DNA of 64,000 nucleotides from Deroplatys truncata (Eukaryota; Arthropoda; Insecta; Mantodea; Mantidae): positions 6,318,001 to 6,382,000 of the forward strand of contig CM060990.1 of assembly GCA_030765065.1 (NCBI GenBank). The letters are read 5' to 3'. Positions within the stretch are counted from its first letter, which is position 1, and each line of letters opens with the position of its first letter. The position numbers were made by a program, and so were the translations under genes. The notes beneath the pieces are model-generated. The model did not search any database. It was not told where the DNA came from and saw nothing but the letters and a program-made list of their open reading frames with translations. Below, piece by piece: positions 1 to 64,000 of the stretch.

Positions 1-602
1 AGAGATGTCAGTCGTGGTAGTGGTGACATAGGGAAGCAAAAGTTGCAATATAGTAGTAGTGTGCTGCTGGTACTAGTAGAGATGTCAGTGGTGTTGGTGA
101 CATAGGGAAGCAAAAGTTGCAATATAGTAGTAGTGTGCTGCTGGTACTAGTAGAGATGTCAGTGGTGTTGGTGACATAGGGAAGCAAAAGTTGCAATATA
201 GTAGTAGTGTGCTGCTGGTACTAGTAGAGATGTCAGTGGTGGTGGTGACATAGGGAAGCAAAAGTTGCAATATCGTAATAGTGTGCTGCTGGTACTAGTA
301 GAGATGTCAGTCTTGGTAGTGGTGACATAGGGAAGCAAAAGCTGCAATATCGTAGTAGTGTGCTGCTGGTACTACTAGAGATGTCAGTGGTGGTGGTGAC
401 ATAGGGAAGCAAAAGTTGCAATATTGCAGTAGTGTGCTGCTGGTACTAGTAGAGATGTCAGTGGTGGTGACATAGGGAAGCAAAAGTTGCAATATCGTAG
501 TAGTGTGCTGCTGATAGTACTAGAGATGTCAGTGGTGGTGCTGACATAGGGAAGCAAAAGTTGCAATATTGTAGTAGTGTGCTGCTGGTACTAGTAGAGA
601 TG

Positions 603-2418
603 TCAGTGGTGTTGGTGACATAGAGAAGCAAAAGTTGCAATATCGTAATAGTGTGCTGCTGGTACTAGTAGAGATGTCAGTGGTGGTGGTGACATAGGGA
701 AGCCAAAGTTGCAATATTGTAGTAGTGTGCTGCTGCTACTAGTAGAGATGTCAGTGGTGGTGGTGATATAGGGAAGCAAAAGTTGCAATATCGTAGTAGT
801 GTGCTGCTGGTACTAGTAGAGATGACAGTGGTGGTGGTGACATAGGAAAGCAAAAGTTGCAATATCGTAGTAGTGTGCTGGTGGTACTACTAGAGATGTC
901 ACTGGTGGTGGTGACATAGTGAAGCAAAAGTTGCAATATCGTAGTAGTATGCTGCTGGTACTACGAGAGATGTCAGTGGTGGTGCTCACATAGGCAAGCA
1001 AAAGTTGCAATATCGTAGTAGTGTGCTGCTGGTACTACTAGAGATGTCAGTGGTGGTGGTGACATAGGGAAGCAAAAGTTGCAATTTCGTAGTAGTGTGC
1101 TGCTGGTACAAGTAGAGATGTCAGTGGTGGTGGTGACAAAGGGAAGCAAAAGTTGCTATATTGTAGTAGTGTGCTGCTGGGACTAGTAGAGATGTCAGTG
1201 GTGGTGGTGACATGGGGAAGCAAAAGTTGCAATATCGTAATAGTGTGCTGCTGGTACTAGTAGAGATGTCAGTGGTGGTGACATAGGGAAGCCAAAGTTG
1301 CAATATTGTAGTAATGTGCTGCTGGTACTAGTAGAGATGTCAGGGGTGGTGGTAACATAGGGAAGCAAAAGTTGCAATATCGTAATAGTGTGCTGCTGGT
1401 ACTAGTAGAGATGTCAGTGGTGGTGGTGACATAGGGAAGCCAAAGTTGCAATATTGTAGTAGTGTGCTGCTGGTACTAGTAGAGATGTCAGTGGTGGTGG
1501 TGACATAGGGAAGCAAAAGTTGCAATATCGTAGTAGTGTGCTGCTGGTACTAGTAGAGATGTCAGTGGAGGTGGTGACATAGGGAAGCAAGAGTTGCAAT
1601 ATTGTAGTAGTGTGCTGCTGGGACTAGTAGAGATGTCAGTGGTAGTGGTGACATAGGGAAGCAAAAGTTGCAATATTGTAGTAGTGTGCTGCTGGTACTA
1701 ATAGTGATGTCAGTCGTGGTGGTGGTGACATAGGGTAGCAAAGGTTACAATATCGTAGTGTGCTGCTGGTACTAGTAGAGATGTCAGTGGTGGTGGTGAC
1801 ATAGGGAAGCAAAGCTGCAATATTGTAGTAGTGTGCTGCTGGTACTAATAGTGATGTCAGTCGTGAAGAAGGTGTCATAGGGTAGCAAAAGTTGCAATAT
1901 CGTAGTAGTGTGCTGCTGGTACTAATAGAGCTGTCAGTCGTGGTAGTGGTGACATAGGGAAGCAAAAGTTGCAATATCGTAGTAGTGTGCTGCTGGTACT
2001 AGTAGAGATGTCAGTGGTGGTGGTCACATAGGGAAGCAAAAGTAGCAATATCATAGTAGTGTGCTGCTGGTACTACTAGAGATGTCAGTGGTGGTGGTGA
2101 CATAGGGAAGCCAAAGTTGCAATATTGTAGTAGTGTGCTGCTGCTACTAGTAGAGATGTCAGTGGTGGTGGTGATATAGGGAAGCAAAAGTTGCAATATC
2201 GTAGTAATGTGCTGCTGGTACTAGTAGAGATGACAGTGGTGGTGGTGACATAGGAAAGCAAAAGTTGCAATATCGTAGTAGTGTGCTGGTGGTACTACTA
2301 GAGATGTCACTGGTGGTGATGACATAGGGAAGCAAAAGTTGCAATATCGTAGTAGTATGCTGCTGGTACTACGAGAGATGTCAGTGGTGGTGCTCACATA
2401 GGCAAGCAAAAGTTGCAA
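603..2418. repeat. Segmental duplication inside the minisatellite (603-1010 and 2011-2418)
   Basis: The run of units at 603-1010 recurs at 2011-2418 with an offset of 1408 bp and the same private variants: a GTGATATAGGG unit, a GATGACAGTGG unit, a GCTGGTGGTACTACTAG unit, and a GCTCACATAGGCAAG unit, in the same order. A few substitutions separate the copies. The array therefore grew partly by copying multi-unit blocks. Confidence 0.85.
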
Positions 2419-3120
2419 TATCGTAGTAGTGCGCTGCTGGTACTAATAGTGATGTGAGTAGTGGTGGAGACATAGCGTACCAAAAGTTGCAATATTGTAG
2501 TAGTGTGCTGCTGGTACTAATAGTGAAGTGAGTAGTGGTGGAGACATAGCGTACCAAAAGTTGCAATATTGTAGTAGTGTGCTGCTGGTACTAATACTGA
2601 TGTCAGTGGTGGTGGTGACATACAGTAGCAAAAGTTGCAATATCGTAGTAGTGTGCTGCTGATACTAATAGGGATGTCAGTGGTGGTGGTGACATACAGT
2701 AGCAAAAGTTGCAATATCGTAGTAGTGTGCTGCTGGTACTAATAGTGATGTCAGTGGTGGTGGAGACATAGCGTACCAAAAGTTGCAATATTGTAGTAGT
2801 GTGCTGCTGGTACTAATAGTGATGTCAGTAGTGGTGGAGACATAGCGTACCAAAAGTTGCAATATTGTAGTAGTGTGCTGCTGGTACTAATAGTGATGTC
2901 AGTGGTGGTGGTGACATACAGTAGCAAAAGTTGCAATATCGTAGTAGTGTGACGCTGATACTAATAGTGATGTCAGTGGTGGTGGTAGTGACATAAAGCA
3001 GCAAAAGTTGCAATATCGTAGTAGTGTGCTGCTGGTACTAATAGTGATGTCAGTTGTGGTGGTGGTGACATGCAGTAGCAAAAGTTGCAATATTGTAGTA
3101 GTGTGCTGCTGGTACTAATA

Positions 3121-4180
3121 GTGATGTCAGTTGTGGTGGTGGTGACATGCAGTAGCAAAAGTTGCAATATCGTAGTAGTGTGCTGCTGGTACTAATAGTG
3201 ATGTCAGTTGTGGTGGTGGTGACATGCAGTAGCAAAAGTTGCAATATCGTAGTAGTGTGCTGCTGATACTAATAGTGATGTCAGTTGTGGTGGTGGTGAC
3301 ATGCAGTAGCAAAAGTTGCAATATTGTAGTAGTGTGCTGCTGGTACTAATAGTGATGTCAGTCGTGGTGGTGACATACAGTAGCAAATGTTACAAATTCG
3401 TAGTAGTGTGGTGCTGGTACTAATAGTGATGTCAGCGGTGGTGGTGACATACAGTAGCAAATGTTACAATATCGTATTAGTGTGCTGCTGTTACTAATAG
3501 TGATGTCAGTCGTGGTGGTGGTGACATACAGTAGCAATAGTTGTAATATTGTAGTAGTGTGCTGCTGGTACTAATAGTGATGTCAGTGGTGGTGGTGACA
3601 TACAGTAGCAAACGTTACAATATCGTAGCAGTGTGCTGCTGGTACTAATAGTGATGTCAGTTGTGGTGGTGGTGACATGCAGTAGCAAAAGTTGCAATAT
3701 CGTAGTAGTGTGCTGCTGGTACTAATAGTGATGTCAGTTGTGGTGGTGGTGACATGCAGTAGCAAAAGTTGCAATATCGTAGTAGTGTGCTGCTGATACT
3801 AATAGTGATGTCAGTTGTGGTGGTGGTGACATGCAGTAGCAAAAGTTGCAATATTGTAGTAGTGTGCTGCTGGTACTAATAGTGATGTCAGTCGTGGTGG
3901 TGACATACAGTAGCAAATGTTACAAATTCGTAGTAGTGTGGTGCTGGTACTAATAGTGATGTCAGCGGTGGTGGTGACATACAGTAGCAAATGTTACAAT
4001 ATCGTATTAGTGTGCTGCTGTTACTAATAGTGATGTCAGTCGTGGTGGTGGTGACATACAGTAGCAATAGTTGTAATATTGTAGTAGTGTGCTGCTGGTA
4101 CTAATAGTGATGTCAGTGGTGGTGGTGACATACAGTAGCAAACGTTACAATATCGTAGCAGTGTGCTGCTGGTACCGATA
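3121..4180. repeat. Tandem 530-bp higher-order duplication (7 units x 2)
   Basis: Positions 3121-3650 and 3651-4180 are two back-to-back copies, about seven 74-77 bp units each, that look identical or nearly so by eye. Both carry the same odd units in the same order, including AAATGTTACAAATTCG, a unit with GTGTGGTGCTGG, and AGCAATAGTTGTAATATT. This is the clearest recent amplification step in the left block. Confidence 0.9.
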
Positions 4181-5053
4181 GTGATGTCAGTGGTGGTGGT
4201 GGTGACATACAGTAGCAAAAGTTGCAATATCGTAGTAGTGTGTTGCTGGTACTAATAGTGATGTCAGTGGTGGTGCTGACATATAGTAGCAAAAGTTGCA
4301 ATATCGTAGTAGTGTGCTGCTGGTACTAATAGTGATGTCAGTGGTGGTGGTGACATATAGTAGCAAAACTTGCAATATCGTAGTAGTGTGGTGCTGGTAC
4401 TAATAGTGATGTCAGTGGTGGTGGTGACATACAGTAGCAGATGTTACAATATCGTAGTAGTGTGCTGCTGGTACTATTAGTGATGTCAGTCGTGGTGGTG
4501 GTGACATACAGTAGCAATAGTTGCAATATTGTAGTAGTGTGCTGCTGGTACTATAGTGCTGTCAGTGGTGGTGGTGACATACAGTAGCAAAAGTTACAAT
4601 ATCGTAGCAGTGTGCTGCTGGTACCAATAGTGATGTCAGTGGTGGTGGTGGTGACATACAGTAGCAAAATTTGCAATATCGTGGTAGTGTGTTGCTGGTA
4701 CCAATTGTGATGTCAGTGGTGGTGAAATACAGTAGCAAAAGTTGCAATATTGTAGTAGTGTGCTGTTGGTACTAATAGTGATGTCAGAGGTGGTGGTGGT
4801 GGTGAGGGTGGTGGTGGTGACATACAGTAGCAAAAGTTGAAATATCGTAGTAGTGTGTTGCTGGTAACAATTGTGATGTCAGTGGTGGTGGTGGTGAAAT
4901 ACAGTAGCAAAAGTTGCAATATCGTAGTAGTGTGCTGCTGGTACTAATAGTGATGTCAGTGGTGGTGGTGACATATAGTAGCAAAAGTTGCAATATTGTA
5001 GTAGTGTGCTGCTGGTACTAATAGTGATGTCAGTGGTGGTGGTGGTGACATAC

Positions 5054-5057
5054 AGTA
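5054..5057. other. Left target-site duplication AGTA (pairs with 9248-9251)
   Basis: AGTA occurs immediately before the 5' LTR and immediately after the 3' LTR. In uninterrupted neighbouring units the same place reads ACATACAGTAGCAAAAG with a single AGTA, which supports a 4-bp staggered integration. Confidence 0.92.
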
Positions 5058-5429
5058 TGATGCAGTAATTTGTATCACAAATTACTTAAATGTAAATAAT
5101 GATTGTAATATGAATATGCATTTTTATGTGACATTGATTTGATGTTTATTGATTGTAATTATTGTTGAGAAGTAAGTTTTTAATGCCTTACTGAAACTGT
5201 CAATAATAGCGTGCAATAATGCAGCCAGTGGGTGAGCTGTTTATCATTATTGGAAACGAGGAAGTTACGTAATATTGGGTTTTTTTTCGTTGAGAACCTT
5301 CTGGAATGTTTCCCTAGAGCATATGTATTCATAATTTTCATTGGATATTAAAATAGACGCTAATGTTGGCGCGTTTTATTAGCCAATAGTAACTCAGTTA
5401 TAATCTTTAGGCATATCGGGGAGTGGGAG

Positions 5430-5463
5430 TATAAATAGAAGCTAGGTTAGAGGTAAAGTCAGT
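5430..5463 (+). promoter_or_regulatory. LTR core promoter: TATA box and initiator
   Basis: TATAAATA starts at 5430 and a TCAGT initiator places the likely +1 A at 5461, 31 bp downstream, the standard spacing for an RNA polymerase II start in insects. The same arrangement is present in the 3' LTR. The start site itself is inferred. Confidence 0.7.
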
Positions 5464-5729
5464 CAGTCGTCCAGTTCATCAAAAATCTGTGTACACTACA
5501 CGTCGTCTTCAGTCAGTCAGTTCGTCGAAAGTATTTGTACGGCAAACGCCGGGTATCGATTCACAATTTACGCGCAGCAGAATTATGAATAATCTAAAGT
5601 ATTGTAAGGTTAATTATACAAAAAGTTGAAGTACGTGGATTAAAAGTGATCAGTGAGAAGTTATTATAACAGTTTCAGTTTGGCGAGTGTTAAGATCAAT
5701 GTATAAATGTGATAGTTAACGTGTTCGAC

Positions 5730-5735
5730 AATAAA
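5730..5735 (+). terminator. LTR polyadenylation signal AATAAA
   Basis: AATAAA about 270 bp downstream of the inferred transcription start in the 5' LTR; its counterpart in the 3' LTR (8941-8946) would end the element's transcript. Confidence 0.55.
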
Positions 5736-6040
5736 ATTATAAAACAAATTTCTTCATCAGTGTTCTTTTTGGAAAAAAGATTCCTTTCCGTTTACACAAC
5801 CCTGATCAAGAGACATGTTCGACCGAGAAATAATAGCTAGCCGGAGGACAGTAAACCAAAATTAATTAAGATAACAATATCGTTCTTTCAAACGAACACT
5901 AACACTGCTGCAAATTGCTAACACCAGATGGAGCTACAAACCGAACAAATGAATGACGTCACAAGATGGCTTCACATGAAGTAAACACATATACACAAAC
6001 ATCACAAGTAACAAACATTATAAGTAATACACCCGCAAAT

Positions 6041-6060
6041 TGGCGCCCAGAACGTGGGGC
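6041..6060 (+). other. Primer-binding-site candidate (starts TGGCGCCC)
   Basis: Three bases after the 5' LTR end, the sequence TGGCGCCCAGAACGTGGGGC begins with TGG, as a site complementary to a tRNA 3' CCA end must. The TGGCGCC core is shared with many retroelement primer sites. The exact tRNA is not assigned. Confidence 0.7.
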
Positions 6061-6406
6061 AGAGTGACCAGGAAAGGAGTGAAATAACCAGGAAGGAGAG
6101 AAGGAATCAGGACGTGGAGTGAATAGACCAGTGAACTGAACTTCAAGACGCAGATTCCAGAAACAACTATAGGAACGACAGACTACGCGGATGATTGGAC
6201 ATCGTAATTCCGAGATTAAAAGGCAACAGGGGAATTCAACTACAAAACAACAAAATGACGTAGATTCATCGTAATACAACGCAGAAGCAACATATAATCT
6301 AGGAGAGAGGGGCAGAAAGCTGGACATCAAAGCAACATCAGCAGATACCATCAGAAAGGTTAGAAACGTGTGATTTTTATTCTAAAAAAAAGGGGTAAAA
6401 ATTTTA

Positions 6407-7540
6407 ATGTACCTTAGGAGCGGTAGGATAAAGAAAACAATGTCCACTAATAATACAGAAGAAATAATTATGGAGGGAGATAGTGTAACAGTTAGCTGCA
6501 ATTCAATACAGGTTACAGAAAATAACTCAAACAATGTAGTATTTGAGGGAGGAAATGTTAGTACAGAAAGTGAGAATAGAACAGCAGGAAATGTAAATTT
6601 TGATGTTAGTATGATGATGGAAATGCTGAGAAATATGAATGAGAATATGGAAAAGAATAATAGGGAATTGAGGGAAGATATGCAAAAGAATAATGAGAAA
6701 TTAGAAAAGAAAGTAGATCAAAACAGGGAAGATATGCAAAAGAATAATGAGAAATTAGAAAAATTAACTCAGAGTAATGAGAAATTAAGAGAATATATTG
6801 ATAGGAGTTTAGAACAAAAACTAGATCAGAATAAGAGAGAATTAAGGGAAGATATTGGTAAGAGCTTAGAACAAAACAGGGAAGAAATTGAAAAGAAATT
6901 TATGGAGCTAGATAGTAGTATGATGAGAATGAGAAATGAAAATCAGGAAGTAATAGCAAGTGAGATAGGAGAAATTTCAAAGAAAATGCTAGACATAAGC
7001 AGGGAAATAGGTAACAAAGAAAGTGAGGTTAATACTAAAAGTGAACATGTTGATGTAGAATGTACAGAGTTAGGTAGTAGAATGAGTAACAGTTCAAGTG
7101 AGATAAGAGAGATGAAAGAGGTTATGAATGTAGATGTGAATCAGGCGCAAGTTAATTTCAGAGGGGAGATATCAGAAATACAGAAGGAGTCAGTAATGCA
7201 GAGAAATAAATTGTACGAAGAAGTTAAAGTTTTGACTGTAAATAATCAAAAGCTAATTTCTGAAATTAACAAGTACCAAGATGTTCAAATTGAAAACTCC
7301 AGTCCAGTACAGTTTAGTACAGATTTGTCAGAGTACTCTCAAATTAAAGAGATAGTAGAAGAATTGAAAATGACAGTTGTTAAAAGATGTGTTGTTCAGG
7401 AAACTTTAGATTGTTTTCAAATGTTATCAAGGGACGAAATTTCATATGAATACAAGCGGTTATTCATGAACAAAAATTTGAAGGTTAGGATACGGCTACG
7501 AGTAATGTTTAGCCACACACAATTTGATCCAGGAGGGTAA
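6407..7540 (+). CDS. Gag-like coiled-coil protein of the LTR element (377 aa)
   Basis: The only long open frame of the element. It starts MYLRSGR, an N-terminus resembling Gag proteins of arthropod Gypsy elements, and an in-frame alternative Met follows near residue 12. After a Ser/Asn-rich lead, about residues 60-300 are very rich in Glu, Lys, Asn, Gln and Met and should form a long coiled coil. An MQKNNEKLEK segment occurs twice near residues 90 and 107. The C-terminal ~40 residues change character (basic, hydrophobic) and end in DPGG, which suggests fusion to out-of-frame or pol-derived sequence at a deletion junction. No CCHC zinc knuckle, protease, RT or integrase motif is visible. Coiled-coil assembly of a particle is inferred from family habit. 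It might still be made, because the frame is intact and the LTR promoter is preserved. Confidence 0.6.
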   Translation: MYLRSGRIKKTMSTNNTEEIIMEGDSVTVSCNSIQVTENNSNNVVFEGGNVSTESENRTAGNVNFDVSMMMEMLRNMNENMEKNNRELREDMQKNNEKLEKKVDQNREDMQKNNEKLEKLTQSNEKLREYIDRSLEQKLDQNKRELREDIGKSLEQNREEIEKKFMELDSSMMRMRNENQEVIASEIGEISKKMLDISREIGNKESEVNTKSEHVDVECTELGSRMSNSSSEIREMKEVMNVDVNQAQVNFRGEISEIQKESVMQRNKLYEEVKVLTVNNQKLISEINKYQDVQIENSSPVQFSTDLSEYSQIKEIVEELKMTVVKRCVVQETLDCFQMLSRDEISYEYKRLFMNKNLKVRIRLRVMFSHTQFDPGG

Positions 7541-8266
7541 ATAGAAATGAGATGTAAGGTAAATGCTGGATAGTTAAAGACGAAATGCAGAGCAATGTAT
7601 TGGATTGTAAGAGGGTTAAATAAATATGTACGTCATGTGAAAGGAGAAATAAAATTTTGGATATAATTAAATTAAAAAAAATAACATTTTTTTTGTAACT
7701 ATAACAGTATTTGAAAATTAAGAATGTAAAGATTGAAACTTCATATGATATTAAAGTAAAAGTACGTAAATACAATTCCAAGAGTATTGTTAAAATAAAG
7801 TACAAAATAACAAAAATGGGTAAAAATAATAATAAAAAAACAAATACTTATGTAGCAAACAGAAAAGGTGAAACATTGTCTAGATTTAAGAGATGTAAAT
7901 ATATTTGTGTAAAGGGTGAATATTTTTGGTAAATATGTTTAATAATTACAAAAAATTCTTGAATGCCTAAATTTTGTCAACAATATAAGAGAGTAAACCA
8001 TTTTGAAACAGTCATTAAATACTTCAGGGTACAGTATTTGCTATAAAAAATTTTTTTTGTGTAATGTCAGATTAATGTCTAAACACATTAAACCAGAGCC
8101 AGTAAGTAGTGGCAAGATAGAGGAAAAACATGTCGTGTGTTAAATACGTGTGAAGTGTTAAGTGAAAGTGATAGCGTGTGTTCCAAGATTTAGGAGACTA
8201 AAAACCCATTTATAAAATTTCCAAACAAGTTGTAAATATTTATAATTATGTTTCTAGTGGGGCATA
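7541..8266 (+). other. Non-coding remainder of the LTR element
   Basis: AT-rich sequence with no convincing protein match in any frame; a 73-aa Lys/Asn-rich open frame at 7711-7932 looks like chance. A short purine stretch (AGTGGGG) just before the 3' LTR is the only candidate polypurine tract. The missing pol gene would have lain here. Confidence 0.6.
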
Positions 8267-9247
8267 TGAAGCAGTAATTTGTATCACAAATTACTTAAAT
8301 GTAAATAATGATTGTAATATGAATATGCATTTTTATGTGACATTGATTTAAGATGTTTATTGATTGTAATTATTGTTGAGAAGTAACTTTTTAATGCCTT
8401 ACTGAAACTGTCAATAATAGCGTGCAATAATGCAGCGAGGGGTGAGCTGTTTATCATTATTGGAAACGAGGAAGTTACGTAATGTTGGCGTTTTTTTTCG
8501 TTGAGAACCTTCTGGAATGTTTCCCTAGAGCATATGTATTCATAATTTTCATTGGATATTAAAATAGACGCTAATGTTGGCGCGTTTTATTAGCCAATAG
8601 TAACTCAGTTATAATCTTTAGCCATATCGGGGAGTGGGAGTATAAATAGAAGCTAGGTTAGAGGTAAAGTCAGTCAGTCGTCCAGTTCATCAAAAATCTG
8701 TGTACACTACACGTCGTCTTCAGTCAGTCAGTTCGTCGAAAGTATTTGTACGGCAAACGCCGGGTATCGATTCACAATTTACGCGCAGCAGAATTATGAA
8801 TAATCTAAAGTGTTGTAAGGTTAATTATACAAAAAGTTGAAGTACGTGGATTAAAAGTGATCAGTGAGAAGTTATTATAACAGTTTCAGTTTGGCGAGTG
8901 TTAAGATCAATGTATAAATGTCATAGTTAACGTGTTCGACAATAAAATTATAAAACAAACTTCTTCATCAGTGTTCTTTTTGGATAAAAGATTCCTTTCC
9001 GTTTACACAACCCTGATCAAGAGACATGTTCGACCGAGAAATAATAGCTAGCCGGAGGACAGTAAACCAAAATTAATTAAGATAACAATATCGTTCTTTC
9101 AAACGAACACTAACACTGCTGCAAATTGCTAACACCAGATGGAGCTACAAACCGAACAAATGAATGACGTCACAAGATGGCTTCACATAAAGTAAACACA
9201 TATACACAAACATCACAAGTAATAACATTTAAAGTAATACACTCGCA
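8267..9247 (+). repeat. 3' long terminal repeat
   Basis: Second copy of 5058-6037. It begins TGAAGCAGTAATTTG and ends ACACTCGCA, then AGTA and the satellite resume. TATAAATA is at 8641, the initiator A at about 8672 and AATAAA at 8941-8946, so the regulatory set is conserved and could drive transcription outward into the minisatellite. Confidence 0.93.
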
Positions 9248-9319
9248 AGTAGCAAAAGTTGCAATATCGTAGCAGTGTACTACTGGTACTAATAGAGATG
9301 TCAGTGGTGGTGGTGGTGA

Positions 9320-12300
9320 AATACAGTAGCAAAAGTTGCAATATCGTAGTAGTGTGCTGCTGGTACAAATAGTGATGTCAGTGGTGGTGGTGACATATAG
9401 TAGCAAAAGTTGCAATGTTATAGTAGTGTGCTGCTGGTACCAATAGTGATGTCAGTGGTGGTGGTGGTGACGTACAGTAGCAAAAGTGGCAATATCGTAG
9501 TAGTGTATTGCTGGTACCAATTCTGATGTCAGTGGTGGTGGTGAATACAGTAGCAAACGTTGCAATATCGTAGTAGTGTGCTGCTGGTACTAATAGAGTT
9601 GTCAGTAGTGGTGGTGGTGAAATACAGTAGCAAAAGTTGCAATATCGTAGAAGTGTGCTGCTGGTACTAATAGTGATGTCAGTGGCGGTGGTGGTGACAT
9701 ATAGTAACAAAAGTTGCAATATTGCAGTAGTGTGCTGAGGGTACTAATAGTGATGTCAGTGGTGGTGGTGGTGGTGGTGACATACAGTAGCAAAATTTGC
9801 AATATCGTGGTAGTGTGTTGCTGGTACCAATTGTGATGTCAGTGGTGGAGGTGAAATACAGTAGCAAAAGTTGCAATGTCGTAGTAGTGTGCTGCTGGTA
9901 CTAATAGTGATGTCAGTGGTGGTGGTGGTGACATACAGTAGCAAAAGTTGCAATATTGTAGTAGTGTGCTGCTGGTACTAATAGTGATGTCAGTGGTGGT
10001 GGTGGTGGTGGTGGTGGTAACATACAGTAGCAAAAGTTAGAATATCGTAGCAGTGTGTTGCTGGTAATAATAGAGATGTCAGTGGTGGTGGTGACATATA
10101 GTAGCAAAAGTTACAATATCGTAGCAGTGTGCTGCTGGTACTAATAGCGATGTCAGTGGTGGTGGTGGTGGTGGTGACATACAGTAGAAACGTTACAACA
10201 TCATAGCAGTGTGCTGCTGGTACTAATAGCGATGTCAGTGGTGGTGGCGGTCACATACAGTAGCAAAAGTTGCAATATTGTAGTAGTGTCCTGCTGGTAC
10301 TAATAGTGATGTCAGTGGTGGTGGTGGTGGTGACATACAGTTGCAAAAGTTAGAATATCGTAGCAGTGTGTTGCTGGTAATAATAGAGATGTCAGTGGTG
10401 GTGGTGACATATAGTAGCAAAAGTTACAATATCGTAGCAGTGTGCTGCTGGTACTAATAGCGATGTCAGTGGTGGTGGTGGTGGTGACATACAGTAGAAA
10501 CGTTACAACATCATAGCAGTGTGCTGCTGGTACTAATAGCGATGTCAGTGGTGGTGGCGGTCACATACAGTAGCAAAAGTTGCAATATTGTAGTAGTGTC
10601 CTGCTGGTACTAATAGTGATGTCAGTGGTGGTGGTGGTGGTGACATACAGTTGCAAAAGTTAGAATATCGTAGCAGTGTGTTGCTGGTACTAATAGAGAT
10701 GTCAGTGATGGTGGTGGTGACATATAGTAGCAAAAGTTACAATATCGTAGCAGTGTGCTGCTAGTACTAATAGCGATGTCAGTGGTGGTGGTGACATACA
10801 GTAGCAAAAGATGCAATATCGTAGTAGTGTGCTGCTGGTACTAATAGAGATGTCAGTGGTGGTGGTGAAATACAGTAGCAAAAGTTGCAATATCGTAGTA
10901 GTGTGTTGATGGTAGTAATAGTGATGTGAGTGGTGGTGGAGACATAGCGTACCAAAGGTTGTAATATTGTAGTAGTGTGCTGCTGGTACTAATAGAGGTG
11001 TCAGTGGTGGTGGTGACATACAGTAGCAAAAGGTGCAATATCGTTGTAGTGTGCTGCTGGCACTAATAGAGATGTCAGTGTTGTGGTAACATACAGTAGC
11101 AAAAGTTACAATATCGTAGTAGGTTGCTGCTGGTACTAATTGAGATGTCAGTGGTGGTGGTGGCGACATACAGTAGCAAAAGTTACAATATCGTAGTAGT
11201 CTGCTGCTGGTACTAATTGTGATGTCAGTGGTGTTGGTGGTGGTGAAATACAGTAGAAAAGTTGCAATATCGTAGTAGTGTGTTGCTGGTACTAATAGTG
11301 ATGTGAGTGGTGGTGGAGACATAGCGTACCAAAAGTTGCAATATCGTAGTAGTGTGCTGCTGGTACTAATAGTGATGTCAGTCGTGGTGGTGGTGACATA
11401 CAGTAGCAAAAGTTGCAATATTGTAGCAGTGTGCTGTTGGTACTAATAGTGATGTCAGTCGTGGTGGTGGTGACATACAGTAGCAAACGTTGCAACATCG
11501 TAGTAGTGTGCTGTTGGTACTAATAGTGATGTCAGTCGTGGTGGTGGTGGTGGTGGTGGTGGTGACATACAGTAGCAAAAGTTGCAATATTGTAGTAGTG
11601 TGCTGCTGGTACTAATAGTGATGTCGGTGGTGGTGACATAGGGTAGCAAAAGTTGCAACATTGTAGTAGTGTGCTGTTGGTACTAATAGTGATGTCAGGC
11701 GTGGTCGTGGTGACACACAGTAACAAAAGTTGCAACATTGTAGTAGTGTGCTGCTGGTACTAATAGTGATGTCGGTGGTGGTGGTGACAGAGTAGGAAGA
11801 GTTGCAATATTGTAGTACTATGCTGCTGGTACTAATAGTGATGTCAGTCGTGGTGGTGACATAGGGTAGCAAAAGTTGCAATATTGCAGTATTGTGCTGC
11901 TGGTACTAATAGTGATGTCAGTGGTTGTGGTGGCGGTGACATGCAGTAGCAAAAGTTGCAATATTGTAGCAGTGTGCTTCTGGTACTAATGGTGATGTCA
12001 GTCGTGGTGGTGACATACAGTAGCAAAAGTTGCAATATTGTAGCAGTGTGCTGCTGGTACTAATGGTGATGTCAGTCGTGGTGGTGACATACAGTAGCAA
12101 AAGTTGCAATATTGTAGCAGTGTGCTGCTGGTACTAATGGTGATGTCAGTCGTGGTGGTGGTGACATAGGGTAGCAAAAGTTGCAATATTGTAGTAGTGT
12201 GCTGCTGGTACTAATGGTGATGTCAGTCGTGGTGGTGGTGACATAGGGTAGTAAAACTTGTAATATTGTAGTAGTGTGCTGCTGGTACTAATGGTGATGT

Positions 12301-13345
12301 CAGTCGTGGTGGTGGTGACATACAGTAGCAAAAGTTGCAATATTGTAGCAGTGTGCTGCTGGTACTAATAGTGATGTCAGTCGTGGTGGTGGTGACATAG
12401 GGTAGTTAAAGTTGCAATATTGTAGCAGTGTGCTCCTGATACTAATGGTGATGTCAGTGGTGGTGGTGGTGGTGGTGGTGACATACAGTAGCAAAAGTTG
12501 CAATATTGTAGCAGTGTGCTGCTGGTACTAATGGTGATGTCAGTGGTGGTGGTGGTGGTGGTGACATACAGTAGCAAAAGTTGCAATATTGTAGCAGTGT
12601 GCTGCTGGTACTAATGGTGATGTCAGTGGTGGTGGTGGTGAAATACAGTAGCAAAAGTTGCAATATCGTAGTAGTGTGCTGCTGGTACAAATAGTGATGT
12701 CAGTGGTGGTGGTGACATATAGTAGCAAAAGTTGCAATGTTATAGTAGTGTGCTGCTGGTACCAATAGTGATGTCAGTGGTGGTGGTGGTGACGTACAGT
12801 AGCAAAAGTGGCAATATCGTAGTAGTGTATTGCTGGTACCAATTCTGATGTCAGTGGTGGTGGTGAATACAGTAGCAAACGTTGCAATATCGTAGTAGTG
12901 TGCTGCTGGTACTAATAGAGTTGTCAGTAGTGGTGGTGGTGAAATACAGTAGCAAAAGTTGCAATATCGTAGAAGTGTGCTGCTGGTACTAATAGTGATG
13001 TCAGTGGCGGTGGTGGTGACATATAGTAACAAAAGTTGCAATGTTATAGTAGTGTGCTGCTGGTACCAATAGTGATGTCAGTGGTGGTGGTGGTGACGTA
13101 CAGTAGCAAAAGTGGCAATATCGTAGTAGTGTATTGCTGGTACCAATTCTGATGTCAGTGGTGGTGGTGAATACAGTAGCAAACGTTGCAATATCGTAGT
13201 AGTGTGCTGCTGGTACTAATAGAGTTGTCAGTAGTGGTGGTGGTGAAATACAGTAGCAAAAGTTGCAATATCGTAGAAGTGTGCTGCTGGTACTAATAGT
13301 GATGTCAGTGGCGGTGGTGGTGACATATAGTAACAAAAGTTGCAA
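9320..13345. repeat. Block duplicated three times in the array (9320-9740, 12640-13040, 13030-13345)
   Basis: A run of units with diagnostic variants (GACGTACAGTAGC, AATTCTGATG, AGAGTTGTCAGTAG, TCGTAGAAGTGTGC) occurs starting 72 bp right of the 3' LTR and again about 3322 bp and about 3620 bp downstream. The second and third copies are tandem with a period near 301-304 bp. Confidence 0.85.
10062..10700. repeat. Tandem ~310-bp higher-order duplication
   Basis: Four consecutive units at about 10062-10380 recur at about 10376-10690 with the same private variants (CAGTAGAAACGTTACAACATCATAG; GGTGGCGGTCACATAC; GTGTCCTGCTGG). The copies differ mainly in GGT number. Confidence 0.85.
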
Positions 13346-14110
13346 TATTGCAGTAGTGTGCTGCTGGTACTAATAGTGATGTCGGTGGTGGTGGTGACAT
13401 AGAGTAGGAAGAGTTGCAATATTGTAGTACTATGCTGCTGGTACTAATAGTGATGTCAGTCGTGGTGGTGACATAGGGTAGCAAAAGTTGCAATATTGCA
13501 GTATTGTGCTGCTGGTACTAATAGTGATGTCAGTGGTTGTGGTGGCGGTGACATGCAGTAGCAAAAGTTGCAATATTGTAGCAGTGTGCTTCTGGTACTA
13601 ATGGTGATGTCAGTCGTGGTGGTGACATACAGGAGCAAAAGTTGCAATATTGTAGCAGTGTGCTGCTGGTACTAATGGTGATGTCAGTCGTGGTGGTGGT
13701 GACATAGGGTAGTAAAAGTTGCAATATTGTAGCATTGTGCTGCTGGTACTAATGGTGATGTCAGTCGTGGTGGTGACATACAGTAGCAAAAGTTGCAATA
13801 TTGTAGCAGTGTGCTGCTGGTACTAATGGTGATGTCAGTCGTGGTGGTGGTGACATAGGGTAGCAAAAGTTGCAATATTGTAGTAGTGTGCTGCTGGTAC
13901 TAATGGTGATGTCAGTCGTGGTGGTGGTGACATAGGGTAGTAAAACTTGTAATATTGTAGTAGTGTGCTGCTGGTACTAATGGTGATGTCAGTCGTGGTG
14001 GTGGTGACATACAGTAACAAAAGTTGCAATATTGTAGCAGTGTGCTGCTGGTACTAATGGTGATGTCAGTCGTGGTGGTGGTGACATAGGGTAGTTAAAG
14101 TTGCAATATT
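11760..14110. repeat. Segmental duplication of about 650 bp (11760-12420 and 13375-14110)
   Basis: Order-preserving runs of variant units (AGAGTAGGAAGAG, TTGCAGTATTGTG, GTGCTTCTGG, AGTAAAACTTGTAATATT, AGTTAAAGTTGC) appear at both places. The offset is about 1612 bp at the left end and 1689 bp at the right, so one unit was gained or lost after the copy was made. Confidence 0.8.
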
Positions 14111-15681
14111 GTAGCAAAGTGCTCCTGATACTAATGGTGATGTCGGTGGTGGTGGTGGTGGTGGTGACATACAGTAGCAAAAGTTGCAATATTGTAGCAG
14201 TGTGCTGCTGGTACTAATGGTGATGTCAGTGGTGGTGGTGGTGGTGGTGGTGGTAGTGACATACAGTAGCAAAAGTTGCAATATTGTAGCAGTGTGCTGC
14301 TGGTACTAATGGTGATGTCAGTGGTGGTGGTGGTGACATACAGTAGCAAATGTTGCAATATTGTAGTACTGTGCTGCTGGTACTAATAGTAATGTCCGTG
14401 GTGGTGGTGTCGGTGACATACAGTAGCAAAAGTTGCAATATTGTAGCAGCGTGCTGCTGGTACTAATAGTGATGTCAGTGGTGGTAGTGACATAGAGTAG
14501 CAAAAGTTGCAATATTGTAGTAGTGTGCTGCTGGTACTAATAGTGATGTCAGTGGTGGTGGTGGTGGTGGTGGTGGTGGTGGTGGTGGTGGCGGCGGTGA
14601 CATACAGTAGCAAAAGTTGCAACATTGTAGCAGTGTGCTGCTGGTACTAATAGTGATGTCAGTGGTGGTGGTGGCGGTGACATACAGTAGCAAAAGTTGC
14701 AATATTGTAGCAGTGTGCTGCTGGTACTAATGGTGATGTCAGTGGTGGTGGTGACATAGGGTAGCAAAAGTTGCAATATTGTAGTAGTGTGCTGCTGGTA
14801 CTAGTAGTGATGTCAGTGGTGGTGGTGGTGGTGGTGGTGGTGGTGGCGGCGGTGACATACAGTAGCAAAAGTTGCAATATTGTAGCAGTGTGCTGCTGGT
14901 ACTAATGGTGATGTCAGTGGTGGTGGTGACATAGGGTAGCAAAAGTTGCAATATTGTAGTAGTGTGCTGCTGGTACTAATAGTGATGCAAGTGGAGGTGG
15001 TGGCGGTGACATACAGTAGCAAAAGTTGCAATATTGTAGCAGTGTGCTGCTGGTACTAATGGTGATGTCAGTGGTGGTGGTGGTGGTGGTGGTGGAGACA
15101 TAGGGTAGCAAACGTTGCAATATTGTAGTAGTGTGCTGCTGGTACTAATGGTGATGTCAGTGGTGGTGGTGGTGGTGGAGACATAGGGTAGGAAACGTTG
15201 CAATATTGTAGTAGTGTGCTGCTGGTACTAATGGTGATGTCAGTGGTGGTGGTGGTGGTGGAGACATAGGGTAGCAAAAGTTGCCATATTGTAGCAGTGT
15301 GCTGCTGGTACTAATGGTGATGTCAGTGGTGGTGGTGGTGGTGGTGGTGGTGGTGGTGGTGGTGGTGGTGGAGACATAGGGTAGCAAAAGTTGCAATATT
15401 GTAGTAGTGTGCTGATGGTACTAATAGAGATGTCAGTGGTGGTGGTGACATACAGTAGCAAAAGATGCAATATTGTAGTAGTGTGCTGCTGGTACTAATG
15501 GTGATGTCAGTGGTGGTGGTGGTGGTGGTGGTGGTGGTGGTGGTGGTGGAGACATAGGGTAGCAAAAGTTGCAATATTGTAGTAGTGTGCTGATGGTACT
15601 AATAGAGATGTCAGTGGTGGTGGTGACATACAGTAGCAAAAGATGCAATATTGTAGTAGTGTGCTGCTGGTACTAATAGAG

Positions 15682-15834
15682 AAGCAACAGCTGGTGGTGA
15701 TGATGATTGTGGTAAAAGTATAGTAGCAGAATAAGAGTGTCGTGGTGGTGGAACAAATAGCGCTGCCATCTGTCGTGGTGGTCGCTGTACCATCACTGGA
15801 AGTAAGAGCTCGTGGTGGTAATGATGGCGGTGGG
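15682..15834. repeat. Transitional units between the 74-bp and 112-bp satellites
   Basis: The 74-bp pattern stops after ACTAATAGAGAAG. The next 41 bp already contain CAACAGCTGGTGGTG, part of the 112-bp unit. From GTAGCAGAATAAG at 15723 to the next GTAGCAG at 15835 is exactly 112 bp, but this unit is strongly diverged. It is the boundary form between the two families. Confidence 0.75.
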
Positions 15835-17844
15835 GTAGCAGAAGTTGCAGCAGCATAGCAATGTGGTGGTGTTGATAGTGCTGTCAATATTCGTGGTGGT
15901 AGCTGTACCATAACTGGAAGAAACAGCTGGTGGTGGTAGTGGTGGGGTAGCAGAAGTTGCAGCAGTATAGTAATGTGGTGGTGTTGATAGTGTTGTCAAC
16001 ATTCATGGTGGTAGCTGTACCATAACTGGAAGTAACAGCTGGTGGTGGTAGTGGTGGGGTAGCAGAAGTTGCAGCAGTATAGTAATGTGGTGGTGTTGAT
16101 AGTGTTGTCAACATTCATGGTGGTAGCTGTACCATAACTGGAAGTAACAGCTGGTGGTGGTAGTGGTGGGGTAGCAGAAGATGCAACAGCAAAGTAATGT
16201 GGTGGTGTTGATAGTGCTGTCGACATTCGTGGTGGTAGCTGTATCATAACTGGAAGTAACAGCTGGTGGTGGTAGTGGTGGGGTAGCAGAAGATGCAACA
16301 GCAAAGTAATGTGGTGGTGTTGATAGTGCTGTCAACATTCGTGGTGGTAGCTGTATCATAACTGGAAGTAACAGCTGGTGGTGGTAGTGGTGGGGTAGCA
16401 GAAGATGCAACAGCAAAGTAATGTGGTGGTGTTGATAGTGCTGTCAACATTCGTGGTGGTAGCTGTATCATAACTGGAAGTAACAGCTGGTGGTGGTAGT
16501 GGTGGGGTAGCAGAAGATGCAACAGCAAAGTAATGTGGTGGTGTTGATAGTGCTGTCAACATTCGTGGTGGTAGCTGTATCATAACTGGAAGTAACAGCT
16601 GGTGGTGGTAGTGGTGGGGTAGCAGAAGATGCAACAGCAAAGTAATGTGGTGGTGTTGATAGTGCTGTCAACATTCGTGGTGGTAGCTGTATCATAACTG
16701 GAAGTAACAGCTGGTGGTGGTAGTGGTGGGGTAGCAGAAGATGCAACAGCAAAGTAATGTGGTGGTGTTGATAGTGCTGTCAACATTCGTGGTGGTAGCT
16801 GTATCATAACTGGAAGTAACAGCTGGTGGTGGTAGTGGTGGGGTAGCAGAAGATGCAACAGCAAAGTAATGTGGTGGTGTTGATAGTGCTGTCAACATTC
16901 GTGGTGGTAGCTGTATCATAACTGGAAGTAACAGCTGGTGGTGGTAGTGGTGGGGTAGCAGAAGTTGCAGCAGTATAGTAATGTGGTGGTGTTGATAGTG
17001 TTGTCAACATTCATGGTGGTAGCTGTACCATAACTGGAAGTAACAGCTGGTGGTGGTAGTGGTGGGGTAGCAGAAGATGCAACAGCAAAGTAATGTGGTG
17101 GTGTTGATAGTGTTGTCAACATTCATGGTGGTAGCTGTATCATAACTGGAAGTAACAGCTGGTGGTGGTAGTGGTGGGGTAGCAGAAGTTGCAGCAGTAT
17201 AGTAATGTGGTGGTGTTGATAGTGTTGTCAACATTCATGGTGGTAGCTGTACCATAACTGGAAGTAACAGCTGGTGGTGGTAGTGGTGGGGTAGCAGAAG
17301 ATGCAACAGCAAAGTAATGTGGTGGTGTTGATAGTGTTGTCAACATTCATGGTGGTAGCTGTACCATAACTGGAAGTAACAGCTGGTGGTGGTAGTGGTG
17401 GGGTAGCAGAAGATGCAACAGCAAAGTAATGTGGTGGTGTTGATAGTGCTGTCAACATTCGTGGTGGTAGCTGTATCATAACTGGAAGTAACAGCTGGTG
17501 GTGGTAGTGGTGGGGTAGCAGACGATGCAACAGCAAAGTAATGTGGTGGTGTTGATAGTGTTGTCAACATTCATGGTGGTAGCTGTACCATAACTGGAAG
17601 TAACAGCTGGTGGTGGTAGTGGTGGGGTAGCAGAAGATGCAACAGCAAAGTAATGTGGTGGTGTTGATAGTGCTGTCAACATTCGTGGTGGTAGCTGTAT
17701 CATAACTGGAAGTAACAGCTGGTGGTGGTAGTGGTGGGGTAGCAGACGATGCAACAGTATAGTAATGTGGTGGTGTTGATAGTGCTGTCAACATTCGTGG
17801 TGGTAGCTGTATCATAACTGGAAGTAACAGCTGGTGGTGGTAGG
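15723..17844. repeat. 112-bp satellite, about 19 units
   Basis: Tandem units of 112 bp starting GTAGCAGAAG. Two main variants occur: one with TTGCAGCAGTATAG, TTGTCAACATTCATGG and TGTACCATAAC; the other with ATGCAACAGCAAAG, GCTGTCAACATTCGTGG and TGTATCATAAC. Between about 16150 and 16960 the second type is repeated nearly unchanged; further right the types mix. The first part of the unit aligns with the 74-bp unit (GTAGCA-AAGTTGCA, AGTA-TGTG, TAGTG-TGTCA), and the extra part contains TAACTGGAAGTAACAGC. The array ends abruptly after GGTGGTGGTAGGGGG. Confidence 0.95.
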
Positions 17845-18349
17845 GGGATAGCAGTAATAGCAGTATTTCGTGTGTATGCTTTATTCAAGGAGCTCTATTT
17901 GTTTCGCCCGGAGCTATACTTGACTCTCCAGTGCATCGGTTAATATTCAGTAATCAGGTCGTTGTGTACTAAACCCATGTGCTTGAAGGACCATAGGATG
18001 CGTGTGTTGAAAGGAAACTGGGACAACCACTTTCGCCCTGTCCGAGCGAGAACGTGTAAAGGATAGCCATTGGAATCTCGGACATACGCACTCATCCGTA
18101 AACATAATCTGGTAACCAGGCTATGGAGATTTCTGATTCATAGATAGAAAACTCCTTGTTTTCATCAAGGGGTTTGAGATAGGATTTCCTGATAGATAAT
18201 TGTTAGCTGTTAAAATTCTACCGGAAGCAGTAATACTATTGCTTATTACACTCGCATCGCTCGCGGCTACTGTTATTGCTAAACAATGCCACAGTACCTT
18301 ACTAATGCTGCAACATAAGGTGGCCCCCTAGAAATTCCGAGGTTTCTAA
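17845..18349. other. Unique-looking AT-rich DNA
   Basis: About 500 bp with no open frame, tandem repeat or recognisable element. It starts just after the satellite edge and ends at the target duplication of a SINE. Confidence 0.6.
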
Positions 18350-18494
18350 CAAATTTTAGTTTAAAAGGTAGAATCAGATGACTGAAAAATTCAATGCCAT
18401 AGCATTGAATTTTTCAGTCATCTGATTCTACCTTTCCAACCCTGTCCAACACACGGCTTGTGTGAAAGAACAATTAATTCCAAATTTTAGTTTA
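18350..18494 (+). mobile_element. SINE fragment with inverted 5' part (foldback) and 14-bp target duplication
   Basis: The 14-bp sequence CAAATTTTAGTTTA is present at 18350-18363 and 18481-18494. Between them, a 34-bp arm (18364-18397) is followed by a 4-nt loop and its perfect reverse complement (18402-18435), then a 45-bp tail ending GTGAAAGAACAATTAATTC. Right arm plus tail match the 3' half of the complete SINE at 45691-45833. This is a retroposed 3' SINE end whose 5' part was replaced by an inverted copy of its own middle. The arms abut the target duplication exactly. Confidence 0.88.
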
Positions 18495-19240
18495 GTTTAT
18501 CACTTTGAATACAACTGCTTAACTTCGTATTTATGATGCTAAGTATCGTGCTGACTCACATAAAACCGTCAAATAAGAAAACCATGCTTCTACGCTTTCT
18601 TTTCCCGGAGTTCCAAATGCTCTGCAAGAAATCCGTAACGCTTCATTTAAAGAACTGTAAATCTTGCAAGATGTAGCTGCTAATATTTCGCACACATCAC
18701 AACATAAAATTCTGGTTTTTTAGACACGGAATGTTCAGATTATAACTTTATTTAAAACTTTACACGAGTTTGAATCTATTAAGAAGTTCTTTTTAAAAAC
18801 TTATTTCAATTAGTTTTCTAATAAAAGTAATATGAATACTGGCTAATGTTTAAATTATTATTGTTCATTTATTATTTCCAATACTTTTTACTGAAAGACA
18901 ATGTAATATGTAATTACGTGGTCGCTAATGACCTAGTTGTTTACGCGACCTAAGATACAAAAAATTAAAAAAGCATCGATTTCTTTCCTCTTTAATATGT
19001 TTTGCTTTTGTTTTATCTGGGAAGTATGGATTCTTGTGAAAGTAGCCAACAAGCGATCTTTGTGCTTGAAGCATGGAGATCAAGTTTTAAACTCGGTGTG
19101 TGGAGAGCATAAAATCCATATTGGCGATTGTTACTTTTGTGTAGTGAATGTGAAAATCCTACCCTTGTCTTATATGCTTGGGGAAAAGTAACGAGGCACC
19201 CAAGAGCAAATATAACTATAAATGCAACATGTACCATTAA
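18495..19240. other. AT-rich intergenic DNA, no feature seen
   Basis: No repeat structure or convincing protein. An open frame at 18937-19191 has no recognisable domain and overlaps other equally long frames. Confidence 0.55.
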
Positions 19241-19860
19241 TAAGCCATCGGTGTGGCTCGGTTTCGATCCCCGGCGTCCGTCCGCTGTCACCATGGCTTT
19301 TTCGGGGGTTTTGCCGGGTCGTCAGGCGAATGATGCAATGGTTTCTTTCATCCCGCGAATTTCCTGTCCCTCCATTTCGTTCCATCAATAATTTCATTCA
19401 TCCTTCATCCCGTTTGGTCTACTTCAGGGCTGAAAGTGTCCGCGATGGTGTTTTGGTGCAGCTTGGCAGGGAAAAAAGATGTTCTCTGTTAATTTTCTCC
19501 GTCCCTCCGCCTTCGACTGGTTGCCAGGGTATAAGGAGCACCCCTTGGGGAGCGTTGGACCCTGTGTGAGGCGGTGTCCCCGGTCTGCCTGTCCGACTAC
19601 CGGGGTGTTTATATCTGGAAACTGTATGGACCCTGACATTGCTCTGCCGTCACTCCTGGTTCCGGCCGCCCTGTGTCTGCCTTCCCTCCCGAGGGCACCC
19701 CTTGTGGGGCGACGCGGTACAATATCCTCCTTCCTGTATGGTGCCAAATCCCCTCCGCTTCACAATCCATATAAAGTAGGGCTAATGAAGCAACCTGTTA
19801 AGGGGTCATTGCTTCAAAACATCTTTTTCTCTCCCTGTACCGCTATTGGAGAAAGCTAAA
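19241..19860. other. GC-rich block, unclassified dispersed-repeat candidate
   Basis: A sharp change to GC-rich, C/T-rich sequence in AT-rich surroundings. It opens with a tRNA B-box-like stretch (GGTTTCGATCCCCGGCG near 19258-19275) with no matching A box upstream. It then holds pyrimidine-rich motifs (TTTCATCCCGCGAATTTCC). Overlapping frames of about 100-126 codons occur on both strands with no domain I recognise, as expected from GC-rich DNA with few stops. It could be a LINE untranslated region or a SINE tail. I have no proof for either. Confidence 0.4.
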
Positions 19861-21659
19861 GTTGTGTCCGGTAGTCAGATTCAGATACTTACAAATGATC
19901 TAAATGCCATAAATGTTATAACAAAAATAAGTGGGTATCCTGGATAATCATAAAAGCTACGATTTTCATTAACCAGTATAATATATGCTGTCTGACAAAA
20001 ATCTGGTTGTTAATAATATCATACAAGTTAACTCTGTCCATAGCTGGAGGAGAGGCTCCATCAAGTTGATGGAAGATGCATAAGACGGCTATTACTGGAG
20101 CCTTCAATGTCATCCACATGGACATAACTCGCTCGGAATTAAACGATATTCAGTGCTTTATGTACACTGTCCTTTAAAATATAACATAATTTTACAGTAA
20201 TTTCTGAAAAGTCTTTGCCTCTGCTTTATTTTGTATGTATTTTGTATTTCATTGGCTTACTCAGTATCTCAAAACCAACAGCAAACCTAGAAAAACTGAT
20301 ATATTTGTGATTAATAACCTTAAAATGGTTCACGAAGGTTGGCACTAATATACATACCCACTAGTGTTATCTATGATACCAAATAAATTTATCCGAAAAT
20401 GAGAACTTTTCATTCTGACTGCCAAATAATCTTGCGTTCCTTGTTTTAAGCCACAATGTCTATGAATAATCTTGCTCTAGAACCTTCATATGCAAACATC
20501 GGCTCATCTGAACCATTGTGTCACGTAGGAAACAACTGGAGAGAGGCATGTTTCGGTCGAATTCTATGTATCACTCGGCTACCCCGTAAGATAAACGTTT
20601 TACCATCCTCTGCGTAGCACCCAACATGGTTTCTGAGAAACGCATCATCTTATGGCGAGATTTGTGTTGGTACGGTACTTAATGATAATGAAGGAACGTA
20701 ATTTTAAAATTTAGGTAATTATTTACAACTTGTAGGTAAATAAATATTAGAAGAAAATGCAATGAAAAAAAAATAGTTTTCAAAGAGTTTAAGGTATCCG
20801 GTTAAGGTTCCAGTAGGATGCAAACTGGGAGTCGGGTACAAATTGAACCTTCGGAAAGGTTGTAAGAACTACAAGTCAGAATAATTAGTCTTAGAAAGAA
20901 TAATTTCCAGATTTGGTACGAAGAGGAATTTCGTAAACGTTATAAGATTGTACAACTTGTATTCGTTGCTTTATTTTCTATTACATTTCTACTGCATAAT
21001 ATCTCCAGCATTATTCTTAGACATAGTTTATTTATAGTTTTATTTTTTATTTCTTTAAAGTGCATGGCAATAATAGTTTAAGTATGATGCAACCGATATC
21101 AACCCAATGTTCCTAGAAGCGTCTAGCCTATTTTACAGGTAACTTACATAGTATATCGACAGCTAATCTTTAACCTTAAATTCCAAAATGTCCTGGTTTC
21201 CTACTAATACATAGGAAGTCATATAAGTTAATACTCCGAAATCACCCAACATATTTCCTTTCTTATCTACCTACACAAGTGTATTAACGGCGAAGTACTA
21301 CCTAACATACTTTGTTTTTGTGCGGTTTTAATTCCAAACGTAAGCATTTTTAGTAACTTAATTAACTCTCACTAACCTACATAGCGTGTTAACAGCGTAA
21401 CCTATGTAATCTACCATTCTCAAATATTTTAATCTAGCGACAGTCCTACATCATTTCTTTGTAGCGATGCTGAGAGTGAAGTACTGAGACACTTATGTAA
21501 AACGAATACAATATGGACAAGACAGATAGGGAAACTGGAAAATGATCAGGTTAACGAAAATTGCATTACGACTATTTCCCCCACACTTACGTTGTGTAAT
21601 AATTTCTCGCAGCATCACACTCTTCCTGAGTGTTGGAACACTTGCCGATGTAGCGGGTA
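19861..21659. other. AT-rich intergenic DNA, no feature seen
   Basis: About 1.8 kb with only short open frames and no repeat structure visible by eye. The right end is the terminal repeat of a Tc1-like element. Confidence 0.55.
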
Positions 21660-21887
21660 TAACTGGCGCAACAGTTCTAGACACGTGAAAATCTTAATGA
21701 TAGCTATGAAGCGAGTTACATACCAGATCAGGAGGTGACCGGTCGTCTGCATGCTGCAGGAGTGCGTAGGACAGTCATTGTCAAATTTCCGCACACCGGT
21801 TATGCACTGCACTACACGATAAACTTATAGTTATATGCAGTATATTTAAATCCACCGCTGTAAAATGCCCTTAATATAAAAACACTG

Positions 21888-23396
21888 TCAACCATCTGCC
21901 TCCAGTTCTTCCACACCTGACAGCCCTTCCTCTTCTGCGGAATCACTCACAACATTGCCGCCATCACTGCTGTCGCTACTTTCTGCACCATTATCCTGGA
22001 TGAGAATTTTTTCTAATTGATTTTCTGCAATTCCGTATTTTTTGAAATAATGATTCTCAATTTATTCAACATGTGGATATACACTTTCCCATTCTGGCCT
22101 TCCAATTTCTGCAAATCGCTGACGACATAACTACTCCACATCTTTTAGTTAAGTGATATTTCTGCAGGCCACCCAGTTTTTGACATCAGCCCAGATTAAT
22201 TCGATTGGGTTTAGATCTGGGTGATACGGTGGCAGTCTAAGTACATTATGGCGATGTTGTATTAATATCTGGCCAAGTATTATGAGTTATGACTTCTGAA
22301 GGGATTTGTTGGCTTTTACTAAGTTATGTTTGTTTTACTCATGCTTTCATCAAAAGCTATATTATGCCTAAGCAACCTTTCAAGGAATTTGAGGTAGGTT
22401 GTTTGTCAATTTGAGTGTTACCACATTGTGAAGCATTCTCGATAACCAGAATAGACCCAGCAGGCATATTAGGTATCAACATGGTCTTGATCCACTTCAT
22501 GTAATTTTCTGTATTCATTTCTTGATGAAAATCTCCTGTTATTTGTTGCGACTTGTAAAAGAAGGGCATTTGGAACGAACAGCATGAACGATAATAAGTA
22601 TTTGCCCTTTGGCTATAGGTGCCTGGAAACCTAATTCGCTATCGTCACTTCAACTTTTAGATATTGTATGACTGTTGTGTATGTACGACTCATCTTCATA
22701 CACTATAGTTTGACCCTCTAATTTGTACCTCTGAGTAAGGTACTCTTCCAGCTGAGATCGTATGTCGTGCTTTTCTATTAGAACTCTATTTGGTTTCGTT
22801 TTCTTCCACTTAAACCCTAAATCTTTTATAATTTTTCTGAGATTTGTAGCAGCATCTTGAAAATTTATGCTGATATAAGTACATATAAAATTATAGTCAT
22901 TTGGAAAGTTAGTATCAGACTGCAAAATTCAGTGCCATAGCCGGGATTTGAGACATGTAGCACCACCTTGAACATTTATGACATCTTTCAGATTGATGAG
23001 CAATCTGCTTATTGTTGGCACAGTTTTTTCTTCCACATAGAAATTGTGAATCGTGCGCCAAATGACGCATTTGTCGAAATCGTCTATTTCTGTAATAAGT
23101 TTAGGGACCTTATGTTTCTTCACAGGTGTGTAAAATGGTACTCTTTCATCGATATGTTTTTTCTTATCTTTGAGAACTCTGGAAATGGAACTCAGTGAAA
23201 CACCAGTTGCTTTGGCTACTCTTTCTTTCACTCTCTTAAGGCTTTTGTGGAAATCGGGTAAACATATATTTTCTTCCTTCATCTCTGCTTCTTGCTTCAT
23301 GAAGTCGAGGACATTTGCAATTATTTCCCTGCTTTGAATACGTAATACCTTACCATTTAACTTTGAAAACGTAGGAGCTATGGTTATAAATATCAC
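21888..23396 (-). pseudogene. Broken transposase of Tc1-like copy A (DDE_3 type)
   Basis: The start MIFITIAPTFSKLNG is followed by a helix-turn-helix-like N-terminal region (GVSLSSISRVLKDKK). Then come the conserved LGFKWKKTKPNR segment, the first acidic catalytic region VYEDESYIH, the second region VIENAS (the expected catalytic Asp is Glu here), and PYHPDLNPIELIW with the third acidic residue intact. The tail is rich in Ser, Asp and Glu. Lesions: an inserted segment near 22840-22975 that ends the first frame at 22929; a stop at 22650-22652 shared with copy B; and a ~16-bp deletion near 22380. Known role of the family: cut-and-paste transposition at TA. This copy cannot encode a full enzyme. 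Confidence 0.85.
22904..22951 (-). repeat. SINE-like piece inside transposase A
   Basis: On the minus strand this reads CAAATCCCGGCTATGG then CTGAATTTTGCAGTCTG then CTAACTTTCC. It matches the stretch from the B box into the body of the SINE at 45691-45833. The same piece sits at the same codon in copy B (62685-62731), so it predates the split of the two copies. It is flanked by an imperfect ~26-bp duplication of transposase sequence. Confidence 0.7.
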
Positions 23397-23602
23397 AAAT
23401 ATAAAATAAGCACTATTTATGTACTGCTCTCTTTGAAATTACAAGGTGCGGACACTTTCTATGCAGACTGTATGTGTTACGCACTATGTGTAAGCAAAGG
23501 TATTATATCGCTTTCGTTGATTAAGCCAAACATAAACCATTCCTAGGCTCGGCAGCTGGGTTGGCAATCAAGGTCACGATTCCAGAAGTTTTGCGCCAGT
23601 TA

Positions 23603-26600
23603 TACCTCCGTACCACAAAACACCCGCCTGAAATAAAATGAGTACAGTACTTGTCTCCTCCGCTACCCTCAGTTTCCAATGTTTTAACATCGTATTAATA
23701 AAATATATGTTAGTATATGTTAGGATCAAGACAGACTCCACCCTTCTCCGCTACAGTCAAAATCTACAAACGTGTTTCTGTATGCCAAATCTATTTTCCA
23801 TTAAACTTATAAATTAAATTGAGAGTAAACCCCCATAAGATCTAACACTCCGAAATGAACTAACCTATTTTCAAGCTACGCTATAAGTATAGCTATCGTA
23901 TTTTACTCTACCTCCAGGAACTATTCTAACCATAAATCATACCGCTAACCTATTCCAAACTCATTTATGCGAAATAAACTAACGCCATAACCCTTATACG
24001 TGTAGCTTGGAAATGTACCGCTACCCAACCTCTACATATCACAATATTGACAGCAAGTATGTTTCATTACGTTCCTGAATATATCCGGCCTGTTATCAAG
24101 CTATATTAATTACGAAATCTCATCACACTAATTTAATAAAAACTTTAGATTTTATTATAGGCATAAATCAGACGGCAGATTCAAGAAAATTACACGATGT
24201 TTATTTTGAGGATCTAAAGCTACAAGTTACCACCTAGGTGGCGTGAAATCGTGCACGAATATGTTGCCAATCATAACAAATCGTGAACTCCAGGTCAAGG
24301 GCCCCTTGTAGTCAATCAGTAAAAAAAAAAATAGTTTTTTTCTTTTCAGTGTTGAAATCTCGATTCTCTTCTGAATCCGTCCATATATAATTTTGGATTG
24401 TTGCAAATTTCAGAGTTGCCAAATGCGCAATTAAATACATGTCACATTTAAATACTAAATACGCATTGGTTGTAGTTTTTTTTTTTTGCATTTTTTCGTA
24501 ACTTAAATTTTCTACACTTAAGTACCATTATCTCCAAAAACTATTGCAGCAAGGAAGCTGAAATTTTCTGAGAAGCTAAGACATCATATGACTTTCAAAA
24601 TGAGTGAAATAGTTTTGATATGATTTTCAAATAATTTAAAAACAATAATTTTATGCATTGAAAACTTTGAGCTAAAATTTTTAAATTATATGTTAACTGT
24701 GGTTTTTATTGAAAATTTTGAATATTTAAAAACTAATACACTCATTTTGTCAGAAATACCATATTATGGTGCAACATAAGTTTAGACTCATTAGAAAAGA
24801 TGGTTCCTTAAATAATGGTACCCAAACGAACTTCGGCAAAATAAAATTTGTATTTACACGTATTAACTAGATGTATGATTTATAAAGAATGCATTGCCCA
24901 ACATAATCTAAAGCTAAATAAGTGTGTCAAAACTAGTCTACGTGACTGTACAAACCAAACATAAAGAAATCCATAACTACATTTGTCATTTCAGCAACGC
25001 CTGTGAATGCTAACACCTGCTTACTAACAAACCGCCTTAAAACAATTTCTTCACTTTCCACTTCTTGAAAGCGGTATATAATTTCATAGCATCACACCAG
25101 TGCAGCTCAAGACAACATGTAATGCTTGAGAATTATGAATAAGAGTCATAAAAGGAACAAGCATTGAAGAATTGGATCACTTTGAACTCAAACGTTCTTA
25201 CATTCATTTTTTTTTCAGACAAAACCGAAAATTCTTTAACACATACCCTCTCAGAAGTAGCTTAACTTTCACCAAAAATTGCTCATCCAATCCAGTTAAC
25301 ACTGCTTGCGAGGAATGTAAGCTCACTCTCTTAAGCACCTTGTACATGATCAAACTTGTTTTTCAATTCAAAAGCTTACAAGAAAAATTGTCTATTATTG
25401 AAAAACATTTGACATTAAACAAGACTTCAATGTCATAAAGGTGTATTTACACGTCTTTTGCCAAACTGAACCCTTTCAGAACACAATGATAGTTTATCAC
25501 GCGCAAAATAATTTACTATTAGCGTCACGGTGTAACAATTTGCAATCAAATATTGTTCTTTACATTATATTACATAGCATTTACAGTATTATAACCCATG
25601 AAATCAAATTATAATTGAGAAATACAATGGAAATAACAGGAATTGATAGGTTAACTACACTATATAACATTGCACTAATACTTCGGACATCTACCTGGCA
25701 AATTCTTCCTATGCCCTCGTCTTCATCTTGTGGTAATCCACGGAGCTCACAACGTACATACATGGCCAGCTTGCCAAGGTAGTCAGTCAGTTTTGTTTAC
25801 TTTTCGCTTTCAGCCATGTTGCACATTTCGACGCACTGTAAATACTCTCATTTCAATGGCCAAAGGCATCCAATCATTGTCAAATCTTTGACCGTTTAGA
25901 ACAGGTCCTCATTTGCTTTCAAGACTCTCAAAGTATTGGAAGCAATTTGACAAGAAAATTTGTGACAACACTGGAAAGTCTGCTAAACCACTGAAATTGA
26001 CAAAACTTTGATCGTGTACAAGGAGCTTAAGTCATGCAACTCTTCTACTATACAGTTGAGTTTCTAGGTGGTCAATTTTATAGTTGGGTGCAAGCTTCTG
26101 TTGAACATTTTCAGAAAACTGAATAAAAACTGGACTATATGAACATTTAAATGCAAGACACATTAAACGGGTAGAAACACGTTTGAAAATGTACGAGGGA
26201 CAGGGTTTTAATGCATATTCCTTCTCTGCTGCCAGAAAGTATACTCGGTTGGTACGTGAGTAATTACTACATTCTCAACATAGTATTTTATGTTGCATAC
26301 AATGCATATTATGCCTGTTAATAGGCATAGCATTTCAGCAATTTCCAAATTATGCTGCATATTTGCTTGGTTTACATGTGATATACAAATGCGAAATTTC
26401 CATATAATAGGTGCCATTAAGTCAGTCCTGAAACTTGGCAATAATGATGGTAGCGCACACGCAACGCATTCAATAGCTCACGTGACACTGGTGAATCCCA
26501 GCCTTATCTGGTCGTAGCTGTTCACTTACAGTATGAAGGTGGCTGCTAAATAGTTCGAAGCATTTAGTTCAACTGTGGTGGTTACACCTATACGTAACAT

Positions 26601-26677
26601 CAGTTTTAAGGACATTTTTCCGTATGCGGGTAGGAGCTCTGAAATGTTAAGCAACTTACGGAATCGGTTTTTTTTTA
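23603..26677. other. AT-rich intergenic DNA with small dispersed repeat pieces
   Basis: No gene or complete element seen in 3 kb. Two pieces recur elsewhere: 24879-24962 resembles 30613-30697 in direct orientation, and 26033-26190 resembles the reverse complement of 30415-30545. They probably belong to one unclassified dispersed repeat. Confidence 0.5.
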
Positions 26678-26679
26678 TA

Positions 26680-28564
26680 CAGGGTGAATCACCTAAAACT
26701 TGCACCGCAAATATTTCGGAAATGGAAAGTGCTATTGATGTGCAGTTTTCACAGCATTGATTGTAGTCAGGGGCTCGTACATTTAGCCTATAAACAGATT
26801 TTAATAATACTGAGAAAGTGTATTTTTGGAGCAAACATACAATTTTTTAAATGGAACAATTCCTAGTTACATCAACAGAATAAAGGCAGGGTACATTAGA
26901 ATGTCAATGGTGTTTGTTGCAAGATTCCAGTGCAAGTGGTTTACAAGAAATCCTATTTTAAAAACTTTCCACCCCGACAATTGTTTGTCCCTTTCAACCT
27001 GCTTAGGTGCTAGTACGATGTTATGTTTGTTTGCATTGTTTTTCTGTTCATTGATTGCATTGCGACTTTCTGGTCAGTTAGTTTGTGACAGTTCAAGCAG
27101 TAAGTCGCGAGTGGAAGATGGGGTATACTAATGCAGAAAAAGCCGACATGCTTATGGTGTATGGAGAGTATAGGAAGAATACAGTTCGTTCCTGTACGGT
27201 GTATGCGGAAACGTATCCCAATAGACGTCAACCATCTCGGCAATTATTTATCAACCTCTTCAACCAATTACGTGAAAATGGTACTGTAACACCTACAAAA
27301 CCTAACTGAACAAACAAGTGACTGAAGAGGCACAAATTAATGTTTTGGCTGCCATTGCAGTAGATCAGCAAATTAGTTCCCACACAATCGCACGTGGAAG
27401 TGGCATAATTCAGGCAAGTGTACTGCGCATTCTCCATCGACATAGGTTCCATCCTTATCACATCTCTCTCCATCAAGAGCTGCATAGAAACGATTTTGAG
27501 AATCGTGTTAACTTTTGTACATGGGCATTAAGACACGATACTCCAGATTCATCATGTATTTTGTTTAGTGATGAGACAACATTTACTAATCATGGAGTTT
27601 ACATTGCCAAGTAAACCGCAGAAACATGCACTATTGATCTGTTGACAATCCCCGTTGGCTTCGTCAGGTGGAACGTCAGCGTCCATGGAGTTTAAACGTA
27701 TGGTGTGGGATAGTGAACCATCAGCTCATAGACCCTTTGTTCATAGAAGGAACAATGAACTCGCACAAGTATCGCAGGCTCCCGACAGACCATCTGCCAC
27801 AGATGCTAGAAGACGTTCCTTTGCAGACTAGGAGGAACCTGTGGTACCAACATGATGGTGTCCAGCCCATAATGTACGAAGTACTACAGCTTGTCTTAAC
27901 TGGATTGTTTCCAAATCGTTGGATTGGACGAAGAGGACCTGTACCTTGGCCGGCCCGTTCACCGGTTGACCCCTTTAGACTTTTTTCTGTGGGCAAGGCT
28001 GAAAGACACTGTCTACAAGGATCTATCAACTACACCACACGATATGAAACGACGTATTACTGATGCCGACTGAAATTTTCGCTGAAATGCTAGAACGTGT
28101 GCAGCAGTATTTCCATAGCAGACTGGAAGTGTGAATTGAAGCTGCCGGTGGTCATTTCGAACACAGCCTTTGAAGGGCTATGTTCTCTTTACTTGTAAGA
28201 ATCCACAGAAGTATTGTAATTCCCTTTTGTTTTTGTTTAGTTTGTGCTACCACAGGTTGTACAAGTGTCGGTGCGTAAAACTTTCAAAATAAGATTTCTC
28301 GTAAACCACTTGCGCTAGAATCTTGCAACAAACGCCACTGACGTTCCAATTTACCCTACCTTTATTCTGTTGATGTAACTAGGCATTGTTCCATTTAAAA
28401 AATTGTATATTTGCTAAAAATACACTTTCTCAGTATTATTAAAATCTGTTTATAGGCTAAATGTACGAGCCCATGACTACCAATCAATGCTGTGAAAACT
28501 GCACATCAATAGCACTTTCCATTTCCGAAATATTTGCGGTGCAAGTTTTAGGCGATTCACCCTG
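26680..28564 (+). mobile_element. Mariner-like element with long inverted repeats, copy 1 (dead)
   Basis: Begins CAGGGTGAATCACC after TA (26678-26679) and ends GGCGATTCACCCTG before TA (28565-28566). The terminal inverted repeats are long, about 300 bp each, at roughly 26680-26985 and 28255-28564, and carry matching motifs such as AAATATTTCGGAAATGG and CAAGTGGTTTAC. The 1885-bp element contains one broken transposase on the plus strand. A sister copy is at 36162-38013. Confidence 0.9.
27118..28134 (+). pseudogene. Broken mariner-like transposase, copy 1
   Basis: The ATG at 27118 opens MGYTNAEKADMLMVYGEYR, the N-terminal helix-turn-helix segment (DUF4817-like) found before DDE transposases in many insects; upstream in-frame ATGs lie in the terminal repeat. 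The frame stops at TGA 27307-27309, where copy 2 has a sense codon. It continues as VTEEAQINVLAAIAVDQQ, then FSDETTF (first catalytic Asp), shifts frame near 27610, and resumes with the NLWYQHDG motif (second Asp). The third-Asp region is lost to a further frameshift near 27970. At least one nonsense codon and two frameshifts make it non-functional. Confidence 0.85.
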
Positions 28565-28566
28565 TA

Positions 28567-28829
28567 TAAGTAGAGTTGATTGTGTAGTATACTGACTTGT
28601 TAAATTATGCAGGAGTTGTTGCTCTATCTAAAATATTGGGCCCTTCTTGGCGACCACTTAGCCATGCCGGACATCTTGTCAGAAGTTATTGCCAACGTGA
28701 TGGAAACAAATGTGCCTAACAGAATATCGCGAAGCAATGAAAATGTAGCTAAAGTGGATCATTCGAGTTTAGTCGCGCAGACCCTACGGCTACGCCTAAA
28801 ACCGTATTTGCTCCACGGAAACAGCGCAA
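28567..28829. other. Short intergenic spacer
   Basis: Nothing recognised between the mariner end and the SINE-like block. Confidence 0.5.
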
Positions 28830-29085
28830 TTGGGCCTGAACCTTCCATCCTTAACGCCCACCCGAACCGAGGGCCTACGGATCAGAGGGTGAGAGACCAG
28901 GATGGGTGATCAGCCACACGCCCGGGATGAGACCGAGGAAGTGGGTGATGGACGCAGATGAAACATGGCGGGGGAAACCGGAGAAAACGCGCCCAAACGC
29001 CGTTTTGTCCACCACAAATCCCCCATGCGGGTCTCTGGTACCGAGTGAGAGGCGAGCGGTCTAACCACTCAGGCACGGAACCACC
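28830..29085 (-). mobile_element. tRNA-derived SINE-like element
   Basis: On the minus strand it begins GTTCCGTGCCTGAGTGG. The A-box-like TGCCTGAGTGGTTAGACCG lies at 29058-29076, and a weak B-box region (GGTACCAGAGACCCG) follows about 30 bp later. The body is GC-rich and unlike its AT-rich surroundings. The 3' boundary near 28830 is approximate and I found no target duplication. Confidence 0.55.
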
Positions 29086-30717
29086 TCCTCCACTCCTCCC
29101 CTTCTAAAAAATCATCCCTCGTCTACGCTTTGCGGCTTAGGGCCCTCGATGTTGCAATGTTGACAGCAACGATTGCATGATGAAAGTACGTGTGTTACAT
29201 GTTGAAAGCGAAAGGGCGCCCTGCTCGCATACGGAATAATGTTGAATTTTAGCTTAAATTTTGTTTAGTATCTCTTAACATTTATAAAATGCAACCTTCT
29301 AATTTACGCAAAGGAAAACATTTCAAAATATTCAATCGTTAATAGTTTTAGAAATTCAATTCCGAATATACTCCTGCAGGTTCGAAATGTGTCTTCAGTT
29401 GAAACTTCAGGTGATCCAATTCAATCTGTCGTTATTTTATATGGCGAAGGACTTGTTTTGTTGTATATCCTAACTCTTCAATACTATAGATAGGGTTTGA
29501 TGCGTTAAATAATAGATACATATGCTTTTCACAACAGTTTTATTCAAGGAAACATTACATAAAATTATGTTAAATTTTTATTTCATGTCAATATGATGTT
29601 TTAATACTTTTTATGTGTACATATTTACATGCCTAATATTAGATTTGAAGTTTTCAATGCATAAGTGCATGCATATTAAAGGGAACATTAGAGTATAAAA
29701 TTCCTGTCCCTATCACGCTGTGTAAACGGATATGTACGCCATGTGACGGGATTTAGAAATCTCACATAAAAGGCAACACAGATTATTAAAACATAAAAAC
29801 TGAGTTTTTATAAAATTGTAACACAATTCATCTCTGAATTTCTTTGATTTTTATGTATCACAGAACTCTTTTACGTATACAATTCAGCAAGATAATAAAC
29901 TGGTTTTAAGTACTTGTTTAACCGATCTCCCCCTCATAATATATTGTGAAATAGGTCCCGCTTGTCACGAACTATTTCATCCGAAGGCTCCAAAATACTT
30001 TACACAATTGAACAAAAAGCAGGTTATACGAATACAAAATGTTTTTTAACAGCAAAGAAGGTTGACAACGAACTCCTACGGGCCTGAGTGCTGAAAATCT
30101 TGTTTGTGCAACGCAGTTGGAGTGCAAAGGACGATTAGAATACTCTGGGATAAGCATATTTATTTTATCGTTATTTTAACAGCCTAAGCTAACAGTAAAT
30201 CATTACAAACAGCAACACTTCGCTATTAAGAAACATGCTTCATCGCTGCAAATATACGTAGTTATACTTCAGATAATAAGCATGCTGGAATAAGTATGCA
30301 TTATTTTGTTATCTATTAAACTGAAACATGACGATTTTACCAGCTGGTATAGACTTTCAAACACCGTCACTTGACTATTTAAATATCGGTTTGCACACCA
30401 TGTATTAAGTTACACTTTGAAACGTGTTTCTACACATTTAATGCTCATTTCATTTTAATCCGTTCAGGATGTTCACCATGTCCCTCGCAGCCCATTGTAA
30501 AATTCACTACCTCGAAACACAGCAGCATAACAGAATAGTTGCATGACTAAGAGACGAAGCACTTAAATGGCCTCTGGGAAATACTTGTGTTTCAGACACC
30601 TTCTTCACTTAACTGATTTATAAACGATGCACTGCTCAACTTAATATAAAACTAAATAAGTGTGTCAAAACTAGTCTAGTAGCTGTAAAAACAAAACACG
30701 AGCACTGTATGTGGAAT
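29086..30717. other. AT-rich intergenic DNA
   Basis: No gene. Contains 30415-30545 and 30613-30697, partners of the repeat pieces near 26.1 and 24.9 kb. The rest shows no structure I can support. Confidence 0.5.
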
Positions 30718-31860
30718 AGTATGGACAGAGCTAGGCCAGGGTGAAATAATGATACACGGGAGAGACAGGGAAAACGAGGTGAGATACTAGGGAGGGTAGG
30801 GGTTGAATGTGTTTGAGAGTGGTTGCGGGAACAATTTAGCGCTCATTGGAGCTGCAGGGGATAGGGAGTACAAAAAGTGTAAGGACTTTAGACCCATTAT
30901 GCATATTCATGAGGAATTAATTGACCGTATAAGTGGCTTACACATGTAAGCAAATGTTTTATTAACCCGCCCCCTTTGACGGCATTTACCGACTAAAGAA
31001 GCCGTGGCCTCTAAGTGCTTGTTAACTGTCAAGTTTGATTGAAAAAAGTTGACGAATTTAACCCGTTTGATAACGATCAGGCACGTATCCAATTAAGGTG
31101 CACCATCGACTTCTAAGAGCTAGGCGCCGGCAAAAGAATAGCCCGCCTCAAAGGGTTGGAAGCCTCCACCCCTCTATTAAATGGTGGTCGTGTGCCCTAG
31201 ATCGATTGACACAATGAAGTTGTTAATCAAAACGTTTAATAATTTACTTTTGTGGTAGAATATAGGTATCAATTTCAATTATTTGTTCCTCCGAATCTAT
31301 TGATGTCTTCAGATTCGTTCTATCTTCACCCTCTTCCGATATGCTAATGGATTGTTTGTATCGAGTGTGTCTGTCGGTCTTTCAAGATTACCGCCATTGA
31401 AAAACCGCGTGTCGCTGATTGATTAATATAATTAAGTATTTAAATAATCGGCTTCAATACCTTCTATCTCTACAAGCCGCACAGTTTTAATAGCAGCTTT
31501 GTATATTCAAGATGGCTGCTCATTTGCATAGCAAAGAGTATCTACATCACATCAATTGGTGACGTTAATTTTCAAGAAATGCATTTATTAATTACTATTC
31601 CACAAAGATACAATCGCTAATTATTATCATATAAAATAACGACAAAATGTTCTATTCTAGATGCCAAGCGATAAAAAGAATGTATAAATGATAAATTAAC
31701 ATCAGAAGACAGGTTGCATAGATTTCTCTTTGTAATAACCAGACATAAAAACTTCAACATTTCAATCCGATTGGGGTGTAGAAATGCTTTATAATTATTC
31801 CGAATTATTGACACTAAGATTAAAAATTACATCAATAAGGTTAGTCTTCAAACATTCCTT
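30718..31860 (+). repeat. Left terminal inverted repeat of the Polinton-like element
   Basis: The reverse complement matches 45509 down to 45095 and then 39464 down to 38766. Shared landmarks: ATTATGCATATT, GATAACGATCAG, CACGTATCCAATTA, GTGTGCCCTAGATCGATTGACA, GAAATGCTTTATAATTATTCCGAAT. It is uninterrupted and gives the empty-site form of the LINE insertion in the right arm, near 31140. Confidence 0.85.
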
Positions 31861-32289
31861 GAATACAGATTCCTTCATCCATCAAGTGACAACTAGAGGT
31901 GTACATCAGGACAAGCTACATTTTCTTGAACACCTAGATACAGCCGATTACACTGCAAGCCATATGTCACTCTACACAGAATAAAAGTGTTAGAAAATTT
32001 AACGCTGGCTAATGGTAAAATCATTCACCGCTTTGCCGGACTACGACCTAATATGTATACACCAGGTATCCATGGCTCTCTGATAAAAAAGATAAAGTTA
32101 TAAAATATAGTGCCATTAAGCAGTAGATCACATTTGATCAACTATCATTCACATATATACACAACATAAATATGAAGAAAGAATAAGAATAATGGAAGTG
32201 GAAAATGGTAACTCTGCCACTAGGAGTAACATCTAGTGCTGGCCTCAGGCCCAGATAAAACCAAACGTAACCAAGCATAATCAAAACGT

Positions 32290-32360
32290 AGCGAGTTGAC
32301 ACAGTGGTAACGTGTGCGATCACATTCAGTAGGTATCGGGTTCGATCCCCGGCGACGACA
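32290..32360 (+). mobile_element. tRNA-derived SINE head
   Basis: A-box-like GACACAGTGGTAACG near 32298 and B box GGGTTCGATCC at 32338-32348, about 40 bp apart as in tRNA genes, followed by CCCGGCGACGACAG. No cloverleaf acceptor stem pairs, so it is a SINE head and not a tRNA gene. The 3' end and target duplication are not visible. Confidence 0.55.
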
Positions 32361-32539
32361 GCTTTACATGAGGTGCTATACTTCTATATACCAGAATTGA
32401 GCTAAAATGATTACTGGACGCCATGTTGGGGACAAAGTTCAAGAAAGTGGCTTCTGAAGCTCAAAGGCGGCAACTGGTAATCGCGGCGGTGGCGGTGCAA
32501 GTGTATTCTCAATGGAAAAGTCTTCCCAGCGGATGCTGA

Positions 32540-33985
32540 TGTTCAACAAATTAAGCAGGTTTATCATAAACACAAAAGATCATTGGAGAATGTTTCTGAT
32601 ATGGGGTTGTATAGGAAGTTTCAGGATTAGCACTGCATGTATGATACGACACGAGAACTCTAAACTCTGCATAGATGACATAAGGCAGTTTCAACATCCT
32701 CTCCGCATTTTTTAATTGTACGATAGAGTTATCCTTTGTAGGCATAAATATTCCTGTAATATCATGTTGACTGCATATATTGCTATGTTCTTCTAGTTTT
32801 TCCGGTTCACTTCGACCACACCGATCATCAAAATGGGTGAAGCAGCGCTTGCATGTATATAACGCTCCATCATGGTTTGTTTTCTTATGTCGAACGAGCT
32901 TCTCAAAATTCTTTATGTATACATAGTAGTGTAGTCCAGTATCATTGTGCAGGAGCAGCAGGTCACGATGGTTAGCTGGTTCTTTATCAACCACCTCACC
33001 TAAACATCTTGTTTCTCATTCCGTCCGAAAACGTTAAACATACTGTCGAGTTTCTCAAACCTTGGGATTTGAGCCAATGTCGTACGAAACGAAACACATG
33101 ATAAATGTACTTATTTTCAAGTTGCCTGTATTTGTTAACACGTCGCTGTTTCTTATCAATAAATTTTGCTAACTTGCTAGCATTTTTCATCACCGTAGTT
33201 CTGTGGGTTTATACACGCTTTCTTTGTTTCCACGGATGTAGGTAGGTGACTGTAGCTGCTTCCTCGAAGGGGACTGTACTTGTTAATTCTGAGCCGAAGC
33301 CCCTCCACGGCAAGCAAGGCCCAATTACTTCCTTTAAGTTAATATTCCTCCAATTCAGTATAAAGTTTCTTGAATTTCACATAACACGCCACCTAAATCC
33401 GTTTCTAGAAAAAATGCCTGATTACGTGTTTTCAATGTTATGTCACAGGTACAGGTTTCTCCAACGGCATTCAACCTGTAGATTAATTTTCACAGATTTA
33501 TGAACTCTAAGGTCTTTCTGAACTATTTCAATTGCAGTTTTTTTTTACTCTTGGAGACAAACATTAATGTCTTTAGACGAATCACAGCAAATGAAATAAG
33601 ATTTAAGACGACCTTCAAAGGTTGTCTCATATTCTCTTGACCATTATTGACAACAGTTTATGTTTCGTAGGCCTTTTTGATTTTCTTGCAAGGACTAGTG
33701 CATCTGTATAGCTCTTCATGAAGTTTCTTATAGCTATTGTTGAAGAATCTTTCACAACGCTTACACTTGAACAGCTATTTGCAGCACATTTCATGTCACC
33801 TCTTGTGATAGCTTTGTAGAAAACTCTTTCCACATTTATCACACCCGCTAGCAGACTTTGTATTGGAAATACTTCCTGGAGTGTAGCTCTCTCTATCTCT
33901 ACAATCTGCTAAATACCAAAAATCCTTATAGATACTAATCAATATATCCCTGATCGCCTTATTCAAAGGAGCACACTTCTTCACC
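32540..33985 (-). pseudogene. Polinton-type DNA polymerase B, N-terminal remnant
   Basis: Reading on the minus strand from about 33985: a CDKCGKSF zinc-finger-like segment, then after a frameshift a second finger (FKCKRCERFF). A decayed stretch with many stops (33500-33000) follows, then an open run of 147 codons (32994-32551). That run carries YVYIKNFEKLV, a CKRC...HSNIC cysteine/histidine cluster and PYVIYAEF. In this family the last motif is the exonuclease I site; here both acidic positions appear altered, so the proofreading site is damaged. Palm-domain polymerase motifs are absent. The known role of the family is protein-primed replication of the transposon. Broken by frameshifts, stops and truncation. 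Confidence 0.75.
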
Positions 33986-34780
33986 TAGAAAACTTCTACA
34001 CACTCGAGTGATGATATACTCGTCTCGAAGCAAACCGACACAATAAAGATATAAACTCAAAGGTGCGCCTATTTATAAAGGAGGCACCTACCTATACGGT
34101 CGCGTGATTTCAGATCCGGCGCAGTAACGTTTTTTTGGTTTTCCTGTTCGATGTTAACACACACATTTTGTGTATTTCAGGGTTTTAAGAAGATAACTTA
34201 CATATTAAACATCATTTGTTCCCTATTATCCATATATTTTATTGTCTCTACATACTTTCAATGCAATCGTGCAGTGATTTGAGCAAAGAAATGGTGATTA
34301 GGTGTCTAAAACTCCGGTATTTCCTAACATATCAATGCCTTTTCAGCGATATATAACGTGATCGGATATACACATAACTCCGCTTTAAAACCTTTCCACA
34401 AAAAGTGGTTTGTTGTATAACATTCATTTTAGCGTTTATGTATCTATTAACCTCCACCATATGACGTCAGTGCAGCATGCATGGCTTTATCTTACGTTGA
34501 AATTCTTCTCATAACTACCTCTCACACATCCATGCATTAAAAGACTACTACCGCCGCCATCCCCATCATTATGACAATTTACTGTAACCTTATGCATAAA
34601 CGATAACAACTTCAACATAACACACACTACAGCAAAGTTAACATCACCTCTATCACCACAATACTTTAGAAGTAGGTACTTAAAGGTAACGTAGACGATT
34701 TTCTCCCTTTCTTTAATTCAATTCATTCATATCCTCTATTATTTCAAGTTTTCGCCCTTTCTTTATTCTTTCTTTCATTT
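33986..34780. other. Interior of the Polinton-like remnant, no gene recognised
   Basis: AT-rich; only short frames and no domain seen. Confidence 0.5.
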
Positions 34781-35106
34781 TCCATAGAACGTCGTCCTCC
34801 GTGGTGTACTGGTTACCATGCTACCCTCTAGTTCCCGAGGGCGCGGGTTCAAACCCGACGGAGAACGATGGATCTTTTAGGGCGTAAAAATCCTTAGCAT
34901 GGCTTCCTTCGGAAGGGAAGTAAATCCGGTGGTCCTGTGTCGTAGATTTACGGCACGTAAAAGAACCTCAAGCCTGATAAAGATGCCTCTGAGCAAAATA
35001 TCCGGTCTTTCACGCCCAATACAATGGGACGGTAAGCACCGCAGCAGTTAAAGAGCGTCCATAAATTAAACTCAATTTAATTGAATTTTTTAATTCTCCA
35101 TAGAAC
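34781..35106 (+). mobile_element. tRNA-derived SINE with 10-bp target duplication
   Basis: TCCATAGAAC flanks the element at 34781-34790 and 35097-35106. The body (34791-35096, 306 bp) has an A-box-like TGTACTGGTTACC near 34805 and the B box GGGTTCAAACC at 34845-34855. A non-tRNA body with the motif GGCACGTAAAAGAACC follows, then an AT-rich tail. This motif is common in arthropod SINEs, from memory; I do not assign a family name. Probably mobilised by a LINE in trans. Confidence 0.85.
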
Positions 35107-35399
35107 CAGTACACAGTATGAGATTCCGTAGATGATTAACACATAATTGTAGAAAACCATTACAGTTCACTCCAATCCTGTGCACAGCAATTTTTTCTGA
35201 GTTATACCAATTTTAAACTTCTAATATCGAACCAGATATTTTTTTTCAATAAAAGTATTTAGTAATTTAATTCTCCTCAATACCAGCTAACATTTAAGCT
35301 TTATTCAATCCAAGAACAATAGTTATGAAGTTATCTGAAATCGACCCTTCGCGAAATCGATCTTAAACCCTTATACAATTATTGTTATAACGATATTTC

Positions 35400-36159
35400 A
35401 AGACTAGAACATGTTTACTTTTTAATTAAGGTCTTTATCAAAATTACTTCAGGAGTTAAATTTATAAATAAATTCCATCGAATCAGTATTAGAACCATGG
35501 ACAACTTCTAATCTTAATTGTATGCTAAACCAGCTATATTCACTTTACCCAATTAATCTAAGTGGTATGACATAGAGTAGAGGGGAAAATTAAGGAAGTC
35601 ATTCAAAGATAAGGAATCGAGCAAAGGCCATTTCACCTCTAATTGTTTACGGCATTTATAGTAGGTAATAATAGCTACAATCAAAGCTTTGTCGCAACTC
35701 TTTAACAACCTTAATTCCACAGATAATCAATTTTTAAAAATTGGAACTCAAACCCGGGACTTTAAATACCATCACTTAAATTCAGAACAAAGTTGCTAGA
35801 AATTCAACAAAATGTATTTGGCGTTGTTATCTAAATTAGTTCTACAGCTATTAAATTTATAAATAAACTCATTCCAATCAGTATTCGATCCAGTACACTA
35901 GGAAGAAAATTTTTTATAATCTTAATTTTATATGTTAAACACAGTATATTCCTCTAACGACATTAATCTAAGTGGTTTAACCTAGGTACATGAAAGATCG
36001 GCATTCGAACCTAGACCATTTTAACTAATTAGTTGAAGCATTAATTGGAGATAATAGCTACAATCGAAGCGTTGTCACAATTCTTTAGTACTCCAGTTCC
36101 AGATATAATCCATTCTTAAAAACTAAGACTCAAACACGGGACTTTTAGGCACCAGCATA
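35400..36159. repeat. ~393-bp tandem repeat, interrupted by mariner copy 2
   Basis: About 2.7 units: roughly 35400-35780, 35783-36159, and a third partial copy continuing at 38016-38165 on the far side of the mariner insertion. Shared motifs: TTTATAAATAAA, CATTAATCTAAGTGG (AATTAATCTAAGTGG), GATAATAGCTACAATC, and CTCAAAC-CGGGACTTT. Copies are clearly diverged. Spacing of equivalent motifs is 391-396 bp once the mariner is removed. Confidence 0.75.
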
Positions 36160-36161
36160 TA

Positions 36162-38013
36162 CAGAGTGAATCACCTTAAACTTGCACAGCAAATATTTCG
36201 GAAATGGAAAATGCTATTGATGTGCAGTTTTCACAGCACTGATTGGTAGTTAGAGGCTCGTACATTTAGCATATAAACACATTTTAATAATACTGAGAAA
36301 GAGTAGTTTTTGAGCTAACGTACAATTTTTAAATGGAACAATGCCTAGTTACATCAACAGAATAAAGGTAGGGTAAATTAGAATGTCAATGGTGTTTGTT
36401 GCAGGATTCTAGTGCAAGTGGTTTACGAGAAATCGTATTTTGAAAAGCTTCCACCCCGACAATTGTTTGTCCCATTCAACCTGCTTAGTTGCTAGGTACG
36501 ATGTTATGTTTGTTTGCATTGTGCTTTCTGTTCATTGGTTGCATTGCGACTTTCTGGTCAGTTAGTTTGTGACAGTTCAAGCAGGAAGTCGTGATTGGAA
36601 GATGGGATTTTCTAATGCAGAAAAAGCCGAAATGCTCATGGTGTATGGAGAGTGTAGGAAGAATGCATTCGTTCCTGTACGGTGTATGCGGAAACGTATC
36701 CCAATAGACGTCAACCATCTCGGCAATTATTTATCAACCTCTTCAACCAATTACGTGAAAATGGTACTGTAACACCTACAAAACCTAACAGAACAAACAA
36801 GTGACTGGAGAAGAGGCACAAATTAATGTTTTGGCTGCCGTTGCAGTAGATCAGCAAATTAGTTCCCGCACAATCGCTCGTGGAAGTGGCATAAGTCAAG
36901 CAAGTTTACTGCGTATTCTCCATCGACATAGGTTCCATCCTTATCACATCTCTCTCCATCAAGAGCTGCATTGAGACGAGTTTGAGAATCGTGTTAACTT
37001 TTGTATATGGGCATTAAGACATGATACTCCATATTCATCATGTATCTTGTTTAGTGATGAGGCAATATTTACTAATCATGGTCAGGTAAACCGCAGAAAC
37101 ATGCACTATTGATCTGTTGGCTTCGTCAGGTGGAACGACAGCGTCCATGGAGTTTAAACGTGTGGTGTGGGATAGTGAACCATTAGCTTATAGGCCCTTT
37201 GTTCATAAAAGGAACAATGAACTCGCACAAGTATCGCAGCTTCCTGACAGACCATCTGCCACAGATGCTAGAAGGCGTTCCTTTGAAGACTAGGAGGAAC
37301 CTGTGGTACCAACATGATGGCTGTGCAGTCCATAGTGCACGAACTACTACAGCTTGTCTTAACGGATTGTTTCCAAATCGTTTGATTGGACGAAGAGGAC
37401 CTGTACCTTGGCCGGCCCGTTCACCGGGTCTGACCCCTTTAGACTATCTTCTGTGGGGAACGCTGAAAGACACTGTCTACAAGGATGTACCTACTACACC
37501 AGACGATATAAAACAACGCGTTACTGCTGCCTGCTCTGAAAGTTCCGCTGAAGTGCTAGAACGTGTGCTGCATGGAAGCGTGTATTGAAGCTGCCGATGG
37601 TAATTTTGAATACAACCTTTGAAGGGCTGTTCCCTTTACTTGAGAGAATCCACAGAAGTATTGTAATTCCCTTTTGTTTTTCTTTAGTTTGTGCTACCAC
37701 ATGTTGTACAAGTGTCGGTGCGTAAAGTTTCAATATAAGATTTCCCGTATACCACTTGCACTAGAATCTTGCAACAAACGCCACTGAAATTGTAATTTAC
37801 CCTACCTTTATTGTGTTGGTGTAACTAGGCATTGTTCCAGTTAAAGAATTGTATGTTCGTTCAAAAAAATACACTTTCTTAGTATTATTAAAATCTGTTT
37901 ATAGGCTAAATGTACGAGCTCCTGACTACCAATCAATGCTGTGAAAACGGCATATCAATAGCACTTTCGATTTCCGAAATATTTGCGGTGCAAGTTTTAG
38001 GTGATGCATCCTG
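36162..38013 (+). mobile_element. Mariner-like element with long inverted repeats, copy 2 (dead)
   Basis: Starts CAGAGTGAATCACC after TA (36160-36161) and ends GGTGATGCATCCTG before TA (38014-38015). Same family as 26680-28564, with long terminal inverted repeats carrying the same AAATATTTCGGAAATGG motif. It is 1852 bp. The flanks rejoin cleanly into the ~393-bp repeat, which confirms the ends. Confidence 0.9.
36602..37588 (+). pseudogene. Broken mariner-like transposase, copy 2
   Basis: The ATG at 36602 opens MGFSNAEKAEMLMVYGECR, then a frameshift near 36665 leaves the DUF4817-like region out of frame. A second break occurs near 37080-37120, where the HGQVN region is shortened. From 37199 the C-terminal third is open (129 codons) with YQHDGCAVH (second catalytic Asp) and WPARSPGLTPLDYLLWG. 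In the last motif the expected third Asp is Gly. FSDEAIF (first Asp) is preserved at about 37050. About 36 residues separate the second and third catalytic positions. Inactive both by frame and by active-site loss. Confidence 0.85.
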
Positions 38014-38165
38014 TATATTCAGCACAAATTGAGTAATGCTATAAATCCGACAAAATGTATTCGACATCTTTATCTAAATCAGTTCAACATATATTAAATG
38101 TATGAAGAAATTCCAATGAATCAATGGGTTGATGTTCTTATAAGATATGTACTGTATATAACATC

Positions 38166-38765
38166 CTATTGGATAAAGGGTCCTCATAACTTAAATAATG
38201 TCTTGATATATCTGACGATTTCGTCTTTTCATAGTGTCTGATGCCTGTAACATCCTACTGCATGATTGATCATAAACATGATTCTTTAGGATAAGGATTT
38301 TCTTAGAAATATTATATGACATGGCTTCTCGAGGAAATGTTGGGAGGGGAAGGCAGACAGATGAAAACATGTTCACAACTCCTACTCCGATGGTCGTGTG
38401 GAGCGGATAGCTGGTGTCCACTATCTCCGGACTTGCGAGTAACAGACGCTTCATTTGAGAATGGAGGTCCAAAGATGGTAGGTATACGTCTTTAAGCTAG
38501 CAAAAGCATTTAAACATGTTCGCGCTTTACGCATTTTTAAATATCCATTAATCTTGCCGTGTTTTCATGTACTGATTTTCATTTAATCTATGGCGTGTAA
38601 TGTTTTATACGACTGAATTGTATACAGTATCCTATTGAATATCCTTGCATTATTTTCACATGCTATTTTAGTTTTTTAAAGACTTTTAATGTGTGATTAT
38701 TTAATTTATTATTTGAATATCCTTTTGTAACAGGTCATCAGAGAGCACGCAATAGTTTGTTAGCT
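38166..38765. other. AT-rich interior of the Polinton-like remnant
   Basis: One 93-codon minus-strand frame (38191-38472) with no domain I recognise; otherwise nothing. Confidence 0.45.
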
Positions 38766-39464
38766 AAGGAATGTTTAAAGGGTAAAATTATTTGTGTAAT
38801 TTTTAATTGTAGTGTCAATCATTCGGAATAATTATAAAGCATTTCTACAACCTAATCGGATTGAAATTATGAAGTTTTATATCTGCTTGTTACAAAGAGA
38901 GATCTATGCGCTCTGATATTAATTCATCATTTATACATTCTTTTTACAGCTTGGCAACCAGAAGAGAAATTCCTATTGTTATTTTATATATTAATAACTA
39001 GCGATTGTATCGTTGTGGAACAGTAGCTATTAAATATATTTCTTGAAAATTAATGTCACCAATTAATATGATGTTGTATTCTTTGCTATGCAAATGAGTA
39101 GCCATCTTGAATATACAAAAATCCGATCAACACTGTGCAGCTGTAGAAACAAAAGGTACTGAAGTCGATAATTTAAACAATTATTTTAATCAATCAAGGA
39201 CACACGTCTCTTTTCACTGGCGATAATCTTCAAAGACCGACAGCCACACTCGATAGAAACAATCTATTAACATATCGGAAGGGGGTAATGATAGAATGAA
39301 TCTGACATCAATGGATTCAGAGGAATAAAATAATTGAAATTGGCACCCATATTGTACCACAGGTCAGTTATTAAGCGTGTTGATTAACAATTTCATTATG
39401 TCAATCGATCTAGGGCACACGACCTTCAATTAATAGAGGGATGAAGGCCTCTAACACTTAAGAG
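38766..39464 (-). repeat. Right terminal inverted repeat, inner part
   Basis: Reverse-complement match to 31140-31860 of the left repeat. It ends where the LINE begins; ACTTAAGAG at 39456-39464 is the LINE target duplication. Confidence 0.85.
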
Positions 39465-39926
39465 GCGGCGCCCCAGGGGCCTGCAACTGCGGGAACGGTT
39501 TTGGCGCACTCGGGGTTCCGAGCCACCCTGACTTCCTCGGTGTGGGCTGCTCTTTGTGGTGAGGAAATAAGTCAAAACGCCCACTCACGTGTCAGCCGTG
39601 CGTTGAAACCCGTGTCGGTGGAAAGGAATATCCTGGTTGGTTGAGGAATGCGTGTCTGAGCCTGGTTTGTTCTGTCTACAATTTTCGGGGAGGATGCGCA
39701 TTCCCAATACTCCGCTTTGGTTTCTCCTTCACCTAAACGGGCGGCTAGGGACTAACGCACCCCTAGTCAATTGGCCAGGACTGGGTGTTTAACCGAACTC
39801 CAGGGTGAGTGGCACGGCGCGCCCGCTATATGGCCCGTGTAGCCCTGTCATCCCATTGGGATGACCCCTTGTTGGGCTCCGTGGTGGGTGGGAAGCACTG
39901 GGGGATGAAATTTATATAATTGTTTC
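39465..39926 (+). promoter_or_regulatory. LINE 5' untranslated region
   Basis: About 460 bp, GC-rich, starting GCGGCGCCCCAGGGGCC directly at the target duplication. The element is therefore not 5'-truncated, and an internal promoter would be expected here by family habit. No specific promoter motif was identified. Confidence 0.5.
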
Positions 39927-41204
39927 ATGGAAAACCTAAATCCTAAACGAAGACATGTTCAAGATGATAAAGAGGTACATGCAGTGAAATCCGCACGTTA
40001 CCTGTTAATTACCCGGTTGGAAGAGGCTCAGTCCTTTCTGAAGGTGAACCTGTTTGTAATTCAGTCGGGTCTTGATAAAATAGCCGGTCCTGTTAAATCC
40101 TGTACGCGCCTTAGAACAGGTTCCCTCTTTGTTGAGACATACACTGCCGCACAGTTTGAAAAGCTGTTAAAGGCCAAACTCCTCCACGGATATCTTATCC
40201 ATGCCGAGAAGCACCGCACCCTAAACTCCTCAAAGGGTGTCATTACCACCCACTTGTTGGATGAATGCCAGAAGAAGAGATCCAAGGTTATCTGTCGGAC
40301 CAAGGTGTGAACTCTGTTTATCGTGTGCGCGGAAAGCGTGATGGTGTCCAGAGGCCTACACGTACGCTTTTCCTCACATTTGATCTGCTCGAACTCCCTC
40401 AAAAAATTAAAGCAGGCTATGAAGTATTTACCGTTCGGCTGTATATTCCACGCTCTATGCGTTACTTTCAGTGTCACCGCTATGGCCACACTAAATTTTC
40501 TTGTAAGCATTCCATTCCAGTTTGTGTCAACTATAGTAAGGATGCCCACGATGGAGCTTGTCCATCTGCCCCTTGCTGTGTGAACTGCCACGGTGCTCAT
40601 CCGGCGTCTTTCCGCGACTGTCCTTGTTTTTTGGACGAGAAGCCATTCAGGAGCTGCGAGTGAAAGAGCGCTTAGCTTTCGCTGAAGCCCGCAAACGTCA
40701 TCTTGCTCGACAGCCTTCTATCCTGAAGTTTGGCAACTTTAGATCCGTGGTTTCCCACCAGGTACCAAAGCGGGATATGGGTATTCAAAATTCCCCTATA
40801 GCCTCCATAGCAGTCGCTCCTTCTAGCATTACAGTACCATCGTCCAATTTGGCCAGCTCCATGACCATTCGTGTTACTACGGAAGCCCGGAAATTCAATA
40901 CAGCCAAATCGCACTGATTTTCTTAAAGACCCTCAAGCCTCTACCAATGAACGCTCTGCATTCAAAGCAAGTTCTCCCTCGCCTCCTAAGCGATCACGCT
41001 CCCAGGATGCTAGAGGGCGTAGTCGGATTCAGCGGGGTTCTCCACCTGTGTCAACAGGCAATCGTTCTGCAGCACTCTGCCTCATGTGAAACTGAGTCTC
41101 TTCCTTCCCAGAAGTCAATGGGACAAGAGTCCACTACTTCTCAAAGCCCTAGTCTCACGCGCAACCAGAAGGGTAAGCTGAGGCGAACACCTGCGGCGAA
41201 ATGA
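39927..41204 (+). pseudogene. LINE ORF1 (Gag-like, CCHC zinc knuckles), frameshifted
   Basis: Opens MENLNPKRRHVQDDKE. The first 110 or so codons form a globular region; the frame then breaks near 40268, where HLLDEC continues one frame over as PEEEIQGYLSDQG. Zinc-knuckle motifs follow: CHRYGHTKFSC (about 40471-40503) and CVNCHGAHPASFRDC (about 40578-40622). A second frameshift near 40640, then a basic region (AFAEARKRHLARQ) and a Ser/Pro/Arg-rich tail over two more frames end at TGA 41202-41204. ORF1 of this group binds element RNA. The stop overlaps the ORF2 start in ATGA, an arrangement that suggests coupled translation in the intact ancestor. Confidence 0.85.
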
Positions 41205-44200
41205 TCTTTATAATCAACCTATCACATTTAACTCCGGCTGTCCATTCTCCATTGGTATACACGCGGTATATGCGCTCATACGGCCGAGCTACAGTTGTTA
41301 ACCAGATTGCTTTCTCCCAGCGTTTTGTGTTTACAGGAGACTAAACTTCGATGCAAGACAAGTTTTTCATATTCTGGTTTTATTCCGGTGCGCCTTGACC
41401 TACCACCGGAACCTGGTAGTCCTGCACATGGGGTGTCATGCTCATTATTCCTGACATTTTTTTCCAGCCTCTGGTACTTACCACTACCCTGCAAGCTGTT
41501 GCTGTTACCTTGATTTTACCTGGCTTTTCTTTTACCCTTTGTTCCGTATATCTACCGCCTTGTTCTCCTTTCGCTATTACGGAATTTGCAGATCTAGTAT
41601 CCCAGCTCCCAGCGCCTTACCTTATGCTGGGAGACTTTAATGCGCACCACCCTCTTTGGGGTTCACCTCGGGCTTGCGCAAAGGGGAACCATCTTGCTGA
41701 ATTTTTCATACAGACCAACCTTTCTCTTCTCAACACAGGTGAAGCTACTTTCGTTTCCGATTCTACCGGCACTTTCTCTCATCTGGACTTATGTTTGCTC
41801 AGCACAGCTCGCACATCGTTTTCAGTGGTCGTCTCTGATACCTTTTCTAGCGATCATTTTCCTTGCCTGTCAGCTTGCTTTCACACACGGTCCTATCGGC
41901 ACGTGTACCCACTTGGCAAATTCACAGAGCGAACTGGATTATTTATTCCAGCTTAGCTGTTTTATACGACCGCCCGTTCTCCGATGTTGACCGGATAGTG
42001 GATCACTTTACTTCGGTCGTTCTTTCCGCTGCCGAACGTGCTATCCCTCGTTCGTCTTCCCAACCGAAGCGTTTACCGGTCCCCTGGTGGACCGACGAAT
42101 GTCGCGCGGCAGTCCGTGTGCAGAGGGCTGCCCTTCGGGTGTTTCGCCGCCACCCTACGTTTGATTATTTGGTAACTTTCAAGCACATGCGCGCCAGGGC
42201 CCGCAGAATTATACAGGTAAGTAAGAGGACATCCTCGATCCATTTTGTGGAGTCTTTTAATCACTCCACTCCATCTGTCGTTTGGGACAAGCTTCGTCGT
42301 GTGGCTAGCAAAGTGTCACCGCTCACAATTCTTGGTCTTAGGATTAATAATACCACCATCGTTTATTCTAGAGCGGTTGCTGACACGCTGGGCGCTGCTT
42401 TTACCGGAGCTACCGGCTCATCTCATTAACACCGGAATTTTTGTCCATACAGAACCGGGTTGAATCCCACGAACTCTTTTTCCTCTTCTAACCGCGAGTG
42501 TTATACCCTTTTCACCATGTCGGAGCTAGCTCATCCAGGCCCTCAGCTCCTGGGCCGGATGGTGTTCACCTATTAATACTGCAGCACCTTTCTTCGGGTG
42601 GTAAAAGTTTTCTCTTGCAGGTCCATAACCGCATCTGGCGAACCGCTACATTCCCGTCAGCTTGGCATCAGACCGCCATCGTCATAATTTTAAAACCTGG
42701 CAAAGATCACCATCTACCCTCCAGTTATCAGCCCATCTTTCTCGCCAGTTGCATATGCAAGGTGATGGAGCGCATGATCCACGGGCACTTGACATGGTGG
42801 CTTGAATCTCAAGATTTGCTGTATAACGTCCAATGTGGTTTTCGTCGCTTCCGCTCAACGGTCGACCACCGGGTCTCGTTATCTACACACATCATGGACG
42901 CTTTTCTACAGAAAAGTCACACGGTCGCTGTCTTCTTTGACCCCGAGAAAGCGTATGACACTTGCTGGAGGTAGGGTATTCTTCGTACTCTCCATAATTG
43001 GGGCATTTGTGGTCGTCTGCCCCTTTTTATTCGGGAGTTCATAAAGGATAGAGTCTTTGGCGTACGCGTGGGTTCGGTTTTATCCCGTGTTTTTACTCAA
43101 GAGAACGGAGTACCGCAGGGTCCGTCCTCAGCGTCACACTATTTGCTATTGCAATCAATCCTATTGTCAATTGCGTTTCACCTATGTTTCGTCTTCATTG
43201 TTCGTGGATGATTTCACTATTTATTGCAGTTCTCGGCGCACTTGTCTCTTAGAACGCCGCCTCCAACTGTGTCTTGACCGTCTCTTCACTTGGAGTGTTC
43301 TCTGCCGGGAAAAGTCTGCGTTAAGTTCTGGCGCCGTACAGCGTTTCTTTCGCCTTCTCTACGTCTCGGTCCAGATGGTCTTCCTTTCGCAAAAGAGCCG
43401 AAAATTTTGGGATTGATTTTTGACAGGAAGCTTACCTGGTGTTCCCAAATCTCATATATGAAGGTATGGTGTGAACGTTCTCTGAAGTTTTACATGTTTT
43501 AAGTGGCACTTCATGGGGAGCTGATCGTACTGTTCTTCTAAGATTGTATCGCTCTCTAGTCCGTTCAAAACTTGATTAAGGCTGCATTGTTTATTCCTCT
43601 GCTCCACCATCGATATTGAATCGCTTCAGTCCTATACATCACCGTGGTATCCGGTTGAGTATTGGCGCTTTTCATAAGAGCCCAGTCATCAGCCTGAGTG
43701 CGGAAGCTGCTGTGCCCCACTATCTTATCGCCGTGATGTTGTTCTTTGACGTTTCGCCTACAGACTCTCTAGTCCGCGTGGACATCCGTCTTTTACTCAG
43801 TTTTTTAACGATTCCTTGGACCGTCAGTACTCGTCGAACTCCCTGGCCTTACGTCCTCCTGGTGTTCGTTTTCGCTTACTCCTTCGGCTGCTGGACGTCA
43901 CCTTACCGGCAACATTTCCGATAGGGGAAACAGGTTCCCCCCCCCCCCATGGCTCAAACCCGACGCCGTCAATCTGGAGTTGTTCTCCCTGCCGAAACGA
44001 CGACGCCAGCATCTGTTATTTGCTCGGCCTTTTTAGAAATTAAAGAGCAGTTTGAATGCTGTGATTTTATCTCCACTGATGGTTCTAACGACGCTCGGGG
44101 AATAGAATGCGCTTTTATCCATGGTCGCCAGTTTTACATTTCGGCTTTTAACGCAGTGTTATAATTTTACAGCCGAGCTGTTTGGCATTTACCAGGCTCT

Positions 44201-44806
44201 TTTATACATCCAGCGGCATACTTTGCAGGAGTGGGTTATCTGCTCAGATTCACGGAGTGCCCTTCAGAGCATCAGGTCGCTGTACAGTTACCACCGTCTC
44301 GTACAGCATGTCCAGGTTTACCTACACGGTAATGAGGCCGCCGATGATGCTGCTGCAGAGGCAGCCCTTTTATCTCCCGGGTGTTTTGTCTTGTGTACCT
44401 TCCGATGACTTTAGCTCATTTTTAAGCGGATTTATACTTTCACGCTGGAGGGCTGCATGGACTAGTCTTCAGGGCAACAAACTTCGGGAGGTAAAGCCCC
44501 TCCCGGTCACCTGGAGTACTTCCTCGTGTGCCTCTCTGCGAGGAAGTCATTTAAGCCAGATTGCGCATCGGGCACTGCCGTTTTAGTCATGGTCACCTTT
44601 TATCTTCGGGGCCTGCCCCGTTATGTGCTCATTGTACTGAGCCGCTCTCGGTGCAACATGTTTTACTTCAGTGCCAGTTTTTAGCTCAGTTACGTGCGTC
44701 TTTGGGCTTGCCAGCAACACTGTCCGGGGTGGTGGCACACGCTCCCAGTGCTGCGGATCGTGTATTGCATTGTATTCGTCATAGCGGTATGGGCGGCCGG
44801 GTTTGA
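41201..44806 (+). pseudogene. LINE ORF2: endonuclease - reverse transcriptase - RNase H, frameshifted
   Basis: Domain order with visible residues. Apurinic-type endonuclease: TRGICAHTAELQ, CLQETKL (41326-41346), LGDFNAHH (41627-41650) and SSDHFPCL (41846-41869). Reverse transcriptase: SAPGPDGVH, ILKPGKD, CGFRR-RSTVDH, VFFDPEKAYDT, ENGVPQG and FVDD (43201-43212, the catalytic pair). RNase H: STDGSN (Asp at 44078), AELFGI, SDSRSAL and GNEAADD. The end has a Cys/His-rich region (CAHCTEPLSVQHVLLQC). The RT frame stops at TAG 42972-42974, and there are at least eight frameshifts, including one near a run of C at 43934-43946. The catalytic residues are mostly preserved although the frame is wrecked. 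Confidence 0.9.
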
Positions 44807-45040
44807 TGACCTAGTGTTATCCTTCTGTTTTATTTGTTGGGTATTGCCGCTGCTGTATTTTGCCTTTTATGTATTTGCATTGTGGTTTTTACCCCTATTT
44901 GCTCTATATTTCGCAGCTGCTGGCAGTATTTTATTGAAGTTTTAATTGTTTCGTTTTAAGCTGCGGGGTTCTTACCTGTATTCTCGCTTCTTGCTTTAGC
45001 GTTGCCTTGGCGCTAATGACCACAGCAGGCATGCGCCCTA

Positions 45041-45086
45041 AAACCTTACTACTACTACTACCACCACCACCACCACTACTACTACT
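45041..45086 (+). repeat. LINE 3' terminal TAC/CAC triplet tail
   Basis: Triplets TACTACTACTACTAC followed by CACCACCACCAC and TAC again, directly before the 3' target duplication. Short 3'-terminal tandem repeats replace a poly(A) tail in I-type LINEs. Confidence 0.75.
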
Positions 45087-45094
45087 ACTTAGAG

Positions 45095-45509
45095 TCGGGA
45101 TATTCTTTTGTCGGCGGCGTAGTTGTTTGAAGTCGATGATGCACGATAATTGGATACGTGTCTGATCGTTATCAAATGGGTTAGATCCCCTGTCAACCCT
45201 TGTCAATCAACTTGATAGCTAACAAGTACTTAGAGACCTCGTCTTCTTTTGTCGATAAATGCCGTCATAGGGAGTGGGGTAACAAAACACTTGTTTACAC
45301 GTTTAATTCAATTATACGGACAGTTGTTAATCCCTCATTAATATGCATAATGCGTCCAAAGCCCTTACATTTTCTCTACTCCGTACCCCTACCCCTCCAC
45401 CGCCAATGAACGCTAATTGTTTCTAGAACCACCCTCGAACACCTTCAACCCCTATCCTCCCCAATATGTCTTACGTATCACTTCACCCTTGCCTAGTTCT
45501 GTCCATGCT
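45095..45509 (-). repeat. Right terminal inverted repeat, outer part
   Basis: Reverse-complement match to 30718-31140 of the left repeat, displaced by the LINE. It ends in CTGTCCATGCT. Confidence 0.85.
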
Positions 45510-45690
45510 CACCTACTACTGCAGCATATATTCTTAATGGCATTTGTATAGCACTTCGTATAGCTTAGATTCCTCATTTTAACATCCTCGTATAAAATAG
45601 CAATATTTAGTAAAAGAAATAAGAATACTGGTTAGGGTCGAAATTATTCAAGGCTTTGAAAATCGAGGCACTAAACATTATGTATTTAGT
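45510..45690. other. Short AT-rich spacer
   Basis: Flank of the Polinton-like element; nothing recognised. Confidence 0.5.
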
Positions 45691-45833
45691 AATTAATTGT
45701 TCTTTCACACAATCCCTGTGTAGGACAAGGTTGGAAAGATAGAACTAGACTGAAAAATTCAATGCTATAGTCGGGATTTGAACCACGGATCTTCCTGTTT
45801 TCCGTCCAGTTGCTCTAACCAAATCAGCTGCCA
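45691..45833 (-). mobile_element. Complete tRNA-derived SINE (minus strand)
   Basis: On the minus strand: GGCAGCTGATTTGG, A box TGGTTAGAGCAACTGG (45806-45821), B box GGTTCAAATCC (45774-45784), then a body GCATTGAATTTTTCAGTC and TCTATCTTTCCAACC, ending GTGTGAAAGAACAATTAATT. About 143 bp. Its body is the source type for the foldback SINE at 18364-18480 and for the piece inside both Tc1-like transposases. No clear target duplication. Confidence 0.82.
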
Positions 45834-46480
45834 TGGCAACATGCCAGCACGACTTTGAAGAAAATCTCTAATTATTTTTATATGACATACCCAATGGCGA
45901 CTTACAATGTCTCAAGTGCTTTAAGTCCCATGATCATAGATTAACCAACTATTAGGTCACTCTCCCTGTGATTTACCGAGAAAGATGCGAGCCAGTTGGA
46001 GACGACGACGACCACCACCACCACCACCGAAATTAGCTAGGGCATTGAATGAGACGACGCTGCTTGCTAAGAAAAGCGTTCAGAAAAGAATAAGATACAG
46101 GATATAAAATATTAACAAACGATTCATATGTAAGGACGAAGAGGAACTCGGCAAAGAGGAAAGAATGCAGGAAGATGGGTTTTATAGAGAGGGATCGGTC
46201 GTATTATTATTGTTGTTGGAAATAAGATAAATCAGAAGGAATAACCTGCTCTTAGTATGGGAAAAACATATATACAGCGTGTTAGCAATCAATGGTGAAT
46301 CCTGCAGGAAACAAACAAGAGTCCAATCAATTTATGTCTGGAGGTGTCTATATATGCTGCAAAATGAACAGAAATACTGTAATTACAACAGATGGACAAG
46401 GATCAAAAGCAAAACGAGAAGTGAGCTGTCAGTACGAAGTGACACCAATGGTCGCCCTCCAGGAGAATCACTCATGTGCT
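45834..46480. other. Intergenic DNA with a GAC/CAC microsatellite
   Basis: A triplet run (GACGACGACGACCACCACC) at about 45999-46028; otherwise no structure seen. Confidence 0.55.
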
Positions 46481-46690
46481 ATTAGCGGTGGCTGCAACAT
46501 GATGGAGCTCCTGCTCACTTCCGATATCTCAACATGATAGGTTGGAAAAGCGAGACGCGTTGTATGGCCTGACATTTTGGGAGCAACCATATGATAATCT
46601 ACAGCCGACTATTAAACACTTACGAAGTCACTCTTCGGGAACAAGCAGGAACCTTAGTAGAGGTGCACTTTGAACTACTCTTGTGATGAC
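46481..46690 (+). pseudogene. Mariner-type transposase scrap
   Basis: Positions 46489-46521 translate to WLQHDGAPAHF, the signature around the second catalytic Asp of mariner-type transposases. About 100 bp later, LREQAGTLVEVHFELLL resembles a family C-terminus. Reading frames around it are broken and the WPARSPD region is missing. No termini found; an old fragment of a family different from the two mariner copies above. Confidence 0.6.
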
Positions 46691-48467
46691 GTCAGAATGA
46701 CTGCGATGATGCATTATACAAGTATTTGCACTTAGTTTTGCAGTAGCACGGTATAGTGAAAATGGTTCTGTAGATTTTCGGATATGTTGACATGGACCGT
46801 TTTGTTCAATCCCCTACCAGAGATCACCGTCTGAAATCTGCCTCATTATTTGAAATCGTCCAGTATGACAGGATAGGAATATCATGATAGGAATATGTAA
46901 TAATATAAGACTTTAAGATAACTTGTACCATAAAATGCAGACCAATGTAAGAAACACTGTAATTAGCTAGGAAGCGAGCTACCAGCAGGGTTAAACGTCC
47001 ACCAACATACACACGCTAATGAACACAGAATTAGCAGTATTGCGTCGAGCTGAGAGTGGTCCGGGAAGAAACAAGGACGGAGATTGGGAAGTCAAGGGAG
47101 CTGGATAAGAAGTCAGCAATTAGAAAGAAAAATGAGAGTTGTTAGCGAGACAGAGATAGTGTTTTTACCAAAGGAGTCAGACAGAAGCTTGACTTCTAAA
47201 AGTGAACGATTTCTTTCTCATAGCACGCCAAGTAAATAACCAATCGAAATAAAGATTAGGTAAAAAGGTGCAAAAGTTAGCGTCATAGGAGCAAGGTATA
47301 AAAGGAAGGTTCCCTCCAGATTTCAACACTCTTTCACAGTGAAGCCCAACCTGTTCTCTTGAAAGTTCAAAGTCCATAGTTCACTCCGCCTACTATATTT
47401 GAAAAGACTGACAAGCTGGACCAGTCAAGTTTCAGTCCTTGCAAGCAGGAATGGAAATGAGAGGGAAGGAAACTCCCTTCAGCTCCGCTCTCTGTAAGGT
47501 TGACATCCCTGCTATTTCATATTCTCCCACGTGAACTATTTGGTGACAGGTGCTGTAACGTGGGGAGAGTGACATAAATAGCTAGGTCCACTCAACATTC
47601 AAACTAGCGGAAATATGTATAATACAGCTTACAGAGTACTTCGTTATCATTCAAAGGGGAACAGTTGCTAGCCGCTTCGATAATTTGTTGTGTTAGAATA
47701 AATAAAATCGTTGAGTAATTCAGCTTATTAGCTGCCTTTACCCACCATATCCTGAGATACAGATAGCTAGGAATAAGCATTTATTCACAACTCATGAGTA
47801 GTAGCCGAGGCTGAGAACTTCAACCTGAAACTCATCACCAAGGTGATATATCACGTGTATATATGAAGCGCTACATCTACTAGTAAGATAATGAGCGGTT
47901 TGCTATTGCACACAAGTACACACACACGCACTTCACAAACTACAGTCCCGAAGGGATACGTGCTATTTATGCGCCCACCAAATGTCAACCAATAAATCAA
48001 ATTTAAAGAATGTAAGTTTCTCACTTAGGATAAATGTTTTTAATGAAGCAAATACCCTAATCCGTTTATTCCTTGGCAAAGGTAAATAAAAGAGTGTCTT
48101 GTTCAAGTTAACAAATTGCCACCTTTACCGTCTTGCGTCCATTGTCAGTTCACGCAAATATACTAGTGCATTGCTAACAGTCCTTTTACACCGTCTGTAC
48201 TGTCATAGCTTCATCGATTATTGTCCAGTTTGTCTGCTTGTTTACATCGTGTTAAATTATCTTATGACAAGAAACATTTAACCTATGAATTGCTTATATT
48301 TAAATGGCCTTTAGGCCCTCGTTTTAAAACAACGCTCATCTAAAAATTCTATTTAAGCGGGAAACTTCGATGAAACAACATACTTTGTGGAAAGGCCTTT
48401 CCGAACTAGTAGACAATAATAGGTATCAAACTGGGAACACTTATTTGTTATCGTACTTGAAACAAAC
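46691..48467. other. Intergenic DNA; possible LTR-like promoter region near 47.3 kb
   Basis: No gene. GGTATAAAAGGAAGG at about 47296-47310 is a good TATA-box match, and AATAAATAAAAT near 47698 is a polyadenylation-like signal about 400 bp later. Together they could mark a degenerate solo LTR, but I could not define ends or a target duplication. Confidence 0.35.
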
Positions 48468-48968
48468 TGTGACGCAGCCACTATGGCCCAAGTTTATACC
48501 GAGGTCGGCGTCGAGCGTTCGGAGTCGCTATGGGGAAATAATTGAAGTTTCTGGAAGCTTCTTCTCCCCCTCCTCAGAAAGTGTGTCGAAACAGTTATAG
48601 AACGTTCGAGATCCTATTCTCGCGCGGTCCTGTTAGTTGCGAGTCGAGTGCGGAGAGTTGTTGAATCAGTATGCGAGCGAGTTAGCGACTGCGTTTCTGG
48701 TGCGACATCAAGAGCTATTCTCCTACCGAGTTGATGACGACTTGCAGCGAGTGTTAATGCGGAGCGAGGGTTATGGAGGTCTTTGTTCGATTCCCGTGTG
48801 AAATGAACCGTCCATTGAAGAGGCTACTCACGAAGGGAGTGAAGTTGCAGAAAATTGAACTAGTTCACATCAGTGAACTCCCAATGAAGGTGAACTACAC
48901 AAAAACGAAACAGTAACATTGAGCACTGAGAAAAGTAACAGTTGAAAAACTGGACGAAGTCACACTGC
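48468..48968 (+). repeat. LTR-like segment (copy 1)
   Basis: Starts TGTGACGCAGCCACTA and shares order and spacing of motifs with 51718-52141: CTGGAAGCTTCTTCTCC, TCAGAAAGTGTGTCGAAA, GCGAGTCGAGTGCG, GGTGCGACATCAAG, TGGAGGTCTTTGTTCGAT and CAGTTGAAAAACTG. The likely end is GTCACA. The copies are only about 75-80% alike, with indels. A terminal TG and CA fit an LTR; that is an inference, since no clear primer site follows. Confidence 0.55.
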
Positions 48969-48995
48969 TGTCAGGAGTAGGATAAAAAGAAGCCA

Positions 48996-49824
48996 AGATG
49001 CAGGAAAAGCTGAAACAATTGACTAAAATGGAGAAGATGGTCACAAAAATGTAATCCGAAATGAACACACAAATGGAGAAAATTAGATCCGATCTCGGGA
49101 TTGTCACTGACACTGTACGATCTCAAATAAAGTCAACGGGGAAAGCCTTGAAGGATGCATTGTAAAGGGGTTAAAAGACACTAATTTGATATGGAAGACG
49201 ACATTAATCCGAACAGGGTCTAGATCAGCAAGGAAAACGAAAGAAAACAAGACGATTAACGCCGCAACGGAAGAGCGTTTGTACCAGAATACGACAGAGT
49301 GCTCCAGTCCCTACGCCTAGTCAAGGTGCAAACTGCAGTTGGTTGGGAAGAAGAGACCTTGTGAAGGGAGCAGATGGAGGATCGAGAGATATGACCGATC
49401 ATGAAGGATAAAGAATCTGGCGTACGATCCGCGTGAGAAAATGTTTCTCCCAGAGGTCCGAGTTGTTGGGCGTGATGGTACTCCCTGGCGGTCAAGAACG
49501 GTGTACCGAACAGTATGGGAGTTCGTAGCCAGAAGGACAAGGGTCAAACAGCTGGTGCCCCAGGAGAAAACTGCGAGGGAAGCTGTAGGAAACCCATGCC
49601 AGCACTACCAGGGAGCAACTGGGTGCGAGCAAACCCTTGACAAAGCTACATCGCCGATTCTATTGGTTGCATCTTCGAAGCGACAAGAAGAGGTGGTACC
49701 AGCAATGCGACATCCGTGCCACAGGTCTGGGCCTCCGTCACGTATTCGGTATCAACCCCGAAGGAAACCGATGGTAGTTTGTGATCGCCCTGCCACAGAT
49801 CATGAAGACGAACAGCTGTGAGTG
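48996..49824 (+). pseudogene. Degraded Gypsy-like internal region (Gag start and integrase zinc-finger piece)
   Basis: From about 48996 the frame MQEKLKQLTKMEKMVTKM begins a Lys/Glu-rich coiled-coil stretch typical of a Gag N-terminus; it stops after 18 codons (TAA near 49050) and continues beyond. Near 49600-49720, shifting frames read YWLHLRSDKKRWYQQCDI, which resembles the integrase H2C2 zinc-binding region of Gypsy elements. The protease and RT that should lie between are missing, so a large internal deletion has occurred. Many stops. Confidence 0.5.
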
Positions 49825-49996
49825 AAATTGTCTATATCCTCGTACAAAGCACAGCAACTGATTTATCTTGCGAATGCCGCCAATACCTTGTTGATTGGCA
49901 GATAGCAGATCACGTGGTATCTGCGTGCCAAATTGGGCTGGTTGTCTCAATATAAACATAGGAAACAGTTGTGTCGAAGCTGATTTATGAGTGAAA

Positions 49997-50113
49997 ATGC
50001 CAGATTGCTGTGTTTTCGAGTGCACTACGAGAGCACAAAAGCGTTTAGGTTACCTCGAAAATCAGAGACTGGAGAGAAGGATTTGGTTGGCCAAAATCGG
50101 TAGAAAGCACTAG
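49997..50113 (+). pseudogene. THAP-like zinc-finger start, truncated (left arm)
   Basis: Reads MPDCCVFECTTRAQKR then 22 more codons, with IWLAKIGRKH before a TAG at 50111-50113. The MP-x-C-C-x3-C beginning and the later W-x-x-I-x-R resemble a THAP DNA-binding domain, as found in P-element transposases. The His/Cys part of the C2CH set is not seen. In the right arm the stop is a Gln codon. Confidence 0.4.
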
Positions 50114-50344
50114 ACTCCTGCAGAAGAATTAAGTACCTATACAAGTGGTTATATCTCTATATTACGCACTTTCAATCGTTTTGTGCTTCTGTAATGGAAC
50201 ATTTTTGTGTACTATAAACAGCAATGTACTTATAACCTGTTGTTTTGTTTTACTGATTCTAATACCAACCATTCTGAATTCTATCAGTTTTGTTCGAGTA
50301 TTTTACTGAAAATGCAAGCAGTTTTATGGTTATTAGAATAAACA

Positions 50345-50572
50345 ATGGTGGCACAGGTTTCTTTTCACAGTTTATCAGTGCTGGCATTGACTATGCTCAC
50401 AATTTCACTGTGGTCACGACTTGAAAAGTACGAATGCTATAACGTTCATATACATGGTGCTAAATTTACATTTTCTGCTTATCAAATGCATGTTTATATT
50501 TATAGCCAAAAGTTGCATGAAGTTATTAAATATGTCCAACTAGAAGAGTTTATTAACGCTTTCGGATCCTAA
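50345..50572 (+). CDS. Unknown 75-aa frame conserved in both arms (left copy)
   Basis: MVAQVSFHSLSVLALTMLTI..., 75 codons, differing by one residue (Phe/Leu at position 7) from the right-arm copy at 59010-59237. A hydrophobic N-terminal third is followed by an aromatic-rich stretch. No domain recognised. Conservation may simply reflect the recent arm homogeneity; no proof of coding. Confidence 0.25.
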   Translation: MVAQVSFHSLSVLALTMLTISLWSRLEKYECYNVHIHGAKFTFSAYQMHVYIYSQKLHEVIKYVQLEEFINAFGS

Positions 50573-50905
50573 CCTATTAAACTGTGTTTATTTGCAATAT
50601 TATTGTGCATATTTTAAAAAGTTATTTTATAATTTGTATCACTTTTCTGAACTGTGTTCAATAGGCATTTAATTTGTACAAATCTATCCAAGCATGTAAT
50701 GTTTCAACACCGGGCTCAAAAATATTTTAATATATATATTACATAATATGTTCCAAAGAAAAAGGCCGCCAATATGGGAGGGGTATGGAAGAATTAAAAA
50801 ATAAAACAAAAATGTTGAATATCACAGTATCGTCAAGTGTTGTAACTCAACTGATTCCATTTTCAGAAAAAAAATAGCATTTTACTCTTATGCGTGTTTT
50901 AAGTA

Positions 50906-51154
50906 CTAATTTGTTTTTTCTTTTCTTACAGGAAATCCAGTATACATTTTTCTTAGAATTATTAATTCACCATGGTTTTTGATAATTCTACAAATTTGTG
51001 TAATATTCCGCAACGTTGTGTCCTGATATTGAATGAGAATTTCTAAAAGGCACCTATAGTAATGAACATAAAAATGTGCAACTTTCGTAACCAATTTCAC
51101 CACCAGCAGAGCAAAACGTCGCCAGTTTACATCTGGAGGGTGAGATGATTTCAT
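50906..51154 (-). CDS. Unknown 82-aa frame conserved in both arms (left copy)
   Basis: MKSSHPPDVNWRRFALL..., 82 codons. It differs at three positions from the right-arm copy (58388-58678), which has 14 more codons upstream. Basic, with Val/Leu/Tyr-rich segments; no known domain. As with the 75-aa frame, the likeness follows from the arms. Confidence 0.25.
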   Translation of the reverse strand: MKSSHPPDVNWRRFALLVVKLVTKVAHFYVHYYRCLLEILIQYQDTTLRNITQICRIIKNHGELIILRKMYTGFPVRKEKTN

Positions 51155-51717
51155 TTTGAGTAGATATAATTTTCCGTAGAAAAAAACACGTTCATGTTTT
51201 ATTATTTCTTAACCTATTTTTAAAAATTCGAAATTCGACTAAATTGAAGGATAACACATTCGTGTATTTCCTTACAAATACCTAAAGTATCACACAGTAT
51301 ATTTTTCATACCGCTTCTGTAAGTAATAAAGTTTTTAATAGTTATAATGCCATACAGCATTTATGAATTATTTTATCTTACGATTTAAACCGTGGACAGG
51401 ACAATGTCATGAATGTCATAGCAAGTCGCGTACATACAGCGCAGGATTGTTTTACTTTACAACATTAATTTGAGAAAACAGCGTTAGCACACACATAACT
51501 GAAGTAATACTTTAATGCCGGAAATACGTAAGTTGTGCACAAGCGTATTAGTGTCCTGTGTATGATTTTTGTGTTTTATTTCGGTTTTTCTAAGATCGTG
51601 CAACCAGTGCACATTAATGGTATATGGGAGGAGAGGTCAGGCTTCAGCCTAACAATGGCTCCCGCGCTGACCTTGGCTGTAGTTTGAATATAGAGAACTA
51701 TAGCTCTAAGGGAGCTG

Positions 51718-52141
51718 TGTGACGCAGCAACTACGCCCAAGATTATCCAAGGATCGGCGCCGAGCGGTCGGAGTAAACAAGATAACCGCCGCTTGCCAGT
51801 GTAAACACCGGGCGCGCTATTGGGTGATAACTAGAACTTTCTGGAAGCTTCTTCTCCACCTCCTCAGAAAGTGTGTCGAAATAGTTCTAAAACGTTCGAA
51901 CCTTTCGTGGAATATTCCACTGCCCGTCCTCGCGCAGTCCAGTCAGTGGCGAGTCGAGTGCGAGATTGTGTTTGTGGTGCGACATCAAGTGCGATTCTCC
52001 GAGTATGTTGGTGACGTCTGTTGTAACGTGTAGCGGCGGAACGACGGGTTGTGGAGGTCTTTGTTCGATACCCAGTGAAGTGAACTACATAAATACGAAA
52101 CAGGACGTGAAAAGGACAGTTGAAAAACTGAACTGTCACAA
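51718..52141 (+). repeat. LTR-like segment (copy 2)
   Basis: Starts TGTGACGCAGCAACTA, preceded by a short purine stretch (AAGGGAG). It carries the same ordered motifs as 48468-48968 and ends near TGTCACA. In direct orientation 3.25 kb from copy 1, so the two could be the 5' and 3' LTRs of one old element that encloses the left inverted arm, or two separate fragments. Confidence 0.5.
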
Positions 52142-52277
52142 TACATTACTTATTTTAAGGTACCTAAATTGTTACACGGTGCATAAGAATAATTTTCTGG
52201 TGTGATAGAGGATATGAAATGAAACATTTTTCTTCATAGAATAATGCCTGTTAATGCTTCGTTTTCAAATTATAGTG

Positions 52278-52739
52278 CTATGAAGGAAAAAAATGAATCT
52301 CCAAACGTGAATGCCGTTTGTATTTAAAAAACCTATTTCTTGAAAAGCATGTCTCTTCTGTCAAAAGTATGCGTCTAGCAAAATCAACCTCAGTGTTAAC
52401 GGTATGTAAATGCCATTCAGCAAATTGTTGTCTCTTAGGATAATCATCTGGGATTAATGTTTGTATTTTTTGAACATGAAATGTATAATTTTCATCCTCA
52501 CTCAAGACACTATACAGACAAGTGATTGGTACCCATCGAATGTCAACAGATCGAGTGTTAGTTCGTGGATTATTTTTAAACCTCTGCAAAACCTCATCTT
52601 CAAATTCTAATGTTCTCGCTACTGAATCTACTTTCTTCCACCATAACGAAAATGCTGTATGACAAGGAACATGGTGCTCAGGTTGCTGCTCCTCATAGAT
52701 TCGCTTCTCCAAATAAAGCGTTGGTGTAAGGTTTTCCAA
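52278..52739 (-). pseudogene. Transposase fragment, mariner/Tc3-like
   Basis: A 153-codon open run. The order of motifs follows the insect DUF4817-plus-DDE pattern: a degenerate helix-turn-helix part, NNPRTNTRSVD, then IQTLIPDDYPKRQQFAEWHL, then FARRILLTEETCFSRNRFF, the region of the first catalytic acidic residue. Everything beyond (second and third acidic residues, C-terminus) is missing. No terminal repeats found. Family differs from the mariner copies at 26.7 and 36.2 kb. Confidence 0.65.
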
Positions 52740-54668
52740 ATACCTTATGCATGTCTACAAACTCAATATTTGTATAACCATGAAATTAAATACATCTCAC
52801 CGAAGAGATTTCCTGACAATCAACTACAACCGAACTTCAATTGTTTATTTTCACGGTAACAAAACCAGCTTAAATATAAATGCAGCCATAATGTGAGTGG
52901 CGAGTTGTGTTTTACATTGAAAACGAATCATTTCCGAACACTACTTTACTAAGAAAGAATTTTTCATGTGGTCTATCAGATCAGAAAATTCGTATCAGTT
53001 GTTCCGATCCTGTAGGTATGTGTAAAATCAATATTTGCTGAAAAGTTCAACTGGTAATTAAGGTCTCTGTGCTCACGGCAGTTTACCCCAGTATACATTT
53101 GTGGATTCATATTATACCTACTGAACGTTTCACACAAGCGCCGCAAGCTTCCCCACACTTATCAAACAAAACAAACAAGAGTAAAGGTCAGTCCCCAACA
53201 TGAATTTTGTATTCCTCCGAAAATCAATATCATTGAGTACTTAATCTTATAAAAATATACAAAAGCTGAGGCACTCCTCAAGTTAGTTCGTGAAATACGA
53301 GGACCACCAGCAATTTTCCTGTTTTACCGTTTTTGAGGTCTGGTGACAAATAGATAGTTCGGACTACACAAAAAATTAACTTTTTATGCTGTTACAATCA
53401 GCGAAATATCTACAGAATCCCTAAGTTACATTTAAAACAACTTTTAGCAGAGTGCTTCGAGTTGAACGCGCAAATACACCAACATGTGTTCGCTGCCACG
53501 TGTTCGATCCCACAACACTGAAGCCATTCATAAACACCCTTTTAGACGCACTGTAACATAAACTTGAAGCCATACGCTAGCGTGCGTTAACTCTGCCGTT
53601 CAATTAATGTGCGAGGACATGTGCACCACAATTTTACCTCTTGAAATTGATTCAAAATACGCACAACAACAGATCCTTCAGTTGAAATATAACAATTTGA
53701 CCGATTCGTTTGGTGAAAGTTCCAGTATAACCCTGCAAATCCGGCAGCTACGTTATCACCGTAATTGATTTCACATTTAAAGATTAAAACTGGAAAAACG
53801 AAACCCTTTAAAGCAGTTTACGATAAGGTAATGCATTAAAAAAGCAAGATTTTTTTCTGAAATACTGGGTGAATTGCCCACGGCCGGCTCCAGCAGTTTT
53901 GCCGCCCCGTGCGATAATTTCAAGTGCTTCATTCCCTCACATTTGCAGAGGTGATCAATAAATAAAACTCAAGATGAAATATATTATGTGGTGCAAAAAC
54001 AATATTGTTCTGAGCGAAAGATAAAAACAGGCAAAGTCACATTAAAAGTATTTAAGGTTTACCGCTTCATCAGGAAATTAAAAACATACTTGACGGTCGA
54101 CTGCACTGGTAAGGGCAGGAGGAAGGGATAAAGCTGGCTTGAAACTCTCCTGTTTATTGTTCAACACCTGCCAGAAATGCTTTGACGATAATCATCAAAG
54201 TGACCAACTCTGGCGCTTCAATTGTCATCAGTTTCATAACAAATCTCTTCAATGTCACAACAATTTACGCATCATTTGTAATTCTGTCCTATTTTCAAAC
54301 ATCTTGTTCAGGTTTTAAGATTTTGCTGCCCCGGGCGGTGGCACGGCTCGATCCCCCTTCAGTGGACCCTGCAATTACCTAAAACTACCACCGTGAAGTG
54401 TCATCGACGCTGTTTTGTTTTCACAGAACTGAAGTTCAAACAAGGGCAGATAAATGTAGCTCAAGCTTTAAAAACAAATTCAACAATCATTACAAACGTG
54501 TTTCTAACACGAAGTTGCACATTCTAAATAGAAGAAAGCCGAATGACTTCAAGAAGATTAATCTGGATAATATTTCAAGGTTATGCAGCCTTCTAGTACA
54601 ATTAGGTAACGAGAGGTTGTCAAACTTCAAATATCGGTATGCCTGCAGCATTTGGATAGAAACGTACA
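52740..54668. other. AT-rich intergenic DNA
   Basis: No gene supported. GCCGCCCCGTGCG near 53902 and CCCCGGGCGGTGGC near 54330 are two short GC-rich patches in inverse relation about 430 bp apart, possibly ends of a small degenerate transposon; the evidence is weak. Confidence 0.4.
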
Positions 54669-54896
54669 CTAATTTAAGATAACAATAGGATTAATATTTA
54701 CAATTCCCTTATTAAACAGCATTTCACTTTTTACTCCAGTGCGAATTTGCAACTCTTGAATTAGAGTGATACCTCGCAAACCTGTGCCAAAATCACGAGA
54801 AAGAAAACACAGGTTGTTGTTAAGAGTAGCAGAGGGATTAATGGTGTAGAGTACACAGTCATCAACACACACTTTCGTACCAAACGCTATTCGCAT
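54669..54896 (-). pseudogene. Possible LINE reverse-transcriptase scrap
   Basis: The 75-codon frame contains KVCVDDCVLYTINPS, which resembles the YADD-type catalytic box of non-LTR reverse transcriptases, followed by a Leu/Asn-rich stretch of about the right spacing. There is no flanking RT motif and a stop lies just upstream. Weakly supported. Confidence 0.3.
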
Positions 54897-54899
54897 TCT

Positions 54900-55198
54900 A
54901 ATACAATCTAATTTTATTTCCTTGAATCAATAGGAAAAAATGAGACTGTGCTAAATGCATACCTTCTTATAAAAATGTCCATTCAACTCGGGCGAATTCC
55001 GATACAAATATTTAACTATGTACATTTAGAACGGAATGGCCTTTGGATGAAAAGAAGCTATTTTCATACATTTTAGGGAGGAAAAGAAATGCTCATTTAT
55101 GGAAGAGAAAGAGGTTTAAGAGAAAGTATTTTCAATACTTGAAACTTCGTCTCATTTTCTAGAAATTAGCTTTAAATTTTAGGAGTAAACGTTAGTTA
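54900..55198. other. Short intergenic spacer
   Basis: Nothing recognised. Confidence 0.5.
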
Positions 55199-55387
55199 AT
55201 TTATTAAACGGGGCACAGGAGTAGTGCAGTGGTTTCGTTTCCGGCTCTCGAACTGAGGGTCCGAGGTTCGACCACCGGCTCTGGGGTGGCGATTTTAAAT
55301 CGGCCCTATCCGCCATCACCCTACTATCGGAGGCAACGGATTCCGCGTCTATGGGAAGCGTTAGATACGACGACGACTATTTATTAA
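55199..55387 (+). mobile_element. tRNA-derived SINE with ACG tail and 9-bp target duplication
   Basis: ATTTATTAA flanks the element (55199-55207 and 55379-55387). The body (55208-55378) has an A-box-like TAGTGCAGTGGTTTCG and a B box GGTTCGACCAC at 55265-55275, then a GC-rich body and an ACGACGACG tail. It is distinct from the SINEs at 34.8 and 45.7 kb. Confidence 0.82.
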
Positions 55388-57625
55388 CACAATTGTCACT
55401 GGCCGGTTCTGATACTTCTTACACAAGCGACAGCCTCAAATTTCCAATACTTGCCTTTTTAACTTTTGTGCTTTTTTTATTTAAGGTTTAGCGGGACTAG
55501 TCATATTGAACGATAAATCAACGTATGACACGAACGCGTAAATTCACTTGGAGATTGCCTGATAATGGTTCTTAAGACTACACGAAGAGATTCAAGTGAC
55601 AGTTTCTGTCGTGCAGCTTCATACAAACGGAATTCGAACCGGAGTCCTCAAGGCTGCAAGTCTCAAAGCCTACCGCAAAACATGCCATTTTCCTCCCCTA
55701 TGTTTCAAATATTTCTATGACAAATACAATGTACATTTTTAACTTTCTGCTGGGTTGTGTATAACCATAAAACACTAAGAGACAAGCAAAATCTTATTGC
55801 AGAAAATATTCAATTTGTGCCGAATAGGCTTCTTTACGGAGCTCTAATCATATTTGACGTCTTATGTTTAATCTTTTCCATGCTGGTTTATTTTAGTAAT
55901 ACGTTTGAAAATGTACTGTTGTTTTTCTGTTCGTATAAGCCCATTAGCAGATTTCTTTTAACTGTTGCAACATTGGCACTGCGAAAGTGAACATAAATCC
56001 TTATCATGGATCCCAGACTAGAAAATCCATATTCATTACGACATATTTTTGTATTTATGGCATCTCCTGTTTTAGGGCCTTTTTTCGATTTTAGGTCATC
56101 GTAGTTTTCCTGCCCTTTCAATCCATAATTTTCTTGTATTTGCATTTAGTATATTCAGAGTTTCATATTATTGGCATTTTACTTAAGGATAGGATTTAAA
56201 ACATTAGAAATCTCACCACTCAAATGAGAAATCTGAATAACTCTGTACATTCTTTTTTCGCATTCTTGGAAAAAATTCACATTCCTATTTAAGGGTTAGT
56301 CTGGAAAGGGTTGCATGCTGGCGAAGAGGTGGCTATTGCCAGGGGAGCATGTAATTGCAGTTACGAATTCATGCTCCAAAATAGGAATGAGACAAGTCAG
56401 TTTTGCAACTTTCGTGTTAATGAGTACGCACAATCAGTCTTTTTCTTTGTGTCGTGTCATGTCATAAGCTGTGAGAACCTCTTTCGTATGCTCAGAGAAC
56501 TTAAACAGTATTGCTACGTGCTTCAAAAATAATTTTCTCAGGTTCTTCACAACAACACGCAACAAAAATATATTTTTAATTAACCTTCTAAATCATCTCA
56601 TCATTGTTCTTATACCTACTTTTTCTACTTGTATAGCAGTTATATGCATGTATGCATTAATTTATGATTTTCTGTACACGAATCGTAATAAATTAAATAA
56701 ATATTACTTTTATGTTATTTTGTAATTACTATGTCTTTTTTTAAATTGTAGAGTCATTTTGTAGATATTTTTCAAACACTTTAGGTCATTAAAATCCGGA
56801 CCCTGTGATTGTAATATAAACATCTGAATGTGTTTCCGCTAGTTATGTGTAACCAAGTCCACATTGCCTAATTTCAAACTCTTTATAGAGATACCTGGGT
56901 AGGTAAGTGCTTTCACGTCAGCTAATTTATTGCTTTGTGATGCAAACAGTCGTACCAAATCATATTAAGGATACCGTGTTACTTCAATCGAGTTTTTATT
57001 TCCATAAATCATACCTGTAACCGTAAATATTCATATCAAATAAAAATAATAGTTCAGCTCTCACTGAAGACTGAGCGTTAAAATTGCTCTGAAGAAGAAA
57101 TACCGAAATAACCTTTTTTATCGTATACAGGTTTAAAAATATGAAAATCCTACTCAATCTATATCACAATTTTACGCTGAAATATTTAACTCCCTTTTGG
57201 TGAAACCTCGTGCTTTTGGACCCTTCAACACTTGAACCTTGAATTACATATATGTACAACTAGTGTGGCACCCGAGCATAAAAAAGTAGGTTTCCGAACT
57301 CAAGATTCCTCCTTAAACAGGATTACTACTGGTCTAAAAATAGACAAGGGACATTATAAACTTGTATGGTTTCTAAGACGAGTCAAGCTCAAGGAGCACG
57401 TTATAAAATGCTTGCAACGTTTCGTCAAGAATGATAACCAACTCGGTGGATAACTGTGTTTATTTACCGTCAACATTTGTTCCCATCAAACAGGACCTCT
57501 GTCTTAGGCAAATGTAAACACATATGCAAGATGATCATTAACCGTACATTAGAACTCCATCATAAATCACTTGCAGTGTAATGAGAAGCAATTGCATCAT
57601 AAGAGTACACAAACCTCACGGTCTG
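55388..57625. other. AT-rich intergenic DNA inside the large inverted repeat
   Basis: Several open frames of 70-85 codons (for example 55757-55990 and 56311-56532) without domain or codon support. No repeat structure visible. Confidence 0.5.
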
Positions 57626-57848
57626 GTTGCACGATCTTAGAAATAAAACACAAAAATCATGCACAGGACACCAATACGCTTGTGCACAGCTTACGTATTT
57701 CCGGTATTAAAGTATTACTTTACTTAGGTCTATTTTCGCAAATATAATGATGTAAAATAAAAGAATCCTGCGCTGCATGTCTAGCAATCAATCCATGACA
57801 TTATCCTGCCCACAGTTTAAATCGTACGATAAAATAATAATTTATATA

Positions 57849-58210
57849 CAGGTGGACCATTTAAGTTGACACTGTACAATATCTCCAAAACTAAGCGGCG
57901 TAGAAAGAAATGTCTAATAAAATCTGCTTGATATTATGGGGGGGAAGTAAATGCCATTAATAGTGTTTTGTTTGAAGGGCGTTAGGATAGTCATCTTAGG
58001 ACTAATTTAATTTTTTTTTAAAATGGGAAACTACAATAAGGGTTTAATTAAATTGACCCCAAAGTGACCATCACAACGTCCTCCAAATAAAACACGACTA
58101 ATGGCATTTACTTTCCCTCATAATATAAAGCAACTTTTATTAGACATTTCTTTCCACAACACTTAAGTTTTCGAGATATTGTACAGTCTCAACTTGAATT
58201 GTCCACCCTG
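57849..58210. mobile_element. Palindromic MITE (mariner type, TA target)
   Basis: TA at 57847-57848 and 58211-58212. It begins CAGGTGGACCATTTAAG and ends AATTGTCCACCCTG; the halves are imperfect reverse complements over about 170 bp each (for example GTACAATATCTC, AGAAATGTCTAATAAAA, AAGTAAATGCCATTA). No coding capacity. The left arm has the empty site, so insertion came after the arms formed. Confidence 0.88.
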
Positions 58211-58387
58211 TATGCTTAGTGGCATTATGATAACTATTAACAAACCTTTATTAATTATAGAAGAACCATTAAGAAAATACGTATGACAATTTTGGTATTC
58301 ATAAGGAAATCTGCTGATGTGTTATCCTTCAATTTAGTCGAATGTCGAATTTCGAATTTTTTAAAATAGGTTAAGAAATAATAAAAC

Positions 58388-58678
58388 ATGAACGTGTTTT
58401 TTTTCTACGGAAAATTATATCTACTCAAAATGAAATCATCTCACCCTCCAGATATAAACTGGCGACGTTTTGCTCTGCTGGCGGTGAAATTGGTTACGAA
58501 AGTTGCACATTTTTATGTTCATTACTATAGGTCCCTTTTAGAAATTCTCATTCAATATCAGGACACAACGTTGCGGAATATCACACAAATTTGTAGAATT
58601 ATCAAAAACCATGGTGAATTAATAATTCTAAGAAAAATGTATACTGGATTTCCTGTAAGAAAAGAAAAAACAAATTAG
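58388..58678 (+). CDS. Unknown 96-aa frame conserved in both arms (right copy)
   Basis: MNVFFFYGKLYLLKMKSSH..., an extended version of the frame at 50906-51154. No known domain; coding status unproven. Confidence 0.25.
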   Translation: MNVFFFYGKLYLLKMKSSHPPDINWRRFALLAVKLVTKVAHFYVHYYRSLLEILIQYQDTTLRNITQICRIIKNHGELIILRKMYTGFPVRKEKTN

Positions 58679-59009
58679 TACTTAAAACACGCATAAGAGT
58701 AAAATGCTATTTTTTTTCTGAAAAGGGAATCAGTTGAGTTACAACACTTGACGATACTGTGATATTCAACATTTTTGTTTTATTTTTTAATTCTTCCATA
58801 CCCCTCCCATATTGGCGGCCTTTTCCTTTGGAACATATTATATAATATATATAAAAATATTTTTGAGCCCGGTGTTGAAACATTACATGCTTGGATAGAT
58901 TTGTGCAAATTAAATGCCTATTGAACACAGTTCAGAAAAGTGATACAAATTATAAAATAACTTTTTAAAATATGCACAATAATATTGCAAATAAACACAG
59001 TTTAATAGG

Positions 59010-59237
59010 TTAGGATCCGAAAGCGTTAATAAACTCTTCTAGTTGGACATATTTAATAACTTCATGCAACTTTTGGCTATAAATATAAACATGCATTTGA
59101 TAAGCAGAAAATGTAAATTTAGCACCATGTATATGAACGTTATAGCATTCGTACTTTTCAAGTCGTGACCACAGTGAAATTGTGAGCATAGTCAATGCCA
59201 GCACTGATAAACTGTGTAAAGAAACCTGTGCCACCAT
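59010..59237 (-). CDS. Unknown 75-aa frame conserved in both arms (right copy)
   Basis: Same as 50345-50572 with Leu at residue 7. No known domain; coding status unproven. Confidence 0.25.
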   Translation of the reverse strand: MVAQVSLHSLSVLALTMLTISLWSRLEKYECYNVHIHGAKFTFSAYQMHVYIYSQKLHEVIKYVQLEEFINAFGS

Positions 59238-59387
59238 TGTTTATTCTAATAACCATAAAACTGCTTGCATTTTCAGTAAAATACTCGAACAAAACTGATA
59301 GAATTCAGAATGGTTGGTATTAGAATCAGTAAAACAAAACAACAGGTTATAAGTACATTGCTGTTTATAGTACACAAAAATGTTCCA

Positions 59388-59591
59388 TTACAGAAGCACA
59401 AAACGATTGAAAGTGCGTAATATAGATATATAATCACTTGTATAGGTACTTAATTCTTCTGCAGGAGTCTGGTGCTTTCTACCGATTTTGGCCAACCAAA
59501 TCCTTCTCTCCAGTCTCTGATTTTCGAGGTAACCTAAACGTTTTTGTGCTCTCGTAGTGCACTCGAAAACACAGCAATCTGGCATTTTCAC
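59388..59591 (-). CDS. THAP-like start, open version (right arm, 67 aa)
   Basis: Begins MPDCCVFECTTRAQKR and reads through the position where the left arm has a stop, giving 67 codons ending in an aromatic/hydrophobic tail. It resembles the first part of a THAP zinc finger; the C-terminal Cys-His pair is not visible, so it would be an exon or a fragment of a larger protein. Confidence 0.35.
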   Translation of the reverse strand: MKMPDCCVFECTTRAQKRLGYLENQRLERRIWLAKIGRKHQTPAEELSTYTSDYISILRTFNRFVLL

Positions 59592-59750
59592 TCATAAATC
59601 AGCTTCGACACAACTGTTTCCTATGTTTATATTGAGACAACCAGCCCAATTTGGCACGCAGATACCACGTGATCTGCTATCTGCCAATCAGCAAGGTATT
59701 GGCGGCATTCGCAAGATAAATCAGTTGCTGTACTTTGTATATAGAGAACT

Positions 59751-61313
59751 TTAACCCTTCGGTGCCTTGAGCGCTCTCCGTCTGGGTGGTGAAGCTTGTA
59801 ACTGCAGCCCATCCGTCCCTTGAGTAGCGCCATGCTAATCGCTATAATGGACAAAATTGAGCGTGTGATCATGCATAATCATGGGAGGCTAGACGACGGG
59901 ACGAAACGCAATTGATATTATTGTAATCGCCAAAACAAATAAGTCTGACCGGAAACTTAAACAGCAAACAACGAGATGTAAATAATGCCAAAGAGAGGAC
60001 TAGCGTCCTCGGAACAAAACGATTTTCAACTTTAACCAACATTAACAAACTTTATGTTGCCGCGCAAATTTATGGAGACGCAACATTTAATAGTTGTCCA
60101 CCACATTTCTGTTGGTTCCTCACTGTGAACGCAGCTGTAAAATATAAATATGATACCGCCGTTGGCGTTATGCTTATTGCCAAATAAAGATAAAGACTAA
60201 TAAGCAAATGTTTCAAAACGTAATATACTGACGTGTATATTTTGCGGTACCAAGCCGAAAGTAGTGTTTGTCGGTTTCGAAATGCCCACTCATAATAATG
60301 CTGTGCACGATAACTTGCCTGAATCTGAAATACCTGGATATCCCTCTCTTGCTAGCGAAAAAGCAAGCAATGGCTCTCACTAGGAAATACGATGAAAACG
60401 AAGTCAGCATACACCTTAGATTGCCATTTTCAAGTCCCGAAGAATTTGAAGATATTTTCGTATAAGACCTTTTACAATACTATAACGAGGACACAAATTT
60501 TCAAATTTTCACTGATTACACGTTCGGAGCTTTCGTCAGCGAAGAAAGTCTTTTTTCCACAAAATATACAGGTAAACTTTACACGTTAATGGATATAATG
60601 CTAAACTTATACAAACGGTCGCATTCAAAATTTAACCGAGTTTTACACAACCCATTCAAATATATTTATGATGTATGTTTTGAAGTACTTCCTGTTTGAA
60701 TTCGCGTGCCTATACCAGAGTTAAGGAAGATGGGACTCGCGAGTCAGTTGGGTTTGGAGGCGCCGCTGCTCCCTCTCTGAATGGCCGTCCATTTGATTTT
60801 CACATGCTGCCGTGTGGTGTGGCGCGTTACATATTTGGCAACTCGCAGTAGGAAGATATTTCGCCACCCCTCGTCTATACAATCTACTTCTCAATAAAGA
60901 AACAAACGAGCCATTCAAAAGAAAATTCCCTGGGAGAATGATCCTGATATAACCACCAAAACGGCCTACAATCGGGATGGAATACTTAAAATCAGCATAA
61001 AACAAATCCTTTTTTCCAAAGAAGTAAATGCCAATTACTAGTGGATAAAATATAAAAAAATGTTCCTAAAATAATAACTACTTTAGCAACAGTTTTCATG
61101 TTTTATCAATTATTATTACATGGCAAGGTTTGAAAAACCGACTTAAGTGTTTGTAAATATAGCAAAATTTAACTATTAAAACCAACAAAACATGTACGGG
61201 AGGCTAAGTTGTCAATTCCACAGGTAGCTCCTGGAAAACACTAATGGCTGCAGAGAAAAGGGGATAACCTAGAAATAATAAAAATGAACACAAAAAGAAA
61301 AAGTGACTGATAA
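59751..61313. other. AT-rich intergenic DNA
   Basis: No gene or element recognised; a slightly GC-richer stretch lies at 60720-60900 without known features. Confidence 0.5.
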
Positions 61314-61314
61314 C

Positions 61315-61691
61315 TAGGGTTAGGAAGTTCATGCCCTAAAAACTCTTGTAATATGCATGCAAATATGCCCTCAAAATGTGCCAAATATGCACCAAAATAT
61401 GCCCTAAAAATTATTATACTTAAAGGTAATGTGCACATGCAAACCTACATTTGTTACTGAGAAGTAGATGCACATGACTCCGCATCCAAAATGAGGGATG
61501 AATTACAATTTACCACTACTGCATGGGATAAAGGTGCCAAAAAGGGGTAAAAGTCCCATAAAAGGTAAAAAGGTGCGAGAAAAAAATGCCTCTTTTCGCA
61601 ACTAGAAACAAAATTTCACACCGTGATATCTTTCCGCTCAGCTTTAGCTTACCCTAAGAAAAAAGGTGCGCACCTAAAAATCCTAACCCTG
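61315..61691. mobile_element. hAT-like MITE candidate
   Basis: Short inverted ends (C)TAGGGTTAGGA and TCCTAACCCTG about 377 bp apart, resembling hAT termini. The inside is AT-rich with repeats of AAATATGCCCT and AAGGTGC and no frame. The 8-bp target duplication expected for hAT was not found. Confidence 0.45.
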
Positions 61692-62031
61692 GTCATTAGT
61701 ATCAGCCGTGTAGAGAACGTATTAGCTTAAGATTCTGGGAATTCAGTTAGGCTATAAGCTCGGTACGTTTGCAGTCACGTAGGCCAATTCTGTAAATTGA
61801 AGAGGCAAAATCAATTCTGACAAAAGTGAAAGGCTGAGTCAGAGACGCACATGAAGAGAGTTTGATATTGACCCGGGCAAGATGTAAAGTTGGAAGGGGA
61901 ATAAAATGTAGGCGGAGCTAAAAGTAATAACGGCGTGCAATTTTAGATCAGAGTTACTCACTCTGGTACCGGCTGTGGTACTTACATTCGTCTGTGCACA
62001 GACATTACTCCGGTACTGTCACTGCTACGTA
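61692..62031. other. Intergenic spacer
   Basis: Nothing recognised before the Tc1-like element. Confidence 0.5.
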
Positions 62032-62237
62032 TAACTGGCGCAAAACTTCTGGAATCGTGACCTTGATTGCCAACCCACCTGCCGAGCCTAGGAATGGTTT
62101 ATGTTTGGCTTAATCAACGAAAGCGATATAATACCTTTGTTTACTCACAGTGCGTAACACATACAGTCTGCATAGAAAGTGTCCGCACCTTGTAAATTCG
62201 AAGAGATCAGTACGTAAATAGTGCTTATTTTATATTT

Positions 62238-63764
62238 GTGATATTTATAACCATAGCTCCTACGTTTTCAAAGTTAAATGGTAAGGTATTACGTATTCAA
62301 AGCAGGGAAATAATTGCAAATGTCCTCGACTTCATGAAGCAAGAAACAGAAATGAAGGAAGAAAATATATGTTTACCCGAGTTCCACAAAAGCCTTAAGA
62401 GAGTGAAAGAAAGAGTAGCCAAAGTAACTGGTGTTTCACTGAGTTCCGTTTCCAGAGTTCTCAAAGATAAGAAAAATCATATGGATTAAAGAGTACCATT
62501 TGACACACCTGTGAAGAAACATAAGGTCCCTAAACGTATTACAGAAATAGACGATTTCGACAAATGCGTCATTCGGCGCACGATTCACAATTTCTATGTG
62601 TAAGAAAAAACTGAGCCAACAATAAGCAGATTGCTCATCAATCTGAAAGATGTCATAAATGTTCAAGGTGGTGCTACAAGTCTCAAATCCCGGCTATGGC
62701 GCTGAATTTTGCAGTCTGATTCTAACTTTCCAAATGAGTATAATTTTATATGTACTTATATCAGCATAAATTTTCAAGATGCTGCTACAAATCTCAGAAA
62801 AATTATAAAAGATTTAGGGTTCAAGTGGAAGAAAACGAAACCAAATAGGAGAGTTCTAATAGAAAAGCACGACATACGATCTCAGCTGGAAGAGTACCTT
62901 ACAGAGGTGCAAATTAGAGCGTCAAACTATAGTGTATGAAGATGAGTCGTACATACACAACAGTCATACAATATCTAAAAGTTGAAGTGACGATAGCGAA
63001 TTAGGTTTCCAGGCACCTATTGCCAAAGGGCAAATACTTATTATCGTTCATGCTGTTCGTTCCAAATGCCCTTCTTTTACAAGTCGCAACAAATAACAGG
63101 AGATTTTCATCAAGAAATGAATACAGAAAATTACATGAAGTGGATCAACACCATGTTGATACCTAATATGCCTGCTGGGTCTATTCTGGTTATCGACAAT
63201 GCTTCACAATGTGGCAACACTCAAATTGACAAACAACCTACCTCAAATTCCTTGAAAGAAGAAATGAAAACCTGGTTGCTTAGGCATAATATAGCTTTTG
63301 ATGAAAGCATGAGTAAAACAAATATAACTTAGTTAAAGCCAACAACTCCCTTCTGAAGTCATAACTCATAATACTTGGCCAGATATTAATACCACATTAC
63401 ATAATGTACTTAGACTGCCACCGTATCACCCAGTTGTAAACCCAATCGAATTAATCTGGGCTGATGTCAAAAACTGGGTGGCCTGCAGAAATATCACTTT
63501 TAACTAAAAGATGTGGAGCAGTTATGTTGCCAGCGATTTGCAGAAATTGAAAGGTCAGAATGGGAAAATGTATGTCGACATGTTGAATAAATTGAGAATC
63601 ATTATTTCAAAAAATACGGAATTGCAGAAAATCAATTAGAAAAAATTCTCATCCAGGATAATGGTGTAGAAAGTAGCGACAGCAGTGATGGCGGCAATGA
63701 TGTGAGTGATTCCGCAGAAGAGGAAGGGCTGTCAGGTGTGGAAGAACTGGAGGCAGATGGTTGA
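62238..63764 (+). pseudogene. Broken transposase of Tc1-like copy B (DDE_3 type)
   Basis: Same architecture as copy A. The second catalytic Asp is preserved (VIDNAS, GAC at 63196-63198) and the third acidic residue is present (VNPIELIW, GAA at 63448-63450), but PYHPDL reads PYHPVV here. Lesions: TAA at 62487-62489; the SINE-like insert at 62685-62731, which breaks the frame; a 1-bp deletion near 62900; the TGA at 62983-62985 shared with copy A; and TAG at 63330-63332. The acidic Ser/Asp/Glu tail ends at TGA 63762-63764. Non-functional. Confidence 0.85.
62685..62731 (+). repeat. SINE-like piece inside transposase B
   Basis: Same insert at the same codon as in copy A, flanked by TTCAAGGTGGTGCTACAAG (62662) and the near-copy TTCAAGATGCTGCTACAAA (62773). 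Confidence 0.7.
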
Positions 63765-64000
63765 CAGTGTTTTTATATTAAGGGCATTTTACAGCGGTGG
63801 ATTTAAACATACTGTATATAAGTAAAAGCTTATCGTGTAGTGCAGTGCATAACCGGTGTGCGGATATTTGACAATGACTGTCCCACGCACTCCTGCAGCA
63901 CGCAGACGACCAGTCACCACCTGATCTGGTATGTAACTCGCTTCATAGCTGTCATTAAGATTTTCACATGTCTAGAACTGTTGCGCCAGTTATACTGCTC

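What the first reader, a model, noticed from the sequence alone, without database searches (positions are those of the whole stretch)
15664..17844. A 112-bp satellite appears to have been born from the 74-bp minisatellite, with the transitional unit preserved
The 112-bp unit aligns with the 74-bp unit in its first part and has about 38 extra bp (around TAACTGGAAGTAACAGC). A strongly diverged 112-bp unit sits exactly at the junction (15723-15834). Snapshots of a satellite changing period within one contiguous array are rarely seen.
Basis: partly seen in the sequence, partly recalled or inferred. Interest (0 to 1): 0.7.

Follow-up and report, generated by a model that had tools for sequence, protein, structure and literature searches.

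The report
Related tandem repeats with worn junction
Two tandem repeats that look related, with 74- and 112-base units, lie side by side at one place in a large genome; the odd unit between them is best read as an old, worn edge unit beside a recombination scar, a known kind of thing, and not as a repeat caught in the act of changing length.

Summary
The arrays are real: 74-bp units up to about 15680, 112-type units 15808-17843, and a diverged unit J (15690-15807, 118 bp) between them. About 70 bp of the two units are probably homologous (72-78% identity; better than dinucleotide and triplet shuffles), but a triplet-rich tract elsewhere in the genome aligns about as well with the 74 core as the consensus 112 unit does, so part of the likeness is shared texture. 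The 112 unit also has about 38 bp (segment C) not found in the 74-bp arrays; its pattern occurs 18 times in the 4.29-Gb assembly, all here.

'Born from the 74-bp array with the transitional unit preserved' is not shown. J already carries C nearly intact (34/37), so it is not caught between periods. In core letters J is suggestively intermediate (P under 0.007 to 0.24, by alignment). Nearby 74-bp units are at most slightly closer to the 112 unit. The boundary is a truncation: a 74-bp unit broken in its tail meets the end of a C segment. The left end of the 74-bp array looks decayed too. Gain or loss of C stays open.

Best reading: two subfamilies of one single-locus minisatellite, meeting at a recombination scar beside an early-branching, unhomogenised edge unit.

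The parts
1..5057 (+). 74-bp minisatellite, left part (continues left of the window to G000:C16:6310824)
5058..9247 (+). LTR retrotransposon-like insertion splitting the 74-bp array; LTRs 5058-6037 and 8267-9247; 4-bp repeats AGTA at 5054-5057 and 9248-9251
   Evidence: 967 identities, 14 mismatches over 981 aligned LTR columns, 5 gaps
9248..15680 (+). 74-bp minisatellite, right part; last unit breaks off in its tail at about 15680
15681..15692 (+). scar: last 12 bases of a C segment (11 of 12), joined to the truncated 74-bp unit
   Evidence: one of two places with at least 11 of 12 outside 15835-17843 in the window; only 2.6 bits on its own
15690..15807 (+). J, diverged three-part unit, 118 bp; C part 34/37, A part hardly recognisable
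15808..15925 (+). K, mildly diverged 112-type unit with 6 extra bases
15926..17843 (+). homogeneous 112-bp array; mean pairwise identity 96.7% over 17 full units (parsed 15891-17794; 2 partial of 19 rows left out)
16573..16600 (+). one example of segment C (28 bp between two GGT runs), seen only in 112-type units
17844..17880 (+). possible decayed remnant at the right end of the 112-bp array (weak)
   Evidence: P 0.04 to 0.10

Best explanation
One compound minisatellite of about 25 kb at one locus, built of two subfamilies. Both share a two-part core (A+B) with a GTG run; the 112-type unit also carries C between two GGT runs. Shown: likeness of the core, C seen only in 112-type units, one locus for both motifs, block duplications in the 74 array, a truncated join, diverged units at the junction. 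Supported less firmly: a decayed unit at the left end. Inferred: unequal exchange or conversion and slippage homogenise each subfamily in its interior; units at edges and at the boundary escape this and keep old letters or gather new ones; the present boundary formed when recombination joined the tail of a 74-bp unit to the tail of a C segment. J is an early-branching, unhomogenised three-part edge unit: perhaps intermediate in core letters, not in architecture. Whether C was gained by the 112 type or lost from the 74 type (for example by deletion between its flanking GGT runs) is not settled. No function is indicated.
For: Core likeness. No C match in the 74 arrays. C in J at E 4.4e-6, 34/37. 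Truncation scar in register. Decay at the far left end of the 74 array: L029:2722-2815, P 0.003 and 0.017 against two 74 consensus units, 0.008 against 112; the 122 bases beyond show nothing (P 0.22-0.94). Divergence falls inward: J 67-78% to 112 units depending on alignment, K 88-95%, core mean 96.7%. Unequal exchange: 375/375 identical bases between 9307-9681 and 12629-13003, and other block repeats. One locus: the 74 motif occurs 128 times in the genome with up to 1 mismatch and all 128 lie in L029 plus the window; C pattern 18 forward, 0 reverse, all here.
Against: J's 74-like letters (5 to 8 of 13 to 15 diagnostic columns) exceed simulated decay clearly in one alignment (reached by 0 of 150 at each of three divergences), marginally in two (6-8 of 150 and 6-15 of 150) and not in a fourth (7.5%, 20% and 24% of 160): pure edge decay of a modern 112 unit is therefore doubtful. 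The eleven 74-bp units next to the junction have the highest of six bin means (21.9 against 18.0-20.5; 8 of 139 blocks as high). Right-end decay is weak (P 0.04-0.10). The scar scores only 2.6 bits by itself.
Confidence: 0.6

Rival explanations
1. One reading: the 112-bp repeat was born here from an edge 74-bp unit that gained ~38 bp, and J is the preserved intermediate.
For: Shared core and private segment; J has an excess of 74-like core letters in most alignments and has bases where 112 units have a 3-base gap, two of three matching the 74 unit; the last eleven 74 units are slightly closer to 112.
Against: J already has C at 34/37; the junction is a truncation; the excess is not significant in one alignment; the last six units and the overall trend show no closeness.
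Confidence: 0.21
2. Reverse direction: the three-part unit is older and 74-bp units arose by losing C through deletion between its flanking GGT runs, then expanded.
For: C is flanked by GTGGTGGT on both sides (sequence); a C remnant lies left of J, so 112-type DNA once reached further left.
Against: No C match in either 74 array in the window or in the 10 kb that holds the array's left end.
Confidence: 0.2
3. Two arrays derived independently from triplet-rich DNA, similar through shared GTN triplets, not descent.
For: Both cores have 3-bp periodicity; segments of a 5.6-kb triplet tract match the 74 core as well as the consensus 112 unit does in 3 to 31 of 97 cases.
Against: Triplet shuffles seldom reach the score (P 0.0003-0.002); the score of the second 112 variant is reached by 0, 0, 3 and 0 of 97 segments; best profile scores 17-31 bits against about 10 for the tract; same locus, strand and order of parts.
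Confidence: 0.12
4. The junction is an assembly artefact joining two loci.
For: Tandem arrays are prone to misassembly (general knowledge); reads were not available.
Against: Both motifs are confined to this locus, and C register and graded divergence run across the join.
Confidence: 0.04

Closest known systems
[quoted passage not shown] passages seen)
   Same: Diverged first monomers at the boundary (82.2% and 68.4%) and, in the other zone, a chimeric join of truncated subunits.
   Different: Thousands of minor-satellite arrays with conserved boundaries; here one locus and one boundary, and the two repeats share a core.
Decay of monomers at satellite array ends (PMC5139131, passages seen; McAllister and Werren 1999 seen only as a citation)
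   Same: Edge units more diverged than interior ones, attributed there to missing homogenisation by unequal crossover.
   Different: Here one edge abuts a related array, not unrelated DNA. That paper's own junctions were abrupt, without notable decay.
1.688 satellite length subfamilies of Drosophila, ~360 and ~190 bp (PMC7642928, passages seen)
   Same: Related subfamilies differing by an internal segment.
   Different: Multi-locus satellite; those passages describe a deletion in the short form; here the direction is unknown.

Membership tests
Minisatellite / tandem repeat locus | Head-to-tail units of tens of bp at a locus | tested here: met
   about 2 kb found at one place in 4.29 Gb (the tool warns that counts can be lower bounds)
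Decayed array edge | Divergence of units rises towards the array end | tested here: met
   J, K, core at the left edge of the 112 array; left end of the 74 array P 0.003-0.017; right end of the 112 array weak, P 0.04-0.10
Chimeric transition zone between two repeats | Truncated unit of one joined to truncated unit of the other | tested here: met
Chimeric transition zone between two repeats | No foreign sequence in the zone | tested here: inconclusive
   J's A part is not significantly similar to either unit (P 0.11 and 0.08)
Transitional unit (74 to 112) | Excess of 74-state letters over decay from 112 | tested here: inconclusive
   8 of 15 (reached by 0 of 150 simulations), 6 of 13 (4-5%; 4-10%), 5 of 15 (8-24%), by alignment
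Higher-order repeat (74 and 112 as multiples of a 37-bp monomer) | Internal parts A, B, C similar to each other | tested here: not met
   no significant similarity in the comparisons made

The most novel reading that the evidence does not exclude
A single-locus minisatellite that founded a longer-period daughter array in place: a segment of other origin (C, without the triplet texture of the rest) entered a GTG run of one edge unit, the new unit spread as its own array, and J, with C intact but core letters between the two types, is an early descendant of that founder left outside homogenisation.
Probability: 0.24. Interest if true: 0.45.

Novelty: new member of a known kind. Interest (0 to 1): 0.25.

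Why it matters
It is a compact, single-locus example in which two repeat lengths, their boundary and the outer edges can be read in one 25-kb stretch. That makes it usable for testing how edge units escape homogenisation and how repeat length changes. The processes themselves are already described.

Tried and rejected
37-bp common monomer (74 = 2x37, 112 = 3x37): rejected, parts A, B and C do not significantly resemble each other. C as a duplicated 74-bp tail: not supported (P 0.34 against the tail, 0.73 against the whole unit). C copied from the flanks or the LTR element: no significant match. C as a hairpin element with AGCTGT/ACAGCT ends: the whole 112 unit folds no better than shuffles (z -1.35, 22 of 200 as good; C alone was not folded), and J does not keep the matching ends. 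RNA families: none at gathering threshold. Viral contigs (both motifs) and bacterial/archaeal genome contigs (74 motif only): no exact match. The C1 hit of the 74 query is a degenerate triplet tract, not an array of either unit. Literature searches. A BLAST listing of block duplications printed nothing; direct alignments replaced it.

Full report
WHERE. The window is G000:C16:6318001-6382000 of a 4.29-Gb assembly in 818 contigs. Size and LINE-like and LTR-like pieces suggest an animal, perhaps an insect; that is inference, no call names it. The 74-bp array begins left of the window at L029:2824, i.e. C16:6310824, so the compound locus is about 25 kb and ends at window 17843.

OBSERVATION. Tandem Repeats Finder gives 74-bp arrays from base 14 to 5057 and from 9248 to about 15680 in overlapping rows, and a 112-bp array at 15773-17843. 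Mean pairwise identity is 90.3% (67 units, left), 90.7% (81 units, right) and 96.7% (17 units, 112). Between 15690 and 15925 lie two unusual units: J (15690-15807, 118 bp, 67-78% to 112 units depending on alignment) and K (15808-15925, 118 bp, 88-95%).

ARE THE TWO UNITS RELATED? Probably. With the GTG run removed, the 74 core aligns with the 112 consensus at z 5.2 (strict; at least one of 2000 dinucleotide shuffles scored higher) and 6.6 (lenient; none did). Against triplet-keeping shuffles P is 0.0003-0.002 in 16 settings. A profile of the 74 core matches 18 places in the 112 array, best 17.0 bits, against at most 5.8 in reversed controls; the 112 profile matches the 74 arrays at up to 31.2 bits against 8.0 reversed. 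But both cores have 3-bp periodicity (P 0.0017 and 0.0003), which C lacks (P 0.39). A 5.6-kb triplet tract on contig C1, found by a 74 query at 70% identity, is a hard control: of 97 overlapping segments, 10, 3, 31 and 15 (four settings) reach the score of the consensus 112 unit, and 0, 0, 3 and 0 that of the second variant. In profile terms the tract reaches at most 9.8 (74 core) and 10.2 bits (112). Descent from one core is likely; part of the signal is shared texture, and whether the tract itself is a distant relative was not settled.

THE EXTRA SEGMENT. C (28 bp between two GGT runs; about 38 bp with one run) has no significant match to the 74 unit, to parts A or B, to the rest of the window or to the 20 kb on the left. 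In the whole assembly a 32-base pattern with up to 3 mismatches occurs 18 times, all in this array, 0 reverse, 0 in the backward control; J's copy is not among them. The 74 motif occurs 128 times with up to 1 mismatch, 0 reverse (100 places listed), and a local count in L029 plus the window gives 128, so all lie here. The DNA search with a 74 query listed 36 matches, 35 here and 1 on C1, but it missed the left array, so that list is partial.

IS J TRANSITIONAL? Diagnostic columns are those where both unit types have different letters. J has the 74 letter in 8, 6 and 6 (three alignments with K; 6, 5 and 5 with the 112 letter) or 5 (alignment without K; 8 with the 112 letter). Decay of a 112 unit was simulated at three divergences with the same pipeline. 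For 8: 0 of 150 at each. For the first 6: 8, 7 and 6 of 150. For the second 6: 6, 11 and 15 of 150. For 5: 7.5%, 20% and 24% of 160. So the core of J is suggestively intermediate, with the strength set by the alignment. That fits an early-branching unit that escaped later changes. It does not make J an intermediate in length or plan: its C is 34/37 intact, while its A part is not significantly similar to either unit (P 0.11 and 0.08).

IS THE BIRTHPLACE HERE? If an edge 74-bp unit founded the 112 array recently, nearby 74 units should be closest to it. Over 149 units there is no overall trend (best-of-two score, Spearman -0.05, P 0.54; the two variants -0.19, P 0.02, and -0.05, P 0.57; negative means units near the junction score lower). 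The last six units rank 34 of 144 blocks; the last eleven have the highest of six bin means (21.9 against 18.0-20.5) and rank 8 of 139 blocks; the very last unit scores low (14.5) and the closest single unit is at 11626. This is weak at best.

THE JOIN. The last 74-bp unit follows its neighbours up to AATAGAGA at about 15680 and continues as the end of a C segment (15681-15692, 11 of 12 letters), in register with J. Outside 15835-17843 only this place and J's own C reach 11 of 12 in the window; seven others reach 10. By itself the match is 2.6 bits. It reads as a truncated unit joined to a truncated unit, as after recombination.

EDGES AS CONTROL. The left end of the 74 array, L029:2722-2815, resembles the repeats (P 0.003 and 0.017 against two 74 consensus units, 0.008 against 112), with nothing in the 122 bases beyond (P 0.22-0.94); the right end of the 112 array is weaker, P 0.04-0.10. 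Within the 74 array, block repeats (375/375 between 9307-9681 and 12629-13003; others 300 of 304 and 309 of 315 columns, gaps included) show past exchange. Edge units escaping such exchange is the explanation given for array-end decay in PMC5139131 (passages; that paper's own junctions were abrupt). The Tribolium madens transition zones have similar anatomy: first monomers at 82.2% and 68.4% in one zone, a chimeric join in the other (PMC13081366, passages).

VERDICT. Two subfamilies of one minisatellite, meeting at a recombination scar beside an early-branching edge unit. Direction needs an outgroup.

Noticed in passing
5058-9247: LTR retrotransposon-like insertion inside the 74-bp array, 4-bp repeat AGTA on both sides, LTRs 98.6% identical over aligned columns; one open frame of 384 codons with only a weak apolipoprotein-type Pfam match below the curated cut-off, so perhaps non-autonomous.
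   Followed up: partly
18364-18435: 34-bp inverted repeat with a 4-base loop, just right of the arrays (fold -38.1 kcal/mol, z -17.5).
   Followed up: partly
L031:1437-7062 (contig C1): 5.6-kb degenerate GTA/GTG triplet tract resembling the texture of the A+B core; possible type of source DNA for such minisatellites.
   Followed up: partly
41420-42971: Pieces of a LINE-like element: Exo_endo_phos_2 and RVT_1 matches in separate frames.
   Followed up: no
13500-15700: GTG runs (four or more) are longer towards the junction: mean 19.3 bases, up to 45, against 12.4, up to 15, before 5060.
   Followed up: no
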